Of a stretch of 64,000 nt of DNA, positions 1 to 64,000 are shown piece by piece (positions within the stretch are counted from its first letter, which is position 1; every line of letters starts with the position of its first letter). The notes under the pieces were generated by a model. It did not search any database and was not told the DNA's origin. It worked only from the letters and a program-made list of their open reading frames with translations. The stretch is from positions 1,550,001-1,614,000 of the forward strand of contig NZ_CP096199.1 in NCBI RefSeq assembly GCF_023195835.1, given 5' to 3'. This DNA comes from Vibrio sinaloensis. Its GTDB lineage: Bacteria; Pseudomonadota; Gammaproteobacteria; Enterobacterales; Vibrionaceae. A program made the position numbers and the translations under genes.

Positions 1-37
1 AACTTAGCAAGAGTGATAACAAGGCCATCAGTTTCAT
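1..37 (-). CDS. Partial CDS (N-terminus only), membrane or signal-peptide start
   Basis: An ATG at 37 on the minus strand opens a frame that runs off the left edge after 12 codons (M-K-L-M-A-L-L-S-L-L-L-S). It is preceded by a good Shine-Dalgarno (TAAGGAG) about six bases upstream. The hydrophobic start after a lysine suggests a signal peptide or first membrane helix. Too little is present to name the protein. It lies downstream of prc on the same strand, but a terminator separates the two, so it probably has its own promoter. Confidence 0.55.
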   Translation of the reverse strand, partial: MKLMALLSLLLS

Positions 38-96
38 AGCGCGCTCCTTACTCTTTTCTTTAAGCTTAGGCGCAGCACCAATAAAACGCGAAGAAA

Positions 97-110
97 TTGA
101 TCTAAATCAC
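97..110 (-). promoter_or_regulatory. Possible CRP/FNR-type site upstream of the left-edge gene
   Basis: On the minus strand this reads GTGATTTAGATCAA, within TGTGATTTAGATCAAT. It fits an FNR box (TTGAT-N4-ATCAA) with one mismatch and a CRP box with one good half-site. It sits about 60-73 bp before the partial gene's ATG. This is a consensus match only. Confidence 0.35.
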
Positions 111-125
111 ATTAATTATTCATAC

Positions 126-153
126 AAAAAAAGCGAGCCAGTTGGGCTCGCTT
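126..153 (-). terminator. Rho-independent terminator of prc
   Basis: Inverted repeat AAGCGAGCC / GGGCTCGCTT with a 4-base loop, followed on the minus strand by a run of seven T. It lies about 20 bp after the prc stop codon. Confidence 0.85.
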
Positions 154-171
154 ATTAACTTATTGATTAGA

Positions 172-2169
172 TTAGGACTTCAACATATCTATCATGATTG
201 CCACAGATTCATCTAAGTAAGCGTCTGGTGCTTGATAATCTTTTGGCACATCCTCAAGTGACTTAAACGGCTCTTCACCATTGGCCTTTTGACGCTCATT
301 GATTCGTGCGAGACGTTGCTTATCTGCCTTTTCGCTTTCAGCTTTGCGCGTTGCTTCATTGAGAGACAAGGTGTTGTCGTCTTTTTCTGCGCGATATTTA
401 ATAATATCTTCCGCGATAAAACCAAACTCCAGATCATCGGCAATGCGTTTTTGGTGCAGTTCGGTCAAGCGCTTAACCTGCTCAGAGTTACGTTGTAACA
501 CTTCATATTTCGCAGGTTCAATACTGTCCCAAGGCAACGCATTGTCTTCAACACTTTCCCCAGTTTCGCTTGGCTCCACTGCGGTTGGGAATGCAATATC
601 CGGTGCGACTCCACGATTTTGCGTACTGCCACCATCAATACGGTAGAATTTTTGAATGGTGTATTGCACATACCCAAGCTCTTTATCGAACAGATCATAG
701 ATGTGATTTAACGAACGATGCTGCTGAACGGTACCCTTTCCAAACGAGTTTTCACCGACGACTAACGCACGACCGTAGTCTTGCATCGCCGCGGCAAAAA
801 TCTCCGAGGCCGAAGCACTGTAGCGATTAACCAAAACTGTCATCGGACCGTCGTAGCTAATCTCTCCGTCGGTATCACTGTTAACATTGATACGACCGTA
901 ACTATCACGCACTTGAACAACCGGCCCACTAGTAATAAACAAACCCGATAGAGCCGTCGCCTCAGTCAGTGCTCCGCCACCGTTGTTTCTTAGGTCAACA
1001 ATGATGCCATCAACCTGATGCTGCTTGAGCTCAGTGATAAGCTTATCGGTGTCTTTTGCTAGGCCAACATAGAAGCTAGGTACTTCGAGTACACCAATTT
1101 TTTTACCATCTTTTTCAATCACTTCGGATTTAACAGCGCGATCTTCAAGGCGAATCTTATCACGTACGATAGTGATAACTTCTGATTTGGCACCTTGACC
1201 TTCGGGTAAAACTTGCAAGAACACTTTGGTGCCTTTCGGGCCTTTGATCAGTTGAACGACATCGTCTAAGCGCCAGCCGATAACGTCGACAATCTCTTCG
1301 CCATCTTGGCCAACTCCGATAATGCGGTCACCTTCAGAGAGCTGTTTGCTTTTAGATGCAGGACCACCAGCGACTAAAGAACGGATCACCGTATAGTCTT
1401 CAGTCATTTGCAATACAGCCCCTATACCTTCCAGGGAGAGGTTCATTTCAGTTTGAAACTGATCAGCACTGCGAGGTGACAAGTAACTTGTGTGGGGATC
1501 CACCTCTCGAGCAAATGCGTTCATATAGAGCTGAAACGCATCTTCACTATGCGTTTGGCTCAAGCGTTTAAGCGCATTGTTATAGCGCTTGCCGAGCACC
1601 TCTTTGATCTCATCCCACTTTTTGCCCGTCAGCTTAAGATTGAGTGCGTCATACTTTACGCGCTTGCGCCACAACTCATCGAGCTCTGTGGTATCTTTCG
1701 GCCACTGGGCTTCGCTACGATCTAGCTCAATCGACTCATCGCTATCGAATGTCATCTCTGTTTCTAGCAGACGCAATGCATACTCGAAACGCTCATAACG
1801 ACGTTTCATTGACAAGTTGTACACATCAAATGCGATCTGATTATCACCCGATTTTAACTGTTCATCGATCGAACTCGACCATTTAGCAAAGGAGTCAATA
1901 TCAGCTTGAGTGAAAATGTTTTTGTTGTAATCAAGCATCTCGACATAGCGGTCGAAAATGGCTTGAGAAAACTGATCGTTTAACGAGAAGTGTTTGTAGT
2001 GGGAACGAGTAAAGCGAGATGTGACACGTTTGCTTGCGGTCTCATGCTGAGCTTCAGGAGCGAGGACAGGTAAGTCTTCTAGGCTGATGTTTGCTTCTAG
2101 TGCATTTGCAGTAGACGCTGCTAGCCAGAGGCTAGCAGCAATCAGCGACAATTTTGAACGGCATTTCAT
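172..2169 (-). CDS. prc: Tail-specific (C-terminal processing) periplasmic protease Prc
   Basis: A 665-residue S41-family protease, close to the 682 residues of E. coli Prc. It has an N-terminal signal peptide (hydrophobic core, Ala-X-Ala ending near residue 23), a helical N-terminal domain, a PDZ domain around residues 240-320, and the catalytic core with the SASASE motif. S453 and K478, 25 residues apart, match the Ser-Lys dyad of Prc. The family degrades misfolded or SsrA-tagged periplasmic proteins and trims lipoproteins and cell-wall hydrolases from the C-terminus. It follows proQ by only about 17 bp on the same strand, as in E. coli, so the two are probably co-transcribed. The call is secure. 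Confidence 0.97.
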   Translation of the reverse strand: MKCRSKLSLIAASLWLAASTANALEANISLEDLPVLAPEAQHETASKRVTSRFTRSHYKHFSLNDQFSQAIFDRYVEMLDYNKNIFTQADIDSFAKWSSSIDEQLKSGDNQIAFDVYNLSMKRRYERFEYALRLLETEMTFDSDESIELDRSEAQWPKDTTELDELWRKRVKYDALNLKLTGKKWDEIKEVLGKRYNNALKRLSQTHSEDAFQLYMNAFAREVDPHTSYLSPRSADQFQTEMNLSLEGIGAVLQMTEDYTVIRSLVAGGPASKSKQLSEGDRIIGVGQDGEEIVDVIGWRLDDVVQLIKGPKGTKVFLQVLPEGQGAKSEVITIVRDKIRLEDRAVKSEVIEKDGKKIGVLEVPSFYVGLAKDTDKLITELKQHQVDGIIVDLRNNGGGALTEATALSGLFITSGPVVQVRDSYGRINVNSDTDGEISYDGPMTVLVNRYSASASEIFAAAMQDYGRALVVGENSFGKGTVQQHRSLNHIYDLFDKELGYVQYTIQKFYRIDGGSTQNRGVAPDIAFPTAVEPSETGESVEDNALPWDSIEPAKYEVLQRNSEQVKRLTELHQKRIADDLEFGFIAEDIIKYRAEKDDNTLSLNEATRKAESEKADKQRLARINERQKANGEEPFKSLEDVPKDYQAPDAYLDESVAIMIDMLKS

Positions 2170-2186
2170 GCGTAGGAGTATCTCCT

Positions 2187-2816
2187 TTATGCGCGCAGGT
2201 GCTCCGCTTTCACAACCATTTGTAGGCCGTTAGACAGTTGAACACGCACATCTTCCTTATTGATTTCAACGATAGTCGCAGCCATGTTTCCTTTGCCCAT
2301 ATTAACGTTAACTTGATTGCCTACTTTTACTTCGTCGGCATTCAGAGCGCGTGTCTCTACTGGCTTACTGGCTTTTTGTACTTTGTTCTGTTGTGGGCGA
2401 CGGCCTTGAGGCTTCTTCGCCGCAGGCTTCGCTTTTGCTTTGCCTTCTTCACGTGCTTTTTGAGCTTGCTCTTTACGACGTGCTTGTACCTTAGCTTTGC
2501 TCTCTGCAAGTGCAGTTTTTGCGTGTTCTACGTGTTCTTCGTCAAGTTCACCCGCTGGGTTACCATCCAAATCGACACGGACTGCACCAGGCTTAACACC
2601 GTGTAGGTAGCGCCATGATGAAGTGTACTGTCTTAACGCTGCACGAAGCTGAGTCTTGCTCACTTTTGGATCATCTGCGAGACGTTCCGCAAGATCTTGA
2701 AAAATACCAATTTTAAGTGGTTTTGCTTCACCTTCTAAAGTAAAGCACTTAGGGAAACATTCAGCAACGTATGCGATAACTTCTTTGCTGTTTTTTAACT
2801 TTTCAGTGTTTTCCAT
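2187..2816 (-). CDS. proQ: RNA chaperone ProQ
   Basis: A 209-residue FinO/ProQ-family RNA-binding protein. The frame is open to 2852, but the ATG at 2816 ([13 protein letters not shown]) matches the known ProQ N-terminus and has AGGA seven to eight bases upstream, so it is preferred. Domains: a FinO-like RNA-binding domain (about residues 1-115, with the VAECFP/FPKCF region), a Lys/Ala-rich linker (about 115-165) and a C-terminal Tudor/KOW-like domain ([14 protein letters not shown] onward). ProQ binds many structured sRNAs and mRNA 3' ends and controls translation and stability. Its location upstream of prc is conserved with E. coli. Confidence 0.96.
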
Positions 2817-2915
2817 GAGGATTCCTGGTTGTTGCGGCTTGTCCGCGAGCATTAAGTATAAATATTTGAGGTATTATAGTGACCTGCAAGCGAAAAACCA
2901 CACTCAATAATCAAT

Positions 2916-3389
2916 TTATGCCTTGATAGCGTGTGAATTAAGCAGCTTTTCTACTTCACTCATCAAAAACGTTAACCCCTGCTCATCGATTTCACTAAAT
3001 CGCCCAACATGAGGACTGTCGATATCGAGTACGCCAGCGACTTCCCCACCAATCGAGAACGGAATCACAAGTTCTGAGTTGCTTTCTGCATCACAAGCGA
3101 TGTGACCTTCAAACTGATGGACATCATAGATACGCTGCACGCTGTTGGTCGACACCGCAGTCCCGCACACCCCTCGCCCTACCGGAATACGCACACAAGC
3201 AGGTTTACCTTGGAACGGGCCCAATACTAACTCGCCTTCTTTCATTAGGTAAAAACCCACCCAGTTAAGTCCCTCTAATTCCATATTCAATAAAGAACTT
3301 ATATTAGATAAGTTAGCAATGAGATCAGACTCAGATTCGATTAATGCGATGACTTGTTTGGTTAAGCGTTGATACTGTTCTATTTTCAT
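2916..3389 (-). CDS. msrC: Free methionine-(R)-sulfoxide reductase (GAF domain)
   Basis: A single-GAF-domain protein of 157 residues that reduces free Met-R-sulfoxide in the cytoplasm with thioredoxin. Three cysteines at C65, C75 and C99 have exactly the 10 and 24 residue spacing of the catalytic cysteines C84/C94/C118 of the E. coli enzyme. The motif GRGVCGTA is characteristic. It sits upstream of proQ on the same strand and is divergent from the ABC exporter. The gene order msrC-proQ-prc is the conserved Enterobacteria/Vibrio arrangement (E. coli yebR-proQ-prc). Confidence 0.95.
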   Translation of the reverse strand: MKIEQYQRLTKQVIALIESESDLIANLSNISSLLNMELEGLNWVGFYLMKEGELVLGPFQGKPACVRIPVGRGVCGTAVSTNSVQRIYDVHQFEGHIACDAESNSELVIPFSIGGEVAGVLDIDSPHVGRFSEIDEQGLTFLMSEVEKLLNSHAIKA

Positions 3390-3475
3390 ACTACTTCCAT
3401 TTGAAAACTGGAGACTTCTATCATGAATCTACGTAAAATGCGCACAAACAACAAATAGTAAGCATTCTCATTATA

Positions 3476-5272
3476 ATGACCGACAATCCCAACACTATTA
3501 GCCGTTCTTGGTTGATAACTCAAGCAAAAAAGCACAAATCTAAGCTTATCTTTGCCAATCTTATCGCGCTGCTGGCCACTCTGATTAGCGTACCCATTCC
3601 TCTGCTTATGCCTTTAATGGTTGACGAAGTGCTCCTCAATCAACCGGGACAAGGGTTGGCGGCGATGAATTGTTTATTGCCAGTATCAATGCAAACCCCG
3701 ACTGGCTATATCTTCTTGACGCTAGTGTTGGTGATTATCATGCGCAGTGTAAGCCAAGCACTGAACATATTGCAAAGCCGACAATTCACACTGGTCTCGA
3801 AGACCATCACCTATAAAATGCGCAGCAAAATGATTGATAAGCTGGGCCGTATCAGTATTCGCCAGTATGAAACTCGGGGCAGCGGCGGAGTCAACGCGCA
3901 CTTGATCACTGATATCGAAACCATCGATCAATTTATCGGTTCAACATTAAGTAAGTTCCTCATTAGCTTACTCACTGTTCTCGGAACGGCAGGGGTGCTG
4001 CTGTGGCTAGATTGGCGTTTAGGGTTGTTTATCTTATTAGTGAATCCAGTGGTGATTTACTTTTCACGTAAACTCGGTAGCAAGGTCAAACACCTCAAGA
4101 AGAAAGAGAACCAATCTTTTGAACGGTTTCAAAACCGACTGGTTGAGACCTTAGATGGCATCTATCAGCTGCGAGCGGCAAATCGCGAGCGTGAATTTCT
4201 CTCTGAGTTGAAACAGCAAGCCAACCAAATTCGCATCGATGCTGACAAATACGCTTGGCAATCAGAAGCCGCCGGACGTGTTTCATTCCTGTTGTTTTTG
4301 CTCGGTTTCGAACTGTTTCGCGCCGTCGCGATGTTGATGGTGCTGTTCAGTGATTTGACGATTGGCCAGATCTTCGCGGTTTTCGGTTACTTGTGGTTTA
4401 TGTTGTCCCCTGTTCAGGAACTGCTCGGCATTCAGTTCTCTTGGTACAGTGCGAAAGCCGCGTTGAAGCGTATCAACGCCCTACTTGATTTAGAGGAAGA
4501 GGCTCGACCTGTCAGTAAAGTGAACCCATTTAGCGATGACCGAGAAGTGGATGTCGTGGTTGAAAAAGTTAACTTTTCTTACAACGCTGAAGCGCAGGTA
4601 TTGCGTGACCTCAGCTTAACCATTCCAGCCGGTAAAAAGGTTGCTCTGGTGGGGGCTAGCGGTGGGGGTAAATCGACGTTGATTCAATTGCTGATTGGAG
4701 TTTATCAAGCCGATTCGGGCACGATTCGCTTTAATGGCGAACGCTGTGAAGATATCAGTTTTGCGACAATTAGAGAGCAAATTGCTGTGGTATTACAACA
4801 GCCTATACTTTTTAATGACACTTTGAGGCATAATCTCACCTTAGGCTCTGACTACGATGACTTGCAACTGTGGCGCGCACTAGAAATCGCTCAAATGCAA
4901 GACGTCATCAAGCAATTGAGTGACGGACTCGATACGCAAATCGGCCGCAGCGGTATTCGTTTGTCTGGTGGACAAAGACAACGTTTGGCGATCGCTAGAA
5001 TGATTCTGAGTAATCCGAAATTTGTTATTTTGGATGAAGCAACCTCAGCGCTCGATACTGCGACAGAGGCCGCACTGCACAAGGCATTGACCGACTTTTT
5101 GCATGGCCGCACCACGTTGATTGTTGCGCATCGATTGTCGGCCGTTAAGCAGGCAGATCTGATTTATGTGTTAGAAGATGGTCAAGTTACTCAAACAGGC
5201 ACGCATGGAGAGTTGGTTGAACAACAAGGCTTATATCAAACCCTGTATGGCAGTGTGCAGTCACACCATTAG
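3476..5272 (+). CDS. ABC exporter, membrane and ATPase domains fused (MsbA/multidrug type)
   Basis: A 598-residue half-transporter. The N-terminal part (about 20-310) holds about six membrane helices of the ABC type-1 exporter fold. The ATPase domain has a Walker A (GASGGGKST, about 393-401), a signature LSGGQRQR (about 498), a Walker B VILDEATSALD (about 517-523) and an H-loop IVAHRL (about 549). Such proteins work as dimers at the inner membrane. The substrate cannot be read from sequence; lipid, peptide or drug export are all possible. The start ATG has only a weak ribosome-binding site. It is 35 bp before letA on the same strand, so it may share a transcript with the Let lipid-transport genes. 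Confidence 0.9.
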   Translation: MTDNPNTISRSWLITQAKKHKSKLIFANLIALLATLISVPIPLLMPLMVDEVLLNQPGQGLAAMNCLLPVSMQTPTGYIFLTLVLVIIMRSVSQALNILQSRQFTLVSKTITYKMRSKMIDKLGRISIRQYETRGSGGVNAHLITDIETIDQFIGSTLSKFLISLLTVLGTAGVLLWLDWRLGLFILLVNPVVIYFSRKLGSKVKHLKKKENQSFERFQNRLVETLDGIYQLRAANREREFLSELKQQANQIRIDADKYAWQSEAAGRVSFLLFLLGFELFRAVAMLMVLFSDLTIGQIFAVFGYLWFMLSPVQELLGIQFSWYSAKAALKRINALLDLEEEARPVSKVNPFSDDREVDVVVEKVNFSYNAEAQVLRDLSLTIPAGKKVALVGASGGGKSTLIQLLIGVYQADSGTIRFNGERCEDISFATIREQIAVVLQQPILFNDTLRHNLTLGSDYDDLQLWRALEIAQMQDVIKQLSDGLDTQIGRSGIRLSGGQRQRLAIARMILSNPKFVILDEATSALDTATEAALHKALTDFLHGRTTLIVAHRLSAVKQADLIYVLEDGQVTQTGTHGELVEQQGLYQTLYGSVQSHH

Positions 5273-5307
5273 CCAGAAAAAACCAGTCATCAATCAGGAG
5301 AGTAGCC

Positions 5308-6567
5308 ATGGGCCGCTCTCCTAACATGCATGCCCACCCTTCTCAAACTAACTCGGTTCGCTTATGCCATGGCTGTGAGTTACCGGTTGACCTTATTGAT
5401 GTTGAGCAAGGCAAAAGCGCTTTTTGCCCGCGTTGCAATACTTGGCTTTATCGCGGTGGCAATCCGTCACTGTCTGGCAATCTCGCCTTAGCCATCACTT
5501 GCTTGCTATTGTTTATTCCTTCGCATTTTTTCGACTTCATCAGCATTCGCCTGTTTGGGGTGATGATCCCTGCCACTCTACCTGCTGGCATTTGGACTCT
5601 GGCCGATGAAGGGTTCTTGTTTTTGGCGGCACTGATTTTTTTCTGCAGTTCACTCGCGCCACTGATTCTCTCCAGCGCGGTCGTCAGTGCTCATATCGCG
5701 CTCAAAGTGAACTCATTTCGGATATTAAAACCCTCGCTGGCACTGATTCAACGAATAAAACCTTGGGTGATGATTGATGTATTTCTGGTCAGCATCGCCA
5801 TTTCGTGCTTCAAGCTGCAAGACTACTCAGATATTTTCGTTGGTCCGGGCCTGATAGGCCTATTGTTGCTGCAAGTGAGTACCGTGTTACTGCTCACAAG
5901 AATAAGTGTGCGTCGCTACTGGGAAGTGTTTTCACCCGAGAGTAGTTATCCCGCTTCTCGAAAGGATCTGCATTGTCACCAATGTCACCTCTCCCAACCA
6001 GAAGCTGAGCAGTGTTTGCGTTGCCACAACCCCATTCACCACCGCAAGCCGTTCTCGGTACAAAAAACTTGGGCATATCTGATTGCAGCGAGTATCGCCA
6101 TATTTCCAGCCAACTTGATTCCTATTTCTATCTTACTGACCAACGGCAAGCGGCTCGAGGATACGATATTTTCTGGTGTCGCTTCACTGATTAATAGTGG
6201 GATGACAGGCATCGCTATCATCATTTTTGTCGCCAGTATTGTGGTGCCTGTGGCTAAGATTTTAGGGCTATCTTACTTACTTCTAGCCATTCAGTTTAAG
6301 CGCAAAATTTATCACCGCCATCGGATGTTTATGTACTTCGTCATTAAATGGATTGGCCGCTGGTCTATGATGGATCTATTCGTTATCTCGATCATGATGA
6401 CACTGGTCGATCGTGGTCAAATTCTCGACTTTACCCCAGGTTTTGGCGCCGTCGCTTTTGGTATTGTCGTGGTACTAACCATGCTGGCAGCAGAAAGCAT
6501 GGACCCTAGGCTAATTTGGGATAACTACCCAGACGCAAATAAAGAGAAAGAGTCTACTAATGAGTAA
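5308..6567 (+). CDS. letA: Inner-membrane lipid-transport protein LetA (YebS/PqiA family)
   Basis: A 419-residue polytopic protein of the PqiA/YebS family, partner of the MCE protein LetB in moving lipids between inner and outer membranes. Two zinc-ribbon-like modules are visible: C20xxC23...C40xxC43, and a second CHQC...CLRC cluster around residues 223-240. Each is followed by about four membrane helices, the duplicated architecture of LetA. The ATG at 5308 has AGGAG seven bases upstream, which supports it over the ATG at 5326. Its 3' end overlaps letB by 8 bp, which implies translational coupling. Confidence 0.94.
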   Translation: MGRSPNMHAHPSQTNSVRLCHGCELPVDLIDVEQGKSAFCPRCNTWLYRGGNPSLSGNLALAITCLLLFIPSHFFDFISIRLFGVMIPATLPAGIWTLADEGFLFLAALIFFCSSLAPLILSSAVVSAHIALKVNSFRILKPSLALIQRIKPWVMIDVFLVSIAISCFKLQDYSDIFVGPGLIGLLLLQVSTVLLLTRISVRRYWEVFSPESSYPASRKDLHCHQCHLSQPEAEQCLRCHNPIHHRKPFSVQKTWAYLIAASIAIFPANLIPISILLTNGKRLEDTIFSGVASLINSGMTGIAIIIFVASIVVPVAKILGLSYLLLAIQFKRKIYHRHRMFMYFVIKWIGRWSMMDLFVISIMMTLVDRGQILDFTPGFGAVAFGIVVVLTMLAAESMDPRLIWDNYPDANKEKESTNE

Positions 6568-9193
6568 TGCCTCCCCGACGCAACGATCTTACTCGCCAAA
6601 GGTGAAGAGGAATAAGGGCCTCTCACCGCTCTGGCTGCTACCTGTGCTGACTATGGTGTTAGCAGGATGGTTGGTGTTTACCGCCATTCAAGATGCTGGA
6701 CAACGAGTGCAAATCTATTTCTCAGATGCTCAAGGACTGATCGCAGGCCGGACCACCATTCGCTACCAAGGTCTTGAGGTCGGTATGGTCAAAGACATCA
6801 ACCTGGCCGAGGATCTGCAAAGTATCTATGTAGAAGCTGACATCTATCCAGAAGCCGCCAAACTGCTGACCAAAGGTGCTCGCTTTTGGATGGTCAAACC
6901 CACCGCGAGTCTGTCGGGCATTTCTGGCCTCGACGCACTTGTCTCTGGCAACTATATCGCGATTGCGCCCGCGGACAATCCCTCAGAGCCAGAAACAACC
7001 TTTGCCGCTTTGGAGCGTGCGCCGTCAGACTTACTCAACAAAGAGGGATTGTCGATTTCCCTGAAGTCGCGCGATTTGGGCGGAATTTCAATTGGTTCAC
7101 AAATCGTCTATCGTAAAATCCCAATTGGGGAGGTTTACAGCTACCAACTGGATGATGATGACAAAAGCGTTATTATTAATGCCACGATCGATGAAGAGTA
7201 TCGCCATATCATCACTCACGATAGCCGATTTTGGAATGTCAGCGGAGTTGGCGCCAACATCGGTTTCGGCGGTGTCGATGTTCGCTTAGAAAGTCTCAGC
7301 GCATTAATTGGTGGTTCAATTGCGGTCGACTCACCCGATGGCGGTGAGCCAGTGGCCGAAAACACCCAATTTAGACTCTACCCTGACCTTAAAACCGCAG
7401 GTCGTGGTATCGCGATAAAAATCACGCTCCCTGATGACAACAAAATCAGTGCATCCGGCGCGCCTATTATCTACCGAGGCGTTGAAGTCGGACAGGTCAC
7501 CCACCTGGAATTAACAGAGGGCCGCGAGCAAGTTGTCGCTCAAGCAGCGATACAACCTGCATTTAGTGACATGCTCACCAGTGGTAGCCAGTTCATTTTG
7601 CAAGAAGCGCGCGTTTCATTAAGTGGTGTAGAAAACCTCAGTAATATCATCAAGGGTAACTTTCTGACTATCGTGCCTGGAGAAGGAGAGCGTGCTCGTC
7701 ACTTTACCGCCATTCGCACCGAGGACTTCAAGCGCAAACAAGCGCGAACCGTGGCATTGAAGTTAGTCTCGGACAACTCATTCGGCCTCGAACGAGGCGC
7801 TGAGATTATGTATCGTGGGATCAGTGTTGGCTCGGTAACGGAAGTCAAACTGGTCAAAGACAGTGTTCAGTTTGATGCGTTGGTCGACAGTGATTACGCG
7901 CACTTAATCAAATCACAAAACCGCTTTTATGTAACCGGCAGTGCCAGCGCAGAGTTGACCGAGTCTGGCCTCAACATCTCTGTTCCACCAGCAAAACAGC
8001 TGCTGGCAGGTTCGATTAGTTTTGTCAGCGAAGGACAAAATAAAGCGCGAATCGAATACCAACTTTACCCGAGTAAATCACTCGCTGAGTTGGCCAAGTA
8101 CAATATGTCTGGCTCAACCCAGTTAACACTATTTGCTTCCGAGCTGCCCCCTGTGAGCATTGGTAGCCCATTGCTATACCGTAACCTACAAGTGGGCAGT
8201 ATTGCCGATTTCTACTTAGTCGACGGTGGTGTGTTGATCACAGCCAGTATTGAAAACCAATACAAACATCTGATCACCGAGCAAACCGTATTTTGGAATC
8301 GCTCTGGCGTTGAAGTTGACGCCAGCCTTGCAGGCATCAGTATTTCTGCTGCTCCACTGACGTCATTGATCAAAGGGGGAATTGCTTTTGATTCCCTCCC
8401 AGGCGTAGACAACAAGCAAAATGACAAATGGCTGCTGTATCAAGACTACAAAACAGCACGCAAATTTGGTCAAGTGATCACCCTCACCTACCAAGGTGAG
8501 AACCGTTTATCGGCAGGCTCAGCGATTAATTATAACGGCGTCAAAGTTGGTGAAGTGACGTTAATCGTTCCTGACTTTCGTCGTCAGCGTGTTGAAATAA
8601 AGGCGCGCGTGCTGCCTGAATATACTGAGAAAATCGCTGTCGACGGCTCTTTCTTTTGGCTTCCGAAAGCAGAGTTCGGCATCGATGGCATCAAGAATGC
8701 TCATAATCTACTATCGCAATCAATTAACGTTCTGCCCGGTAAAGGCAAAAAACACAACGCGTTTGTACTTCACGCCAATAAACAGACAGAGCAAGGGGTA
8801 AGGTTTACCCTACAAAGCGAAACTCGCGGCTCTATCAAAAAAGGGACGCCGATCCTCTATCGTGACATGCAAGTGGGTGAAGTCATCAAAGTTGAGCTTG
8901 GCGAGTTTGCTGACCGAGTCGTATCGACTATCGCCATTCAGCCCGACTACGCCTACTTAGTTAGACGTAATACCGTTTTTTGGAATACCTCAGGTGTTGA
9001 TGTGTCGATTGGTCTCAGCGGAGCCAATATTAAGTCAGGCACCTTAGATAGTTTGGTGCGCGGTGGTATTACCTTCGCCACCCCAGAGCAAAAGCAATTA
9101 CAACCTGCGGCGCCGCCAGAGACCTCTTTCTTCCTGTACAGCCAAGCTGAAGAGAGTTGGGCGAGTTGGCGAACCGCCATACCTAAGCCGTAG
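6560..9193 (+). CDS. letB: MCE-domain lipid tunnel protein LetB (YebT)
   Basis: An 877-residue protein with one N-terminal membrane helix (about 20-42) and seven tandem MCE domains. Each domain is marked by a G-x-x-I-x-Y-[RQN]-G/N-x-x-V/I-G-x-V motif, for example TTIRYQGLEVGMV, PIIYRGVEVGQV, AINYNGVKVGEV and PILYRDMQVGEV. E. coli LetB also has seven MCE rings, which stack into a periplasm-spanning hydrophobic tunnel. Start overlaps the letA stop (ATGAGTAA). The LetA-LetB pair works with other MCE systems to keep outer-membrane lipid composition. Confidence 0.96.
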   Translation: MSNASPTQRSYSPKVKRNKGLSPLWLLPVLTMVLAGWLVFTAIQDAGQRVQIYFSDAQGLIAGRTTIRYQGLEVGMVKDINLAEDLQSIYVEADIYPEAAKLLTKGARFWMVKPTASLSGISGLDALVSGNYIAIAPADNPSEPETTFAALERAPSDLLNKEGLSISLKSRDLGGISIGSQIVYRKIPIGEVYSYQLDDDDKSVIINATIDEEYRHIITHDSRFWNVSGVGANIGFGGVDVRLESLSALIGGSIAVDSPDGGEPVAENTQFRLYPDLKTAGRGIAIKITLPDDNKISASGAPIIYRGVEVGQVTHLELTEGREQVVAQAAIQPAFSDMLTSGSQFILQEARVSLSGVENLSNIIKGNFLTIVPGEGERARHFTAIRTEDFKRKQARTVALKLVSDNSFGLERGAEIMYRGISVGSVTEVKLVKDSVQFDALVDSDYAHLIKSQNRFYVTGSASAELTESGLNISVPPAKQLLAGSISFVSEGQNKARIEYQLYPSKSLAELAKYNMSGSTQLTLFASELPPVSIGSPLLYRNLQVGSIADFYLVDGGVLITASIENQYKHLITEQTVFWNRSGVEVDASLAGISISAAPLTSLIKGGIAFDSLPGVDNKQNDKWLLYQDYKTARKFGQVITLTYQGENRLSAGSAINYNGVKVGEVTLIVPDFRRQRVEIKARVLPEYTEKIAVDGSFFWLPKAEFGIDGIKNAHNLLSQSINVLPGKGKKHNAFVLHANKQTEQGVRFTLQSETRGSIKKGTPILYRDMQVGEVIKVELGEFADRVVSTIAIQPDYAYLVRRNTVFWNTSGVDVSIGLSGANIKSGTLDSLVRGGITFATPEQKQLQPAAPPETSFFLYSQAEESWASWRTAIPKP

Positions 9194-9200
9194 AAAGTAC

Positions 9201-9229
9201 AAAACGCAGCGAAATCGCTGCGTTTTTGC
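9201..9229 (+). terminator. Terminator after letB
   Basis: Hairpin ACGCAGCGA / TCGCTGCGT followed by TTTTTGC, about 10 bp after the letB stop. It separates the let genes from rsmF, whose start lies about 50 bp on. Confidence 0.85.
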
Positions 9230-9278
9230 TTCAAGCTCGGTATAATCTTGGCCTTTTCATCCAAGCCGAGAAACCGTC

Positions 9279-10703
9279 GTGCACCAAAATGTTTATCTCC
9301 CCCCGGCCTTTTTAGAGCAAATCGAGCAGATTCTGCCAGACCACCTCAATATGGGGGATTTTGTTGCAGCCTGCCAACGCCCATTGCGCAAGAGTATTCG
9401 CGTCAATACGTTAAAGATTTCAGTGTCGGAGTTCATGCAACGAGCGGCGGTCAAAGGCTGGGTTCTTGAACCTGTGCCTTGGTGTGACGAAGGCTTTTGG
9501 ATAGAAGCCGATGAATCTCTCGTTCCTCTCGGTAATACCGCAGAACACATGTCGGGGCTGTTTTATATTCAAGAAGCCAGTTCAATGATGCCAGTGTCTG
9601 CGCTATTTCAAGCGCAAGACCACGAAGCGACGTCGGTTTTAGATATGGCCGCAGCGCCAGGTTCAAAATCTACTCAAATTGCCGCAAAGATGGGTAACCA
9701 TGGCATTTTGGTTGCTAATGAGTTTGCTGCGAGTCGAGTCAAAGTACTGCATGCCAATATCGAGCGTTGTGGTGTACGGAACACGGCACTGAGTAACTTC
9801 GATGGCCGAGTCTTTGGCGGATGGCTTCCAGAGCAGTTTGATGCCGTGTTGATTGACGCTCCTTGCTCAGGAGAAGGGACCGTTCGAAAAGACGCAGATG
9901 CGATGAAAAACTGGAGTAAAGAGTCCGTCATTGAGATCGCAAATACACAAAAAGACCTGATTGAAAGTGCGTTCCACGCGCTAAAGCCAGGTGGCGTGAT
10001 GGTTTACTCCACATGTACATTGAGTGTTGAGGAGAACCAGCAGGTGTGCCACCACCTAAAAGAGACTTTTTCTGATTGCGTTGAGTTTGAAAGTTTACAC
10101 GACCTTTTCCCCAACGCTAAGGACGCGCTGACAGAAGAAGGTTTTTTACATATTTTCCCGCAAGTCTATGACTGTGAGGGCTTTTTTGTTGCACGAATTC
10201 GCAAAACTGCGTCAGCACCTGCCCCTAAAGTTAAAAAGCGCCTAGGTAAGTTTCCATTTGAAAAAGCAAGTGCAAAGCTCGCTCAAGACGTGACAGAGCA
10301 ACTGAAAAAGACGCTCGATATTGAACTTCCCGAGAATTCATCACTTTGGATAAGAGACAAAGATGTATGGTTGTTTCCAAACGCGTTGGAGCCAATGCTC
10401 GGCGAACTAAGGTTCTCTCGTATGGGGATAAAAATCGCTGAAACCCATAAGAAAGGGTATCGCTGGCAACATCAAGTCGCCACGGCACTAGCCAACGGTA
10501 GTGAGCAAAACACGGTAGCACTTTGTGTTGACGACGCACGCGAGTGGTTTATGGGAAGAGACGTCAGACCAGATGGCCTTAGCGGCAGTGGAGAGGTGAT
10601 AGTGACCTTTGATAACGATGTGATTGGATTAGGAAAGTGGGTCGGAAACCGAGTGAAAAATGGTCTGCCTAGAGAGCTGGTTAGAGACAAAAACTTGTTT
10701 TGA
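9279..10703 (+). CDS. rsmF: 16S rRNA (cytosine-1407-C5) methyltransferase RsmF
   Basis: A 474-residue member of the NOL1/NOP2/Sun RNA m5C methyltransferase family, close to E. coli RsmF (YebU) in its start ([16 protein letters not shown]). The SAM-binding motif is [12 protein letters not shown]. The two conserved cysteines lie in DAPCSGEG (about C197) and STCTLS (about C247), matching helper and catalytic Cys of the E. coli enzyme. A C-terminal PUA-like region follows. The start is a GTG with no strong Shine-Dalgarno; it was chosen because it yields the family N-terminus. letB-rsmF order matches E. coli yebT-yebU. Confidence 0.95.
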
Positions 10704-10759
10704 ATCGTCAATCATTGGTATGAAATTCTAGCGAAGCCGCGCAATAACTGGCAAATGCA

Positions 10760-10766
10760 CTACAAT
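10760..10766 (+). promoter_or_regulatory. Putative -10 element of the SdsR-like RNA, sigma-S-like
   Basis: CTACAAT lies about seven bases before the expected RNA 5' end. The leading C of an extended C-T-A-C element fits sigma-S promoters, and E. coli sdsR is strictly sigma-S dependent. No good -35 TTGACA is present, which also fits. The assignment is inferred. Confidence 0.4.
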
Positions 10767-10772
10767 GTAATA

Positions 10773-10868
10773 GTAGACAGGCATTGAATATCAAGTAATT
10801 AGCGCAGGCTCTATGAGAGCCCTTCCCCTAGGCCCAAAGCAGGATCAGCATTGGGCCTTTTTTTTTGG
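10773..10868 (+). ncRNA. sdsR: SdsR (RyeB)-like small regulatory RNA
   Basis: This intergenic stretch of about 96 nt matches the remembered E. coli SdsR in its 3' two thirds: the box TTAGCGCA, then a short hairpin GGCTCT-ATG-AGAGCC (10807-10821), then a single-stranded TTCCCCT, then a terminator hairpin AGGCCCAA / TTGGGCCT ending in nine T (10830-10868). E. coli SdsR has the same TTAGCGCA, GGCTCT...AGAGCC, TTTCCCTGG order and is 104 nt long. Location also fits: in E. coli sdsR lies shortly downstream of yebU (rsmF). SdsR is an Hfq-binding stationary-phase RNA that represses porins and mismatch-repair mRNA in enterobacteria. The exact 5' end is an estimate; targets here are unknown. Confidence 0.75.
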
Positions 10869-10935
10869 ATTTTATACCTGTTGCTTTAATAGCCCACTGG
10901 ATAAGTACGGCCTCAAATCATAGGTATTATGGGTA

Positions 10936-11769
10936 CTAACTTAGGCGGATACCTTCCCCATCAATCACGATCTTACCTTGTTTGTACAAACCACCAATCG
11001 TCTTCTTAAAGGTACCTTTGCTGGTTCTAAATGCAGCGAAGATGGCTTCTGGACTCGATTTATCATTCAGAGGCAGAAAGCCCCCTTTCTTTTCCAGCAA
11101 ATCCATGACTTTTTGACTTAAATCGTCCATCTTACCGACACCGATTTTTTGCAATGAAAGATCTATCTTGCCGTCATCACGAATGTTTTTAATGTAGCCT
11201 TTCAGTCGCTTGCCGACAAACAGCTTACCAAACACGTCGGACTTAAAGATCATGCCCCAGTGCTCACCTTCAACAATGGCCTTGTAGCCTAGCTCGCTTC
11301 GCTCAGCAATAATCAGGTCAACTTGTTGATTTTTAGTGTAGTTCGCCGGAGTCTTGTCCAGTAGCTTGTTGAACTTCGTCGTACCGACAATGCGCCCAGA
11401 GGCTTTGTCGATATACACATAGACGAGAACCGATTGCCCTTCAGAGAAGCGGCTGCGCTGTTCACTAAACGGGATAAGTAGGTCTTTCTCTTTGATACCC
11501 CAGTCGGCGAAGGCGCCTGTTGAGTTGATACCCTGAATTTTCATCAGGCCCCATTCGCCTACTTGCGCGATCGGGGTTTCAGTTGTGGCGACGAGCTGAC
11601 TGTCAGAGTCGAAGTATAAAAATGCATCTAGGTGAGCACCAACATCGGTTCCTTCCGGAACATAACGATTGGGTAATAGGGCTGTGCCATAGTCACCTGC
11701 ATCAAGAAATACGCCGAAACCGGCCTTTTTCACAACTTCTAAGTGGTTTATCTGACCAACTTTAATCAT
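10936..11769 (-). CDS. CvfB-like S1-domain RNA-binding protein
   Basis: A 277-residue protein of the CvfB/YitL family: N-terminal S1-like OB folds (residues about 1-60 and 65-130), a canonical S1 domain (GYIKNIRDDGKIDLSLQ, about 140-215) and a C-terminal winged-helix (FRTSKGTFKKTIGGLYKQGKI, with the turn at about 245-270). The family member in Staphylococcus affects RNA stability and virulence gene expression; the Vibrio protein has no defined role known to me. It is transcribed towards the SdsR-like RNA and divergent from the next gene with 48 bp between starts. Confidence 0.88.
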   Translation of the reverse strand: MIKVGQINHLEVVKKAGFGVFLDAGDYGTALLPNRYVPEGTDVGAHLDAFLYFDSDSQLVATTETPIAQVGEWGLMKIQGINSTGAFADWGIKEKDLLIPFSEQRSRFSEGQSVLVYVYIDKASGRIVGTTKFNKLLDKTPANYTKNQQVDLIIAERSELGYKAIVEGEHWGMIFKSDVFGKLFVGKRLKGYIKNIRDDGKIDLSLQKIGVGKMDDLSQKVMDLLEKKGGFLPLNDKSSPEAIFAAFRTSKGTFKKTIGGLYKQGKIVIDGEGIRLS

Positions 11770-11817
11770 TTCAACTGTCTCTTGCTAAATTTGCGGTGAT
11801 TATAGCGAATCTCTGAT

Positions 11818-13296
11818 ATGCTTGCGCAAGATATTTCGCACTATCAGGAGCTTTTTTTGTTAACCGTTGATAAGCAAGACGGCATCACTCTAAAGATTTC
11901 GCATGCGATGGAGTCGACCAAGAAGTCGGACCTTGATCTCTACTTCTTCATCCCTGGCGAACTGGGCTTAAGCTCTGATGTTGTCAAAGAGAGTGAGTTC
12001 TACTACGAGTCCATTGTTCAAAAACGCGCTTATTACAGTGACAAAATCCTACTCCCTTTGGTACACAGTCGACTCGCGAAACGAGGGCGCTTGTCCTCTA
12101 CCCAATACCGGGTCAGTCTAAGTCTATTCGCTTACCAATACGTTATCGCGCTCGATAAAGCCGTCAACGAACTTAACAAGCACAACAAAGAGTCGGTCAC
12201 CATTGATGAAGTCGATGAAGTGATTGAACTGTCTCTAGATATCCTTAAGAAGCTGCGCCGAAGTATCCCGTTCGAAGAGAGCTTAAAACGTTACTACGCC
12301 AACATCGACAACTACCTATCTTGGTATACGGGTCAACGTCTGATGTCGCTGGTGGCGCATATGCCCCGCGACAGTGAATATAAAAGCTTGAAAGAGAGCT
12401 TGCTTGCCATTGTTGAAAAAGAAGCGGCCCACCGAAAACTCAACAACTACAACTCAAAACGAGTTCGTGACGACGTAACGCGATTGAGCAATAAAATGCG
12501 TCTGTTGCGTCGCTTGATTGAACACCCTGTGGTGCTACAAGAGAAAACTCAATCTCTGGGCAACAACATGAAACGGGTCGTCAAAGGTGGCGCGACTGGA
12601 TTTGTGATGGTGTTTGTCACGATTACCGCGATACTAGCGCGTGACTACTGGGGCGAAATCACCGTTTCTTTCATCATTTTGATGTCGTTTGTCTATGCGT
12701 TACGCGAAATTTTTAAAGACGACCTTCGTGATGTTATGTGGCGCTGGATTCGTAAAGGGCGGCCTAAGTGGCGCAAGATGTATCTCGACCCAACCACTAA
12801 GAAAGCCGTTGGTCAAAAGCTGGAATGGCTAGATTACAAAGTGCTGGATAAACTGCCCGATCGGATTAAGCAGATTCGCAAAAAACGGGTCGTTCAACGC
12901 GAAGAACAAGTGTTGCATTACAGCGCAAAAACAGAGATGTCGACCTCCAAATTTATGAGTGGTTACGAAGAGACTCGAGAATCGATGCTGATCAGTATGC
13001 GCGCTATCACCCGCCTAATGGACAAGGGCTCAAACAAGATCTACATCAATAACAACGGGCAAGTTAGCCGTGAGTCCGTTGAAAAGCGCCACTTGGTGAA
13101 CTTGATCGCTCGGGAAGACAATCATGATGGACAACCTAAGTATTACCGCTGGAAGATCGTGCTCAACCGCAGCAAGATTGTCGCCGTTGAGCAAATCGAC
13201 GTTGAAGAGGTCAAGCATCCGTTTTCTTTAGTGACAGAGTCAGAAGAAACTCAGCCATCGGCTCATCGCCATGAAGCGACGGACAAATCGCCGTGA
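11818..13296 (+). CDS. Uncharacterised two-helix membrane protein
   Basis: A 492-residue protein that I do not recognise as a named family. Residues 1-250 look soluble, largely helical and rich in charged residues. Two membrane helices follow (about 259-275 and 281-300) with a short acidic/basic loop, then a basic cytoplasmic segment (RKGRPKWRKMY, IRKKRVVQREEQV) and a mixed C-terminal domain. There is no signal peptide, so both large domains should face the cytoplasm. No clear Shine-Dalgarno precedes the ATG. The 3' end overlaps the convergent DUF4442 gene by 86 bp. Codon use resembles neighbouring core genes, so it is probably a vertically inherited gene. Confidence 0.8.
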   Translation: MLAQDISHYQELFLLTVDKQDGITLKISHAMESTKKSDLDLYFFIPGELGLSSDVVKESEFYYESIVQKRAYYSDKILLPLVHSRLAKRGRLSSTQYRVSLSLFAYQYVIALDKAVNELNKHNKESVTIDEVDEVIELSLDILKKLRRSIPFEESLKRYYANIDNYLSWYTGQRLMSLVAHMPRDSEYKSLKESLLAIVEKEAAHRKLNNYNSKRVRDDVTRLSNKMRLLRRLIEHPVVLQEKTQSLGNNMKRVVKGGATGFVMVFVTITAILARDYWGEITVSFIILMSFVYALREIFKDDLRDVMWRWIRKGRPKWRKMYLDPTTKKAVGQKLEWLDYKVLDKLPDRIKQIRKKRVVQREEQVLHYSAKTEMSTSKFMSGYEETRESMLISMRAITRLMDKGSNKIYINNNGQVSRESVEKRHLVNLIAREDNHDGQPKYYRWKIVLNRSKIVAVEQIDVEEVKHPFSLVTESEETQPSAHRHEATDKSP

Positions 13297-13690
13297 TTTT
13301 TACCGCTTGATTCACTCGCTCGCCAGTAGCAAATGTTTGTGCCAACATCTCATCGATCAGATGTCCATCTTCACAAATAAAATGCACATCTGCTTCAGGC
13401 CGCTTGAGAAACTGCCCCTCAACGGCCTTAAAAGCTAGCGACACTTTTTCGCCACACTCTTGCGCTTTACTCATCGCCATAAAGCCCCCTGCCACATCGG
13501 CCCCAACAGCCAATACACCAAAATACATACTGTTAAGGTGGTTCTTTGTTCGACGTTTGAGCGGAATTTTTACTTCAACTCGCTGAGCATCTAACTGCAG
13601 CAGTTTTGGCCTTGCGAGCCAGATAAATGGGACCTTGAAAAAGCCAAATAGATTAAGGTACAGGTTTGCTTTAGACAGCGCTGATAACAT
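13211..13690 (-). CDS. DUF4442 thioesterase-like (hot-dog fold) protein
   Basis: A 159-residue protein matching the DUF4442 group of the hot-dog superfamily: an N-terminal segment, the pattern RRTKNHLNSMYFGVLAVGADVAGG (helix entry with H-N-S-M-Y-F-G around residues 50-58), and a beta-sheet region ending in A-x-F-L-L-T-L-S. Related proteins are predicted acyl-CoA or lipid-linked thioesterases; no substrate can be assigned. The last 86 bp overlap the 3' end of the preceding gene on the other strand, so transcripts of the two genes would be complementary at their ends. Confidence 0.8.
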   Translation of the reverse strand: MLSALSKANLYLNLFGFFKVPFIWLARPKLLQLDAQRVEVKIPLKRRTKNHLNSMYFGVLAVGADVAGGFMAMSKAQECGEKVSLAFKAVEGQFLKRPEADVHFICEDGHLIDEMLAQTFATGERVNQAVKITAICPSLHGDEPMAEFLLTLSLKKTDA

Positions 13691-13734
13691 GATACTCGTC
13701 CGACCAGTAAAATTAAGTCCAGTTCATAACGAAC

Positions 13735-13771
13735 AACGCCCAATGTCAACATTTCATTAACATTGGGCGTT
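13735..13771 (-). terminator. Hairpin after the PEP-synthase-like gene
   Basis: A 12-bp perfect inverted repeat (AACGCCCAATGT / ACATTGGGCGTT) with a 13-base loop lies about 30 bp after the stop of the minus-strand gene. The T-run is poor, so it may be a weak or factor-assisted terminator. Confidence 0.5.
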
Positions 13772-13800
13772 CAAATAGTGATCTAATCAGGCCAGTCAGG

Positions 13801-14688
13801 TTACAGCGTCACAACCAATTCAACGTCAACTTGCTCTGCAAAGTATTCCTGCAAACGAGGGCAATCAATAAGTCCGCTACTGGTCACAAGCACAGGCTTG
13901 TTAGTGGCAGAGGCGGCAGCGACGGTCTGTTCAATCAATTGCAATACCGCTTCGCTTTGAGGATCAAACAAATAGTCAAGCACCTCATTGAATCGATCAA
14001 CCCCCAACGTAAACTGAGTTAAGTTCTCTAAGTTAATCACCGCCCCATCGAAATAGTGCAGCAAGCGTTCTGACAATAATGCACCTGACGGCACATCGAC
14101 TCGATATAGGACTTTTAGCCCATTTAACCCTCTAGGCAAGCCTTGCTCTGCCAGCAAGTCAATGATTTTCGCTGCATCGGATAAGCCTCGTACGAAAGGC
14201 ACAACGACATCGACATTATGACCGCGCTGTTGCAACGCCTTAATCACCTGACACTCTAAGGCAAACTGCGGACCGAACTGTGGCTGGGCATAACGAGAAA
14301 CGCCACGCACTCCCAGCGCAGGGTTGGCCTCCTTTTGTTCGCACTTGCCCCCAAGTAGCGAACGAAAACTATCACTATCGGCACAGCTTAAACTGATACG
14401 AATAGCCTTGTGTTGAGGTAAAATCGCAGCGTCGATATGCTCAGCCAATGTTTGTACGAAATGCGCTTCGATGCTTTGATCGCCGACAATCGCTGCAATG
14501 GCAGACAGCTCGTGCTCTTCGAGCACATTACTCTCTTGTTGATATAAAGGGTGATAGAAAATCTGTTCAAGAATCAACTCAGAAAGAGAAACGTATAGAT
14601 GGTTGTCACCAGATGGGCCATCGAAATATGGCAAGGACTGCCCTAAGTTGAGTGCTGGATGCAAACTGCTCGAACTGTTTAAACTCAT
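13801..14688 (-). CDS. Stand-alone PEP-synthase/PPDK C-terminal barrel, probably catalytically inactive
   Basis: A 295-residue protein built only of the PEP-utilising enzyme C-terminal TIM barrel. Family landmarks are present in order: NPALGVRGVSRY (about 121-132), FALECQVIKAL, VVPFVRGLSDA (about 160), and NLTQFTLGVDR (about 220-230, PpsA has DLTQLTLG-DR). The ATP-grasp and phospho-histidine domains of the roughly 790-residue PpsA are absent. In the last motif PpsA has an active-site Cys (ICGQ-PSDHP); here the aligned stretch reads VTSSGLIDCP, with Thr in place of that Cys. It therefore cannot do the full PEP synthase reaction and is unlikely to be active alone. It is divergent from aroH, whose substrate is PEP. 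The ATG at 14688 has GGAG five bases upstream, better than the in-frame ATG at 14703. Confidence 0.82.
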   Translation of the reverse strand: MSLNSSSSLHPALNLGQSLPYFDGPSGDNHLYVSLSELILEQIFYHPLYQQESNVLEEHELSAIAAIVGDQSIEAHFVQTLAEHIDAAILPQHKAIRISLSCADSDSFRSLLGGKCEQKEANPALGVRGVSRYAQPQFGPQFALECQVIKALQQRGHNVDVVVPFVRGLSDAAKIIDLLAEQGLPRGLNGLKVLYRVDVPSGALLSERLLHYFDGAVINLENLTQFTLGVDRFNEVLDYLFDPQSEAVLQLIEQTVAAASATNKPVLVTSSGLIDCPRLQEYFAEQVDVELVVTL

Positions 14689-14901
14689 TACTGCTCCGTG
14701 CATTAGTGCTTATTGATCTTATGTGTTCAACATAACGCTCACTTATAGCGAAAACAAGCCTAAACAACATTATTAACCTACTAAAATGCATAAATTTTCA
14801 CTTTTACACCTAAGTAGCGATAAGAATCTTGATAAGTGGTTTATTCCTCACCAGGTTTCCGCTATCTTTACCGCTTCGCAATAAAAAGAACAGGCTGTGG
14901 T

Positions 14902-15954
14902 ATGCCACTGAAAACCGATGAATTAAGAACCCAACCTTTGGGGCCCATGCCAACTCCGGCAGAACTAGGTCAAGCGCACCCTATTACCGATGAAGTCGCT
15001 GAGCGTATCGCACAATCTCGTCGTCAAATTGAACGCATTCTAACTGGCGAAGACCAACGCCTTCTCGTTATTGTTGGTCCTTGCTCAGTTCACGACACAG
15101 ACGCAGCTATCGACTACGCAACACGTCTCGCTTCCATTCAAGAGCAATATAAAGATCAATTGTTCATTGTTATGCGCACTTACTTTGAAAAGCCGCGCAC
15201 CGTGGTTGGCTGGAAAGGGCTTATCACCGACCCGAACCTCGATGGTTCATATGCACTTGAGGCGGGATTAAACAAAGCCCGTAAACTGTTGCTTGATATT
15301 AACAAGCTCGGCTTGGCGACGGCGACTGAGTTCCTCGATATGATTACCGGTCAATACATCGCGGATTTGATCACTTGGGGTGCCATCGGCGCACGCACCA
15401 CTGAGTCACAAATACATCGCGAAATGGCTTCTGCCCTCTCGTGCCCAGTTGGTTTTAAGAACGGCACCAATGGCAATATCAAAATCGCCATCGATGCGAT
15501 TCGAGCTTCTCATGCTTCTCACTATTTCTACTCGCCAGATAAGCACGGCCGAATGACCGTCTACCGTACTAGTGGTAACCCTTATGGTCATGTCATCTTG
15601 CGTGGCGGTGACAAAGGGCCAAACTTCGATGCTCAGTCAGTCGACGCAGCATGCAAGCAGTTAGCAGAGTTTGGTTTGCCTGAACGACTAGTGGTCGATT
15701 TCAGTCACGCCAACTGCCAAAAACAACACCGCAAGCAACTTGATGTCGCAAAAGATATTTGTGAGCAAATTAAATCGGGTAAAAACCAAGTCGCAGGCAT
15801 CATGGCAGAAAGCTTTATCCTTGAAGGCAATCAACCGATGGATGACCTCAACAATCTCACTTATGGCCAGTCGATCACAGACCCTTGTTTAGGTTGGGAT
15901 GATACCGCTGCCATGCTTGAAATGTTAGCGAACGCCGTTAAGTCACGCAGTTAA
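14902..15954 (+). CDS. aroH: DAHP synthase, AroH (Trp-sensitive) type
   Basis: A 350-residue class I 3-deoxy-D-arabino-heptulosonate 7-phosphate synthase, condensing PEP and erythrose 4-phosphate at the start of the aromatic pathway. [36 protein letters not shown] and [14 protein letters not shown] are all present. The start TDELRT, the phrase [17 protein letters not shown] and the CQKQH-RQL segment are closer to E. coli AroH than to AroG/AroF, so the Trp-regulated form is preferred; feedback type is inferred. The frame is open from 14836, but the ATG at 14902 fits the family length of 348-350. In E. coli aroH is also next to ppsA/ppsR, which makes the neighbouring PpsA-like remnant notable. 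Confidence 0.9.
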
Positions 15955-15970
15955 TATTAAGGACACTAAA

Positions 15971-16456
15971 ATGCCATCATTCGATATTGTTTCAGAAATT
16001 GACACCGTTGAACTGCGCAATGCCGTGGATAACGCCACGCGCGAGCTGTCTACGCGTTTTGACTTTAGAGGTGTTGCCGCCTCTTTTGAAATGCAGAAAG
16101 ATGAGTCTGTAAGAATGAACGCTGAGGGCGATTTCCAGCTCAAACAGATGCGTGATATCTTACGCGGCCACTTAGCGAAGCGCGGTGTTGACGCCAACGC
16201 AATGGAGGCCAAACCTGAAGAAGCAACGGGCAAAAACTGGCACCAAATCGTTGTATTTAAGCAAGGTATCGAAACACCTATGGCGAAGAAAATCGTCAAG
16301 CTTATCAAAGATAAGAAGATGAAAGTTCAAGCTTCAATCCAAGGTGAGAAGGTACGCGTAACAGGCAAAAAGCGTGATGATTTACAGGCTGTGATCGCCG
16401 TTATTCGCGAAGCGGAGTTAGGGCAACCTTTCCAGTTCGAAAACTTCCGCGACTAG
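15971..16456 (+). CDS. yajQ: YajQ family nucleotide-binding protein
   Basis: A 161-residue protein of the usual YajQ length, made of two ferredoxin-like halves. Recognisable segments are [11 protein letters not shown] at the start, STRFDFRG (about 29-36), [24 protein letters not shown] (about 97-120) and the ending [12 protein letters not shown]. Homologues bind nucleotides or c-di-GMP and act as regulators in Xanthomonas; the E. coli role is unclear. It follows aroH by 16 bp on the same strand with AAGGACAC as a ribosome-binding site and is followed by a terminator, so aroH-yajQ may be one transcript. Confidence 0.95.
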
Positions 16457-16471
16457 ACTAAATAACGCAAT

Positions 16472-16497
16472 AAAAAGGCTGAGAGTTCAGCCTTTTT
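16472..16497. terminator. Bidirectional terminator between yajQ and the cysG-like gene
   Basis: AAAAAGGCTGA / TCAGCCTTTTT with a 4-base loop between two convergent genes. It has T-runs on both strands, and its right edge touches the end of the minus-strand gene. Confidence 0.88.
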
Positions 16498-16498
16498 G

Positions 16499-17434
16499 TC
16501 ATTCTGTGCCAAGACGCAACACTGTGTCATTGGTTTGCATAAAACTGACAACATTGGCTTCTGGAGCCACAAAGACCACGACTCGCAGCTGCTGCGACTT
16601 TCCATTCTCTAAATGCGTCGCCAGCTCCGCCTCATTGGCTATTTCAATCCTCTCAGCATCTCGACGCACTAAGTCAATAAAAGCAAATGGGCACTTGTGG
16701 TCAAACAATACCAATTCCGCCTCTTGCATCAAGCGAAGCGCTTTTAGCGTCAGCAGCTCCACATCACTTCCATACTCAACCCAAGTCACGCTTCCTTTGT
16801 CTACGACATCGCTCTCTAGTGTTTGTTGATACGCACGTTCCAGTTCGCTGTGGCTCAGCGCACTTGCTACATCCGTTCTAGCAAAAAAGCGCTCCCAGAA
16901 CTTGCGTCGAGTGTCGACGGAAGGAAGCTTCTGCTTAATATCGCTTCGCTTTGATGCTGCAAAGTCCGCTTGAAGAGCAAGGTTCTGTGGCAGCACGCTT
17001 TCCAGTTTTTCCCTGACATTGCGAATCAATACTGGCGCAGCTCCCCCACTTGAGATCGCCAACTGAATACGACCTCTATTGATGATCGAGGGGGTAATAA
17101 AGTCACAGTAAGGCTGATCGTCAACCACGTTAACCAGAATACCTTGACGCTTGGCATCATGGTGAACCTGGTGGTTGAGGCTTGGATTGTCGGTGGTCGC
17201 CCACACTTGGACGTAATCAGGCTTAAGCAACTCTTGCGAGTAAAAGCCTTGAACCCATTGACATAAGTTTTGCTCTATTAAACCTTCAAGATAAGGCTCG
17301 ACCTTAGGCGAAACAATGGTGACAGCAGCCCCTGCTCGAATAAGGCTATCGACTTTGCGACTGGCTACCTCACCGCCCCCGACCACCAACACTGGCTTAC
17401 CTTTTAAATCTAGAAACAGTGGAAAATACTGCAT
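16499..17434 (-). CDS. cysG: Siroheme synthase, CysG-like dehydrogenase/ferrochelatase with truncated methyltransferase domain
   Basis: A 311-residue protein whose first 205 residues match the precorrin-2 dehydrogenase/sirohydrochlorin ferrochelatase module of CysG: the NAD-binding GGGEVASRKVDSL at 19-31, VNVVDDQPYCDFI (D105 aligns with catalytic D104 of E. coli), the ISSGGAAPVL loop and the helical RRKFWERFF region. Residues about 215-310 resemble only the beginning of the SUMT methyltransferase domain (LLTLKALRLMQEAELVLFDH, DLVRRDAERI), with VEYGSDVE where CysG has VGAGPGD. The rest of SUMT is missing and a terminator follows at once. Methylation of uroporphyrinogen III must be done elsewhere. 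Catalytic role of the first module in siroheme (and so sulfite/nitrite reductase cofactor) synthesis is well supported. Confidence 0.88.
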   Translation of the reverse strand: MQYFPLFLDLKGKPVLVVGGGEVASRKVDSLIRAGAAVTIVSPKVEPYLEGLIEQNLCQWVQGFYSQELLKPDYVQVWATTDNPSLNHQVHHDAKRQGILVNVVDDQPYCDFITPSIINRGRIQLAISSGGAAPVLIRNVREKLESVLPQNLALQADFAASKRSDIKQKLPSVDTRRKFWERFFARTDVASALSHSELERAYQQTLESDVVDKGSVTWVEYGSDVELLTLKALRLMQEAELVLFDHKCPFAFIDLVRRDAERIEIANEAELATHLENGKSQQLRVVVFVAPEANVVSFMQTNDTVLRLGTE

Positions 17435-17894
17435 TTCATTCCTTGAATTGTAAAAACGTCTTTGCGCACGATACTAACAAAAATGGGGCATGAGATTCAT
17501 GTGATTTCGATCATAGCCATAATTAATGACCAAATTTCACACAATGTTTGGTGATATCGACCAGTTTGATATATTCATTCAACTCTCTAAATCTAGATGT
17601 ATTGATAAATTTGTTACACCATCCTGTCGCACCAGTTTTGTGAGGTGTTGCACTATTTACATTTAGGCAACATTTAGCCATTCTAATGTCTGTCAGGAAT
17701 TGTGAGTTCTCTCAAAAATCTTTTTAAATTATATATTTGAGAAATTACAAATCCTTTCCTACGCTTATAACTGGTTGATTTAGTTAAGACTCGATAAGAG
17801 CAAAACCAGCCTAATAATTAATGGAAACACAACATTTTCGAACGTTGTATCAGGGCTCCCCTGAACAATCATGGATCATACAGGAAGGATACAA
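17435..17894. other. Long AT-rich intergenic region between the cysG-like gene and aapJ
   Basis: About 460 bp without a coding frame I can support. It must hold the divergent promoters of the cysG-like gene and the aap operon. A CRP-like site is noted separately at 17500-17515. The stretch just before aapJ contains a long untranslated leader with the Shine-Dalgarno AGGAAGGA. No riboswitch fold was recognised. Confidence 0.6.
17500..17515. promoter_or_regulatory. Candidate CRP site
   Basis: TGTGATTTCGATCATA fits TGTGA-N6-TCACA with one half perfect and the other three of five. It lies about 65 bp from the cysG-like start and about 380 bp before aapJ, so it could serve either gene. Sequence match only. 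Confidence 0.4.
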
Positions 17895-18923
17895 ATGGCA
17901 CATAAACTAACACTTCTTGCTTCAGTGGTAGCTGCTTCTACTGCACTGATGTCTACAAGCGCTTTTGCAGCTGATAGCACGCTGGATAAAGTAACTAAAC
18001 AAGGATTTATTACTTGTGGTGTAAGTACTGGCTTGCCAGGCTTTTCTAACCCTAACTCAAAAGGTGAATGGGAAGGTATCGACGTAGAGTACTGTCAAGC
18101 ACTAGCCGCAGCTGTTCTAGGTGACAAAACGAAAGTTAAATATGTTCCACTAACAGCAAAAGAGCGTTTCACTGCACTTCAATCTGGTGAGATCGACGTT
18201 CTTTCTCGTAACACAACATGGACACTGCACCGCGATACAGCGCTGGGTCTAAACTTTGTTGGCGTAAACTACTACGACGGTCAAGGCTTCATGGTTAAGA
18301 AAGACCTTGGTCTTAAGAGCGCTAAAGAGCTAGACGGTGCATCAGTGTGTGTTCAGTCTGGTACAACAACAGAGCTTAACCTAGCAGACTACTTCCGTAA
18401 TAGCGGCATGTCATACAAGCCAGTAGTATTTGATACTGCAGCACAAACATCTAAAGGCTTCGACGCAGGTCGTTGTGACGTGCTAACCACTGACCAATCG
18501 GGTCTGTACGCACTTCGCCTAAACTTGGCAGATCCAGCGTCTGCGCAAGTACTGCCTGAGATTATCTCTAAAGAGCCTCTAGGCCCTGTAGTGCGTCAAG
18601 GCGACGACCAGTGGTTTAACATCGCTAAGTGGACTCTATCTGCAATGGTTAACGCAGAAGAGTACGGCATCACTTCAGCTAACGCAGACGAAATGCTTAA
18701 GTCAACCGATCCAAACATCAAGCGTATCCTTGGTGTAGACGGTCCTAAAGGTAAAGGCCTAGGCATTCGTGACGACTGGGGCTACCAAGTTATCAAGCAA
18801 GTGGGTAACTACGGTGAAAGCTTCGAGCGTACTGTTGGTGAAGGTTCTCCACTACAGATCTCTCGTGGTGTGAACGCACTATGGAACGCTGGCGGCTTTA
18901 TGTACGCTCCACCAATCCGTTAA
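17895..18923 (+). CDS. aapJ: General L-amino-acid ABC transporter, periplasmic binding protein AapJ
   Basis: A 342-residue family-3 solute-binding protein with a signal peptide (MAHKLTLLASVVAAS...AFA, cleavage near residue 25). Family marks include GFITCGVSTGLPGFS near the mature start, EWEGIDVEYCQALAAAV, LQSGEIDVLSRNTTWT and GRCDVLTTDQSGLYA. It binds polar and other L-amino acids in the periplasm for delivery to AapQMP. The frame is open from 17871, but the ATG at 17895 has AGGAAGG eight bases upstream and gives a proper signal peptide. A hairpin separates it from aapQ, as is common for binding-protein genes made in excess over permeases. Confidence 0.95.
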   Translation: MAHKLTLLASVVAASTALMSTSAFAADSTLDKVTKQGFITCGVSTGLPGFSNPNSKGEWEGIDVEYCQALAAAVLGDKTKVKYVPLTAKERFTALQSGEIDVLSRNTTWTLHRDTALGLNFVGVNYYDGQGFMVKKDLGLKSAKELDGASVCVQSGTTTELNLADYFRNSGMSYKPVVFDTAAQTSKGFDAGRCDVLTTDQSGLYALRLNLADPASAQVLPEIISKEPLGPVVRQGDDQWFNIAKWTLSAMVNAEEYGITSANADEMLKSTDPNIKRILGVDGPKGKGLGIRDDWGYQVIKQVGNYGESFERTVGEGSPLQISRGVNALWNAGGFMYAPPIR

Positions 18924-18952
18924 TCGATAAGTTATTAGTAACTAAAGAAAAT

Positions 18953-18975
18953 GGGCGGTTTAGGCCGCCCTTTTT
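18953..18975 (+). terminator. Intercistronic hairpin/attenuator between aapJ and aapQ
   Basis: GGGCGG / CCGCCC with a TTTAGG loop and TTTTT after it, 30 bp past the aapJ stop and about 29 bp before aapQ. It would terminate part of the transcripts and stabilise the aapJ mRNA end. Confidence 0.7.
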
Positions 18976-19003
18976 ATAAAAATGGATTTGAGGTTATAGC
19001 TGT

Positions 19004-20206
19004 ATGAAACCTACTAATGTTGCGGCGAAGTCGGATAACGGGCCGAGTTCAAACGCTAACCTTCTTTACAATCCCACCTTTCGAGCTGTTGTTTTCCAGG
19101 TCATTGCGATTGCAGCGCTTGTTTTTTTCTTTTACACCATTGTCAATAATGCTCTAACAAATTTGGAATCTCGTGGCATTGCAACGGGTTTCGACTTTCT
19201 CAGTCAAGAAGCAGGGTTCGGGATTGGCCTAACGCTTATTGAATATGATGAAACCTTCTCTTATGGGCGAACTTTCGTAGTTGGCTTACTCAACACCGCT
19301 TTGGTGTCGTTTTTCGGTATCATTTTGGCGACCATCCTCGGCTTCATTATGGGTGTCGCTCGACTGTCTTCAAACTGGCTGGTTAGCCGATTTGCAGCGG
19401 TCTACATTGAAATTTTCCGTAACGTACCACTACTGCTACAAATTTTCTTTTGGTACTTTGCAGTACTACAAGCGTTGCCGTCGGCAAGGCAGAGTATGAG
19501 TCTTGGTGAGGCGATATTCCTTAATGTTCGCGGCCTTTACTTCCCTGCCCCTATCTTTGAGGCGGGATCCTCTGTCGTGATCGGGGCTCTAGTTCTCGGT
19601 ATTGTTGCAACTATCTTTATCAATATTTGGGCAAAAAACCGCCAGAAATTGACCGGGCAAATTACACCAATGGGACGCATTGCTTTGGGTCTGTGTGTCG
19701 GTCTACCGGTTGTTGTCTACTTCATAATGGGGTCGCCAATCAGCGCAGAGTATCCTGAGCTTAAAGGCTTTAACTTCCGTGGCGGTATCAGCATCATTCC
19801 TGAGCTAGCGGCATTACTGTTAGCGCTAAGTATCTACACGGCATCTTTCATTGCAGAGATTGTTCGTTCGGGTATTAACGCGGTAAGCCATGGTCAGACT
19901 GAAGCAGCAATGTCACTTGGACTGCCCCGTTCACGCACATTGAAATTGGTCGTGATTCCCCAAGCTCTGCGTATCATTATTCCTCCACTCACTAGCCAAT
20001 ATCTAAACTTAACCAAAAACTCATCGCTTGCGATGGCAATTGGTTATCCAGATTTGGTTTCAGTGTTCGCGGGAACAACACTCAACCAGACCGGTCAAGC
20101 GATTGAGATCATCGCGATGACAATGGGCGTCTACTTAACCTTGAGCTTGTTGACCTCCGCATTAATGAACATTTACAACCGTAAAGTGGCCTTGGTGGAG
20201 AGATAA
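19004..20206 (+). CDS. aapQ: Amino-acid ABC transporter permease AapQ
   Basis: A 400-residue inner-membrane permease of the HisM/GlnP-type family with about eight membrane helices. It carries the long insertion typical of AapQ between the first helices and the conserved part. The EAA loop that docks the ATPase reads EAAMSLGLPRSRTLKLVVIPQAL (shown in part: EAAMSLGLPRS), around residues 298-320. It follows aapJ and is separated from aapM by one base. Confidence 0.94.
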   Translation: MKPTNVAAKSDNGPSSNANLLYNPTFRAVVFQVIAIAALVFFFYTIVNNALTNLESRGIATGFDFLSQEAGFGIGLTLIEYDETFSYGRTFVVGLLNTALVSFFGIILATILGFIMGVARLSSNWLVSRFAAVYIEIFRNVPLLLQIFFWYFAVLQALPSARQSMSLGEAIFLNVRGLYFPAPIFEAGSSVVIGALVLGIVATIFINIWAKNRQKLTGQITPMGRIALGLCVGLPVVVYFIMGSPISAEYPELKGFNFRGGISIIPELAALLLALSIYTASFIAEIVRSGINAVSHGQTEAAMSLGLPRSRTLKLVVIPQALRIIIPPLTSQYLNLTKNSSLAMAIGYPDLVSVFAGTTLNQTGQAIEIIAMTMGVYLTLSLLTSALMNIYNRKVALVER

Positions 20207-20207
20207 T

Positions 20208-21305
20208 ATGAAAGTACATCAATTTCAGCCAGATCTTCCACCTCCAGCAAATACGGTTGGGGTTGTGGGTTGGCTGCGAACCAATTTATTTAATGGTCCG
20301 GTAAACTCTATTGTTACTGTGATCTTGGCTTACCTATCATTTACATTGCTGTGGAACGTTTTCGATTGGGCGTTTTTAAACGCAGATTGGGTGGGCACCA
20401 CTCGCGATGCATGTAGCCGTGACGGCGCATGTTGGGTGTTCATTAGTGTGCGTTGGGAGCAATTTATGTATGGCTTCTACCCACAAGAAGAGCTTTGGCG
20501 CCCTCGCCTGTTCTACATCACTTTGGCAATTTTCACCGTATTACTCGCGTATGAAAAAACACCAAAGCGGATGTGGATTTGGCTATTCTTCGTCAACGTA
20601 TACCCATTCATCATTGCCGGTTTATTGTATGGTGGTGTATTTGGCCTAGAGGTAGTAGAAACCCATAAATGGGGCGGCCTACTGGTTACATTGATCATCG
20701 CATTGGTCGGTATCGTTGTCTCTCTGCCTATCGGGGTCGCATTGGCGCTAGGTCGACGCTCGGACATGCCGATTATTCGCAGCATGTGTACCATTTACAT
20801 CGAGGTCTGGCGTGGCGTACCACTGATTACAGTCCTGTTTATGGCATCAGTTATGCTTCCACTGTTCCTCTCTGAGGGCTCAGAAACCGACAAGCTTATT
20901 CGCGCACTCATCGGTGTTGTGATGTTCAGTTCGGCATACATGGCCGAAGTGGTTCGTGGTGGCTTGCAAGCGATTCCTAAAGGTCAGTACGAAGCGGCTG
21001 ACGCTCTAGGCCTAACCTACTGGAAAAAGATGGGATTGATTATCTTGCCGCAGGCACTGAAAATCACCATTCCTTCTATCGTGAACACCTTCATCGGCTT
21101 GTTCAAAGACACCAGTCTGGTGCTTATCATCGGTATGTTTGACGTACTCGGTATTGGTCAGGCTGCAAATACCGACCCAGAGTGGCTTGGTTTTGCAACT
21201 GAAAGTTATGTATTTGTCGCGTTAGTGTTCTGGGTATTTTGTTTCGGCATGTCGAGATATTCGATATGGCTAGAAAACAAACTCCATACCGGTCACAAAC
21301 GATAA
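20208..21305 (+). CDS. aapM: Amino-acid ABC transporter permease AapM
   Basis: A 365-residue permease paralogous to AapQ, with N-terminal helices, a tryptophan-rich periplasmic stretch (residues about 55-95) and the HisM-like core. Its EAA loop is [15 protein letters not shown] around residues 263-280, followed by [11 protein letters not shown]. AapQ and AapM form the heterodimeric channel. The start codon is one base after the aapQ stop, which indicates translational coupling. Confidence 0.94.
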
Positions 21306-21327
21306 TCAAAAAGCTCAAGGACGTATT

Positions 21328-22077
21328 ATGACGCAGCAACAAGATTACATGATCCAACTAAAGGATATGAACAAGTGGTACGGGGAGTTTCACGTACTGA
21401 AGAACATCAACCTAAACGTGCAAAAAGGCGAAAAGATTGTTATCTGTGGGCCATCAGGCTCAGGTAAATCAACCATGATTCGCTGTATTAACCGCTTAGA
21501 AGAGCATCAGAGAGGTCAAATCATTGTCTCTGGCAACGAGTTGACGGATGACCTGAAAAACATCGAAGCGGTACGACGTGAAGTCGGCATGTGTTTCCAG
21601 CACTTCAACCTCTTCCCTCACCTAACGGTGCTTGAGAACTGTACTCTGGCTCCGATTTGGGTCAAGAAGATGCCAAAAGACGAAGCTGAAGCCATCGCCA
21701 TGAAATACTTAGAACGTGTAAAAATCCCAGAGCAAGCAGACAAATACCCTGGCCAGCTCTCTGGTGGTCAGCAACAACGTGTTGCTATCGCCCGTTCTCT
21801 ATGTATGAACCCACAAGTGATGCTGTTTGATGAACCTACATCTGCACTCGATCCTGAAATGGTTCGTGAAGTACTCGATGTTATGGTTGAACTCGCGGAA
21901 GAAGGCATGACCATGCTGTGTGTCACTCACGAAATGGGCTTTGCCAAAGAGGTGGCTGACCGCGTTATTTTCATGGACGCAGGCGAGATCATCGAAGAAA
22001 ACAACCCGGTAGACTTCTTCGAAAATCCTCAGTCTGATCGCACCCAAAACTTCCTGGCACAAATTCTTCATCATTAA
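21328..22077 (+). CDS. aapP: Amino-acid ABC transporter ATPase AapP
   Basis: A 249-residue ATPase with Walker [10 protein letters not shown] (about 45-53), Q-loop [10 protein letters not shown], signature LSGGQQQR (about 148-155), Walker [13 protein letters not shown] (about 168-179) and H-loop CVTHEMG. It powers uptake through AapQM. AAGGACG precedes the ATG. It is the last gene of the operon and is followed by a strong terminator. Confidence 0.96.
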
Positions 22078-22090
22078 TTGATGGGTAAGC

Positions 22091-22116
22091 AAAGGGCGAC
22101 TTCGGTCGCCCTTTTT
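22091..22116 (+). terminator. Terminator of the aap operon
   Basis: AAAGGGCGAC-TTCG-GTCGCCCTTT, a perfect 10-bp stem with a UUCG tetraloop and T5, 14 bp after the aapP stop. Confidence 0.92.
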
Positions 22117-22264
22117 GATTGTTATATTGTGTTACATCTTTCAAAATACTTAAGTTTCTATTTCTATTATTATTTTACTAACGACTAGACTCGTTGGGGC
22201 TTGATCTTTTTGCTGATAAGCCTCATATATGTCGGTATAAACATAAAACTTCACGAGGAAGATT

Positions 22265-22927
22265 ATGAACAGTCCTATGTTTACCCGCACTTCTACGCAA
22301 GAAAGTGCTCTACAAACAAACAAAGTATTGCGTAATACCTACGCTCTACTCTCTATGACACTGCTATGGTCTGCGGTTGTTGCTGGCGTATCTATGGCGA
22401 TGAACCTACCTCGTCCTGGTCTCATCATCATGTTAGTCGGTTTCTATGGTTTGCTTTTCTTAACAGAAAAGAACCGCAACAACAGTATGGGTCTTGTGTT
22501 TACATTCCTATTTACTGGTTTCCTAGGCTACACCATAGGCCCTGTGCTCAATGCCTACATCGGCGCTGGTATGGGTGATGTTGTACTGATGGCTCTAGGC
22601 GGTACAGCACTGTCCTTTATGGCGGCATCAGCATACGCACTAACGACTAAGCGTGACCTATCTATGATGGGCGGCCTAATGCTGTCGCTGTTCGTTGTTC
22701 TTGTTGTCGGTATGATTGCGAGCTTCTTCATTCAGTCAACCATCCTACATCTAGCACTGAGCAGCCTGTTTATTGTCTTCTCAACCATGGCGATTCTGAT
22801 GACCACACAAGGCATCATTCGCGGTGGCGAAACGAACTACATTTCAGCGACCATTACGCTGTATGTGTCTATCTACAACATCTTCATCAGCCTACTGAGT
22901 ATTCTAGGCATTATGAACGACGACTAA
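22265..22927 (+). CDS. yccA: Bax inhibitor-1 family membrane protein YccA
   Basis: A 220-residue protein with seven predicted membrane helices starting at about residue 28. The N-terminus (MNSPMFTRTSTQESALQTNKVLRNTY) is soluble and Ser/Thr-rich like E. coli YccA, and the acidic ending MNDD is typical of BI-1 proteins. E. coli YccA is a substrate and modulator of the FtsH protease; that role is carried over by homology. AGGAAG precedes the ATG. It is a monocistronic unit ending in a strong terminator. Confidence 0.93.
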   Translation: MNSPMFTRTSTQESALQTNKVLRNTYALLSMTLLWSAVVAGVSMAMNLPRPGLIIMLVGFYGLLFLTEKNRNNSMGLVFTFLFTGFLGYTIGPVLNAYIGAGMGDVVLMALGGTALSFMAASAYALTTKRDLSMMGGLMLSLFVVLVVGMIASFFIQSTILHLALSSLFIVFSTMAILMTTQGIIRGGETNYISATITLYVSIYNIFISLLSILGIMNDD

Positions 22928-22953
22928 TTTGTCATAGACATCTCGCTATTCCT

Positions 22954-22986
22954 AAGCCCGAAAGCTAACCCTTTCGGGCTTTTTCT
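22954..22986 (+). terminator. Terminator of yccA
   Basis: AAGCCCGAAAG / CTTTCGGGCTT with a 6-base loop and TTTTTC tail, 27 bp after the stop. Confidence 0.9.
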
Positions 22987-23053
22987 TGCTATCTTATTCA
23001 ATCAAGGTATGCTGCGTTACCCTATCGAACTTCACAATATTTAGGATCGTAAA

Positions 23054-23383
23054 ATGTTTGAATACAACGGCAAACAAATCGAAACTGACGCTCAAGGTTA
23101 TCTACTTAACCACACAGACTGGGAAGAAGGGATGATTTCGATACTCGCAGAGCAAGAAGGTATCGAGTTGACCGATGCGCACCTCGAGGTTGTGCACTTT
23201 GTGAGAGACTTTTATGAGGAGTTCAATACATCACCGGCCGTTCGGATGTTGGTTAAAGCGATGGAGAAAGCTCATGGCCCAGAGAAGGGAAACAGCAAGT
23301 ATCTATTTAAGCTGTTCAAGCAAGGCCCAGCTAAGCAAGCCACAAAGCTTGCAGGATTACCAAAACCAGCTAAGTGTCTGTAA
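23054..23383 (+). CDS. tusE: Sulfur-relay protein TusE
   Basis: A 109-residue DsrC/TusE-family protein. It receives sulfur from TusBCD and passes it to MnmA for 2-thiolation of tRNA wobble uridine. The conserved [28 protein letters not shown] and [26 protein letters not shown] regions are present, with the active Cys as the penultimate residue (C108). It is convergent with acyP with only six bases between the stop codons, the tusE-acyP neighbourhood seen in E. coli (yccA-tusE-yccX). Confidence 0.96.
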
Positions 23384-23389
23384 TACAAT

Positions 23390-23662
23390 CTAAAGTATCT
23401 TGAAGCCTTTATAAGGTTTATAGCTAATGGGCTCACGAACTACGGAATCAACGTGCGAGGTTCGTGACCCCTGCTCCAGCCAGGTAGAAAGCCGGTCAAT
23501 TTTTGATTGCTGACCGCAAGCGACAACCTCGACATCTCCGTTAGCAAGATTCATTGCGTACCCTTCCAATCCGAGCTGCATAGCTTGGTGAGCGGTATGA
23601 TAGCGAAAGCCTACCCCTTGAACGACGCCTGATACTGTGAACTTTTCACAACTTTGTTCCAT
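23390..23662 (-). CDS. acyP: Acylphosphatase
   Basis: A 90-residue acylphosphatase that hydrolyses carboxyl-phosphate bonds. The signature [14 protein letters not shown] holds the catalytic Arg (R20), and [13 protein letters not shown] holds the catalytic Asn (N38). The order yccA-tusE-acyP with acyP on the opposite strand matches the E. coli chromosome (yccX). No terminator separates it from tusE. Confidence 0.95.
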
Positions 23663-23757
23663 TAGACTTACCTCAATTAATCTGCCGATGATATATTGAT
23701 GAAGTTCGACACTGTCCCATAATGAAAGGATGGGACGCCTAACTGGATATAATAATT

Positions 23758-25161
23758 ATGAAAGAAATACCCTTCCGCTGGATTGACAAATATCTCATTC
23801 ATCTAAAAATTCAAGAGAAATTCTACTTACTTTTCCTGCTCCCCGTTATTGCTCTTATCGTTTTGACTCTTGTTCTAGATAACACTGCTGATCAAATGCT
23901 GGCGTTACTTTACCAAGAAGAGCTGGGTTTGATGCGAGATCTGATCGAAGCAGGAAACCTGTCTAAAGATCAAGTGGCTGCAATCATCAATAGTTCAGAC
24001 TCCGTGTCATTTGGCTCAGGTGCCGGCGCAATGAGTGTCAGTAATGGTGCCTTCAGTTTGGTGGCAAACCATGATCAAGACCTTTGGTCTGCTATGTCGA
24101 CCACACACATTGTTATCGTCCTGGTTACCCTGACGTTGATCGCGCTTGGTGTCTACTACATCATGACCTTCATTGGTGGCGCTATGTTCACCATGAACAA
24201 GGCGCTTAATACACTGGCATCCGGTGATTTAACCAGCCGTATGAACTTTTTCAAGGTACGTGATGAGTTTAGCGAAATCGCGATCACGATTGATAAGGTT
24301 GCCGAGCGTGAGCAAAACATGGTGATTTCAATTCAAGAGTCGATCGCGCTAATGCAACAAATCAGCTCCGACCTCAATCAGTCGAATCAGCAAAGCGCCG
24401 AGGTGTCTGGCACTCAGCAAGAACACTTGAACTCACTGGCCAGTGCCACTGAACAAATGGCATCGACCATTCGAGAAGTCGCCAACCTTGCTCACGATTC
24501 CAGCACCCAAACAGAAGATGCCCGTAGCGTTGCCAAACAAGGGCAACAAAAAGTGGGCCACACTCTTGGGTCGATCTCTAAGCTGTCACAAGAGATTCAG
24601 TCTGCATCTGAAGCGGTCGCTGAACTAGATGCAAACGCGGCACAAATCGATGAAGTGATCACAACGATTAATGCCATTTCTGAGCAAACCAATTTGCTAG
24701 CGCTCAATGCTGCGATTGAAGCCGCGCGCGCCGGCGAACAAGGTCGAGGGTTTGCTGTGGTTGCAGACGAAGTTCGTGCTCTTGCGGGGCGCACTCAACA
24801 GGCCACCGTCGAGATTCAAACGATGATCGAAGCCCTCCAACGCAACAGTCAATCCCTCACCCAGTTAATGGAAACCACAGTGGTCAACGCAGCAGAAGGC
24901 CATGAGTTGATGTCGGAAGTTGATGTTGAAATCGGTTCATTGGCGGTAAAAAACCAGTCTATCTCAGACAGTAGCATGCAAATTGCGACTGCAGCAGAAG
25001 AGCAAGGCGTGGTAGCCGATAGCATCGCCGCCAGCGTAGAGGAGATTCGGGTCCAGGCAGACAATGTCCACAACATGATTAGCGCGACTAACGCCAACAT
25101 CACTCAGTTACGAAGTCAAAGCGACCAAATGGAAGCGTTATTGACGGGGCTAAAAGCCTAA
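23758..25161 (+). CDS. Methyl-accepting chemotaxis protein with a small periplasmic domain
   Basis: A 467-residue chemoreceptor. Helix 1 spans about 21-42, a short periplasmic region about 43-118, helix 2 about 119-141, then HAMP (about 142-195) and the coiled-coil signalling domain. The hairpin tip ([22 protein letters not shown], given in part: [12 protein letters not shown]) and [15 protein letters not shown] bind CheA/CheW. The periplasmic part is only about 75 residues and includes a Gly/Ser-rich stretch ([13 protein letters not shown]), too short for a Cache or 4-helix-bundle sensor. There is no C-terminal CheR pentapeptide. Ligand unknown. Confidence 0.92.
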
Positions 25162-25168
25162 CTCTATC

Positions 25169-25192
25169 GAGCCGCTAACTAGCGGCTCTTTT
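25169..25192 (+). terminator. Terminator of the chemoreceptor gene
   Basis: GAGCCGCT-AACT-AGCGGCTC followed by TTTT, seven bases after the stop codon. Confidence 0.88.
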
Positions 25193-25258
25193 ATTTGCTT
25201 TTCCCCACTAGTTCTTCCAAAATACCCCTCCTTTCGAAACAGACTATTGAGCAGTGCA

Positions 25259-26452
25259 ATGACTCCAGCTATCTACCTTGTTAAAGGCCGTGATAAATCT
25301 CTTCGTCGCAAACACCCTTGGGTATTCTCGCGTGGTATCCACAAGGTTGAAGGCGAACCTCAACTCGGTGAGACAGTAGACGTGTTTACTCACGACGGTC
25401 AGTGGCTTGCCAAAGCCGCCTACTCACCGAACTCACAGATCCGAGCTCGTGTATGGAGTTTCGAAAAAGAGTCGATCGACAAAGCTTTCTTTGTCAAACG
25501 TATTCAAGATGCTCAACTGCTGCGTGAAGATATTATTGAACGGGATGGCCTAACCGGTTACCGACTCATTGCAGCGGAATCTGATGGCTTGCCGGGCATC
25601 ACAATCGACAAGTATCAAGATTTCCTAGTGTGCCAACTACTGAGTGCTGGTGCAGAGTTCCACAAACCAACCTTGGTTGACGCACTAGCTGAATGTTTCC
25701 CTTCATGTAACGTTTACGAGCGTTCAGACGTAGCGGTGCGCAAAAAAGAAGGTCTGAAAGAGACGGTTGGCGTTCTCCACGGTGTAGAGCCACCAAAATC
25801 CGTAGTGATTGAAGAAAACGGCGTCAAAATCAGCGTGGATATCGTTTCGGGCCACAAAACTGGCTTCTATCTTGACCAACGTGATAGTCGCCAACAAGCA
25901 ATGAAATATGTGAAAGACAAAGAAGTGCTGAACTGCTTCTCTTACACCGGCGGTTTTGGCTTGTACGCCCTTAAAGGCGGCGCCAAGCGTGTGATCAACG
26001 CCGATGTTTCTCAGCCAGCACTCGATACCGCCAAGTTTAATGCCGAGCTTAACGAGTTTGATATTTCGAAGAAACGCGCTGTGTTTCTCAATGCTGACGT
26101 ATTCAAACTGCTTCGTGAATACCGTGACCAAGGAACCAAGTTTGATGTGGTTATCATGGACCCGCCGAAGTTTGTTTCTAGCAAGAACAACCTCACCTCT
26201 GGGGCCAACGGCTATAAAGACATCAACATGCTAGCGATGCAAATTCTTAAACCAGGCGGCACACTACTGACCTACTCTTGCTCTGGCTTAATGAGTGGCG
26301 AGCTATTCCAGAAAGTGATTGCTGATGCCGCGGTAGACTCTGGTCGCCAGGTCAAGTTCGTTGAACGCTTTGAACAAGCGGCTGACCACCCTACCGACAG
26401 TGCTTATCCGGAGGGTTTTTATCTTAAAGGGTTTGCTTGTAAGGTGTTGTAG
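25259..26452 (+). CDS. rlmI: 23S rRNA (cytosine-1962-C5) methyltransferase RlmI
   Basis: A 397-residue enzyme with an N-terminal PUA domain ([17 protein letters not shown], residues about 5-75), an OB-like middle and a C-terminal SAM-dependent methyltransferase ([30 protein letters not shown] with the catalytic Cys). The frame is open to a TTG at 25247, but the ATG at 25259 has GAG seven bases upstream and matches the E. coli start. The stop codon TAG overlaps the first base of a heptamer repeat array. Confidence 0.95.
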
Positions 26453-26541
26453 AGCAACGAGCAACGAGCAACGAGCAACGAGCAACGAGCAACGAGCAAC
26501 GAGCAACGAGCAACGAGCAACGAGCAACGAGCAACGAGCAA
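26452..26541. repeat. Heptanucleotide tandem repeat (GAGCAAC)12
   Basis: Twelve perfect head-to-tail copies of GAGCAAC (26452-26535) plus a six-base partial copy. The array starts at the last base of the rlmI stop codon and ends about 8 bp before the terminator hairpin, so it is transcribed as the rlmI 3' untranslated region. Copy number of such arrays is expected to vary between strains. Confidence 0.97.
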
Positions 26542-26548
26542 ATTTTGG

Positions 26549-26580
26549 AGGGTTGGCACTTAGTGTCAACCCTTTGTTTA
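26549..26580 (+). terminator. Terminator of rlmI, beyond the repeat array
   Basis: AGGGTTGGCAC-TTA-GTGTCAACCCT with one G-U type mismatch and a T-rich tail (TTTGTTTATTTT). Confidence 0.8.
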
Positions 26581-26616
26581 TTTTGCAGAACTCTAATAGT
26601 TCATCTAGCGAGCACT

Positions 26617-26642
26617 AAAAGGGCCTTGCGGCCCTTTTGTTT
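26617..26642. terminator. Bidirectional terminator at the adhesin 3' end
   Basis: AAAAGGGCC-TTGC-GGCCCTTTT immediately after the adhesin stop codon, with T-rich sequence on both sides. Confidence 0.85.
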
Positions 26643-29600
26643 TTAGTGGTTATTTGTGTCGTATACCTTCAGTAGGTCGTTTAGGATTGCGTTGGTATCC
26701 ATCACAGAACCTGCCTCTGTATATTGAGCTGTAGCCCCTTCAAGAATAACTTGCTGGCTGCTGTTGGTATCAGTATCTGAAATAGTAAGTTTCAAGTTTT
26801 CACCATCTACTTCAAGCAGTGTGCTAATAGAATCATTATCGTCTGCCTGCAGTAATTCGGAAATATCAATCTTATCTTCACCTTTGGTAAAGTCTTTGAT
26901 GGTATCGACTTCGCCATTACGGATACCAGTGCCTTGGTCGACGAACTTGAAGATGTCTTCGCCTTCTCCGCCAATAAGAATATCACTGCCGCTGTCACCA
27001 ACAAGGATATCGTTACCCGTCCCCCCAATTAGTGTGTCATTACCTGAACCACCTCGAACAGCGTCGTTACCTTCACCACCGTCAATAATGTCATGGCCGG
27101 AGCCACCAAATAGCAAATCGGCACCTCCCTGGCCATAAATTTCGTCGTTTCCACCTGCACCATGAGCAACATCTAAACCTGCGTTTGAATAACCACTAAA
27201 CCTCAATGCAGCGTCTTCATTATTAGCATCATAAGTTATGCTTGATGTACCACCAGATGTAAACAAGCTTCTTGGCGATTCTTGAGCATCAACATCGAAA
27301 TCATATCCAGGGGAATGACTATCTCCCATGTATATTGTATCTGAGCCACTTCCCATTAGAACATCATCACCGCCAATACCTACATCTATAGACTCACCGT
27401 TGACTGCATCATAATCATGGAACACTTGGCTTTCTTCTTGGAAGCGCGTTGCTGCAGAAGTCGCCCAATCCATTTTATTCGCACCAGACGTACCTTGAGC
27501 CGTTACACTGTCAATTCCGCCATTAGCACCAGACGATGGAGTTATTGTAGACGCATCAATAGTAACAGTTCCTGTAGTTGAGCTAACTTGATTGTCAGAG
27601 TCAACAGCCCAATAATCGAAGCTATCATTAATGGCTATATTACCAAAAGATTCAACTTCTACGTTGGTGATATTAAACCCTCCATTTTTTGGAGAGCTCA
27701 CAGCTAACTTAACTTCATCGAATGTCACTGCTGGAGGTATATCTGAAGGCAATATTTCAGCTGAGCCTTCCATATTATGCCCCCCTACAATCTGGTCAAT
27801 ATCAAGGGCGACCTGTCCAACGACCTGTCCATTATCAAATAGATATGCAGTCATCTTCACGTCTTCTGGCTTTGGATTCAAGCTATCAAAACTAATGGTT
27901 ATCGAAGACATATTGCCTTGTTCTGACTTGATTGAAATGTACTCTCCAACCTGCGTTTCCTTACCTTTTCCACTATCAGTAGTCGCAACGAAGTATCCGC
28001 CCTGCTCACCCACGTCGAGTTTGATTACGCCATCGTTGATAAACTCACCGTCGGATACTGTCCCGCCCGACAACGTAAGACCATTGGCACTGAAGTCTTT
28101 GACGCCATCATCACCAATGTCAGAAGCATCTGCTTTAGAAATATTACTGCTAGCGGTCGCATTCGCACGATCTACTACGTAATAAACTTCAATGTCATCT
28201 CTGAACTCAACATCGCCTGTATTTAACATCTCTTGAGTTATCTTAACGAAGCTGCCACTTTGTGCGTCTTTGTAATAGAGATCGCCATTGGTTGGCAGAC
28301 TTTCAAGTCTGACGCTAGTGACTTTATTATCGTCAGCAAACTCATCGTCTTGTACATCAGTTGCATTTGGCGCGAAGTTCACTCTAACAACACTGTGATC
28401 AGAATCTAAGTCAAAGTTTTTGGCTAGTGGTAAATCATCATTACTGCCACCATCGCTTGCATCGGAGACACTAATTACCGTTTCTGCAACGGCCGAAACC
28501 TGACCTTTATCATCGGTTACCGTCACTTCAATAACACGATCTGTGTTGTCTGGGTCATCACTGGTATTGCTGAATGTAATAGATTTCAGAGCATTTTCGA
28601 ACTCAGCAGCGCTCAATGCCCCCCCACCAAGTACAGCTATAACTACAGTACCTGTTTTGAAATCCGTTGAGATTGTGAACTTGTTATTGTCTACAGCCGA
28701 GTAATCTAAGATGTCACCAATCTGTCCATCTTTCAACTTGAGAGATAGAGACGAAATAAGATCGTTATCATCAAAGATATCAGCATCGACATCGGCAATG
28801 GTGACCGCGCCTTTTCCTTCAATGTAAGTGGTTGAGTAGTTAATACCATCATCAATTGGACGGATAGCAATAACTAAGTCGTTGTAGTCTCTATCACCAT
28901 TATTGACCGGCAGATCTTCAATCTTAATTTCCGACTTATCGTCAGAAATTTGGAACTGTGATTTATGTGCATCAACATGGCTAAAGTACGCCGTTTGGCC
29001 GCTTTCACTGCCATTGATAAACAGCTTGCCTTCTGCATTAACCGTCAATACATCATTTGCTTCAACGGTGTTAGCTCCGTCGGACAATAGGAAAAACTCA
29101 ACATTATCTAGAGAATTAAGTAGCGCCAGTGCTGTTTTATCGGCAACACTGTTGGTATTGCCAATAAGAACGTTAAGCTCAGCTGTGCCTGTGTTGCTGT
29201 CCCAGATATAGTAGCCGAACACGTTGCTATGGCTAGCACTTTCCGAAACCATATCGATCTGATATTGCGTACCGTTTAGGTCAACTTCTGGTCGATCGTT
29301 GTTCAAGATATCCCCAGATGCAGATACACCATCAATCTCAATATTGTATGCTTCTGTAGGCTCGACTTCTCCGTCTAATACAGTTGGTATAACAATGTCG
29401 AAAGAGGCAACATTCGGCGGTACAAACAATTCGCCTGTGTAGGCGTTGTAAGTCACTCCATTGGTAAAGGTGGCATTGCTTAAATCAACATCTTGATTGT
29501 CAGCTGTGTTGTCATCTTGATTAGGATTGATACCAAACTCAACCGCAAGCAATTGAGAAAGCGCAGAGCTACCAGACAAATTAACGGTGAAGCTTAGTGA

Positions 29601-32600
29601 TTCGCCTTCGCTGACTTGGTTAGTATTCACAGCGATAGACTCAACACTCACTGCTGGTACATCTGGATTAACGATAATCGTAATGTTCGCCGTATCTGTG
29701 CCGCCATTGCCATCAGAAATAGTGTACTCAAATGTCTCTTCACCACTGAAATTGTTGTCAAAGTCAAAGACAACATAATCACCATCGATAGAGGCTTTTG
29801 TATCGCCAAATCCAGTGATTGTGATTTCGTCACCATCTAGGTCGAAATCATTAGATAAAATCTCTGAAATTGGGATACGAATTTCACCCTCGCTTTGATT
29901 CACCGCATAAGCACCTGTGCCAGTCGCTTCGAAACCAACTAGGAAGTAATCTGATGAATCGGTATTTTTCGCTTCGCCCTCGACAAAATCAGTCGCTTCA
30001 AAAACCACGGTATCGAACGCAACATCAAGGTCATAACTAAATGAACCTTCATGGCCTGAATCAAGGCTAAACACACCACTTTGCACTGGCTTACCGTCTA
30101 GGTAAGCAGTCCACATACCTTGCTCTCCCGCTGCACCTTCACCTGAAACAAGGTGCGAAACTGCAAAGGAGAAGCTTGTCGCTGGTTTAGGCAGACTGAT
30201 AGCAATCTTCTCAGACTCGCCAGTTTCACGGTTGTACTGCAACTGAGCAGCTGGACCACCGTTAATGTTGCCTTCTACGCCCAACTCATAGCCATCGGTT
30301 ACGGTCAGTTCTTTAGCTGTGTTTGCATTCTGGCTGAAGTCACCAGACTTACCAACATAACCAGAAACGGTGACTCCTTCAGCATCCCAGTTGGTACGAT
30401 CTTCTGCGAATGTCCCTAATTGAACTGTATATGTTTGCGGATCATCATTCGCATCAGGGGCATTGTTGATCGTAACAGTTGACTCGTCACTGTAGTTTTT
30501 ATCGGAGTCTATCGCTCGGTAATCAAACGAATCATCAGAGCGAGTATCGATGTAACGAAGCTCCCAGTTGCCTTTGCCCTCGGTAGACAAATCAACAGAT
30601 TGGATCATAGCGCCATCTGGCAGCGCGAAAGAATCTGAAGGTATAGTCACTTCGTGGAACAAATCTTTATTACCACTGGTGTCTTTTTGGTACTCGAATG
30701 GGGAATTATGGACGTTGTTATTGGCATCCACCCAAGTCACCATAATTGTTACTTTCGATTCATTGCCGTTATTTAGGTTCTTGTCGAAGTAGCTACCAAG
30801 GCCATCTAAGCCAAGAGTAATGCTGTCGGCAGGGCGGCTATCAAAGTTAATTGTGATAGTCTCACCTTGCTGAATGCCATTACCTTGACCAACACCGATA
30901 CCGTAACCGACATGATTTGCGTTTTCGTTGTATTGAACAAGGTCATCGTCACCTTGTCCTTTTTTACTTGCGGTAATGGTTACCACATCACCATCGGCAA
31001 GCGTGAGTTTACGAACAGACGGATCATCTGTTGCTTCACCCCAATTGTGGAAGTTGTTTTTCGAAGGCGAATGACTATCGACATCTTGCTCGTCTTTAAC
31101 GCCAAGTAGGAACCCTTCACTATTCTCGCTGCGGATGTATTCAATCAAGTTAGGATCTTCAAACACCTTACCTTCTTTAACTAAGTTGCCATTTCCGTCA
31201 AAGACAGCAAGGTCATCCTTGGTAATGACATCATCACCGTATTTCAATACACCGTGATCCGGTAGCTCAGTAATGACAACACCCACGTTTGTATCCGCAT
31301 TGTTGTCATTGTCGTCTTCATTGTCGGAGATATGATCCGAGCCATCACCTTCAATGCTGCCATTGCCGTCATTGAAAATAACTTTAGCCGTCCCAGACTC
31401 ACCTACGTTAATAGAGAAGTCTTCCGACTCTGGTGGGTTGTCGGTTTTATCGTCCGTTTCGTTGAGATTGACGACAACAGTGCTCACCGTTGGAACGCCT
31501 TTGCCATCTAGGCCCTTAGCGGTAACGGTAATCGAGTGCGCATTACCCAAGGTTTCAAAGTCGTTGGTGTAAGCTTTTACGCCAGCTTCAGTCAAGCTTA
31601 CGTTACCATCTTGGTCAACATCAAAATAAGGTTCAGACTGGTCAGTGTCATCGGCTGCGTAGACGTTATCACCAGGCTCGATTGAGTAAACGATGTTATC
31701 GCCATCTAAGTCAGAGGCAGAGACGGTACCAATAGTTTCTCCGGCCGCTTTAGAGTTCTCTTCATAACTAAATGTATAAGCGTCTTCAGCAAACTCAGTG
31801 GCACTGTCGTTTAAGTTAAGCTCTGTTAGCTTAACCTCAACATCATCAGTCGCTTGACCATCACTAACGGTAACTACAAGGTTATGGATGTTATCCTCAA
31901 CCTCAAAGTTATTAGCCAAAGATTGAACGCCTTCTTCGGTTAAAGTAATGCGGCCCTGATCATCAATGGCGAACCATCCGTTTTCATTACCAGACTTAAA
32001 GCTAAACGTTAGTTCATCCTGAGTGTTGTCGATGTCTTTAGCTGTTACTGTGCCGATGACATCAGACTCAGTGATGCCCTCGTCATAACTAAACTCGTAA
32101 CCACCATTTTGGCTATTTTCGTTAGTGAACTCTGGAGCGTCGTTAACAGGGTTTACGTTAATCGTCACTGTTGCAGTATCTTCGCCACCGTTGCCATCAC
32201 GAACTGTGTAGTCAAATTGAGCAATACCGTTGTAGTTGGCTTCTGGTGTAAAACGAATGAAATCTGCAACCACACCCGGTTCGAGCACTTTCTTAATAAA
32301 GATAAGCTCGCCATGAGTGTTATCTTTAGTGATTAGATCATATGAGATAGATAGTCTATCACCATCTACATCAGTGTCATTTGACAACAGATCTGTTACT
32401 GGGATGTCGATATAAACGTCTTCATCTGTAGTTAGGTCGACAATGATTTCTTGCACTTTAATGTTATCTAGGTAGGTACCACTGTTATCACCTTTGGAAC
32501 CTACTTCAACAAAGCTGATCGTGTTGTCACCAGCTGACCCAACCACCTCGAAAACATGCGTTTTCATTGTGTTGCTATCTGGAGTAACAGTGGCAATCAC

Positions 32601-35600
32601 AGTACCGTTCCAAACAACGTTCAGCATAGCCGTATGGTTCTCACCCCGAGCTGCTACATCAAGTGAAATTTGGTATGGCTTGCCTTCTTCAACACCATTT
32701 ACTGTTTGCGTTAGAGTTACATTGTCACCTCTACCGCCTTCACCTTCCATATCAATGAAATGGTCAAGATCGGTTTCTACTCGATTATAACCATCTTCAA
32801 CCAAGTCTAAGTTACCTGAGTTAGCATCAAATACCCAACCGTCTAGGTTACTTGCTCTATCGCCCCAACCAGGTGCGCTGTTACTGCTGGTGAAATCTTC
32901 GAAACTACCATTGACAATCAGGTTGTCACCGAGAGTATGACCGTCGTCATTCGCTACTGGTGGATCGTTCACTGGAGTGACATTGATAAATACGGTTGCT
33001 GTTGATGTTTCGCCACTAGGATCCGCGATAACATATTCATAACTGGCGACACCATTGAAGTCTTTAGCTGGCGTGAAAATTATCTCGCCATTAACCATCG
33101 CAACTTCACCGTTAACCCCGTTCTTAACAGAAATAATAGCCAAATCATCGCCATCAGGGTCAGTATCGTTAGCCAGAAGTTCTTCGGGTGTAAAGCGAAT
33201 TTCTTCCTCTTCTTGAGTTTGGTAACCAGAGGCATTTTCTACCGAGATATTGTCAATATATGCACCGAAGGTATTGTCATTGCCGTTGCCAGTAAAAGTC
33301 AGAGTGGTAGAAGAATCTGACACAGTTTCATCAAAGGCGATGGTGTACCAACCATTACTTGGGTCTTGTGTAACAGTGAGACCCTCGACTTGAGCGCCAT
33401 TTCCAGAGGTAACAAAAATGTTTCCGTTTGGAGCTGAGAAAATAACGACAGTGGTATCACCAAACGTCACTGTAAGGCCGCTGTCGCCTTCATGGTTTGG
33501 TCGCGGTTTATAATCAAATGTGACCGTATGTGTAGAGCCTTCTTTAGTATCTAAATCTCTTGAAATACTCACTAGCTCATGGCCATCTAGCTCCGCATGT
33601 GCATTGCCATCCGACGCGGATGACACGCCAACGTTGCCTGTTTGGATCTCTAACTCTGCTTTCTCTCCATCTGAGTTAGTAATTGTCCATCCGTTGTAGT
33701 CAGCAAACGTGTCCCACTTACCATTTGCTAATCCGCTTTCTTCAAACGATTCTTGGAATATGAGGCCTTTGCCGTAGTCATTAACAGCGGTAGGTGCATC
33801 GTTGCGGCCATTAATCGTAACTTCAGCTGTTTGCTCAACCTCACCACCTAGACCATCGACCACTTTGTAAGTCAATTTGATGACTTCCTTCTCCCCTTTA
33901 GCAAGGTAGGTAAAGAATGATGGATCAATGTTCAGTGTGTGGCCGTCTGCATCCACTGATAAACCATCGACTAGACCAGTGATGTCTTTAATGGATAACG
34001 TTGCATCCGCATCCACATCGTCTGCACCTTTCAATAGATTCAGTGTCGTTATAGCTGCATCTTCATGCGTTGATTTGCTCAGTGCGCCTGCCACTGTTGG
34101 CGCATCGTTGCTTCCTTGAACTTCAACGGTGATGGTATGACTTGCACTGCCATCAAGCGACTTGACTGTCAACTTCTCTTCGTAAGTGTCACCTTGATCC
34201 AGTTTGTTCGCTTTTGTGTCATTAAGGGTATATGTCCACGCGCCCGTTGACGCATCGAAGGTAAAGTCACCGTATCTGCCAGCAAGCTTCGCACCATCAA
34301 CAGCTGCGAACGTATCTTGGCCTCTGTCGGCATCTGCGACTTCGAGTTGTCCTTTGGCAAAGTTATTACCGACCGTGCTGCCTTGTCCGTCAATACCAGC
34401 TTCAATCACATCTTCGCTCTGAGCGTCTTTAACTGAAATCGTCGCTTTATCATTGCGACCATTAATCGTAACTTCGGCTGTTTGCTCAACCTCACCACCT
34501 AAACCATCGACCACTTTGTAAGTCAATTTGATGACTTCCTTCTCCCCTTTAGCAAGGTAGGTAAAGAATGATGGATCAATGTTCAGTGTGTGGCCGTCTG
34601 CATCCACTGATAAACCATCGACTAGACCAGTGATGTCTTTAATGGATAACGTTGCATCCGCATCCACATCGTCTGCACCTTTCAATAGATTCAGTGTCGT
34701 TATAGCTGCATCTTCATGCGTTGATTTGCTCAGTGCGCCTGCCACTGTTGGCGCATCGTTGCTTCCTTGAACTTCAACGGTGATGGTATGACTTGCACTG
34801 CCATCAAGCGACTTGACTGTCAACTTCTCTTCGTAAGTGTCACCTTGATCCAGTTTGTTCGCTTTTGTGTCATTAAGGGTATATGTCCACGCGCCCGTTG
34901 ACGCATCGAAGGTAAAGTCACCGTATCTGCCAGTAAGCTTCGCACCATCAACAGCTGCGAACGTATCTTGGCCTATGTCGGCATCTGCGACTTCGAGTTG
35001 TCCTTTGGCAAAGTTATTACCGACCGTGCTGCCTTGTCCGTCAATACCAGCTTCAATCACATCTTCGCTCTGAGCGTCTTTAACTGAAATCGTCGCTTTA
35101 TCATTGCGACCATTAATCGTAACTTCAGCTGTTTGCTCAACCTCACCACCTAAACCATCGACCACTTTGTAAGTCAATTTGATGACTTCCTTCTCCCCTT
35201 TAGCAAGGTAGGTAAAGAATGATGGATCAATGTTCAGTGTGTGGCCGTCTGCATCCACTGATAAACCATCGACTAGACCAGTGATGTCTTTAATGGATAA
35301 CGTTGCATCCGCATCCACATCGTCTGCACCTTTCAATAGATTCAGTGTCGTTATAGCTGCATCTTCATGCGTTGATTTGCTCAGTGCGCCTGCCACTGTT
35401 GGCGCATCGTTGCTTCCTTGAACTTCAACGGTGATGGTATGACTTGCACTGCCATCAAGCGACTTGACTGTCAACTTCTCTTCGTAAGTGTCACCTTGAT
35501 CCAGTTTGTTCGCTTTTGTGTCATTAAGGGTATATGTCCACGCGCCCGTTGACGCATCGAAGGTAAAGTCACCGTATCTGCCAGCAAGCTTCGCACCATC

Positions 35601-38600
35601 AACAGCTGCGAACGTATCTTGGCCTCTGTCGGCATCTGCGACTTCGAGTTGGCCTTTGGCAAAGTTATTACCGACCGTGCTGCCTTGTCCGTCAATACCA
35701 GCTTCAATCACATCTTCGCTCTGAGCGTCTTTAACTGAAATCGTCGCTTTATCATTGCGACCATTAATCGTAACTTCGGCTGTTTGCTCAACCTCACCAC
35801 CTAAACCATCGACCACTTTGTAAGTCAATTTGATGACTTCCTTCTCCCCTTTAGCAAGGTAGGTAAAGAATGATGGATCAATGTTCAGTGTGTGGCCGTC
35901 TGCATCCACTGATAAACCATCGACTAGACCAGTGATGTCTTTAATGGATAACGTTGCATCCGCATCCACATCGTCTGCACCTTTCAATAGATTCAGTGTC
36001 GTTATAGCTGCATCTTCATGCGTTGATTTGCTCAGTGCGCCTGCCACTGTTGGCGCATCGTTGCTTCCTTGAACTTCAACGGTGATGGTATGACTTGCAC
36101 TGCCATCAAGCGACTTGACTGTCAACTTCTCTTCGTAAGTGTCACCTTGATCCAGTTTGTTCGCTTTTGTGTCATTAAGGGTATATGTCCACGCGCCCGT
36201 TGACGCATCGAAGGTAAAGTCACCGTATCTGCCAGCAAGCTTCGCACCATCAACAGCTGCGAACGTATCTTGGCCTCTGTCGGCATCTGCGACTTCGAGT
36301 TGGCCTTTGGCAAAGTTATTACCGACCGTGCTGCCTTGTCCGTCAATACCAGCTTCAATCACATCTTCGCTCTGAGCGTCTTTAACTGAAATCGTCGCTT
36401 TATCATTGCGACCATTAATCGTAACTTCGGCTGTTTGCTCAACCTCACCACCTAAACCATCGACCACTTTGTAAGTCAATTTGATGACTTCCTTCTCCCC
36501 TTTAGCAAGGTAGGTAAAGAATGATGGATCAATGTTCAGTGTGTGGCCGTCTGCATCCACTGATAAACCATCGACTAGACCAGTGATGTCTTTAATGGAT
36601 AACGTTGCATCCGCATCCACATCGTCTGCACCTTTCAATAGATTCAGTGTCGTTATAGCTGCATCTTCATGCGTTGATTTGCTCAGTGCGCCTGCCACTG
36701 TTGGCGCATCGTTGCTTCCTTGAACTTCAACGGTGATGGTATGACTTGCACTGCCATCAAGCGACTTGACTGTCAACTTCTCTTCGTAAGTGTCACCTTG
36801 ATCCAGTTTGTTCGCTTTTGTGTCATTAAGGGTATATGTCCACGCGCCCGTTGACGCATCGAAGGTAAAGTCACCGTATCTGCCAGCAAGCTTCGCACCA
36901 TCAACAGCTGCGAACGTATCTTGGCCTCTGTCGGCATCTGCGACTTCGAGTTGTCCTTTGGCAAAGTTATTACCGACCGTGCTGCCTTGTCCGTCAATAC
37001 CAGCTTCAATCACATCTTCGCTCTGAGCGTCTTTAACTGAAATCGTCGCTTTATCATTGCGACCATTAATCGTAACTTCAGCTGTTTGCTCAACCTCACC
37101 ACCTAGACCATCGACCACTTTGTAAGTCAATTTGATGACTTCCTTCTCCCCTTTAGCAAGGTAGGTAAAGAATGATGGATCAATGTTCAGTGTGTGGCCG
37201 TCTGCATCCACTGATAAACCATCGACTAGACCAGTGATGTCTTTAATGGATAACGTTGCATCCGCATCCACATCGTCTGCACCTTTCAATAGATTCAGTG
37301 TCGTTATAGCTGCATCTTCATGCGTTGATTTGCTCAGTGCGCCTGCCACTGTTGGCGCATCGTTGCTTCCTTGAACTTCAACGGTGATGGTATGACTTGC
37401 ACTGCCATCAAGCGACTTGACTGTCAACTTCTCTTCGTAAGTGTCACCTTGATCCAGTTTGTTCGCTTTTGTGTCATTAAGGGTATATGTCCACGCGCCC
37501 GTTGACGCATCGAAGGTAAAGTCACCGTATCTGCCAGCAAGCTTCGCACCATCAACAGCTGCGAACGTATCTTGGCCTCTGTCGGCATCTGCGACTTCGA
37601 GTTGGCCTTTGGCAAAGTTATTACCGACCGTGCTGCCTTGTCCGTCAATACCAGCTTCAATCACATCTTCGCTCTGAGCGTCTTTAACTGAAATCGTCGC
37701 TTTATCATTACTGCCCAAGATATTGACTGTAATGGTTTCTGACGCTGTGCCGTCGAATGACTTGACCGTTAAAGTATCGGTTTCTTTGTCACCCGCGTTA
37801 AGCGGGTCCGACTTAGTAGGATCGAGCGTGTATGTCCATGCACCAGTGTTGATGTTGAACGTAAAGGTACCAAAGTCGCCTTCCAAGCTCGTTGGCTGCT
37901 GGTACACTTGCTCACCGTCGTCGACGTCTTTCAGGGTTAATTGACCGCCTGCCTTTGCATCACCAATCGGGTCGCCATTGCCATCAATACCCACTTCCAC
38001 GACTGAGGTGTCTTCCTCCTCTGACGTGGTGATAACGGCCTTGTCATTTGTCCCTTTGACAATAACCGTCACTGTACCCGTGCCCGTGCCATCTACTGAA
38101 GTAACATCAAAAGTCAGTGGAACTTCTTTACCATCAGGTAGAGCTTGAACAGTCGCACTGTCGTTATTGATGGTAAAAGTCCAGCTCCCATCAGACTCGA
38201 CATTGAACGTACCATATTCGTTAGAAACCTCGAATGGCTGCACAAACGCTTCTCCAGCGTCGACGTCTGATATATCCAAGTTTCCAGTCGCAATAGATTG
38301 GTCTTCTACATCCTCTACTACTAAGCCATCGTCGTCACTAACCGTAGCGGTATCATTCACAGGCGTCACATCGATATTGACGACAAGGGTATCTGTACCA
38401 CCGTTACCATCGTCAACGATAACGGTAAAGCTGTCTGGTCCGTTGTAGTTTTCGTTTGGCGTGTAAGTCCACTCACCGGTTGTAGGGTCAAGTTCAACCG
38501 TGCCGTTAGCAGGAGCAGAAGATTGGGAAAAAGTCAGGATATCTTGGGCATTTTGATCGGTGGCGACTAGGGTGCCACTGATTGGCGTGTCTTCATCTGT

Positions 38601-39104
38601 AACAACAGCAAGGTTTTCGCCGAGAGGATCGTTGTTTAAGCCAACAAATACAGGGGCAAATAACTGAAATCCTTCTTCTAGGGTAAGGCTTTGGGTTTGG
38701 GAAAGGCCTAAGGATTGAAAACCTTCGGTGACAAAATTGGTATTGGCAATGGTCTCGGCAGCATCACGGCTGATTGAGCCAGAAGCCGTTAGACTAGAAC
38801 CCGTTTGCCCTCCAGCGGCAGTGGCAAAGTCTTCACCTAACTGAGTTGGGTCTTGGCCATCTTCTAACGCAGCAAAGATGTCTTCTAATTCAGCGGTAAT
38901 ATCTTGGTTTTCGCCTTGTTCGTTGACTTGTTCAACTTGTAAAGGCAGCGCGTCTGATGACAACTGATCATTGCGTTGAACAATAAGTTCACCCGGCTTC
39001 GGGGACTCCCCCTCAGCGAGCACACGAACGTTACCGTTTAAGTCGATTACAATAACCTGGTTCGCGGCTAAATTTCCAACTGCTACGTAAGTACCAAAAC
39101 CCAT
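26643..39104 (-). CDS. Giant LapA-type RTX/VCBS adhesin secreted by a type I system
   Basis: A 4153-residue repetitive surface protein. Layout: an N-terminal retention module (residues 1 to about 140) with a TAAG protease site at 95-98; Ig/VCBS-like domains (about 155-465); six near-identical 217-residue blocks (466-1767), each a VCBS-like plus a cadherin-like unit; a lectin-like domain (about 1778-1956); another cadherin-like domain; a DUF642-like domain (LIVNGSFEDF..., about 2060-2220); cadherin/VCBS domains with many D-x-N-D linkers; a Calx-beta-like part (VSEGESLSFTV); a DUF4114-like segment (about 3285-3418, DYNDLVIAIRP); RTX nonapeptides GGxGxDxx (about 3911 and 3978-4045); and a C-terminal secretion signal. 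LapA proteins hold cells in biofilms and are released by LapG when c-di-GMP is low. AAGGG lies about nine bases before the ATG. Target surface unknown. Confidence 0.93.
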   Translation of the reverse strand: MGFGTYVAVGNLAANQVIVIDLNGNVRVLAEGESPKPGELIVQRNDQLSSDALPLQVEQVNEQGENQDITAELEDIFAALEDGQDPTQLGEDFATAAGGQTGSSLTASGSISRDAAETIANTNFVTEGFQSLGLSQTQSLTLEEGFQLFAPVFVGLNNDPLGENLAVVTDEDTPISGTLVATDQNAQDILTFSQSSAPANGTVELDPTTGEWTYTPNENYNGPDSFTVIVDDGNGGTDTLVVNIDVTPVNDTATVSDDDGLVVEDVEDQSIATGNLDISDVDAGEAFVQPFEVSNEYGTFNVESDGSWTFTINNDSATVQALPDGKEVPLTFDVTSVDGTGTGTVTVIVKGTNDKAVITTSEEEDTSVVEVGIDGNGDPIGDAKAGGQLTLKDVDDGEQVYQQPTSLEGDFGTFTFNINTGAWTYTLDPTKSDPLNAGDKETDTLTVKSFDGTASETITVNILGSNDKATISVKDAQSEDVIEAGIDGQGSTVGNNFAKGQLEVADADRGQDTFAAVDGAKLAGRYGDFTFDASTGAWTYTLNDTKANKLDQGDTYEEKLTVKSLDGSASHTITVEVQGSNDAPTVAGALSKSTHEDAAITTLNLLKGADDVDADATLSIKDITGLVDGLSVDADGHTLNIDPSFFTYLAKGEKEVIKLTYKVVDGLGGEVEQTAEVTINGRNDKATISVKDAQSEDVIEAGIDGQGSTVGNNFAKGQLEVADADRGQDTFAAVDGAKLAGRYGDFTFDASTGAWTYTLNDTKANKLDQGDTYEEKLTVKSLDGSASHTITVEVQGSNDAPTVAGALSKSTHEDAAITTLNLLKGADDVDADATLSIKDITGLVDGLSVDADGHTLNIDPSFFTYLAKGEKEVIKLTYKVVDGLGGEVEQTAEVTINGRNDKATISVKDAQSEDVIEAGIDGQGSTVGNNFAKGQLEVADADRGQDTFAAVDGAKLAGRYGDFTFDASTGAWTYTLNDTKANKLDQGDTYEEKLTVKSLDGSASHTITVEVQGSNDAPTVAGALSKSTHEDAAITTLNLLKGADDVDADATLSIKDITGLVDGLSVDADGHTLNIDPSFFTYLAKGEKEVIKLTYKVVDGLGGEVEQTAEVTINGRNDKATISVKDAQSEDVIEAGIDGQGSTVGNNFAKGQLEVADADRGQDTFAAVDGAKLAGRYGDFTFDASTGAWTYTLNDTKANKLDQGDTYEEKLTVKSLDGSASHTITVEVQGSNDAPTVAGALSKSTHEDAAITTLNLLKGADDVDADATLSIKDITGLVDGLSVDADGHTLNIDPSFFTYLAKGEKEVIKLTYKVVDGLGGEVEQTAEVTINGRNDKATISVKDAQSEDVIEAGIDGQGSTVGNNFAKGQLEVADADIGQDTFAAVDGAKLTGRYGDFTFDASTGAWTYTLNDTKANKLDQGDTYEEKLTVKSLDGSASHTITVEVQGSNDAPTVAGALSKSTHEDAAITTLNLLKGADDVDADATLSIKDITGLVDGLSVDADGHTLNIDPSFFTYLAKGEKEVIKLTYKVVDGLGGEVEQTAEVTINGRNDKATISVKDAQSEDVIEAGIDGQGSTVGNNFAKGQLEVADADRGQDTFAAVDGAKLAGRYGDFTFDASTGAWTYTLNDTKANKLDQGDTYEEKLTVKSLDGSASHTITVEVQGSNDAPTVAGALSKSTHEDAAITTLNLLKGADDVDADATLSIKDITGLVDGLSVDADGHTLNIDPSFFTYLAKGEKEVIKLTYKVVDGLGGEVEQTAEVTINGRNDAPTAVNDYGKGLIFQESFEESGLANGKWDTFADYNGWTITNSDGEKAELEIQTGNVGVSSASDGNAHAELDGHELVSISRDLDTKEGSTHTVTFDYKPRPNHEGDSGLTVTFGDTTVVIFSAPNGNIFVTSGNGAQVEGLTVTQDPSNGWYTIAFDETVSDSSTTLTFTGNGNDNTFGAYIDNISVENASGYQTQEEEEIRFTPEELLANDTDPDGDDLAIISVKNGVNGEVAMVNGEIIFTPAKDFNGVASYEYVIADPSGETSTATVFINVTPVNDPPVANDDGHTLGDNLIVNGSFEDFTSSNSAPGWGDRASNLDGWVFDANSGNLDLVEDGYNRVETDLDHFIDMEGEGGRGDNVTLTQTVNGVEEGKPYQISLDVAARGENHTAMLNVVWNGTVIATVTPDSNTMKTHVFEVVGSAGDNTISFVEVGSKGDNSGTYLDNIKVQEIIVDLTTDEDVYIDIPVTDLLSNDTDVDGDRLSISYDLITKDNTHGELIFIKKVLEPGVVADFIRFTPEANYNGIAQFDYTVRDGNGGEDTATVTINVNPVNDAPEFTNENSQNGGYEFSYDEGITESDVIGTVTAKDIDNTQDELTFSFKSGNENGWFAIDDQGRITLTEEGVQSLANNFEVEDNIHNLVVTVSDGQATDDVEVKLTELNLNDSATEFAEDAYTFSYEENSKAAGETIGTVSASDLDGDNIVYSIEPGDNVYAADDTDQSEPYFDVDQDGNVSLTEAGVKAYTNDFETLGNAHSITVTAKGLDGKGVPTVSTVVVNLNETDDKTDNPPESEDFSINVGESGTAKVIFNDGNGSIEGDGSDHISDNEDDNDNNADTNVGVVITELPDHGVLKYGDDVITKDDLAVFDGNGNLVKEGKVFEDPNLIEYIRSENSEGFLLGVKDEQDVDSHSPSKNNFHNWGEATDDPSVRKLTLADGDVVTITASKKGQGDDDLVQYNENANHVGYGIGVGQGNGIQQGETITINFDSRPADSITLGLDGLGSYFDKNLNNGNESKVTIMVTWVDANNNVHNSPFEYQKDTSGNKDLFHEVTIPSDSFALPDGAMIQSVDLSTEGKGNWELRYIDTRSDDSFDYRAIDSDKNYSDESTVTINNAPDANDDPQTYTVQLGTFAEDRTNWDAEGVTVSGYVGKSGDFSQNANTAKELTVTDGYELGVEGNINGGPAAQLQYNRETGESEKIAISLPKPATSFSFAVSHLVSGEGAAGEQGMWTAYLDGKPVQSGVFSLDSGHEGSFSYDLDVAFDTVVFEATDFVEGEAKNTDSSDYFLVGFEATGTGAYAVNQSEGEIRIPISEILSNDFDLDGDEITITGFGDTKASIDGDYVVFDFDNNFSGEETFEYTISDGNGGTDTANITIIVNPDVPAVSVESIAVNTNQVSEGESLSFTVNLSGSSALSQLLAVEFGINPNQDDNTADNQDVDLSNATFTNGVTYNAYTGELFVPPNVASFDIVIPTVLDGEVEPTEAYNIEIDGVSASGDILNNDRPEVDLNGTQYQIDMVSESASHSNVFGYYIWDSNTGTAELNVLIGNTNSVADKTALALLNSLDNVEFFLLSDGANTVEANDVLTVNAEGKLFINGSESGQTAYFSHVDAHKSQFQISDDKSEIKIEDLPVNNGDRDYNDLVIAIRPIDDGINYSTTYIEGKGAVTIADVDADIFDDNDLISSLSLKLKDGQIGDILDYSAVDNNKFTISTDFKTGTVVIAVLGGGALSAAEFENALKSITFSNTSDDPDNTDRVIEVTVTDDKGQVSAVAETVISVSDASDGGSNDDLPLAKNFDLDSDHSVVRVNFAPNATDVQDDEFADDNKVTSVRLESLPTNGDLYYKDAQSGSFVKITQEMLNTGDVEFRDDIEVYYVVDRANATASSNISKADASDIGDDGVKDFSANGLTLSGGTVSDGEFINDGVIKLDVGEQGGYFVATTDSGKGKETQVGEYISIKSEQGNMSSITISFDSLNPKPEDVKMTAYLFDNGQVVGQVALDIDQIVGGHNMEGSAEILPSDIPPAVTFDEVKLAVSSPKNGGFNITNVEVESFGNIAINDSFDYWAVDSDNQVSSTTGTVTIDASTITPSSGANGGIDSVTAQGTSGANKMDWATSAATRFQEESQVFHDYDAVNGESIDVGIGGDDVLMGSGSDTIYMGDSHSPGYDFDVDAQESPRSLFTSGGTSSITYDANNEDAALRFSGYSNAGLDVAHGAGGNDEIYGQGGADLLFGGSGHDIIDGGEGNDAVRGGSGNDTLIGGTGNDILVGDSGSDILIGGEGEDIFKFVDQGTGIRNGEVDTIKDFTKGEDKIDISELLQADDNDSISTLLEVDGENLKLTISDTDTNSSQQVILEGATAQYTEAGSVMDTNAILNDLLKVYDTNNH
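33804..37709 (-). repeat. Six near-identical 651-bp coding repeats in the adhesin
   Basis: Exact period of 651 bp (217 codons): 33804-34454, 34455-35105, 35106-35756, 35757-36407, 36408-37058, 37059-37709, 3906 bp in all. Each unit runs from NDKATISVKD to TAEVTINGR in the protein. Only a handful of sites differ between copies. The copy at 34455-35105 alone carries two amino-acid changes (ADADIGQ for ADADRGQ and KLTGRY for KLAGRY). The others differ at silent sites such as TTGTCC/TTGGCC and CTTCAG/CTTCGG. Confidence 0.98.
38811..38822 (-). other. Predicted LapG-type protease site (TAAG) in the adhesin
   Basis: Residues 95-98 read T-A-A-G within DFATAAGGQ, just after a helical segment (ITAELEDIFAALEDGQ). 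Pseudomonas LapA is cut by the periplasmic protease LapG between the two alanines of a TAAG motif at a similar distance from its N-terminus. The cleavage itself is inferred. Confidence 0.75.
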
Positions 39105-39523
39105 AATGTAAGCCCTTTATCCTTGACTGCTTTTCTAATTTGAATGGTTACCGACAAATATTTGGCAACCTATAGATTCATATACCCTATAAATTAGCAC
39201 TATTAACAATTCTACCAAACTAGTTTTTTGAATTAATGCCGCTAAAAACGCGATACAAGTTGCATTTCTCAACAATGAGAACTTGAATAAAGATCTCAAT
39301 TTTTTGGCCACTTTTACCCAATGGCGTATTTTTGGCCACAAGCAGTTAACAACTGTGTTACCAGTCTATTTTTTACATATCCGCAACCTAATATTGTTGA
39401 TTTTAATTAGTTATCCTGTTCCATGAATGCTATTTTATTGGCGCCAATGATGGATTTATCTCACAAATGAGACAGTTATGTTGAGTAATATCCTCAATTA
39501 CGAGCACTTCGAGGAGAGTCAGA
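39105..39523. promoter_or_regulatory. Divergent control region between the adhesin and its outer-membrane factor
   Basis: A 419-bp AT-rich region without a supported gene. It holds two direct copies of TTTTTGGCCAC (39301-39311 and 39329-39339, 28 bp apart), a perfect palindrome ATTGGCGCCAAT (39437-39448) and an inverted repeat TCTCA-CAAA-TGAGA (39459-39472). These look like binding sites for one or more transcription factors, but I cannot name them. The palindromes lie 50-90 bp before the TolC-like start. Confidence 0.6.
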
Positions 39524-40828
39524 GTGAATTGGAATAAGTTGAAAGTACTAAGTTGCGCGGTTGCACTTAGCTTTCCAGCACACAGTCAAACATTAGAGCA
39601 AGCTGTTGCTCACACGATCACCACTAACCCAGAAATTAAAGCGTCTTACAACGAGTTTAAAAGTAAGTTTTTTGATGCCGAGGCATCGTCTGGTGCTTAT
39701 ATGCCCAAGCTTGATTTGGATGCTGGTATCGGATACGAAAATGTCGACCTTGCATCAGGAACTAAAAACGAGCTAACTCGAAAGGAAGCGACCCTGTCTC
39801 TAACACAGTTGCTTTGGGATGGCTCTGCGACACTAAACGATATGGATCGCACATCAGCTGATGCTGAGTCAGTTCGTTATCAACTATTGTCTGACGCTCA
39901 AGACATCGCTTTAGAAGTTACCAAAATTTATCTTGATGCAACCAAAGCTTATGAAGTTCTGGCACTCTCCGAGAGTAACTTGGCGGTACACAAAGACATC
40001 TATCGAGACATCAAAAAGCGTGTCGATTCGGGTATCGGCTCTACCGCAGATTTGACTCAGGTAGAAGCGCGTCTAGCAAAAGCCCACGGCAACTTGCTCG
40101 CAGCACAAAACAACTTGTTTGATGTACACACTCAATTTAAGCGTATTGTTGGTCAGGCACCTCAAGGTCTCACCTTCCCACGCGCCGACCAAACCGCCAT
40201 ACCTTTCACCGTTGACGACGCGCTAGAGCAAGCGTTCGATGAACACCCCGTTGTTAAAGTCGCTCAAGCAGACGTTGACTCTGCACGCTTCCAATACGAT
40301 CAGAGTAAAGGGGTAAATTATCCGACGCTTTCAATTGAAGCAAATCAAACTTGGCGTGATGATGCCGGTGGCATCAGAGGTAAAAGTGATGAGTTCTCAG
40401 CTATGCTGCGGATGCGTTACAACCTCTACAATGGTGGCTCAGATTCTGACAGAACTGAGAGTGCAGCATACCAACTGAATAAAGCAAAAGACTTCCGTGA
40501 TCGCACCTTCCGCAGTGTTGAAGAAGGGTTGAGATTGTCTTGGAGTGCGCTGGACCTAACAGTACAGCAAAAAGAGTTCTTAGCTGACCACGTAGACTCG
40601 GCATCAGAGACGGTGATTGCGTATGAAAAGCAATATCGCATTGGTCAACGTACCCTACTCGATGTACTCAACACAGAGAACGAACTCTTTGAAGCACGTA
40701 AGGGCTACCTTGATGCTAAGTATGACGAACAATACGCCAAGTATCGTGTAATGAATGCGACCGGTAATTTACTCGCTGCACTGCGCGTCGACACACCTGC
40801 CGAGTGGAATGAGGAAGTAGAGTACTAA
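39524..40828 (+). CDS. TolC-family outer-membrane factor of the adhesin type I secretion system
   Basis: A 434-residue outer-membrane efflux protein with a signal peptide (ending at SFPAHSQ, about residue 23) and the duplicated TolC fold. Marks include LEQAVAHTITTNPEIKASYNEF at the mature start, LSLTQLLWDGSATLNDMDRT near residue 95 and the second-half copy LRMRYNLYNGGSDSDRTES. It is of the LapE/AggA subtype that serves giant adhesins. The start is a GTG with a strong GAGGAGAG ribosome-binding site. One base separates its stop from the OmpA-family gene. The position divergent from the adhesin supports a shared function. Confidence 0.9.
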   Translation: MNWNKLKVLSCAVALSFPAHSQTLEQAVAHTITTNPEIKASYNEFKSKFFDAEASSGAYMPKLDLDAGIGYENVDLASGTKNELTRKEATLSLTQLLWDGSATLNDMDRTSADAESVRYQLLSDAQDIALEVTKIYLDATKAYEVLALSESNLAVHKDIYRDIKKRVDSGIGSTADLTQVEARLAKAHGNLLAAQNNLFDVHTQFKRIVGQAPQGLTFPRADQTAIPFTVDDALEQAFDEHPVVKVAQADVDSARFQYDQSKGVNYPTLSIEANQTWRDDAGGIRGKSDEFSAMLRMRYNLYNGGSDSDRTESAAYQLNKAKDFRDRTFRSVEEGLRLSWSALDLTVQQKEFLADHVDSASETVIAYEKQYRIGQRTLLDVLNTENELFEARKGYLDAKYDEQYAKYRVMNATGNLLAALRVDTPAEWNEEVEY

Positions 40829-40829
40829 T

Positions 40830-41441
40830 ATGAACAAGACACTTTTATCACTACTTATCACAACAACCTTGATCGCAACGCCGGCATTGGCAGAAGATGA
40901 GTATGAGTACATCGAGACACCGACACCCAATCAAATCGACGATTTACTGGATGAAGATAGAGATGGCGTAATCAATGCTCGTGACCTTTGTCCTCAAACG
41001 CCATTAAAAGCAGAAATCGATAACGACGGTTGTGGTACCTATATCAAGACCGAAGAAGAGTTAAAACTGCACATTTTGTTCGCCAATGACTCGTCAGAGA
41101 TTCAGCCGGCGTTCTTGGCACAAATTCGTGAGATGGCAAGCTTCCTTGAAAGTTACCCATCAACATCGATTGAACTCCAAGGTTATGCAAGTAAAGTCGG
41201 TAGCGCTGATTACAATTTAGCACTGTCCGAAAGACGTGCTAAAGCAGTTGAAGCATCACTGCTGGCAAACGGTGTAGCCTCAGACCGAGTACGCATTGTT
41301 GGCTTTGGCGACACGCAATTGGAAGCCTACGGTGACGACGAAGTCAGCCATGCGCGCAACCGTAAAGTGGTTGCCAGTGTCGTTGGCCACAAAGGCAATG
41401 TTAAAGAAGAGTGGACCATCTTTACTAAGATCGAAAAGTAA
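40830..41441 (+). CDS. OmpA-family peptidoglycan-binding protein
   Basis: A 203-residue exported protein: signal peptide (MNKTLLSLLITTTLIATPALA), a short calcium-type thrombospondin-3 motif (DEDRDGVINARDLCPQTP, residues about 40-58), and an OmpA C-terminal domain (ILFANDSSEIQP, LQGYASKVGSADYNLALSERRA, HARNRKV) that binds peptidoglycan. Two cysteines near residues 53 and 66 may form a disulfide. It is co-transcribed with the TolC-like gene. OmpA-like proteins are regular companions of LapA-type type I secretion loci, perhaps anchoring the channel to the cell wall; that role is inferred. Confidence 0.9.
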   Translation: MNKTLLSLLITTTLIATPALAEDEYEYIETPTPNQIDDLLDEDRDGVINARDLCPQTPLKAEIDNDGCGTYIKTEEELKLHILFANDSSEIQPAFLAQIREMASFLESYPSTSIELQGYASKVGSADYNLALSERRAKAVEASLLANGVASDRVRIVGFGDTQLEAYGDDEVSHARNRKVVASVVGHKGNVKEEWTIFTKIEK

Positions 41442-41455
41442 ACACACAACTGATT

Positions 41456-41482
41456 AAAAGGGAGCAAATGCTCCCTTTTTTA
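41456..41482 (+). terminator. Terminator after the OmpA-family gene
   Basis: AAAAGGGAGCA-AA-TGCTCCCTTTT followed by TTTAT, 15 bp after the stop codon. It shows that the two-gene operon ends here without ABC or adaptor genes. Confidence 0.9.
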
Positions 41483-41542
41483 TTGTTGATTGATACTGAT
41501 GGATGCTACCCTAGCGGCAATTCTATCTGAGAGAGCAACCTA

Positions 41543-41896
41543 ATGAGCAAATTAACGTCTGATATTCAAGCAAACCTTGAACTCTTCGTTGCAGAGACCC
41601 AGCAAAACAAATTGGTTTGGGGTATGCGTAATGAAGAAGGCTGGCTATCGTGTGATTCGACTGAATTTGAAAACAGCGAAGTGATGCCGTTTTGGTCATC
41701 CGAAGCAGATGCCAAGGCGCACAACGTTGAAGAGTGGGCTGACTTTGAAGTATTGGAAATTCCGTTAGATATCTTTGTTGAAGATTGGTTGTTAACACTG
41801 GCTGAAGATGGCGTACTAGTTGGAACAAACTGGAATGACCAACTTGAAGGCAAAGAGATGGAGCCTTCCGATCTTGCTAAGATGTACCTCGCGTAA
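41543..41896 (+). CDS. DUF2750 protein
   Basis: A 117-residue acidic cytoplasmic protein matching DUF2750: EEGWLSCDS, MPFWSSEADAKAH and the ending region LAEDGVLVGTNWNDQLEGKEM are typical. Function is unknown. No signal peptide or membrane helix. It stands alone with an own Shine-Dalgarno (GAGAG) and a strong terminator, so it is a single-gene unit. Confidence 0.85.
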   Translation: MSKLTSDIQANLELFVAETQQNKLVWGMRNEEGWLSCDSTEFENSEVMPFWSSEADAKAHNVEEWADFEVLEIPLDIFVEDWLLTLAEDGVLVGTNWNDQLEGKEMEPSDLAKMYLA

Positions 41897-41912
41897 GCTT
41901 AAGTTCGAGAGT

Positions 41913-41940
41913 AAAAAGCGTCCAAATTTGGACGCTTTTT
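41913..41940. terminator. Bidirectional terminator between the DUF2750 gene and queC
   Basis: AAAAAGCGTCCAAA / TTTGGACGCTTTTT, a 14-bp stem without a spacer of note, between convergent genes. Confidence 0.9.
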
Positions 41941-41944
41941 TGAT

Positions 41945-42649
41945 CTATTTTGAAGGCTTGTCAGCACTTTGTTTGCTGACCAATTGAGCCATAATCGCGT
42001 CTTTGTTATCAAGATACTCTTGTAAGCCTGCGCGACGTAAATCGCACGACGGGCAATCTCCGCAGCCATCCCCGACGACACCGTTGTAACAAGTCAGGGT
42101 TTTCTCTCGAACCAGATCAAGCGCCTGATACTGGTCGGCTAACGCCCAAGTTTCTGCTTTATTTAGCCACATCAGTGGGGTTTCGATTGCCAGCTCGCGA
42201 TCCATCCCTTTCACTAAGGCACTGTTCATCGCTTTAACGAACTCATCACGACAATCTGGATAGCCAGAGAAGTCGGTTTCACACACACCAGTAATGATGG
42301 ATTGTGCGCCAATCTGGTAAGCATAAATGCCGGCCAAAGTCAGAAACAAGATGTTACGGCCTGGCACAAACGAGTTGGGCAATCCATTTTCTTGTAACTG
42401 ATGTGAGACGGGAATGTCGTCTCGAGTGAGTGAGCTGATGGCTAGCTCGTTGAGTAAGCTAACGTCCATCACTTTGTGCGCTGTCACACCCAGTTCTTTC
42501 GCCAAGTTTTGCGCCACCTCAATCTCTAGCTTGTGGCGTTGGCCATAATCAAAGGTGATTGCGTGGACTTCGTCATACTCTTTGAGTGCCTGTACCAGGC
42601 AAGTGGTTGAGTCTTGGCCGCCACTAAATACCACTACCGCAGTTTTCAT
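41945..42649 (-). CDS. queC: 7-cyano-7-deazaguanine synthase QueC
   Basis: A 234-residue ATP-dependent enzyme that converts 7-carboxy-7-deazaguanine to preQ0 in the queuosine pathway. It has the PP-loop SGGQDSTT at residues 9-16 and the C-terminal zinc site [16 protein letters not shown] (three of the four Cys visible there). The frame is open to 42721, but the ATG at 42649 has AAGGAAAC nearby and matches the family start, [11 protein letters not shown]. It begins 12 bp after the queE stop and is co-transcribed with it. Confidence 0.96.
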
Positions 42650-42660
42650 GTCTGTTTCCT

Positions 42661-43329
42661 TTAAGCAATGCTGAGATATTTGTGCGTCTGAACCGACAAG
42701 CGCCAGTTGCGCGCCACACACACATCAATACATAACTGAGTGGCACGTGCTTTTTGGCTGATAGGCTGAAGAGCGATCACGGTGGTTGCAGGCACTTTGG
42801 CACGTTCAATTAATGCATCCAATTGATCAATGTCTTTTTCAGTCGCAACAGGGTGTTTGATTTCGTTGGCTCGCAACAGTGCACTATCAAGTACAGGCAA
42901 CTTACCTTTCATTGCCACCTTTGGTGACACTGTCACCCACGTATTTTCTGTGGCTAATACTGGTGACGTACCACTGGTTTCAATTTGACACTGACAACCA
43001 ATCGACTCAAAAGCTTCAGTCAACGGCCGCAAATCATAAATGCAAGGTTCACCGCCAGTAATGACAATGTGTTTGGCACGGTAACTCTGCTGGTGATATT
43101 GATTAACGATATCCTGAGCCGACACGCTGCACCACGTTGGCGAGTCTGCGGTTTTGACTAAGATGTCGCCGATGGAACGTTCATCTTCAGGCAATGCCTC
43201 CCAGGTTTGTTTGGTATCGCACCAAGCACATCCAACCGGGCATTCTTGCAGACGCACAAACACAGCAGGAACGCCGGTAAACACGCCCTCGCCCTGAATC
43301 GTCTCAAACATTTCGTTAATCTTGTACAA
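42661..43329 (-). CDS. queE: 7-carboxy-7-deazaguanine synthase QueE
   Basis: A 222-residue radical-SAM enzyme of the queuosine pathway. The cluster motif [11 protein letters not shown] (about residues 31-41) has the CxxxCxxC spacing, with [21 protein letters not shown] before it as in the family. [11 protein letters not shown] is the second conserved part. It lies upstream of queC, so the two steps from CPH4 to preQ0 are encoded together. No preQ1 riboswitch was recognised in the 158 bp before it. Confidence 0.95.
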
Positions 43330-43487
43330 CTTTGTCTCAGCCTAAATCATCATCAAATTTTTGCAGGAACGAGACCTTAAAGGAGTCGTCTGAGAAGATC
43401 AACTAATTCATAAATTGATCATTGTATCCGCAGCCATTATTCTGGGTTCTTTTGCTGATTTTCAATTCAAATTATTTTAGGTAAGTT

Positions 43488-44300
43488 ATGTATAAACTCA
43501 TTGCCCTTGATATGGATGGTACGCTGCTCACCAGTGACAAAACCATTAGCGACAACACCAAACGCGCAATAGATGCGGCGAGACAACAAGGGGTGAAAGT
43601 GGTGCTTGCCTCAGGCCGCCCTCTCGATGGGATGCAAGCCAAACTAGATGAGCTGAATATTGATGGCGATAACGAGTTCGTTGTCTACTTTAATGGCTCT
43701 ATGGTTAAAGAGTTAGGCAGCGACAAACTGATCCACACCGCCATTATTGATGGTGCAAAGGCTAAAAAAGTGGCAAATTTGGCTAAGGAACTTGGATTAG
43801 ACTGTCATGCTTTCAGTACAGAGCATGGATTGATTACTCCCAAGATGAACCCGCACACCGATGTTGAAGCCAACATAAACCAGATTCCAGTAACAGAAAT
43901 GGCGTTTGACCAATTGGCGGACGATCACCCTATCATCAAGGCAATGATTGTGGGCGAGCCTGAAAAGCTCACCGCTGGCATTGGCCAAATTCCAGACGAG
44001 TTCCACCAGGCCTTCACCATAGTGCAAAGTGCACCGTTCTTTCTTGAATTTCTTAACCTAGACAGCAATAAAGGTGTGGGTGTGGGTGCAATTGCCGAAT
44101 ATTTGGGGATTCGCGCCGATGAGGTTATTTGTGTTGGCGATGCAGAAAACGATCATCACATGCTGCAATATGCCGGCCTTGGCGTGGCGATGGATAACGC
44201 GATGCCGCAAACCAAGCAGATTGCGGATCACATTACGGCGAGCAATAACGACGATGGCGTCGCCAAGGTCATTGAGCAGTTTATTCTTAACGCTAGCTAA
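43488..44300 (+). CDS. yidA: Cof-type HAD phosphatase, YidA-like
   Basis: A 270-residue HAD-superfamily phosphatase. Motif I is LDMDGTLL (residues 7-14; D8 and D10 catalytic), motif II VVLASGRP, motif III the Lys in SNKGVGV, and motif IV GDAENDHHML. A large C2 cap domain lies between motifs II and III. Sequence order (LPxxF... SAPFFLEFL, VGVAMDNAMP) resembles E. coli YidA, a sugar phosphatase of broad specificity. The exact substrate is not decided. It starts divergently from queE. Confidence 0.88.
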   Translation: MYKLIALDMDGTLLTSDKTISDNTKRAIDAARQQGVKVVLASGRPLDGMQAKLDELNIDGDNEFVVYFNGSMVKELGSDKLIHTAIIDGAKAKKVANLAKELGLDCHAFSTEHGLITPKMNPHTDVEANINQIPVTEMAFDQLADDHPIIKAMIVGEPEKLTAGIGQIPDEFHQAFTIVQSAPFFLEFLNLDSNKGVGVGAIAEYLGIRADEVICVGDAENDHHMLQYAGLGVAMDNAMPQTKQIADHITASNNDDGVAKVIEQFILNAS

Positions 44301-44308
44301 TAACTCTG

Positions 44309-44340
44309 CGCCAAGGCTAACTGGTCTTGGCGCTTTTTTG
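44309..44340. terminator. Terminator shared by the YidA-like and Nudix genes
   Basis: GCGCCAAG / CTTGGCGC with a 10-base loop and T6. It overlaps the last codons of the convergent minus-strand gene. Confidence 0.85.
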
Positions 44341-45747
44341 TACCAACAAGGTAAACAGTAATATCAGCAACGGATAACGTAACGTCTCGATGGTTAGATT
44401 GACGATTCCGCTACTCGACAGCCCCTCAGCCAGCAGAGACATTACTTGATACGCAGCCAACAAGGCTATTACCCCAAGTAGCATGGTATTGGTGGTAATA
44501 GTGGTGTGCTGTCGCCACCAACCCACAACGCCTAAAATCGTCACAATCACCGCCAACCAATAAGTAAAGACGGGGATCGGCCAAAACAGTGTTGTCGTGA
44601 CACTCACTGCCAATAACATTAGCCACACCGATTTAGAGAGCATCAAGCTGTCCATATCCACATCAGGTTTGAGCTGCAAGCGAAGCAAATGCCAAGCGCA
44701 CAAGCTACCCAGTAACGCACCACTGAGCCCATCGACGATAAAGCTAGCACCCGCATAAAACTGGGCAACCATCAACCATAGCAAAACGCCGATAAACGCT
44801 GCACTCCAGCGATTTGGCGCTAAACGCTGATAGGCGTTGAGTAGCAAAATTCCGACACACGCCCACAATGCGATAGGCAAGCTAGGCAGGCCAAATCCAT
44901 AACTACTGCTCAGGGCTATTTCTGGCAGGTAGGCCTGTGGTCTTGGCAGCGCAAATCCCTGTTGGGCAATGAGAGTTAACAATGAAGTGATAGTGATTGC
45001 TAGAACCACTTGATAACTAAACTTCGCTCCTAATCGCCAAAACAGTATCGGAAACAACACCAAGCCAAGTAAAGGATGCGCCAGCAATAAACCCATGCCA
45101 AACAAAGACTCCACCCCAGCTCTGATTGGTTCCGGTAACCTGATAACACCATGTTGAAGCTCGACCAACCACTGCAATTCAAATTGTTGCCATTTGGGTG
45201 CTGCGGCCACCATATTGTCGACATACAAGGTCGGTTGATCGCTGGCAGTGTCGATGATGCTGACCAGCCAAGCTAACTGATCCGGGAATCGGTACATAAA
45301 CGCAGGCACGTTGCTCGGGTCGACTAACATCGCCGAAGCCACCTCCACGCCATAATGGGGCGCAAACCAAATTGGTAGCTCGTTACCGCCTAAATCGTTA
45401 TCAAACTGATACGCCACGATGTCAGAATCGCTGACACAATCGTAAATGATTGCGTTATCTATTCGAGCCAGCTCTTGTTTGATACTGACCACCAAACCTG
45501 TTTCTTCCCACGCTTCTCGCTGCGCAGCAAGCTTAGGGTCTTCGCCCTTGGCAACGCCACCACCGGGCAGGGAAAGTTTTTTGGTGATGATCTCGTTGAC
45601 CATCACCACTTGTTCGCCTGAGCGAATCACACAAACGGCACCTTTCACTGGCTCGCTCGGCTCTGCGTTGACGAGACTCGACATCAACAGAGCGACCAGC
45701 GTTAGCCATGCTCTAACCCACTGACTTGCTAATTTCATTCTATTCAA
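44317..45747 (-). CDS. Nudix hydrolase fused to a degenerate PAP2-type membrane domain
   Basis: A 476-residue fusion. A signal peptide or first helix (LTLVALLMSSLVNA) precedes a Nudix domain with a complete box, GGGVAKGEDPKLAAQREAWEETGLV (shown in part: REAWEETGL, about residues 77-86). The C-terminal half has about seven membrane helices of the PAP2 type. PAP2 motifs are eroded: FALPRPQAYLP keeps the RP; the PSGH motif reads PSLP, so its His is lost; the SR-x5-H-x3-D motif reads AQFYAGASFIVD and lacks the His. The Nudix part should sit in the periplasm, unusual for the family. Substrate unknown. It overlaps the end of the acetyltransferase gene by 8 bp and is likely coupled to it. Confidence 0.82.
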   Translation of the reverse strand: MNRMKLASQWVRAWLTLVALLMSSLVNAEPSEPVKGAVCVIRSGEQVVMVNEIITKKLSLPGGGVAKGEDPKLAAQREAWEETGLVVSIKQELARIDNAIIYDCVSDSDIVAYQFDNDLGGNELPIWFAPHYGVEVASAMLVDPSNVPAFMYRFPDQLAWLVSIIDTASDQPTLYVDNMVAAAPKWQQFELQWLVELQHGVIRLPEPIRAGVESLFGMGLLLAHPLLGLVLFPILFWRLGAKFSYQVVLAITITSLLTLIAQQGFALPRPQAYLPEIALSSSYGFGLPSLPIALWACVGILLLNAYQRLAPNRWSAAFIGVLLWLMVAQFYAGASFIVDGLSGALLGSLCAWHLLRLQLKPDVDMDSLMLSKSVWLMLLAVSVTTTLFWPIPVFTYWLAVIVTILGVVGWWRQHTTITTNTMLLGVIALLAAYQVMSLLAEGLSSSGIVNLTIETLRYPLLILLFTLLVQKSAKTS

Positions 45748-46231
45748 TCTCGTTGCTCGTTATTGCTTTTCGCAGCCAATGAATGTGGTGCTCAAACCCT
45801 GCCTGATGATAAAACTGCACAGCCTGCTGATTGAAGTGCCAGACCTCAACAAACATCTGTTTTACTCCGTAATCGTTAAAACGTTGTTCTAATTCACGGA
45901 TGAGCTTGGATGCAATACCGTTTTGACGTTCACTGACCAAAACATAGAGCTCGTCGATACTGCCCATCTGAACAGGCTGACTGACCGACGAGACCAGCTC
46001 ACAAAAATGCCCAGTAACGAAACCAAGAACCATCTGACCCTTAGTTGCGACTAAGACCAAGCAGTCTGGGTTGTCGAGGTAGCGAGCAATGCTCTTCTCT
46101 TGTTCAATCTCTTCTGCGCTTTTGAAATGCTCCGGACAGCGCTGATGATGCTCTTGGTGCAGCTCAAACATCATCTGATTGAGCTGCTCGAGGTCATTGG
46201 CTGTTGCTGAGCGGATGGATAGTGCTGGCAT
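45740..46231 (-). CDS. GNAT-family N-acetyltransferase
   Basis: A 163-residue GNAT acetyltransferase: LSIRSATANDLEQLNQMM at the start, VGSIDELYVLVSERQNGIASKLI with the acetyl-CoA-binding Q/R-x-x-G-x-A segment (RQNGIA), and AVQFYHQAGFE at the end. The frame is open back to 46483, inside prpE, but the ATG at 46231 gives the domain's natural beginning and avoids that overlap. Its substrate is unknown. It is co-directional with the Nudix gene. Confidence 0.85.
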   Translation of the reverse strand: MPALSIRSATANDLEQLNQMMFELHQEHHQRCPEHFKSAEEIEQEKSIARYLDNPDCLVLVATKGQMVLGFVTGHFCELVSSVSQPVQMGSIDELYVLVSERQNGIASKLIRELEQRFNDYGVKQMFVEVWHFNQQAVQFYHQAGFEHHIHWLRKAITSNEIE

Positions 46232-46293
46232 GAATATTTTTGCGTTACAAATAAAGTACCAGTGTGGCGTTTTCGGCTCTATTTGGCAATAAA

Positions 46294-46317
46294 AAAGCCC
46301 CGAACATTCGGGGCTTT
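46294..46317 (-). terminator. Terminator of the prp operon
   Basis: AAAGCCCCGAA-CA-TTCGGGGCTTT with six T on the minus strand, about 20 bp after the prpE stop. Confidence 0.9.
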
Positions 46318-46337
46318 GCTCAAAGTACGATTGAAAA

Positions 46338-48215
46338 TCACGAGTTGAGCGCTTTTTCAATTTCTTCAAGACTGGTTGGGTCATCAATCGTGGACGGAAC
46401 CGTGTATTGCTCACCGTCGGCAATCTGGCGAATGGTGCGACGCAAGATTTTACCGGAGCGAGTCTTAGGTAATCGCTCAACAACCAAAGCGTGCTTGAAG
46501 CAAGCTACAGCGCCAATTTGATCACGAACTTTACCCACTAGCTCACCCTCTAACGCGGCATCATCCACTTTTACCCCATCTTTGAGCACCACAAAACCGA
46601 GCGGCAACTGGCCTTTCAGCTCATCGTGAACGCCAACCACCGCACATTCGGCAATCGCTGGGTGTCCACCGACAATTTCTTCCATTTCACCGGTGGAGAG
46701 ACGATGACCCGCGACGTTGATCACATCATCAATCCGGCCCATGATAAACAGGTAGCCCTCTTCATCAAGGTAACCACCATCACCGGAGACATAGTATCCA
46801 GGGAATTGACTCAAGTAACCCGACTCAAAACGATCATGGTTACGCCACACCGTCGGCAAGCAGCTTGGCGGAAGCGGACGTTTCAGCGCCACAAAGCCTT
46901 GCTGGTTGGCGGCGACGGGCTCACCGAGCTCGTTAAGTATCTCAACTTGATAGCCTGGTATCGGCTTAGTCGCCGAACCGGCTTTGACAGGCATTAACTC
47001 AATCCCAGTTGGATTGCCTGCAATCGCCCAGCCGGTCTCGGTTTGCCACCAGTGGTCTATGACAGGTTTTTGCGCTTTTTCTTTGACCCATTCAAGCGTG
47101 GGAGGATCGAGACGCTCACCGGCCATAAAGATCGTTTTCAGCTTCGACAGGTCATATCGCTGTAAGTGTTCACCGTTTGGGTCTTCCTTTTTGATCGCTC
47201 GAAACGCGGTCGGTGCCGAGAAGAGCACATCAACTTGGTGCTGTTCGCATACACGCCAAAATGCGCCGGGATCTGGAGTACGCACCGGCTTGCCTTCAAA
47301 CAAGATCGTGGTGCAGCCATGGATGAGCGGCGCATAAACAATGTAGGAGTGCCCCACTACCCAGCCCACATCCGAGGCAGCCCAAAATACGCCATCTTGT
47401 GGAATGTTATAGATTGAGGTCATTGAGTATTTCATCGCGACCGCGTGGCCACCATTGTCGCGCACAACCCCTTTAGGTTTACCAGTGGTACCCGAAGTGT
47501 ACAGAATATACAACGGATCAGTCGCTAAAACAGGAACGCAGGCATGAGGTAAAGCACGCTCATAAGCGCTCGCCCAATCTAAGTCGCGGGGCTGTTGCAA
47601 CTCTGCCTCACATTGTGGGCGCTGCAGAACCATCACTCGCTCTGGCTTCCAGCGGCTGTCCATAATCGCCTTATCTACCAGAGGCTTGTAGGGAATCACT
47701 TTATTGACTTCAATGCCGCACGAAGCCGTCATCACTAACTTAGGCTCCGCATCTTCCAATCGCACCGCCAGCTCGTTGGCTGCAAAACCGCCAAACACCA
47801 CTGAGTGGATAGCGCCTAAACGGGCACAAGCTAGCATCGCCATCGCCGCTTCGGGGATCATCGGCATATAAATAACCACACGATCCCCCTTTTCTACCCC
47901 TTGCTCGGCCAGCATGCCAGCGATTTTAGCGACTTGGTCACGTAACTCAAAATAGGTGTAGCTTTGTTCAGAGCCGGTCACCGGTGAGTCGTAAATCAGC
48001 GCGGTTTGTTCACCACGTCCTTGTTCGCAGTGATAATCGAGAGCGAGCCAAGAGGTATTGAGCAAACCATCGGGAAACCAACGTTCAATACCCTGGCTGT
48101 CTTTTGCGAGAATGGTTTCAGGTGCTTTGAACCAATCAATCTTTGTTGCTTGAGCGGCCCAAAAGCCTTGTGGATCATTGGTTGCCCATTGGTATTCTTT
48201 TTCGTATGCAGACAT
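46338..48215 (-). CDS. prpE: Propionyl-CoA synthetase PrpE
   Basis: A 625-residue acyl-CoA synthetase of the acetate/propionate group that activates propionate to propionyl-CoA for the methylcitrate cycle. The AMP-binding P-loop is YTSGTTGKPKGVV, with VGWVVGHSYIVYAPL and the WWQTETGW motif further on; the hinge is GRIDDVINVAGHR and the C-terminal Lys motif KTRSGKILRR is intact. It is the last gene of the operon and follows prpF by 45 bp. A sequence typical of PrpE rather than Acs is supported by its length and context. Confidence 0.95.
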   Translation of the reverse strand: MSAYEKEYQWATNDPQGFWAAQATKIDWFKAPETILAKDSQGIERWFPDGLLNTSWLALDYHCEQGRGEQTALIYDSPVTGSEQSYTYFELRDQVAKIAGMLAEQGVEKGDRVVIYMPMIPEAAMAMLACARLGAIHSVVFGGFAANELAVRLEDAEPKLVMTASCGIEVNKVIPYKPLVDKAIMDSRWKPERVMVLQRPQCEAELQQPRDLDWASAYERALPHACVPVLATDPLYILYTSGTTGKPKGVVRDNGGHAVAMKYSMTSIYNIPQDGVFWAASDVGWVVGHSYIVYAPLIHGCTTILFEGKPVRTPDPGAFWRVCEQHQVDVLFSAPTAFRAIKKEDPNGEHLQRYDLSKLKTIFMAGERLDPPTLEWVKEKAQKPVIDHWWQTETGWAIAGNPTGIELMPVKAGSATKPIPGYQVEILNELGEPVAANQQGFVALKRPLPPSCLPTVWRNHDRFESGYLSQFPGYYVSGDGGYLDEEGYLFIMGRIDDVINVAGHRLSTGEMEEIVGGHPAIAECAVVGVHDELKGQLPLGFVVLKDGVKVDDAALEGELVGKVRDQIGAVACFKHALVVERLPKTRSGKILRRTIRQIADGEQYTVPSTIDDPTSLEEIEKALNS

Positions 48216-48260
48216 ATTGCTTCCTCCAGTATGTCTTGAACTTGCAATTAGAGTCAGTTT

Positions 48261-49436
48261 CTAATTCACAAAGACATCAGAGGGTACACGCACAAATCCC
48301 TCCATTAAGATACGAGCACTGCGGCTCATAACGGCTTTTTCTACTTGCCAGCCCTGCTCATCACAGCTTGCTGCGGCGCCCACTTTTAGTGTGCCAGATG
48401 GATGGCCAAAGGTGACCGATTTTCGCTCGCCGCCACCCGCAGCTCGATTGACTAACGTTCCAGGAACGCAAGCAGCAGCCGCGATTGCCACCGCAGCAGT
48501 GCCCATCATCGCGTGGTGAAGCTTACCCATCGACAAGGCTCGGACCAACAGATCGACCTCTGTCGCGTCAACCGCTTTACCACTTGAAGCGAGATAAGAT
48601 TTAGCCCCAGCGACAAACGCCACTTTTGGCGTATGTTGGCGACTTTGCGCTTGATCTAGACTATCGATGAGCCCCATTTTCATAGCGCCGTAGGCACGAA
48701 TTTTCTCGAACGTTTCAAGCGCCTGCTCATCGTTGTTGATCGCTTCTTGCAGCTCAGTGCCTTGGTATCTTAGCGATTCAGCATCAATAAAGATGGTGGG
48801 GATCCCTGCATTAATCATAGTGGCTTCAAAACTGCCCACACCCTCTACCTGCAACTGGTCGATGAGATGGCCAGTTGGGAACATCACGCCATCACTGGGC
48901 TGCATAAAGTCGACTTGGATCTCGGCGGCGGGAAACGTCACCCCATCGAGTTCTAAGTCGCCAGTTTCTTGCACTTGCCCGTTACGAATCGGGACGTGAA
49001 CGACAATCGTTTTGCGGATATTGGCTTGCCAAACACGAACCGAAACCACGCCATTTTGCGGAAGCCGCTCAGCATCAATTAAGCCTGCATGTATCGCAAA
49101 TGGTCCAACGGCAGCCGACAAGTTGCCGCAGTTTCCGCTCCAATCAACAAACGGCTTATCTATCGACACTTGACCAAACAGGTAGTCGACATCATGGTCT
49201 GCTTGCGAGCTTTTCGAGACAATCACGGTTTTACTGGTACTCGATGTTGCCCCGCCCATGCCGTCAATTTGCTTGCCGTAGGCATCAGGACTGCCAATGA
49301 CTCGCATCAGTAACTGGTCGCGCGCTTCTCCAGGCTGCTGGGCAGGCTCTGGTAAATCTGCGAGGTTAAAAAACACCCCTTTACTGGTGCCACCACGCAT
49401 ATAGGTGGCAGGAATCTTGAGTTGACTTGCTGTCAT
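48261..49436 (-). CDS. prpF: 2-methylaconitate cis-trans isomerase PrpF
   Basis: A 391-residue PrpF-family isomerase that converts the trans-isomer made by AcnD into 2-methyl-cis-aconitate. Family marks are YMRGGTSKGVFF (residues about 12-23), GGATSSTSKTVIV and DWSGNCGNLSAAVGPFA. It lies 8 bp after acnD, the pair that replaces prpD in organisms such as Shewanella and Vibrio. Confidence 0.96.
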   Translation of the reverse strand: MTASQLKIPATYMRGGTSKGVFFNLADLPEPAQQPGEARDQLLMRVIGSPDAYGKQIDGMGGATSSTSKTVIVSKSSQADHDVDYLFGQVSIDKPFVDWSGNCGNLSAAVGPFAIHAGLIDAERLPQNGVVSVRVWQANIRKTIVVHVPIRNGQVQETGDLELDGVTFPAAEIQVDFMQPSDGVMFPTGHLIDQLQVEGVGSFEATMINAGIPTIFIDAESLRYQGTELQEAINNDEQALETFEKIRAYGAMKMGLIDSLDQAQSRQHTPKVAFVAGAKSYLASSGKAVDATEVDLLVRALSMGKLHHAMMGTAAVAIAAAACVPGTLVNRAAGGGERKSVTFGHPSGTLKVGAAASCDEQGWQVEKAVMSRSARILMEGFVRVPSDVFVN

Positions 49437-49444
49437 ACTGCCTC

Positions 49445-52033
49445 CTACTGCGCCAAAAAGTCTTGTGCAAAGCGCTGCAAAACACCGCCTGCGTTATAGA
49501 CGTTAACTTCGTCCTCTGTATCCAGACGACAAGTCACAGGCACATCGAACTTCTCACCACTGGCACGAGTCACCACTAAAGCAAGATCTGCTCCCGGCGT
49601 CACATCGCCCACCACATCGTAAAGTTCGCTTCCATCGAGCTCGAGGGTGTTGCGTGTGGTGCCGGATTTGAATTGCAACGGCAATACCCCCATCCCCACC
49701 AAGTTGGTGCGATGAATACGCTCAAATCCCTCGGCAACAATCGCCTCAACCCCGGCAAGACGAACACCTTTCGCTGCCCAGTCACGCGATGACCCTTGTC
49801 CGTAGTCTGCACCTGCGACGATGATCAAAGGCTGTTTACGATTCATATAGGTTTCAATCGCTTCCCACATCCGTGTCACTTTGCCTTCTGGCTCGATGCG
49901 GGCCAAAGAGCCTTGCACCACTTGACCATTTTCTTTCACCATCTCATTGAACAGTTTGGGGTTGGCGAATGTGGCGCGCTGCGCGGTTAAGTGATCGCCT
50001 CGGTGAGTGGCATAGGAGTTAAAGTCCTCCTCTGGCACATCCATCGACGCCAAGTATTCCCCAGCGGCACTGCTGGCTAAAATCGCATTTGAGGGAGAGA
50101 GGTGATCGGTGGTGATATTGTCACCAAGTATTGCCAGCGGCCTCATTCCAGCCAAGCTTCGCTCACCGGCTAATGCGCCTTCCCAGTATGGTGGACGGCG
50201 AATATAGGTACTCTTAGGTCGCCAATCGTAAAGAGGGTTGCTATTGCGTGCGCCTTCATCCAGTTTGAACATTTGGATATAAACCTGGTTAAACTGCTCA
50301 GGTTTCACGTGCTTGCCTACGACAGCATCGATTTCTTCGTCGCTTGGCCATAAATCATTGAGGTAAATAGGATTACCATTGTTGTCAGTGCCTAGCGCGT
50401 CGCGCTCAATATCAAAGCGGATCGTGCCTGCCAAGGCGTAAGCCACCACCAAAGGCGGTGATGCGAGAAAGGCTTGCTTCGCGTATGGATGAATCCGACC
50501 ATCAAAGTTTCGGTTGCCGGATAACACTGCGGTTGTATACAAGTCGCGTTCAATGATTTCTTGCTGAATCACTGGGTCTAACGCGCCGCTCATTCCGTTA
50601 CAGGTGGTGCAGGCATAAGCAACAATACCAAAGCCGAGTTTTTCAAGCTCAGGCAGCAATCCCGACTCTTGTAGATAGAGTTTGGCCACTTTTGAGCCAG
50701 GTGCGAACGAGGACTTCACCCAAGGTTTACGAATTAAGCCCAACTCGTTCGCCTTCTTGGCTAGCAATCCCGCAGCCACCACATTGCGAGGGTTACTGGT
50801 ATTGGTACAAGAGGTGATGGCCGCAATGATCACCGCGCCATCCGGCAAACCGCCTTGCTGCTGGGCGCCACCGTGTGTCGCGATGCCGCGCTGCGCTAAC
50901 TCAGATGTCGGTAAGCGGCGATGTGGATTGGATGGTCCGGCCATATTGCGCGTGACGGTGGAAAGGTCAAACTCAAGGACACGCTCATACTCAGCCTCAG
51001 CCAAGTCGTCGGCCCACAGACCAGTGTGCTTGGCATATTGCTCGACAAGCGCCACCTGTTCATCGTCACGCCCGGTAAGCTTGAGGTAATTGATGGTCTG
51101 CTCATCAATATAAAACATCCCTGCCGTCGCCCCGTATTCTGGGGTCATATTGGAGATAGTGGCTCGATCGCCGATGGTCAGATCTTTAGCTCCGTCGCCA
51201 AAAAATTCCAGATAAGCAGAGACCACTCGCTCGCTGCGCAGAAACTCAGTGATCGCCAAAACGATGTCTGTGGCTGTAATCCCCGGCTGGCGCTTACCAG
51301 TAAGTTTAACGCCAACGATATCAGGCAAGCGCATCATCGATGGCCTGCCAAGCATGACTGTCTCAGCTTCCAAACCGCCTACACCAATAGCAATCACACC
51401 GAGCGCATCCACATGGGGCGTGTGGCTATCTGTGCCGACACAGGTGTCTGGGTAAGCAATGCCCTGCTTGGCTTGGATCACGGGCGACATTTTTTCTAGA
51501 TTGATTTGATGCATGATGCCATTGCCCGCTGGAATCACATTGACGTTTTCAAACGCAGTTTTACACCATTCGATAAAGTGAAAACGGTCTTCATTGCGAC
51601 GGTCTTCAATCGCGCGGTTTTTTTCAAACGCATCGGGCTCAAATCCCGCATGCTCAACAGCGAGAGAGTGATCGACGATCAACTGAGTTTCGACCACAGG
51701 GTTCACTTTAGCAGGGTCTCCGCCTTGCTCAGCAATCGCATCGCGCAATCCGGCCAGATCAACCAAAGCGGTTTGGCCAAGAATGTCATGACACACCACG
51801 CGTGCAGGGTACCAAGGAAAATCATGATCTCGTTTGCGTTCGATGATTTGCAACAAACTTTGAGTAAGCATCTCTGGTTCGCAGCGGCGCACCAGTTGCT
51901 CCGCCAGCACGCGTGAGGTGTACGGCAGCTTCTCATACGCGCCTGGTGATAAGGTATTGACCGCTTCTCGGGCATCAAAATAGTCAAGATGCGTTCCCGG
52001 AAGCGATTTTCGGTATAGGGTATTCACAGTCAT
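49445..52033 (-). CDS. acnD: Fe/S-dependent 2-methylcitrate dehydratase AcnD
   Basis: An 862-residue aconitase-superfamily enzyme that dehydrates 2-methylcitrate. Cluster ligands sit in SCTNTSNP and CTTCNG. TDSHTPHVDALGVIAIGVGG (in part GVIAIGVGG) and the C-terminal swivel domain with GADYGQGSSRDWAAKG are also seen. It pairs with PrpF. The frame is open to 52045, but the ATG at 52033 has GGAAG five bases upstream and is preferred. The gene is downstream of prpC across an intercistronic hairpin. Confidence 0.96.
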   Translation of the reverse strand: MTVNTLYRKSLPGTHLDYFDAREAVNTLSPGAYEKLPYTSRVLAEQLVRRCEPEMLTQSLLQIIERKRDHDFPWYPARVVCHDILGQTALVDLAGLRDAIAEQGGDPAKVNPVVETQLIVDHSLAVEHAGFEPDAFEKNRAIEDRRNEDRFHFIEWCKTAFENVNVIPAGNGIMHQINLEKMSPVIQAKQGIAYPDTCVGTDSHTPHVDALGVIAIGVGGLEAETVMLGRPSMMRLPDIVGVKLTGKRQPGITATDIVLAITEFLRSERVVSAYLEFFGDGAKDLTIGDRATISNMTPEYGATAGMFYIDEQTINYLKLTGRDDEQVALVEQYAKHTGLWADDLAEAEYERVLEFDLSTVTRNMAGPSNPHRRLPTSELAQRGIATHGGAQQQGGLPDGAVIIAAITSCTNTSNPRNVVAAGLLAKKANELGLIRKPWVKSSFAPGSKVAKLYLQESGLLPELEKLGFGIVAYACTTCNGMSGALDPVIQQEIIERDLYTTAVLSGNRNFDGRIHPYAKQAFLASPPLVVAYALAGTIRFDIERDALGTDNNGNPIYLNDLWPSDEEIDAVVGKHVKPEQFNQVYIQMFKLDEGARNSNPLYDWRPKSTYIRRPPYWEGALAGERSLAGMRPLAILGDNITTDHLSPSNAILASSAAGEYLASMDVPEEDFNSYATHRGDHLTAQRATFANPKLFNEMVKENGQVVQGSLARIEPEGKVTRMWEAIETYMNRKQPLIIVAGADYGQGSSRDWAAKGVRLAGVEAIVAEGFERIHRTNLVGMGVLPLQFKSGTTRNTLELDGSELYDVVGDVTPGADLALVVTRASGEKFDVPVTCRLDTEDEVNVYNAGGVLQRFAQDFLAQ

Positions 52034-52067
52034 AGCAGCTTCCATTCAGGTAATAGCTTGGTAATTG

Positions 52068-52092
52068 GCTCCCCCAGTTATCTCGGGGGAGC
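52068..52092 (-). other. Intercistronic hairpin between prpC and acnD
   Basis: An 8-bp GC-rich perfect stem (GCTCCCCC / GGGGGAGC) with a 9-base loop and no T-run after it. It is unlikely to be a strong terminator; it may protect the prpC mRNA end or mark a processing site. Confidence 0.65.
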
Positions 52093-52103
52093 GTTATTGG
52101 GTG

Positions 52104-53246
52104 TTACCTGTCTTCAATTGGTACCCATTGTTGGTGATCTGGGCCAGTGTAGTCGGCGCTTGGACGAATGATGCGGTTATTGGCACGCTGCTCAAAGACA
52201 TGCGCAGCCCAGCCCGTCAAACGGCTCATCACAAAAATAGGCGTGAACAATTTGGTTGGAATATCCATAAAATGATACGCCGAGGCATGGAAGAAATCGG
52301 CATTACAGAACAAGCCTTTTTCACGTTTCATGACCGCTTCAACACGCTCAGAAACAGCGTAAAGATGGGTATCACCCACCGCTTGTGATAACTGCTGCGA
52401 CCACTGCTTAATCAAGGCATTGCGCGGGTCGCTTTCGCGGTAAATCGCATGCCCAAAGCCCATGATTTTGTCTTTGTTGGCCAGCATCTGCATGATATTC
52501 GCTTCTGCTTCATCCGGGGTTTGCCAGTTCTCGATCATTTCCATCGCGGCTTCGTTAGCACCACCATGCAGCGGACCGCGCAGCGTGCCAATCGCAGCAG
52601 TAATACACGAGTGCAGATCAGACAAGGTCGATGCACACACGCGCGCCGCAAAAGTAGAAGCGTTAAACTCATGCTCAGCGTAAAGAATCAACGAGCAGTG
52701 CATCACTTGTTTGTGCATCTCGGTTGGATCTTTGTCGGTGAGCATTTTAAGGAAGTAACCGCCAATGCAAGTTTGCGATTGATCTTCGGTATCGATGCGC
52801 ACACCATCATGGCTATAGCGATACCAGTAGCAAATGATCGCGGGAAATAGTGCCAGCATGCGCTCGGTGGCGTCTAACTGCTGAGAAAAGTCTTGCTCTT
52901 GCTCTAAATTACCTAGTACTGAACATCCCGTACGCATCACATCCATTGGGTGAGCCGAGGCTGGGATAAGCTCTAACGCCTGCTTAAGCTCTGCGGGAAG
53001 ACCGCGCAGACTGATTAAACGCGTTTTGTACTCGTCTAACTCTTGCTGATTAGGTAGATGACCACGCAGCAGCAGATGCGCGACTTCTTCGAATTGAGCG
53101 TTATTGGCTAAATCGGTAATGTCGTAGCCGCGGTACGTTAATCCAGTCCCGGTTTTTCCGACAGTACACAGCGCGGTGCTACCAGCACTCTGGCCACGCA
53201 AACCTGCGCCACCTAATTCTCCACTCTTGTTTGATGCTAGAGACAT
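52104..53246 (-). CDS. prpC: 2-methylcitrate synthase PrpC
   Basis: A 380-residue citrate-synthase-family enzyme condensing propionyl-CoA with oxaloacetate. The catalytic His and Asp regions are GGANEAAMEM and GFGHAIYRESDPRN, and the N-terminal TGLTYRGYDITDLA is typical of short (type I dimeric) synthases. Its place between prpB and acnD makes the methylcitrate role firm. AAGGAG is seen about seven bases before the ATG. Confidence 0.95.
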   Translation of the reverse strand: MSLASNKSGELGGAGLRGQSAGSTALCTVGKTGTGLTYRGYDITDLANNAQFEEVAHLLLRGHLPNQQELDEYKTRLISLRGLPAELKQALELIPASAHPMDVMRTGCSVLGNLEQEQDFSQQLDATERMLALFPAIICYWYRYSHDGVRIDTEDQSQTCIGGYFLKMLTDKDPTEMHKQVMHCSLILYAEHEFNASTFAARVCASTLSDLHSCITAAIGTLRGPLHGGANEAAMEMIENWQTPDEAEANIMQMLANKDKIMGFGHAIYRESDPRNALIKQWSQQLSQAVGDTHLYAVSERVEAVMKREKGLFCNADFFHASAYHFMDIPTKLFTPIFVMSRLTGWAAHVFEQRANNRIIRPSADYTGPDHQQWVPIEDR

Positions 53247-53354
53247 TTTGAACTCCTTTTCTGTTCGATATTGCTCTCTTAATGGAGCGTTTGTTAATCG
53301 AACGTTTTCACGTTATTGAATTAGTTAAGATAGGTTTTCTTGGGCTTTTTGTGT

Positions 53355-54251
53355 CTATTTTCCTTCCGAGAACAGCTGATCAAGCTTGTCTTCGTAGTCG
53401 TGATATTTCAGATGCGCGTATAGGTCTTTGCGAGTTTGCATCTTGTCGATCAGCGCTTCCTGATTACCCACCTCGAGTAGATGCTGGTACACATTCTCCG
53501 CCGCTTTGTTCATCGCTCGGAATGCACTCAGTGGGTAGAGCACCATGTCGACTTTCGACTTGGCAAGCTCATCGCAACCATACAGTGGCGTTTGACCAAA
53601 TTCGGTAATATTGGCCAAGATAGGCACGTGTTTTCCTGTGGCTTGCTGCAATGACTCAGAGAACTGAACGTATTGCTCGAGCTGGGTCATGGCTTCTGGG
53701 AAGATCATATCTGCGCCGGCCTCGACACAGGCAATGGCACGTTCAATCGCGCTATCGATGCCTTCCACTGCCAAAGCGTCGGTACGAGCCATAATGACGA
53801 AACTTTCATCATTGCGGGCATCGACGGCGGCTTTGACCCGATCAACCATCTCTTGTTGACTGACAATCGCTTTGTTGGGGCGATGACCACAACGTTTTTG
53901 CGCCACCTGGTCTTCCATATGCACCGCTCCAGCGCCGGCTTTTTCCATTGCTTTAATGGTGCGCGCAATGTTGAAAGCACCGCCAAAACCGGTGTCGATG
54001 TCAACCAGCAGTGGTAAGTCACAGGCGTTGGTGATGCGCTCGACATCGACTAACACATCGTTCAATGTGGTGATGCCCAAATCGGGTAAACCGTATGACG
54101 CATTGGCAATTCCGCCTCCAGATAGATAAATCGCTTGATGGCCGACATTTTTGGCCATCATGGCGCAGTATGGATTAACCGTGCCAACAATTTGCAGCGG
54201 GTGGTTTTGTTCGACAGCAAGTCTAAATTTTGCCCCTTGAGATAAGCTCAT
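53355..54251 (-). CDS. prpB: 2-methylisocitrate lyase PrpB
   Basis: A 298-residue isocitrate-lyase-superfamily enzyme that splits 2-methylisocitrate into pyruvate and succinate. The active-site loop KRCGHRPNK (about residues 121-129), DIDTGFGG (metal-binding Asp) and HMEDQV are intact. It is the first enzyme gene behind the regulator, 11 bp downstream of it. Confidence 0.96.
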
Positions 54252-54262
54252 GACTCTTTCCT

Positions 54263-54958
54263 CTAGTCCTTTAGGATCTGTTGTGCAATCAGTGCGCGAC
54301 TGCCCGAGATATGGCGACGCATCAGCATTTCAGCTAACTCTTCGTCGCGATTTCGGATCGCTTGTAAGATAAATTTATGTTCTTCGAGTGCTTCAACCGG
54401 GCGAGACTGCGCTCTTGGCGATTGATAGCGGTACATGCGTAGCAGGTGATAGAGCTCATCGCACAGCAAAGCAATTAGCTTACTGTTGCGACTCGCCAGA
54501 ATAATGCGGTAGTGGAAATCAAAATCGCCGTGCTGGTGAAAATAGGATGCGCCTTCCACTTCATCGATATGGTGGGAATGTGTCGACAATACCGCTTCTA
54601 AACCAACCAGCTCTTCTGGGGTGATATGTCTTGCAGCTAACCGCGCCGCCATCCCCTCTAGTGCCTCGCGCACCGCATACAGCTCAACCAGTTTTTCTGG
54701 AGAGAAGGTGATCACTCGTGCGCCAACGTGGGGAATACGCTCAATCAATCCAAGCCCTTCCACTCGCATGATTGCTTCACGCAAAGGCCCGCGGCTTACC
54801 TGATAGCGCTTCGCCAGCTCTGGTTCAGAGATCTTGCTACCGGGTGCAATTTCTCCGCTAACAATGGCCTCCACTAGCGACTCGGTTAAGGTGGCCGACT
54901 TAGTGTGTTCTCGCTCTGGCTGAACCTCTCTATGCTGAGTTTTTAGTTCTGTGTTCAT
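54263..54958 (-). CDS. prpR: GntR-family (FadR/FCD type) regulator of the prp operon
   Basis: A 231-residue regulator: an N-terminal winged helix ([21 protein letters not shown], in part [12 protein letters not shown], about residues 45-65) and a C-terminal FCD ligand domain with metal-type residues (D-x3-H pattern in FDFHYRI and the later RRHISGSR). The FCD fold binds small carboxylates; methylcitrate is the likely effector, by inference. It is the first gene of its own operon and so probably autoregulated through the two palindromes about 70-100 bp upstream. It differs from the sigma-54-type PrpR of E. coli; the symbol follows Vibrio/Shewanella practice. Confidence 0.88.
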
Positions 54959-55028
54959 TCTAATTTACTCGTTGCCGCCAAGCGGACTGTCTACAATCTT
55001 TACTGTTAAAGTTAAAATAGACCATATC

Positions 55029-55040
55029 ATTGTCGACAAT
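55029..55040. promoter_or_regulatory. Operator palindrome 1, GntR-type
   Basis: Perfect 12-bp palindrome ATTGTCGACAAT. The TTGTCGACAA core fits sites of FCD-type GntR regulators. It lies 71 bp before the regulator start. Confidence 0.75.
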
Positions 55041-55047
55041 CAAGATA

Positions 55048-55059
55048 ATTGTCGACAAT
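55048..55059. promoter_or_regulatory. Operator palindrome 2, GntR-type
   Basis: A second, identical perfect ATTGTCGACAAT. Centres of the two sites are 19 bp apart, close to two helical turns, so two dimers could bind on the same face of DNA. Confidence 0.75.
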
Positions 55060-55320
55060 TAAGACTAAGGTATAACGCTTTACTGTTATTCTGTGAGTTG
55101 TATCAGTGGGTGCTTTGAGACAATCGTTATGCCCGCCACAGACAAATGGCGATTTCTGTTGATTTCGTGATGATCTGTCTAACGATATGTAATTGATAAA
55201 TAAAACAAATGGTTTGAGCTTGATCTGGATTCATATTCAACCAGCGCCACTCAATTTAACATTTTATTAACTGCATTTTTCAGCAAATATGTGACCGCTT
55301 ATGAAAACAAGGAGTCACAA

Positions 55321-57099
55321 ATGCAAGTAAGCATCACAACAACTAAAACAATGCTCGCCACCGTTATCAGCACCACCCTGCTCTCTGGGTGTTATTGGGA
55401 TGATGCGGAAAAAGCAGCAAAACACGTCAGTAAACATATTGATCGCGAAGAACTAGTGAGCCACCTAGTTGAGCTAGAAGCTCGCGCATCAAAAACAACC
55501 GATGGCAGCTCAGTCACTCGAGCCGCTGGTAGTGATGGCTATCAATACTCGGTCGACTACATCATCGACACCATGCGTGAACACGGTTATCAAGTGTCGA
55601 CACAAGAGTTTGATTTCCGCGCTTGGGAAGAACTGGCAGGCACCACACTTAACGTCAATGGCAACGAATTGGTCGGGGTGCGCAGTGCAAAAGAAGGGCA
55701 AGAAGCGGATTTTGCCGCTATGTCCTATTCGGGCAGCTCAAACGGCACACTCGCCGCTCCAGCGGTATTCGTAACCCCTGATTTTCGTTTTGATGCCCCG
55801 GATTACGACAGCACGGATGGCTGTGAAGCCACTGACTTTGACGGCAAGGCAGTCAGCGGCAAAATCGCGGTTATTCAACGCGGAGGCTGTAGTTTTAACG
55901 ACAAGGTAGTGAACGCTCAAAACGCTGGAGCGAAAGGGGTAATTGTCTTCAACCAAGGTAATGCTGAGGGACGTACCTCGGTCGTTAACGGTACATTAGG
56001 CAGCGATAGCCAAGCCACCATTCCTGCGTTTGGCGCGCGTTTTGAACTGGGTAAACAGTGGTTTGAACTGAGCCAGAATAGCGAAGTACCGGTGGTACTC
56101 AATATCAATGTTGAAGATGAAAACGTGGTCACACAGAATGTTATCGCGGAAACCAAAGGAGGCAACCCAGACCAAGTTGTTATGCTTGGTGCCCATTTGG
56201 ATTCGGTACCCGAAGGCCCCGGCATTAACGACAATGGTTCTGGCACTGCTGGATTGCTCGAGTATGCGGTTACCCTCGCTAACCTCAATGCTCCGGTAAA
56301 AAACAAGGTTCGTTTTGCCTGGTGGGCAGCCGAAGAGGCAGGCTTGGTCGGCTCTGAGTACTACACCAACGATTTGTTTGGCTCACTTCGCGCTCAAGCG
56401 CAGCAAGAGATCATGCAAGAGCTTGGTATTGAAGACCCGAGTCAGTTGACAGCGGAACAACTCGATTTGGTCGAGGCTCGCTACTACCAGCTTAACAAAG
56501 TGAAGCTTTACCTCAATTTCGACATGATTGGCTCGCCTAACTACATCTTCGGCGTTATGGATGGTGATTTGTCTGATACCAAAGACAGCCCAGACAACGC
56601 CTACACGGGTGATTTTACCCCGCCATACGGCACCTCTCATATCGAATCCGTCTTCAATCAGTTCTTTGCTAGCAAGTCGGAATCGACGGTCCCACAAGCG
56701 CTATCGAAACGCTCTGACTATGCTGGATTTGCTGATTGGGGCGTCGCATTCGGTGGCCTATTCACAGGTGCGGAAAAAACCAAAACCGCCCAAGAAGTTG
56801 AGCAGTTTGGCGGCGACATCGATGTGGCCTACGACAAGTGCTACCACCAAGCGTGTGATGACCTGAACAACATCAGCCAAAAGGCGCTGTATGTAAATAC
56901 TCAGTCACTGGCTTACGTCACCACCTTCTACGCGTTTAGCCAGCCAGTATTCCCACCAGAGCAGCCTCAAGCTGCAACACTGCGCAGCTTCAGCATTGAA
57001 CCAACCTCCAAACTGCGAATTGGTGAAAAGCTTAAAGCCGCAGACAGCGTGTCTGATCACGATCACTTCCACGGTGACTTTGACCAAGATCGTCACTAA
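55321..57099 (+). CDS. M28-family metallo-aminopeptidase lipoprotein with PA domain
   Basis: A 592-residue exported peptidase. A lipoprotein signal ends in LLSGC (C24). A PA domain (about residues 145-215, with IAVIQRGGCSFNDK) is inserted before the peptidase core. Probable zinc ligands and base are H292 and D304 (GAHLDSV...NDNGSG), E338/E339 (AAEEAGLVG), D401 (NFDMIG) and H509 (CYHQACDD). It would release N-terminal residues from peptides at the cell surface or in the periplasm. The C-terminus ends in a His/Asp-rich tail (SDHDHFHGDFDQDRH) that could bind metal. The ATG at 55321 has AAGGAG seven bases upstream and gives the lipobox, unlike 55291. Confidence 0.92.
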   Translation: MQVSITTTKTMLATVISTTLLSGCYWDDAEKAAKHVSKHIDREELVSHLVELEARASKTTDGSSVTRAAGSDGYQYSVDYIIDTMREHGYQVSTQEFDFRAWEELAGTTLNVNGNELVGVRSAKEGQEADFAAMSYSGSSNGTLAAPAVFVTPDFRFDAPDYDSTDGCEATDFDGKAVSGKIAVIQRGGCSFNDKVVNAQNAGAKGVIVFNQGNAEGRTSVVNGTLGSDSQATIPAFGARFELGKQWFELSQNSEVPVVLNINVEDENVVTQNVIAETKGGNPDQVVMLGAHLDSVPEGPGINDNGSGTAGLLEYAVTLANLNAPVKNKVRFAWWAAEEAGLVGSEYYTNDLFGSLRAQAQQEIMQELGIEDPSQLTAEQLDLVEARYYQLNKVKLYLNFDMIGSPNYIFGVMDGDLSDTKDSPDNAYTGDFTPPYGTSHIESVFNQFFASKSESTVPQALSKRSDYAGFADWGVAFGGLFTGAEKTKTAQEVEQFGGDIDVAYDKCYHQACDDLNNISQKALYVNTQSLAYVTTFYAFSQPVFPPEQPQAATLRSFSIEPTSKLRIGEKLKAADSVSDHDHFHGDFDQDRH

Positions 57100-57122
57100 T
57101 AGCGATGATTTGATGCTTTTTT

Positions 57123-57150
57123 CAAGCCGTACTTAGTGCGGCTTGTTTAT
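57123..57150 (+). terminator. Terminator after the M28 peptidase gene
   Basis: CAAGCCGTACT / AGTGCGGCTTG with one G-U pair, a 1-3 base loop and a TTTATTTT tail. Confidence 0.8.
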
Positions 57151-57360
57151 TTTCTTGCCCCAACTCCCCCTGTGAACTTTATGAACAAAACCACCAAAAT
57201 ACTCAATATTGTTTTTATCAACGCATTACAGACAAAGATTTAACACGTCATTAACCTTAAGCACATCTATCCGCAAGACACCCTTCCTTGCGACTAGATC
57301 ATCGATAACGATAAGCCCGCTCTCAATGAAGAGTAGGTATAAACATAAGGAACGTGAATC

Positions 57361-58332
57361 ATGTTTAAGGTATTCAAACCCACACTGGCGGCATCCATCA
57401 TCGCTGCGTCTTTTTCATTCAACGCTTTTGCAGCAGATGTAGAGAAAATCCACTTTTTAATCCCTGGCGGCGCTGGCGGTGGTTGGGATATGACGGCACG
57501 TGGCACCGGTGATGTGCTGGTCAAATCTGATATCGTAGAAAATGTCTCATTCCAAAACCTATCTGGCGGCGGCGGCGGTAAAGCGATTGCCCACCTCATC
57601 GAAACCGCTGAGCGTCAAGAAGATACTCTGATGGTTAACTCGACCCCTATCGTGGTTCGTTCACTGACAGGTATTTTCCCGCAATCATTCCGTGACCTGA
57701 CGCCTGTTGCCGCGACTATCGCAGACTACGGCGCTATCGTGACCTCGGTAGACTCGGGTTACAATACTTGGGAAGACGTCGTTAAAGAGTTCGAATCTAA
57801 CCCACGTAAAGTAAAAATCGCTGGCGGCTCTGCTCGCGGCAGCATGGACCACCTAGTCGTTGCGGCAGCATTTAAAGGCGAAGGTTTTGATGCGAAGAAA
57901 GTTCGTTACATCGCTTACGATGCAGGCGGCAAAGCCATGGCAGCGCTGCTCTCTGGTGAAACCCAGCTTCTTTCGACAGGTTTGGGCGAAGTGCTAGAGA
58001 TGTCGAAATCTGGTCAAGTTAAGATCCTTGCTGTAACAGCACCTAAACGCCTCGATGCAGCGCCAGACATTCCAACTCTGACTGAATACGGTAACGAAAC
58101 CGTATTTGCTAACTGGCGTGGTTTCTTCGCAGCCCCTGGCGCAAGCCAAGCAAAAATCGACGAGTGGAACGCTGCGCTCACTAAGATGTACAACACTGAC
58201 GAGTGGCAAGTAGTTCGTGACCGCAATGGTTGGATCGATAACTACAAAGCGGATAAAGATTTCTATGCATTCCTTGAAGATCAAGAGAAGCAGATGGGCG
58301 ATCTGATGCGCGAGCTGGGTTTCCTAAAATAA
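57361..58332 (+). CDS. tctC: Tripartite tricarboxylate transporter, binding protein TctC
   Basis: A 323-residue periplasmic binding protein with a signal peptide (…FSFNAFAADV, cleavage near residue 24). IPGGAGGGWDMTARG (Gly-rich loop with the ligand-contacting Asp) and GGSARGSMDHLVVA are the family marks. It captures tricarboxylates such as citrate and passes them to TctAB. AAGGAACG precedes the ATG. It is separated from tctB by about 200 bp, which suggests differential expression. Confidence 0.93.
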   Translation: MFKVFKPTLAASIIAASFSFNAFAADVEKIHFLIPGGAGGGWDMTARGTGDVLVKSDIVENVSFQNLSGGGGGKAIAHLIETAERQEDTLMVNSTPIVVRSLTGIFPQSFRDLTPVAATIADYGAIVTSVDSGYNTWEDVVKEFESNPRKVKIAGGSARGSMDHLVVAAAFKGEGFDAKKVRYIAYDAGGKAMAALLSGETQLLSTGLGEVLEMSKSGQVKILAVTAPKRLDAAPDIPTLTEYGNETVFANWRGFFAAPGASQAKIDEWNAALTKMYNTDEWQVVRDRNGWIDNYKADKDFYAFLEDQEKQMGDLMRELGFLK

Positions 58333-58534
58333 AAAGCTGAACTACTTAGAGGGTGGCGAGTACACCCTCATCCCCTTTTCGCCGTACATGAGTTCCATAC
58401 AATCTCCTCTGTTTATTCGTAAGCAGTTAGGCTTTTTGACTAGCAGCAAATGGCCTATTTGTTGGTGAAACATGCTCATTAACGCTCTTGTACGGCTTTT
58501 TCTTTTCCTGCCTGTTACCTAAATGGAGTTGGAT

Positions 58535-59053
58535 ATGTCGGACTTGCCAACGAACTCTTTCAACAAAGGGAGCTTTCTCAGCAAAGAGAACCTCCTGTGC
58601 CGCGATCGTGTTGGTGCGATGATATTTTTGATCGTTTGCCTCTGCTACGGCTATCAAACGACTCAAATCCCCCTGTTCCCGGGTGATGAATACGAACCGT
58701 TTACGGCTCGCACCCTGCCCACCATATTAACTTTTATCGGGATAGGACTCTCCTTACTTCTTCTTGTGATGGGTCAACCTGATGTAAAAAGTGGCGCCGT
58801 GATGGGCTTCAACTGGAAGTTACTGATTGGTTTTTTATCACTGATGGCGCTATACGGTGTTGGACTGACCTACATTGGGTTCGTGCTTGCCACCAGTTTA
58901 TTCTTATTGGCCGGCTTTTATCTGTTGGGTGAACGACGTAAAAAAGTGCTGCTTGGCGCTTCTTTTCCGTTCGTGCTCGCTTTCTACCTGCTACTTACCC
59001 AAGGCCTAGATATCTACTTAGAGCCTGGTGTTATTTTCACCCTGTGGTCGTAA
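58535..59053 (+). CDS. tctB: Tripartite tricarboxylate transporter small membrane subunit TctB
   Basis: A 172-residue membrane protein with four predicted helices, the size of TctB. The first helix begins at about residue 28 (GAMIFLIVCLCYGY), and PGDEYEPFTARTLPTIL is a typical loop. GGAG seven bases before the ATG at 58535 favours this start over the ATG at 58523. It ends 17 bp before tctA. Confidence 0.9.
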   Translation: MSDLPTNSFNKGSFLSKENLLCRDRVGAMIFLIVCLCYGYQTTQIPLFPGDEYEPFTARTLPTILTFIGIGLSLLLLVMGQPDVKSGAVMGFNWKLLIGFLSLMALYGVGLTYIGFVLATSLFLLAGFYLLGERRKKVLLGASFPFVLAFYLLLTQGLDIYLEPGVIFTLWS

Positions 59054-59070
59054 ATTAAGGAAATGACATT

Positions 59071-60597
59071 ATGTTAGATGGAATCTTACAAGGCCTATCC
59101 ACCGCAGTCATGCCGATGAACATCATGATGGTGATCGTTGGTTGTTTTGTCGGTACATTTATTGGCATGTTGCCGGGTTTGGGCCCTATCTCAGCGATCG
59201 CGCTGATGATCCCTATCACCTACGGACTCGACCCTTCATCGGGCCTAATCTTGATGGCTGGCGTTTACTACGGCGCGGTATTTGGCGGTTCTACATCGTC
59301 CATTCTTATCAATGCGCCGGGCTGTTCTTCGACAGTCGTCACTGCGTTTGACGGCTACCCAATGGCGCAAAAAGGCCAAGCGGGTAAAGCACTGGCTTTG
59401 GCGGCCTACTCGTCGTTCACTGGTGGTACATTGTCGGCCATCATGTTACTTGTTGCAGCGCCTGCACTAGCCAGTGTCTCACTAAGCTTCCAGTCTTCTG
59501 ACTATTTCGCGCTGATGCTATTGGGTCTGTCTGCCGTCGCCGCCTTTGCTGGTAAAGGGCAAGTAATCAAAGCATGGATGATGACCATTCTTGGCTTGAT
59601 GCTTTCAACCGTCGGCATCGATAAAGGCGTCGGTGTTGAGCGCTTCACTTTCGGTCTGACCGATTTGATGGATGGCTTTAGCTTCCTATTGCTGGCCATG
59701 GCGACGTTTGCCCTTGGCGAAACGCTGATGGGCATTCTCAAGCCAGAGAAAGACACCAGCGCCGAAGAGCAAGACAAAATGAGCAATATCGGCAGTATGA
59801 AGGTGACCAAAGAAGAGATCAAAGAAGTGGCACCAGTGTCAATTCGTTCATCCATTCTTGGCTTCTTTACCGGTGTTCTTCCGGGTGCAGGTGCAACGAT
59901 CGCGGCTTTCCTAAGCTACGGCATGGAGCGCAATATCGCGCCTAAGGATAAAAAAGAACAATTCGGTAAAGGCAGCATCCGCGGCTTGGTGGCGCCTGAG
60001 TCTGCTAACAACGCAGCGTCAAGTGGGTCTTTTGTACCACTGCTTACGCTGGGTATCCCAGGTTCAGGTACCACAGCCATCATGCTCGGTGCATTGATCG
60101 CGTATGGCATTCAACCAGGCCCGCGCCTGTTCGTTGAGCACCCAGATGTATTCTGGTCGGTGATTATCTCTATGTACTTTGGCAACATCGTACTGGTTAT
60201 CCTTAACTTGCCACTGATCCCTTACATCTCAAAACTTCTGGCGGTACCGAGAACTGTGTTGCTGCCGATGATTCTGTTCTTCTCGATTACCGGGGTGTAC
60301 TTAGTTTCCTTCAACACCATGGATGTGTTTATCATGTTGTTGATCGCGATGGCAGCGATTGCGCTCAGACTAGCAAACTTCCCTCTTGCCCCGCTTTTAC
60401 TCGGCTTTATTCTTGGTGGTTTAATGGAAGAAAACTTACGCCGCGCCCTAATGATCAGTGATGGCGAGTTGAGCTTCTTGTGGGAGCGCCCGATTACCAT
60501 GACATTTACTATTTTGGCTGCGCTAGTACTGTTTAGCCCTGTGTTGGTCAAACTGTTTCAAAAGCTAAAACCGTCACCGAATAAAGCGGTGCAGTAA
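59071..60597 (+). CDS. tctA: Tripartite tricarboxylate transporter large membrane subunit TctA
   Basis: A 508-residue permease with about twelve membrane helices. TctA marks are GTFIGMLPGLGPISAIALMIP, YYGAVFGGSTSSILINAPG (Ser/Gly-rich first repeat) and its second-half counterpart GVLPGAGATIAAFLSYG and NNAASSGSFVPLLTLGIPG. It imports the substrate using an ion gradient. No TctDE two-component system is in the window. Confidence 0.95.
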   Translation: MLDGILQGLSTAVMPMNIMMVIVGCFVGTFIGMLPGLGPISAIALMIPITYGLDPSSGLILMAGVYYGAVFGGSTSSILINAPGCSSTVVTAFDGYPMAQKGQAGKALALAAYSSFTGGTLSAIMLLVAAPALASVSLSFQSSDYFALMLLGLSAVAAFAGKGQVIKAWMMTILGLMLSTVGIDKGVGVERFTFGLTDLMDGFSFLLLAMATFALGETLMGILKPEKDTSAEEQDKMSNIGSMKVTKEEIKEVAPVSIRSSILGFFTGVLPGAGATIAAFLSYGMERNIAPKDKKEQFGKGSIRGLVAPESANNAASSGSFVPLLTLGIPGSGTTAIMLGALIAYGIQPGPRLFVEHPDVFWSVIISMYFGNIVLVILNLPLIPYISKLLAVPRTVLLPMILFFSITGVYLVSFNTMDVFIMLLIAMAAIALRLANFPLAPLLLGFILGGLMEENLRRALMISDGELSFLWERPITMTFTILAALVLFSPVLVKLFQKLKPSPNKAVQ

Positions 60598-60614
60598 TCT
60601 GCGATAACATCGAC

Positions 60615-60641
60615 AAGGGGAACGTTATGTTCCCCTTTTTT
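60615..60641 (+). terminator. Terminator of the tct operon
   Basis: AAGGGGAAC-GTTAT-GTTCCCCTT followed by TTTTT, 17 bp after the tctA stop. Confidence 0.92.
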
Positions 60642-60682
60642 GATCGCGTAACATGGTGTTGGTTGAATTGCCCACAACAGAT

Positions 60683-60700
60683 TTAGAGTATATACTCTAA
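60683..60700. promoter_or_regulatory. Perfect 18-bp palindrome, likely TetR-type operator
   Basis: TTAGAGTATATACTCTAA is a perfect palindrome 32 bp before the ATG of the export operon. A half-site TTAGAGTG recurs at 60719-60726. Its size and place suit a TetR-family repressor dimer; no such regulator is inside the window. Confidence 0.7.
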
Positions 60701-60731
60701 CTTTGCTATTGTAATCAATTAGAGTGCCACT

Positions 60732-62132
60732 ATGTCATCGCGTCGAATCACAACGCTGCTCGCATGCCTAAGTATCTATGCGCCCGTTTCGCATTCTGCT
60801 GCCATCAGCTTTGAACAAGCCTGGCAGTTGCTGCAACAAGAAAACCATTCTCTGGCGGCTCAGCGTTCGAATGTCGAGCGATACCAACATCTGGAAAATG
60901 CCACCGACAATCTAAACCTTCCCAGCGTCACTCTTGGCGCTAATTACACCCGACTTGATCGCGATGTAACCGTGACAGGCAAACAACTGTTCGAAAGCAC
61001 AGGGCAAACACTGCCCAATTTGGGCCCAACATTCAATGCCTTGATCGCCAACTTGGGCGATGTCACCTCTACTATCAGCGAACGCGACATTTTTAGCTCT
61101 TCAATACGCGCTGTCTGGCCCATTTTTACCGGCGGGCGCATCAATGCGGCGCAGTCAGCCGCAGAAGGAAAAAAACAGCAAGCGCAAAGTGAGCTGGCGA
61201 TGGAAACTCAAGCGCGCTTTGAAGATCTGAGTAAATACTACTTTTCGGTGCTGCTGGCACAAGATGTGGTGGCAACCCGACAGCTGGTTGAACAAGGACT
61301 TCGCCAACACAGGGACAATGCGCTGAAACTCGAGCAGCAAGGTCAAATCGCACGCGTCGAACGTCTCCAGGCGCAATCGGCACTAGACAACGCGATCATT
61401 GAACGCAAAAAAGCCGAGAAGAGTCTCGAAATCGCGCAAACTGCGCTGACTCAAATCCTCAATCAACAGAGCGCTGTTGAACCATCGGATAGCCTTTTCA
61501 TCAATACCAACTTACCGGATCAGCAACTGTTCGTTGACCAGACTCTGGCAACCTATCCAGGTCTTTCGCTGCTCGATGCCAAAGAGAAGCAAGCCACCAG
61601 CTTGATCAAAGCTGAGCAAGGCAAGTACTACCCAGAAGTCTATCTATACGGTGACTACAGCTTACACAGCGATGATTCGCTCGCAAGCCAGATGAAGCCC
61701 GATTGGCTGGTTGGCGTTGGGGTTAATATCCCACTTATCGAGAAAACCGGACGCAGCGAGCAGGTTAAAGCGGCCAACAGCGCCGTCAACCAAGTTCGCT
61801 ATCTCAAATCTCAAGCGAAACAAGACTTATCTGTGCTGGTGAAAAAGACCTACCTCGAGGCGCAACAGGCACAAGAGGAAGTTCTCGGCCTTGAATCGAG
61901 CATCGAACTAGCTCAGGAAAACTTAAAGTTACGCCAAAAAGCCTTCTCACAAGGGCTTTCCACTTCGACGGATGTGGTCGATGCTCAGCTGTACGTTGCC
62001 AAAGTACAAACCCAAAAAGCCGCAGCCAGTTTCAACTATCTCATTTCACTGTCGAAGCTACTTGCCCTCTCCAGTGAGATGGATGCATTCAATCAATATC
62101 AACGCAATGCGCTAACGACTTCAGGTTTATAA
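60732..62132 (+). CDS. TolC-family outer-membrane efflux protein
   Basis: A 466-residue outer-membrane channel with signal peptide (LLACLSIYAPVSHSAA). The two TolC halves are visible (ISFEQAWQLLQQENHSLAAQR near the start; SLLDAKEKQATSLIKAEQGKYYPEVYLYGDYS in the second half). It is distinct from the adhesin-linked TolC-like protein at 39524. It is first in an operon with a HlyD-like adaptor and an ABC-2 permease, so it most likely exports small toxic compounds. Specificity unknown. Confidence 0.9.
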   Translation: MSSRRITTLLACLSIYAPVSHSAAISFEQAWQLLQQENHSLAAQRSNVERYQHLENATDNLNLPSVTLGANYTRLDRDVTVTGKQLFESTGQTLPNLGPTFNALIANLGDVTSTISERDIFSSSIRAVWPIFTGGRINAAQSAAEGKKQQAQSELAMETQARFEDLSKYYFSVLLAQDVVATRQLVEQGLRQHRDNALKLEQQGQIARVERLQAQSALDNAIIERKKAEKSLEIAQTALTQILNQQSAVEPSDSLFINTNLPDQQLFVDQTLATYPGLSLLDAKEKQATSLIKAEQGKYYPEVYLYGDYSLHSDDSLASQMKPDWLVGVGVNIPLIEKTGRSEQVKAANSAVNQVRYLKSQAKQDLSVLVKKTYLEAQQAQEEVLGLESSIELAQENLKLRQKAFSQGLSTSTDVVDAQLYVAKVQTQKAAASFNYLISLSKLLALSSEMDAFNQYQRNALTTSGL

Positions 62133-62141
62133 GGGTCCACA

Positions 62142-63119
62142 ATGAAAAAAGCCAAATCACTCCTTCTTTCTGCGGCTGCACTGAGTGTGGCGTCTTGGGT
62201 CGGCTACAGCTTTTATCAAGCATATCAACCACAGCCAGTTCGTCTTCAAGGGCAAATCGAATCTCAGCAGTACAGTATTTCGTCTAAGGTGCCGGGTCGA
62301 ATCGACCAAATTTTGGTGCGTAAGGGCGACAAAATTGAGCAAGGCCAACTGATCTTTACTCTGCACAGTCCAGAAATTGAAGCCAAACTCGAGCAAGCCA
62401 AAGCGGGCGAGAAAGCGGCCGATGCTATCGCTCTGGAAGCGGAGAAAGGCGCACGTACCCAACAGATTCAAGCGGCGAAAGATCAGTGGCTAAAAGCCAA
62501 AGCCGCGTCTGCTCTGATGGAAAAAACCTACCTTAGAGTCAATAACCTATATAACGAGGGCGTAGTCGCCGAGCAAAAACGCGACGAAGCGCGTACCCAA
62601 TGGGATGCGGCCAAATACACCGAAAGCGCGGCGTTTCAGATGTATCAACTTGCCCGGGAGGGCGCGCGTAGCGAGACTAAGCTAGCAGCTGCGGAGAAAG
62701 CTCGTATGGCAGCAGGCGCCGTTGCAGAGGTAGAAGCGTACGCCCAAGATACTCGCATCGAAAGCTGGTTTAAAGGTGAAGTGTCTCAGGTACTCCTGCA
62801 AAGTGGCGAGCTGGCTCCGCAAGGATTTCCTGTCGTGACGGTGATCGATACCGAAGATTCCTGGGCGGTATTCAATGTGCGTGAAGACTGGCTCAAACAT
62901 TTTGCTAAAGGCGAACTGATCAACGCCTATGTACCCGCATTAGAGAAAAGCATTGAACTTAAAGTGACCCATATTGCGGTAATGGGTGACTTTGCTACAT
63001 GGCGCTCGACTGACGCCTCTCAAGGGTTTGATCTACGTACATTTGAAGTTGAAGCCAGACCCACTCAACCCGAGCAGCAACTGCGGATGGGAATGAGCTT
63101 GGTGGTTGAATTAGACTGA
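62142..63119 (+). CDS. HlyD/EmrA-type membrane-fusion protein
   Basis: A 325-residue periplasmic adaptor. One N-terminal membrane helix (residues about 5-24) anchors it. A biotinyl-lipoyl-like half (SISSKVPGRIDQILVRKGDKIEQGQ, in part KVPGRIDQILVRKGD), an alpha-helical hairpin (about 75-200) and a barrel domain follow. It should link the ABC-2 permease to the TolC-like channel. It starts 9 bp after the previous stop. Confidence 0.9.
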   Translation: MKKAKSLLLSAAALSVASWVGYSFYQAYQPQPVRLQGQIESQQYSISSKVPGRIDQILVRKGDKIEQGQLIFTLHSPEIEAKLEQAKAGEKAADAIALEAEKGARTQQIQAAKDQWLKAKAASALMEKTYLRVNNLYNEGVVAEQKRDEARTQWDAAKYTESAAFQMYQLAREGARSETKLAAAEKARMAAGAVAEVEAYAQDTRIESWFKGEVSQVLLQSGELAPQGFPVVTVIDTEDSWAVFNVREDWLKHFAKGELINAYVPALEKSIELKVTHIAVMGDFATWRSTDASQGFDLRTFEVEARPTQPEQQLRMGMSLVVELD

Positions 63120-63132
63120 GACTGAACGCGTC

Positions 63133-64000
63133 ATGCACGAAACAAATCTAGCGCAAATTCCGATCATCCAACGCGATAAATGGTTGCTCTCTTGTTTAAC
63201 CTGGGTGCCTATTTTATTGGTCCTGCTGATATGGGCGATATTTTCACGCGGCATTGCCCGTGATCTACCCATTGGGGTGGTCGATCTGGACCACAGTCCG
63301 CTGTCTGAGCAACTGACTCGTTATTATGACGCCACCTCAAGCATGGCGGTGCAATCGCACTACAGCAGTAGCATGGAGGCAAAAAAGGCTCTGGTGGCTG
63401 GAGAAATTTATGCGTACGCCGTGATCCCAAGCCAGTTCGAACGTGACACCTATAAGCAGCTCGCGCCCCAAGTCAGCGTGTTTTACAACAGTCAAATGAT
63501 ACTGATTGGTAAAGTATTGAACTCAGCGTTTGTCCAGGCACAATCAACCCTCAATGCCGAACTCGCCACGCTTGGCACTCTAAGCCAAGGTAACGCAACA
63601 TTAAGCTCTGCGATGGGTAAAGCGGTGCCGATTCGCAGCCAAATCACCCCGCTATTCAACAAAAACTCCAACTATGCACAGTTTTTGGTGTCGGCGGTCG
63701 TCCCGGCGTTGTGGCAAATCGTGATTGTAGTGTCAACGATACTGATCCTCTCCGCCAATTTGCGCGACCACGGGTTAACGGCGTGGCTGGGACAACAACC
63801 CATGTCTCGCCTGTTTAATACCTTACTGCCCTATACTTGGGTATTTGCGGCGCAAGGCATGGCCTTTTTGTGGTGGTTCTACTTAGGCTTTAAGTGGCCA
63901 ATGAACGGCAGCTTTATCTTGTTACTTCTTGCACAAAGCGTGACGATTGTGGCTTGCATGATCATGGGGTGCCTGTTCTTCTTTTTAACCCTGGACGCGG
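63133..64000 (+). CDS. ABC-2 type permease, partial (runs off the right edge)
   Basis: An ATG at 63133 opens a frame of 289 codons without a stop up to the end of the window. A first membrane helix (LTWVPILLVLLIWAIFSR, about residues 16-33) is followed by a large periplasmic domain (IGVVDLDHSPLSEQLTRYYD, in part VVDLDHSPLS) and membrane helices from about residue 195 on. This is the YhhJ/YbhR-type ABC-2 permease arrangement used in drug export with HlyD and TolC partners. The ATPase or second permease is expected further right. Confidence 0.88.
   Translation, partial: MHETNLAQIPIIQRDKWLLSCLTWVPILLVLLIWAIFSRGIARDLPIGVVDLDHSPLSEQLTRYYDATSSMAVQSHYSSSMEAKKALVAGEIYAYAVIPSQFERDTYKQLAPQVSVFYNSQMILIGKVLNSAFVQAQSTLNAELATLGTLSQGNATLSSAMGKAVPIRSQITPLFNKNSNYAQFLVSAVVPALWQIVIVVSTILILSANLRDHGLTAWLGQQPMSRLFNTLLPYTWVFAAQGMAFLWWFYLGFKWPMNGSFILLLLAQSVTIVACMIMGCLFFFLTLDA

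Follow-up and report, generated by a model that had tools for sequence, protein, structure and literature searches.

Comparative evidence for an SdsR (RyeB) orthologue behind rsmF in Vibrio sinaloensis

SdsR, also called RyeB, is a well-studied stress RNA of enteric bacteria. The SdsR/SraC pair of E. coli has been proposed to be a toxin-antitoxin system in which repression of yhcB is the toxic effect (excerpts of PMC6610125, PMC8687705 and PMC8163987), and conserved synteny with yebY is cited for the gene (excerpt of PMC5913331). E. coli small RNAs with known targets that are found outside Enterobacteriales have also been considered (excerpt of PMC4114697). From Vibrio, svpa1713.1 (RyeB) appears among the V. 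parahaemolyticus database small RNAs, taken from BSRD, with a lower identity in non-pandemic strains (excerpt of PMC6601013), while SdsR and several other E. coli small RNAs are described as not having been reported in V. fischeri (excerpt of PMC6299092). Our literature search, whose coverage is incomplete and is no proof of absence, turned up no experimental work on SdsR from any Vibrio.

Here we describe an SdsR gene in a stretch of 64,000 nucleotides from Vibrio sinaloensis (the window; positions 1,550,001 to 1,614,000 of contig NZ_CP096199.1). As RyeB of V. parahaemolyticus is already in print, at least as far as the excerpt goes, we present the gene as an orthologue rather than as a discovery. 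Vibrio SdsR is an ordinary orthologue of a known family.

Identity, structure and predicted promoter of the RNA

The Rfam covariance model SdsR_RyeB (RF00111) matches the window at 10765-10864, scoring 61.4 bits where the gathering threshold is 38. All model positions, 1-100, are covered, and the E value is 7.3e-9 for a search of the whole window against 4227 Rfam families. This was the check that an earlier note, made from the sequence alone, had proposed for its claim of an SdsR-like RNA directly after rsmF, and the claim passed it. Given this score and E value, the stretch 10773-10866 is not a chance resemblance, a reading that the spread across genomes described below also rules out. The 4.17-Mb genome, in two contigs, holds a single RF00111 copy. 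Plasmid and phage records searched with the model at E 0.01 gave no hit, and we have rejected an origin from either. We are highly confident that SdsR (RyeB), an Hfq-type small RNA that acts in trans, has its Vibrio orthologue at 10773-10866 on the plus strand.

The gene is about 94 nt long (10773..10866, plus strand) and begins 69 nt past the end of the rsmF ORF (9279..10703, plus strand). That this upstream neighbour is rsmF, as the earlier note had it, is borne out by the RsmF equivalog NF008898 (NCBIfam), which scores 801.9 bits against a cut-off of 588. The convergent neighbour (10936..11769, minus strand) encodes an S1-domain protein that we take to be CvfB-like; an NCBIfam search with this protein gave no match. 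Among the 80 named loci listed, the closest is that of Vibrio sp. JPW-9-11-11, where RsmF is 89% and the convergent neighbour 95% identical. All the motifs named in the earlier note are present in 10760-10868. The 5' end of the RNA, at about 10773-10775, was placed from the position of the predicted -10 element, and the RF00111 model begins a few bases before it, between the -10 and the start; the 3' end is the T-run. A variable 5' third (10773..10798) is followed by the first conserved pairing segment, TTAGCGCA (10799..10806), which is partly paired in the predicted fold. Hairpin 1 (10807..10821, GGCTCT-ATG-AGAGCC) comes next, with its arms at 10807-10812 and 10816-10821, and then the linker CTTCCCCT (10822..10829), the second conserved pairing segment, which is predicted to be open and of which a TTCCC stretch stays in diverged loci. 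The RNA ends in an intrinsic terminator (10830..10866) with a stem at 10830-10857 and a T-run of nine bases at 10858-10866. This terminator probably also ends read-through from rsmF.

The structure was compared across relatives. All 51 loci located were covariance-model hits; 43 were aligned with MAFFT, and hairpin 1 and the terminator stem were written by hand. Across the 43 loci 93.6% of the cells were paired, against 77.3% in shuffles and 20-48% when the partners were slid. The covariation score was 0.489, compared with 0.185 in shuffles (none of 500 reached 0.489) and 0.059-0.123 after sliding. Two-sided changes occurred in 11 of the 16 pairs (shuffle mean 8.3; 12 of 500 shuffles reached 11), a count biased in favour of this structure, since the model used to locate the loci scores it and it was itself written by hand from these sequences. 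Most of the covariation signal came from the terminator stem, with two-sided changes in nine of ten pairs and 94.4% of the cells paired. Hairpin 1 is conserved mainly in sequence (two of six pairs; 92.2%). The earlier note would have given up its reading if the hairpins were not conserved in related genomes; they are kept, the terminator above all.

Within TTAGCGCA the bases T-A-G (2-4) and the last A are invariant in the alignment, C and G (bases 5 and 6) reach 90%, and the first T and the seventh base fall below 90%. In the predicted ensemble the mean unpaired probability is 0.43-0.48 for the UUAGCGCA segment, which is thus about half open, and 0.93-0.95 for the CUUCCCCU linker, which is open. 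The RNA therefore has the two stem-loops, supported by covariation, and the open CU-rich linker of SdsR/RyeB. The fold energy of 10773-10866 did not differ significantly from the shuffled background (z -1.19, equalled by 29 of 200 shuffles), and we dropped fold stability as evidence for SdsR. A simple terminator scan of the sequence did not pick up 10830-10866. As the fold is unremarkable and the scan missed the terminator, the evidence for the RNA rests on the covariance model and the comparative data.

Sigma-S prefers a -10 element of the CTAYACT type. The sequence CTACAAT at 10760..10766 (plus strand) is a predicted -10 element of this kind, as the earlier note had suggested, and similar elements recur in relatives. 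When the 90 bases before the core were searched with a loose matcher, a CTAYACT-like -10 was present in 31 of the 51 covariance-model loci, where base shuffles predict 4.2, and a full match was absent in the other 20. Among the matches listed in a pattern scan of named genomes, 66 of 118 loci had such an element (11.8 expected), mostly 31-55 bases before the core. The genome encodes both RpoS and Hfq, above curated cut-offs. The recurrent element and the presence of RpoS and Hfq make sigma-S control of Vibrio SdsR likely, as judged from sequence; sigma-70 can use such a -10 as well.

Spread, position and loss within the order

RF00111 matched 195 of 394 genomes in an even draw from the order of the window at E <= 0.001, and 181 of these were over the family cut-off; the matches fall in 54 of 114 genera, and 12 family handles are represented among the matching genomes. 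A class-wide draw gave three of 369 genomes, all three inside the same order. Both draws were run with Infernal's stricter filters, with which weak matches are lost. Within the genus, 26 of the 31 other genomes listed have a match. The pattern scan of named genomes returned at least 120 stretches; the 80 with names, among the matches listed, come from Vibrio, Photobacterium, Enterovibrio, Shewanella, Pseudoalteromonas, Alteromonas, Idiomarina, Rheinheimera, Oceanimonas, Edwardsiella, Erwinia, Pantoea and others. As the pattern fixes the core, these loci cannot measure its conservation. The spread across the order indicates that SdsR is older than the split between Vibrio and the enteric bacteria, in line with the proposal in the earlier note that the RNA predates the split of these families. 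Two single loci are recorded here for themselves. Zobellella taiwanensis has two tandem SdsR copies about 550 bases apart (L161, 63-95 and 615-647), alike in the stretches compared around the core, and a 1.1-Mb genome in f19, the family handle of the E. coli-like genomes, keeps an SdsR-like RNA of 68.9 bits (L053, 3029-3097).

The position relative to rsmF varies between families. With flanks of mostly 3 kb (1.5 kb for our own locus), 27 of the 41 covariance-model loci have rsmF immediately upstream and in the same direction: 12/14 in family f1, 4/4 in f6, 4/4 in f10, 3/3 in f16, 3/3 in f21, 1/3 in f25, 0/6 in f7, 0/1 in f11 and 0/3 in f19. The same arrangement was seen in 23 of the 61 named pattern loci with enough upstream sequence, among the matches listed. 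By genus, and again among the matches listed, rsmF is upstream in all the Vibrio (6), Photobacterium (7), Shewanella (5) and Pseudoalteromonas (2) loci examined and in none of the Alteromonas (5), Rheinheimera (4), Idiomarina (3) or Oceanimonas (2) loci. In the family to which the E. coli-like genomes belong, one genome (L021) also has rsmF upstream and co-directional, and the CvfB-like convergent gene stands beside SdsR in all 14 loci compared in the window's own family.

The earlier note had also placed the gene in the same neighbourhood as in E. coli. This holds in part: both genes lie near the 3' end of rsmF, but in E. coli W2-5 sdsR is found between yebY and pphA, on the strand opposite to rsmF, with pphA, yebW and yebV between sdsR and rsmF. 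The Vibrio locus is flanked by rsmF and the convergent CvfB-like gene, not by yebY or pphA. As the position differs between families of the order, we did not treat the yebY/pphA site as defining. The simplest reading is that the RNA stood behind rsmF in a common ancestor and was later moved in several lineages; the co-directional position is probably the older one.

SdsR is dispensable, since five of the 31 congeners are without it though all five encode RpoS and Hfq. A looser whole-genome search of these five (E up to 1, a level at which unrelated control genomes also give matches) found nothing over the cut-off and only chance-level matches, the best of 25.4 bits in G065 and none in G083. 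Behind rsmF, G352 (L074, about 2922-3140) has kept a -10-like CTATACTT element, TTCCCCTA and the terminator and has lost the part with TTAGCGCA and the hairpin. The same stretch holds only a plain terminator-like hairpin in G065 and nothing like SdsR in G387, G083 or G229. Reduced forms also occur. Three f2 genomes and one f17 genome have mainly the TTCCC linker and the terminator behind rsmF, yet they score over the RF00111 cut-off (L078, 40.9 bits; L079, 40; L080, 39.9; L083, 44), and an f6 genome with the same type of remnant (L077) falls below it, at 34.3 bits. In all six diverged loci (L074, L077, L078, L079, L080 and L083) TTCCC stays before the terminator, and the part with TAGCGCA and the hairpin is unrecognisable. 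Thus, the linker and the terminator seem to outlast hairpin 1. RpoS was found in all ten of the genomes with losses or reduced forms that were tested, and also in our own (11 of 11); a joint loss of SdsR and RpoS was not seen.

The 5' third varies from one lineage to another. Compared by eye, 10773-10798 has little in common with the enteric SdsR, as the earlier note had said of it, and contains no CTCC-type segment. Other lineages have segments of their own here, also read by eye: CTTCTCCC or CTCTCCC recurs in Alteromonas and relatives (L105, L112, L121, L134, L144, L164 and L170) and in Pseudoalteromonas (L116 and L159), and ATCTCCATTTA or a near form is found in Photobacterium and Enterovibrio (L093, L099, L111 and L165; L107 departs). 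These segments are anti-Shine-Dalgarno-like and lineage-specific, and are absent from the SdsR of the window.

Alternative readings and predicted targets

Two other readings of the locus deserve attention. The stretch 10773-10866 might be merely the terminator region, or 3' UTR, of rsmF, without an RNA of its own function. It does begin 69 nt past the rsmF ORF on the same strand and end in a hairpin and T-run, and G065, the congener without SdsR, shows that a plain terminator-like hairpin can stand behind rsmF. A mere rsmF terminator, however, would not keep UUAGCGCA and UUCCCCU. Moreover, the core (TAGCGCA..GGCTC..GAGCC.TTCCCCT) also occurs away from rsmF, in all five Alteromonas, four Rheinheimera and four Pseudidiomarina loci with enough upstream sequence among the matches listed; a promoter-like element precedes it in many loci; and in E. 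coli the family is represented by a small RNA whose start has been mapped (excerpt of PMC6610125). We consider the 3' UTR reading very improbable.

According to the other reading, an RNA of the SraC/RyeA type is also made from the minus strand, and SdsR is mainly one half of an antisense, toxin-antitoxin pair as proposed for E. coli. RF00101 (SraC/RyeA) does match the minus strand at 10868-10745, with 40.6 bits against 37. However, the sequence behind this score is that of SdsR itself, read on the opposite strand, while the end that is specific to SraC aligns poorly, and in four diverged loci RF00101 does not reach its cut-off (28.3-36.2 bits). A weak scan that had missed the terminator too found no sigma-70-like site on the minus strand between the right end of the RNA and 11100. 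The yhcB pairing predicted for the E. coli-like genome is, furthermore, not predicted here. A minus-strand SraC thus has no support beyond the sequence that it has in common with SdsR, and nothing here supports a toxin-antitoxin role in Vibrio. We believe that this reading is unlikely, though it is less remote than the previous one; we would not annotate an antisense RNA on this basis, and we prefer an SdsR that acts in trans.

From its membership in the family, Vibrio SdsR is probably a repressor that depends on Hfq, is driven by sigma-S and uses UUAGCGCA and UUCCCCU for pairing. We propose that RNA polymerase with sigma-S would start at about 10773 in stationary phase or under stress and that transcription would stop at the terminator at 10830-10866. 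The RNA of about 94 nt would then be held by Hfq at its 3' U-run, and the two segments that flank hairpin 1 may pair with target mRNAs near their start sites, leading to a block of translation or to mRNA decay. We infer expression, sigma-S dependence, Hfq binding and targets of Vibrio SdsR.

The pairing with yhcB was compared in 29 genomes with short SdsR segments and the cognate yhcB. In G386, an E. coli-like genome, yhcB begins with GGGAAUAUGCGCUAA, which by our prediction could pair with both segments at once with hairpin 1 looped out; our own genome has UUGGAUUUAUGCCCUAG at the corresponding place. The predicted energy of segment 1 with yhcB is -13.4 kcal/mol in G386 (6 of 200 shuffles as good) and -8.2 kcal/mol in our genome, where the shuffle mean is -7.6 and 70 of 200 are as good. 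The site fits the cognate SdsR in only three of the 29 genomes, G386 (6/200), G010 (0/200) and, more weakly, G018 (14/200), none of which is a Vibrio. The lowest values among Vibrionaceae were 9/200 in G199, at another site, and 23/200 in G307. Even in the family of G386 the match is patchy, since two other genomes there lack it (G286, 117/200; G097, 70/200). With a good match in three of 29 genomes only, yhcB does not look like a conserved target of SdsR by predicted short-segment pairing. The suggestion of the earlier note that the targets may differ gains some support, limited to this predicted loss of fit at yhcB. Vibrio SdsR probably regulates a set of mRNAs that differs from the one in E. 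coli, with yhcB a poor predicted partner.

Searches for other targets gave no conserved candidate. A joint two-segment site (GGGAAN{0,6}TGCGCTA) had 31 matches in 21 genomes against 32 for the reversed control. For AGGGGAAG before ATG there were 57 matches against 37 for the control in five genomes; the 42 loci looked at, some of them the same match twice, cover part of the 57. Two of these matches recur, one in an internal coding stretch in three genomes, presumably of flgB, and one in a second gene in two genomes, which we take to be a transporter permease. Neither is conserved enough to be put forward as a target.

Significance and comparison with known systems

With firm comparative evidence, these results extend a well-studied stress RNA of enteric bacteria to Vibrio and date it before the split of the order's families. 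The core, the promoter type and the terminator have been kept; the 5' end, the position and the yhcB site have not. As these parts can now be told apart, the question of the ancestral targets becomes directly testable in a harmless marine species. We regard three results as useful additions: the boundary of the family at the order, the co-directional position behind rsmF, which is probably the older one, and the poor match at yhcB. Two points are new in a modest way: the core appears, from predicted pairing, to be older than the yhcB target site, and the 5' third depends on lineage.

We also put forward, tentatively and as a possibility that we would not yet favour, a history of the family. 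SdsR may have had a single origin, next to rsmF, in the order's ancestor (Vibrio, Shewanella, Alteromonas-like bacteria and enterics), and its two-segment core around hairpin 1 may have been held for an ancestral set of targets. The yhcB pairing behind the 'toxin' role in E. coli would then be a late enteric addition, and the 5' third an exchangeable module, remade in several marine lineages as a CU-rich pairing segment of their own.

Among described RNAs, svpa1713.1 (RyeB) of V. parahaemolyticus is another Vibrio's RyeB and presumably an orthologue of the RNA described here, likened to it here by its description; the excerpt of PMC6601013 gives only its presence and its sequence variation among strains. 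SraC/RyeA (RF00101) occupies the same DNA as SdsR on the other strand and belongs to the same Rfam clan, but it has a specific end and a promoter of its own, and we saw no sign of either here (the promoter scan being weak). The RNA of V. sinaloensis differs from SdsR of E. coli and Salmonella in several respects. Its 5' third is unrelated, TTAGCGCA abuts GGCTCT with no base between them whereas the enteric rows have a C or an A there, and the linker reads TTCCCCT rather than TTTCCCT. It is co-directional with rsmF, unlike sdsR of E. coli W2-5, and its yhcB site is predicted to be degraded relative to that of the E. coli-like genome. Common to both are the TTAGCGCA core, the GGCTC/GAGCC hairpin, the UUYCC linker and the terminator, together with a sigma-S-type -10 element, membership in an order-wide family and a site near the 3' end of rsmF.
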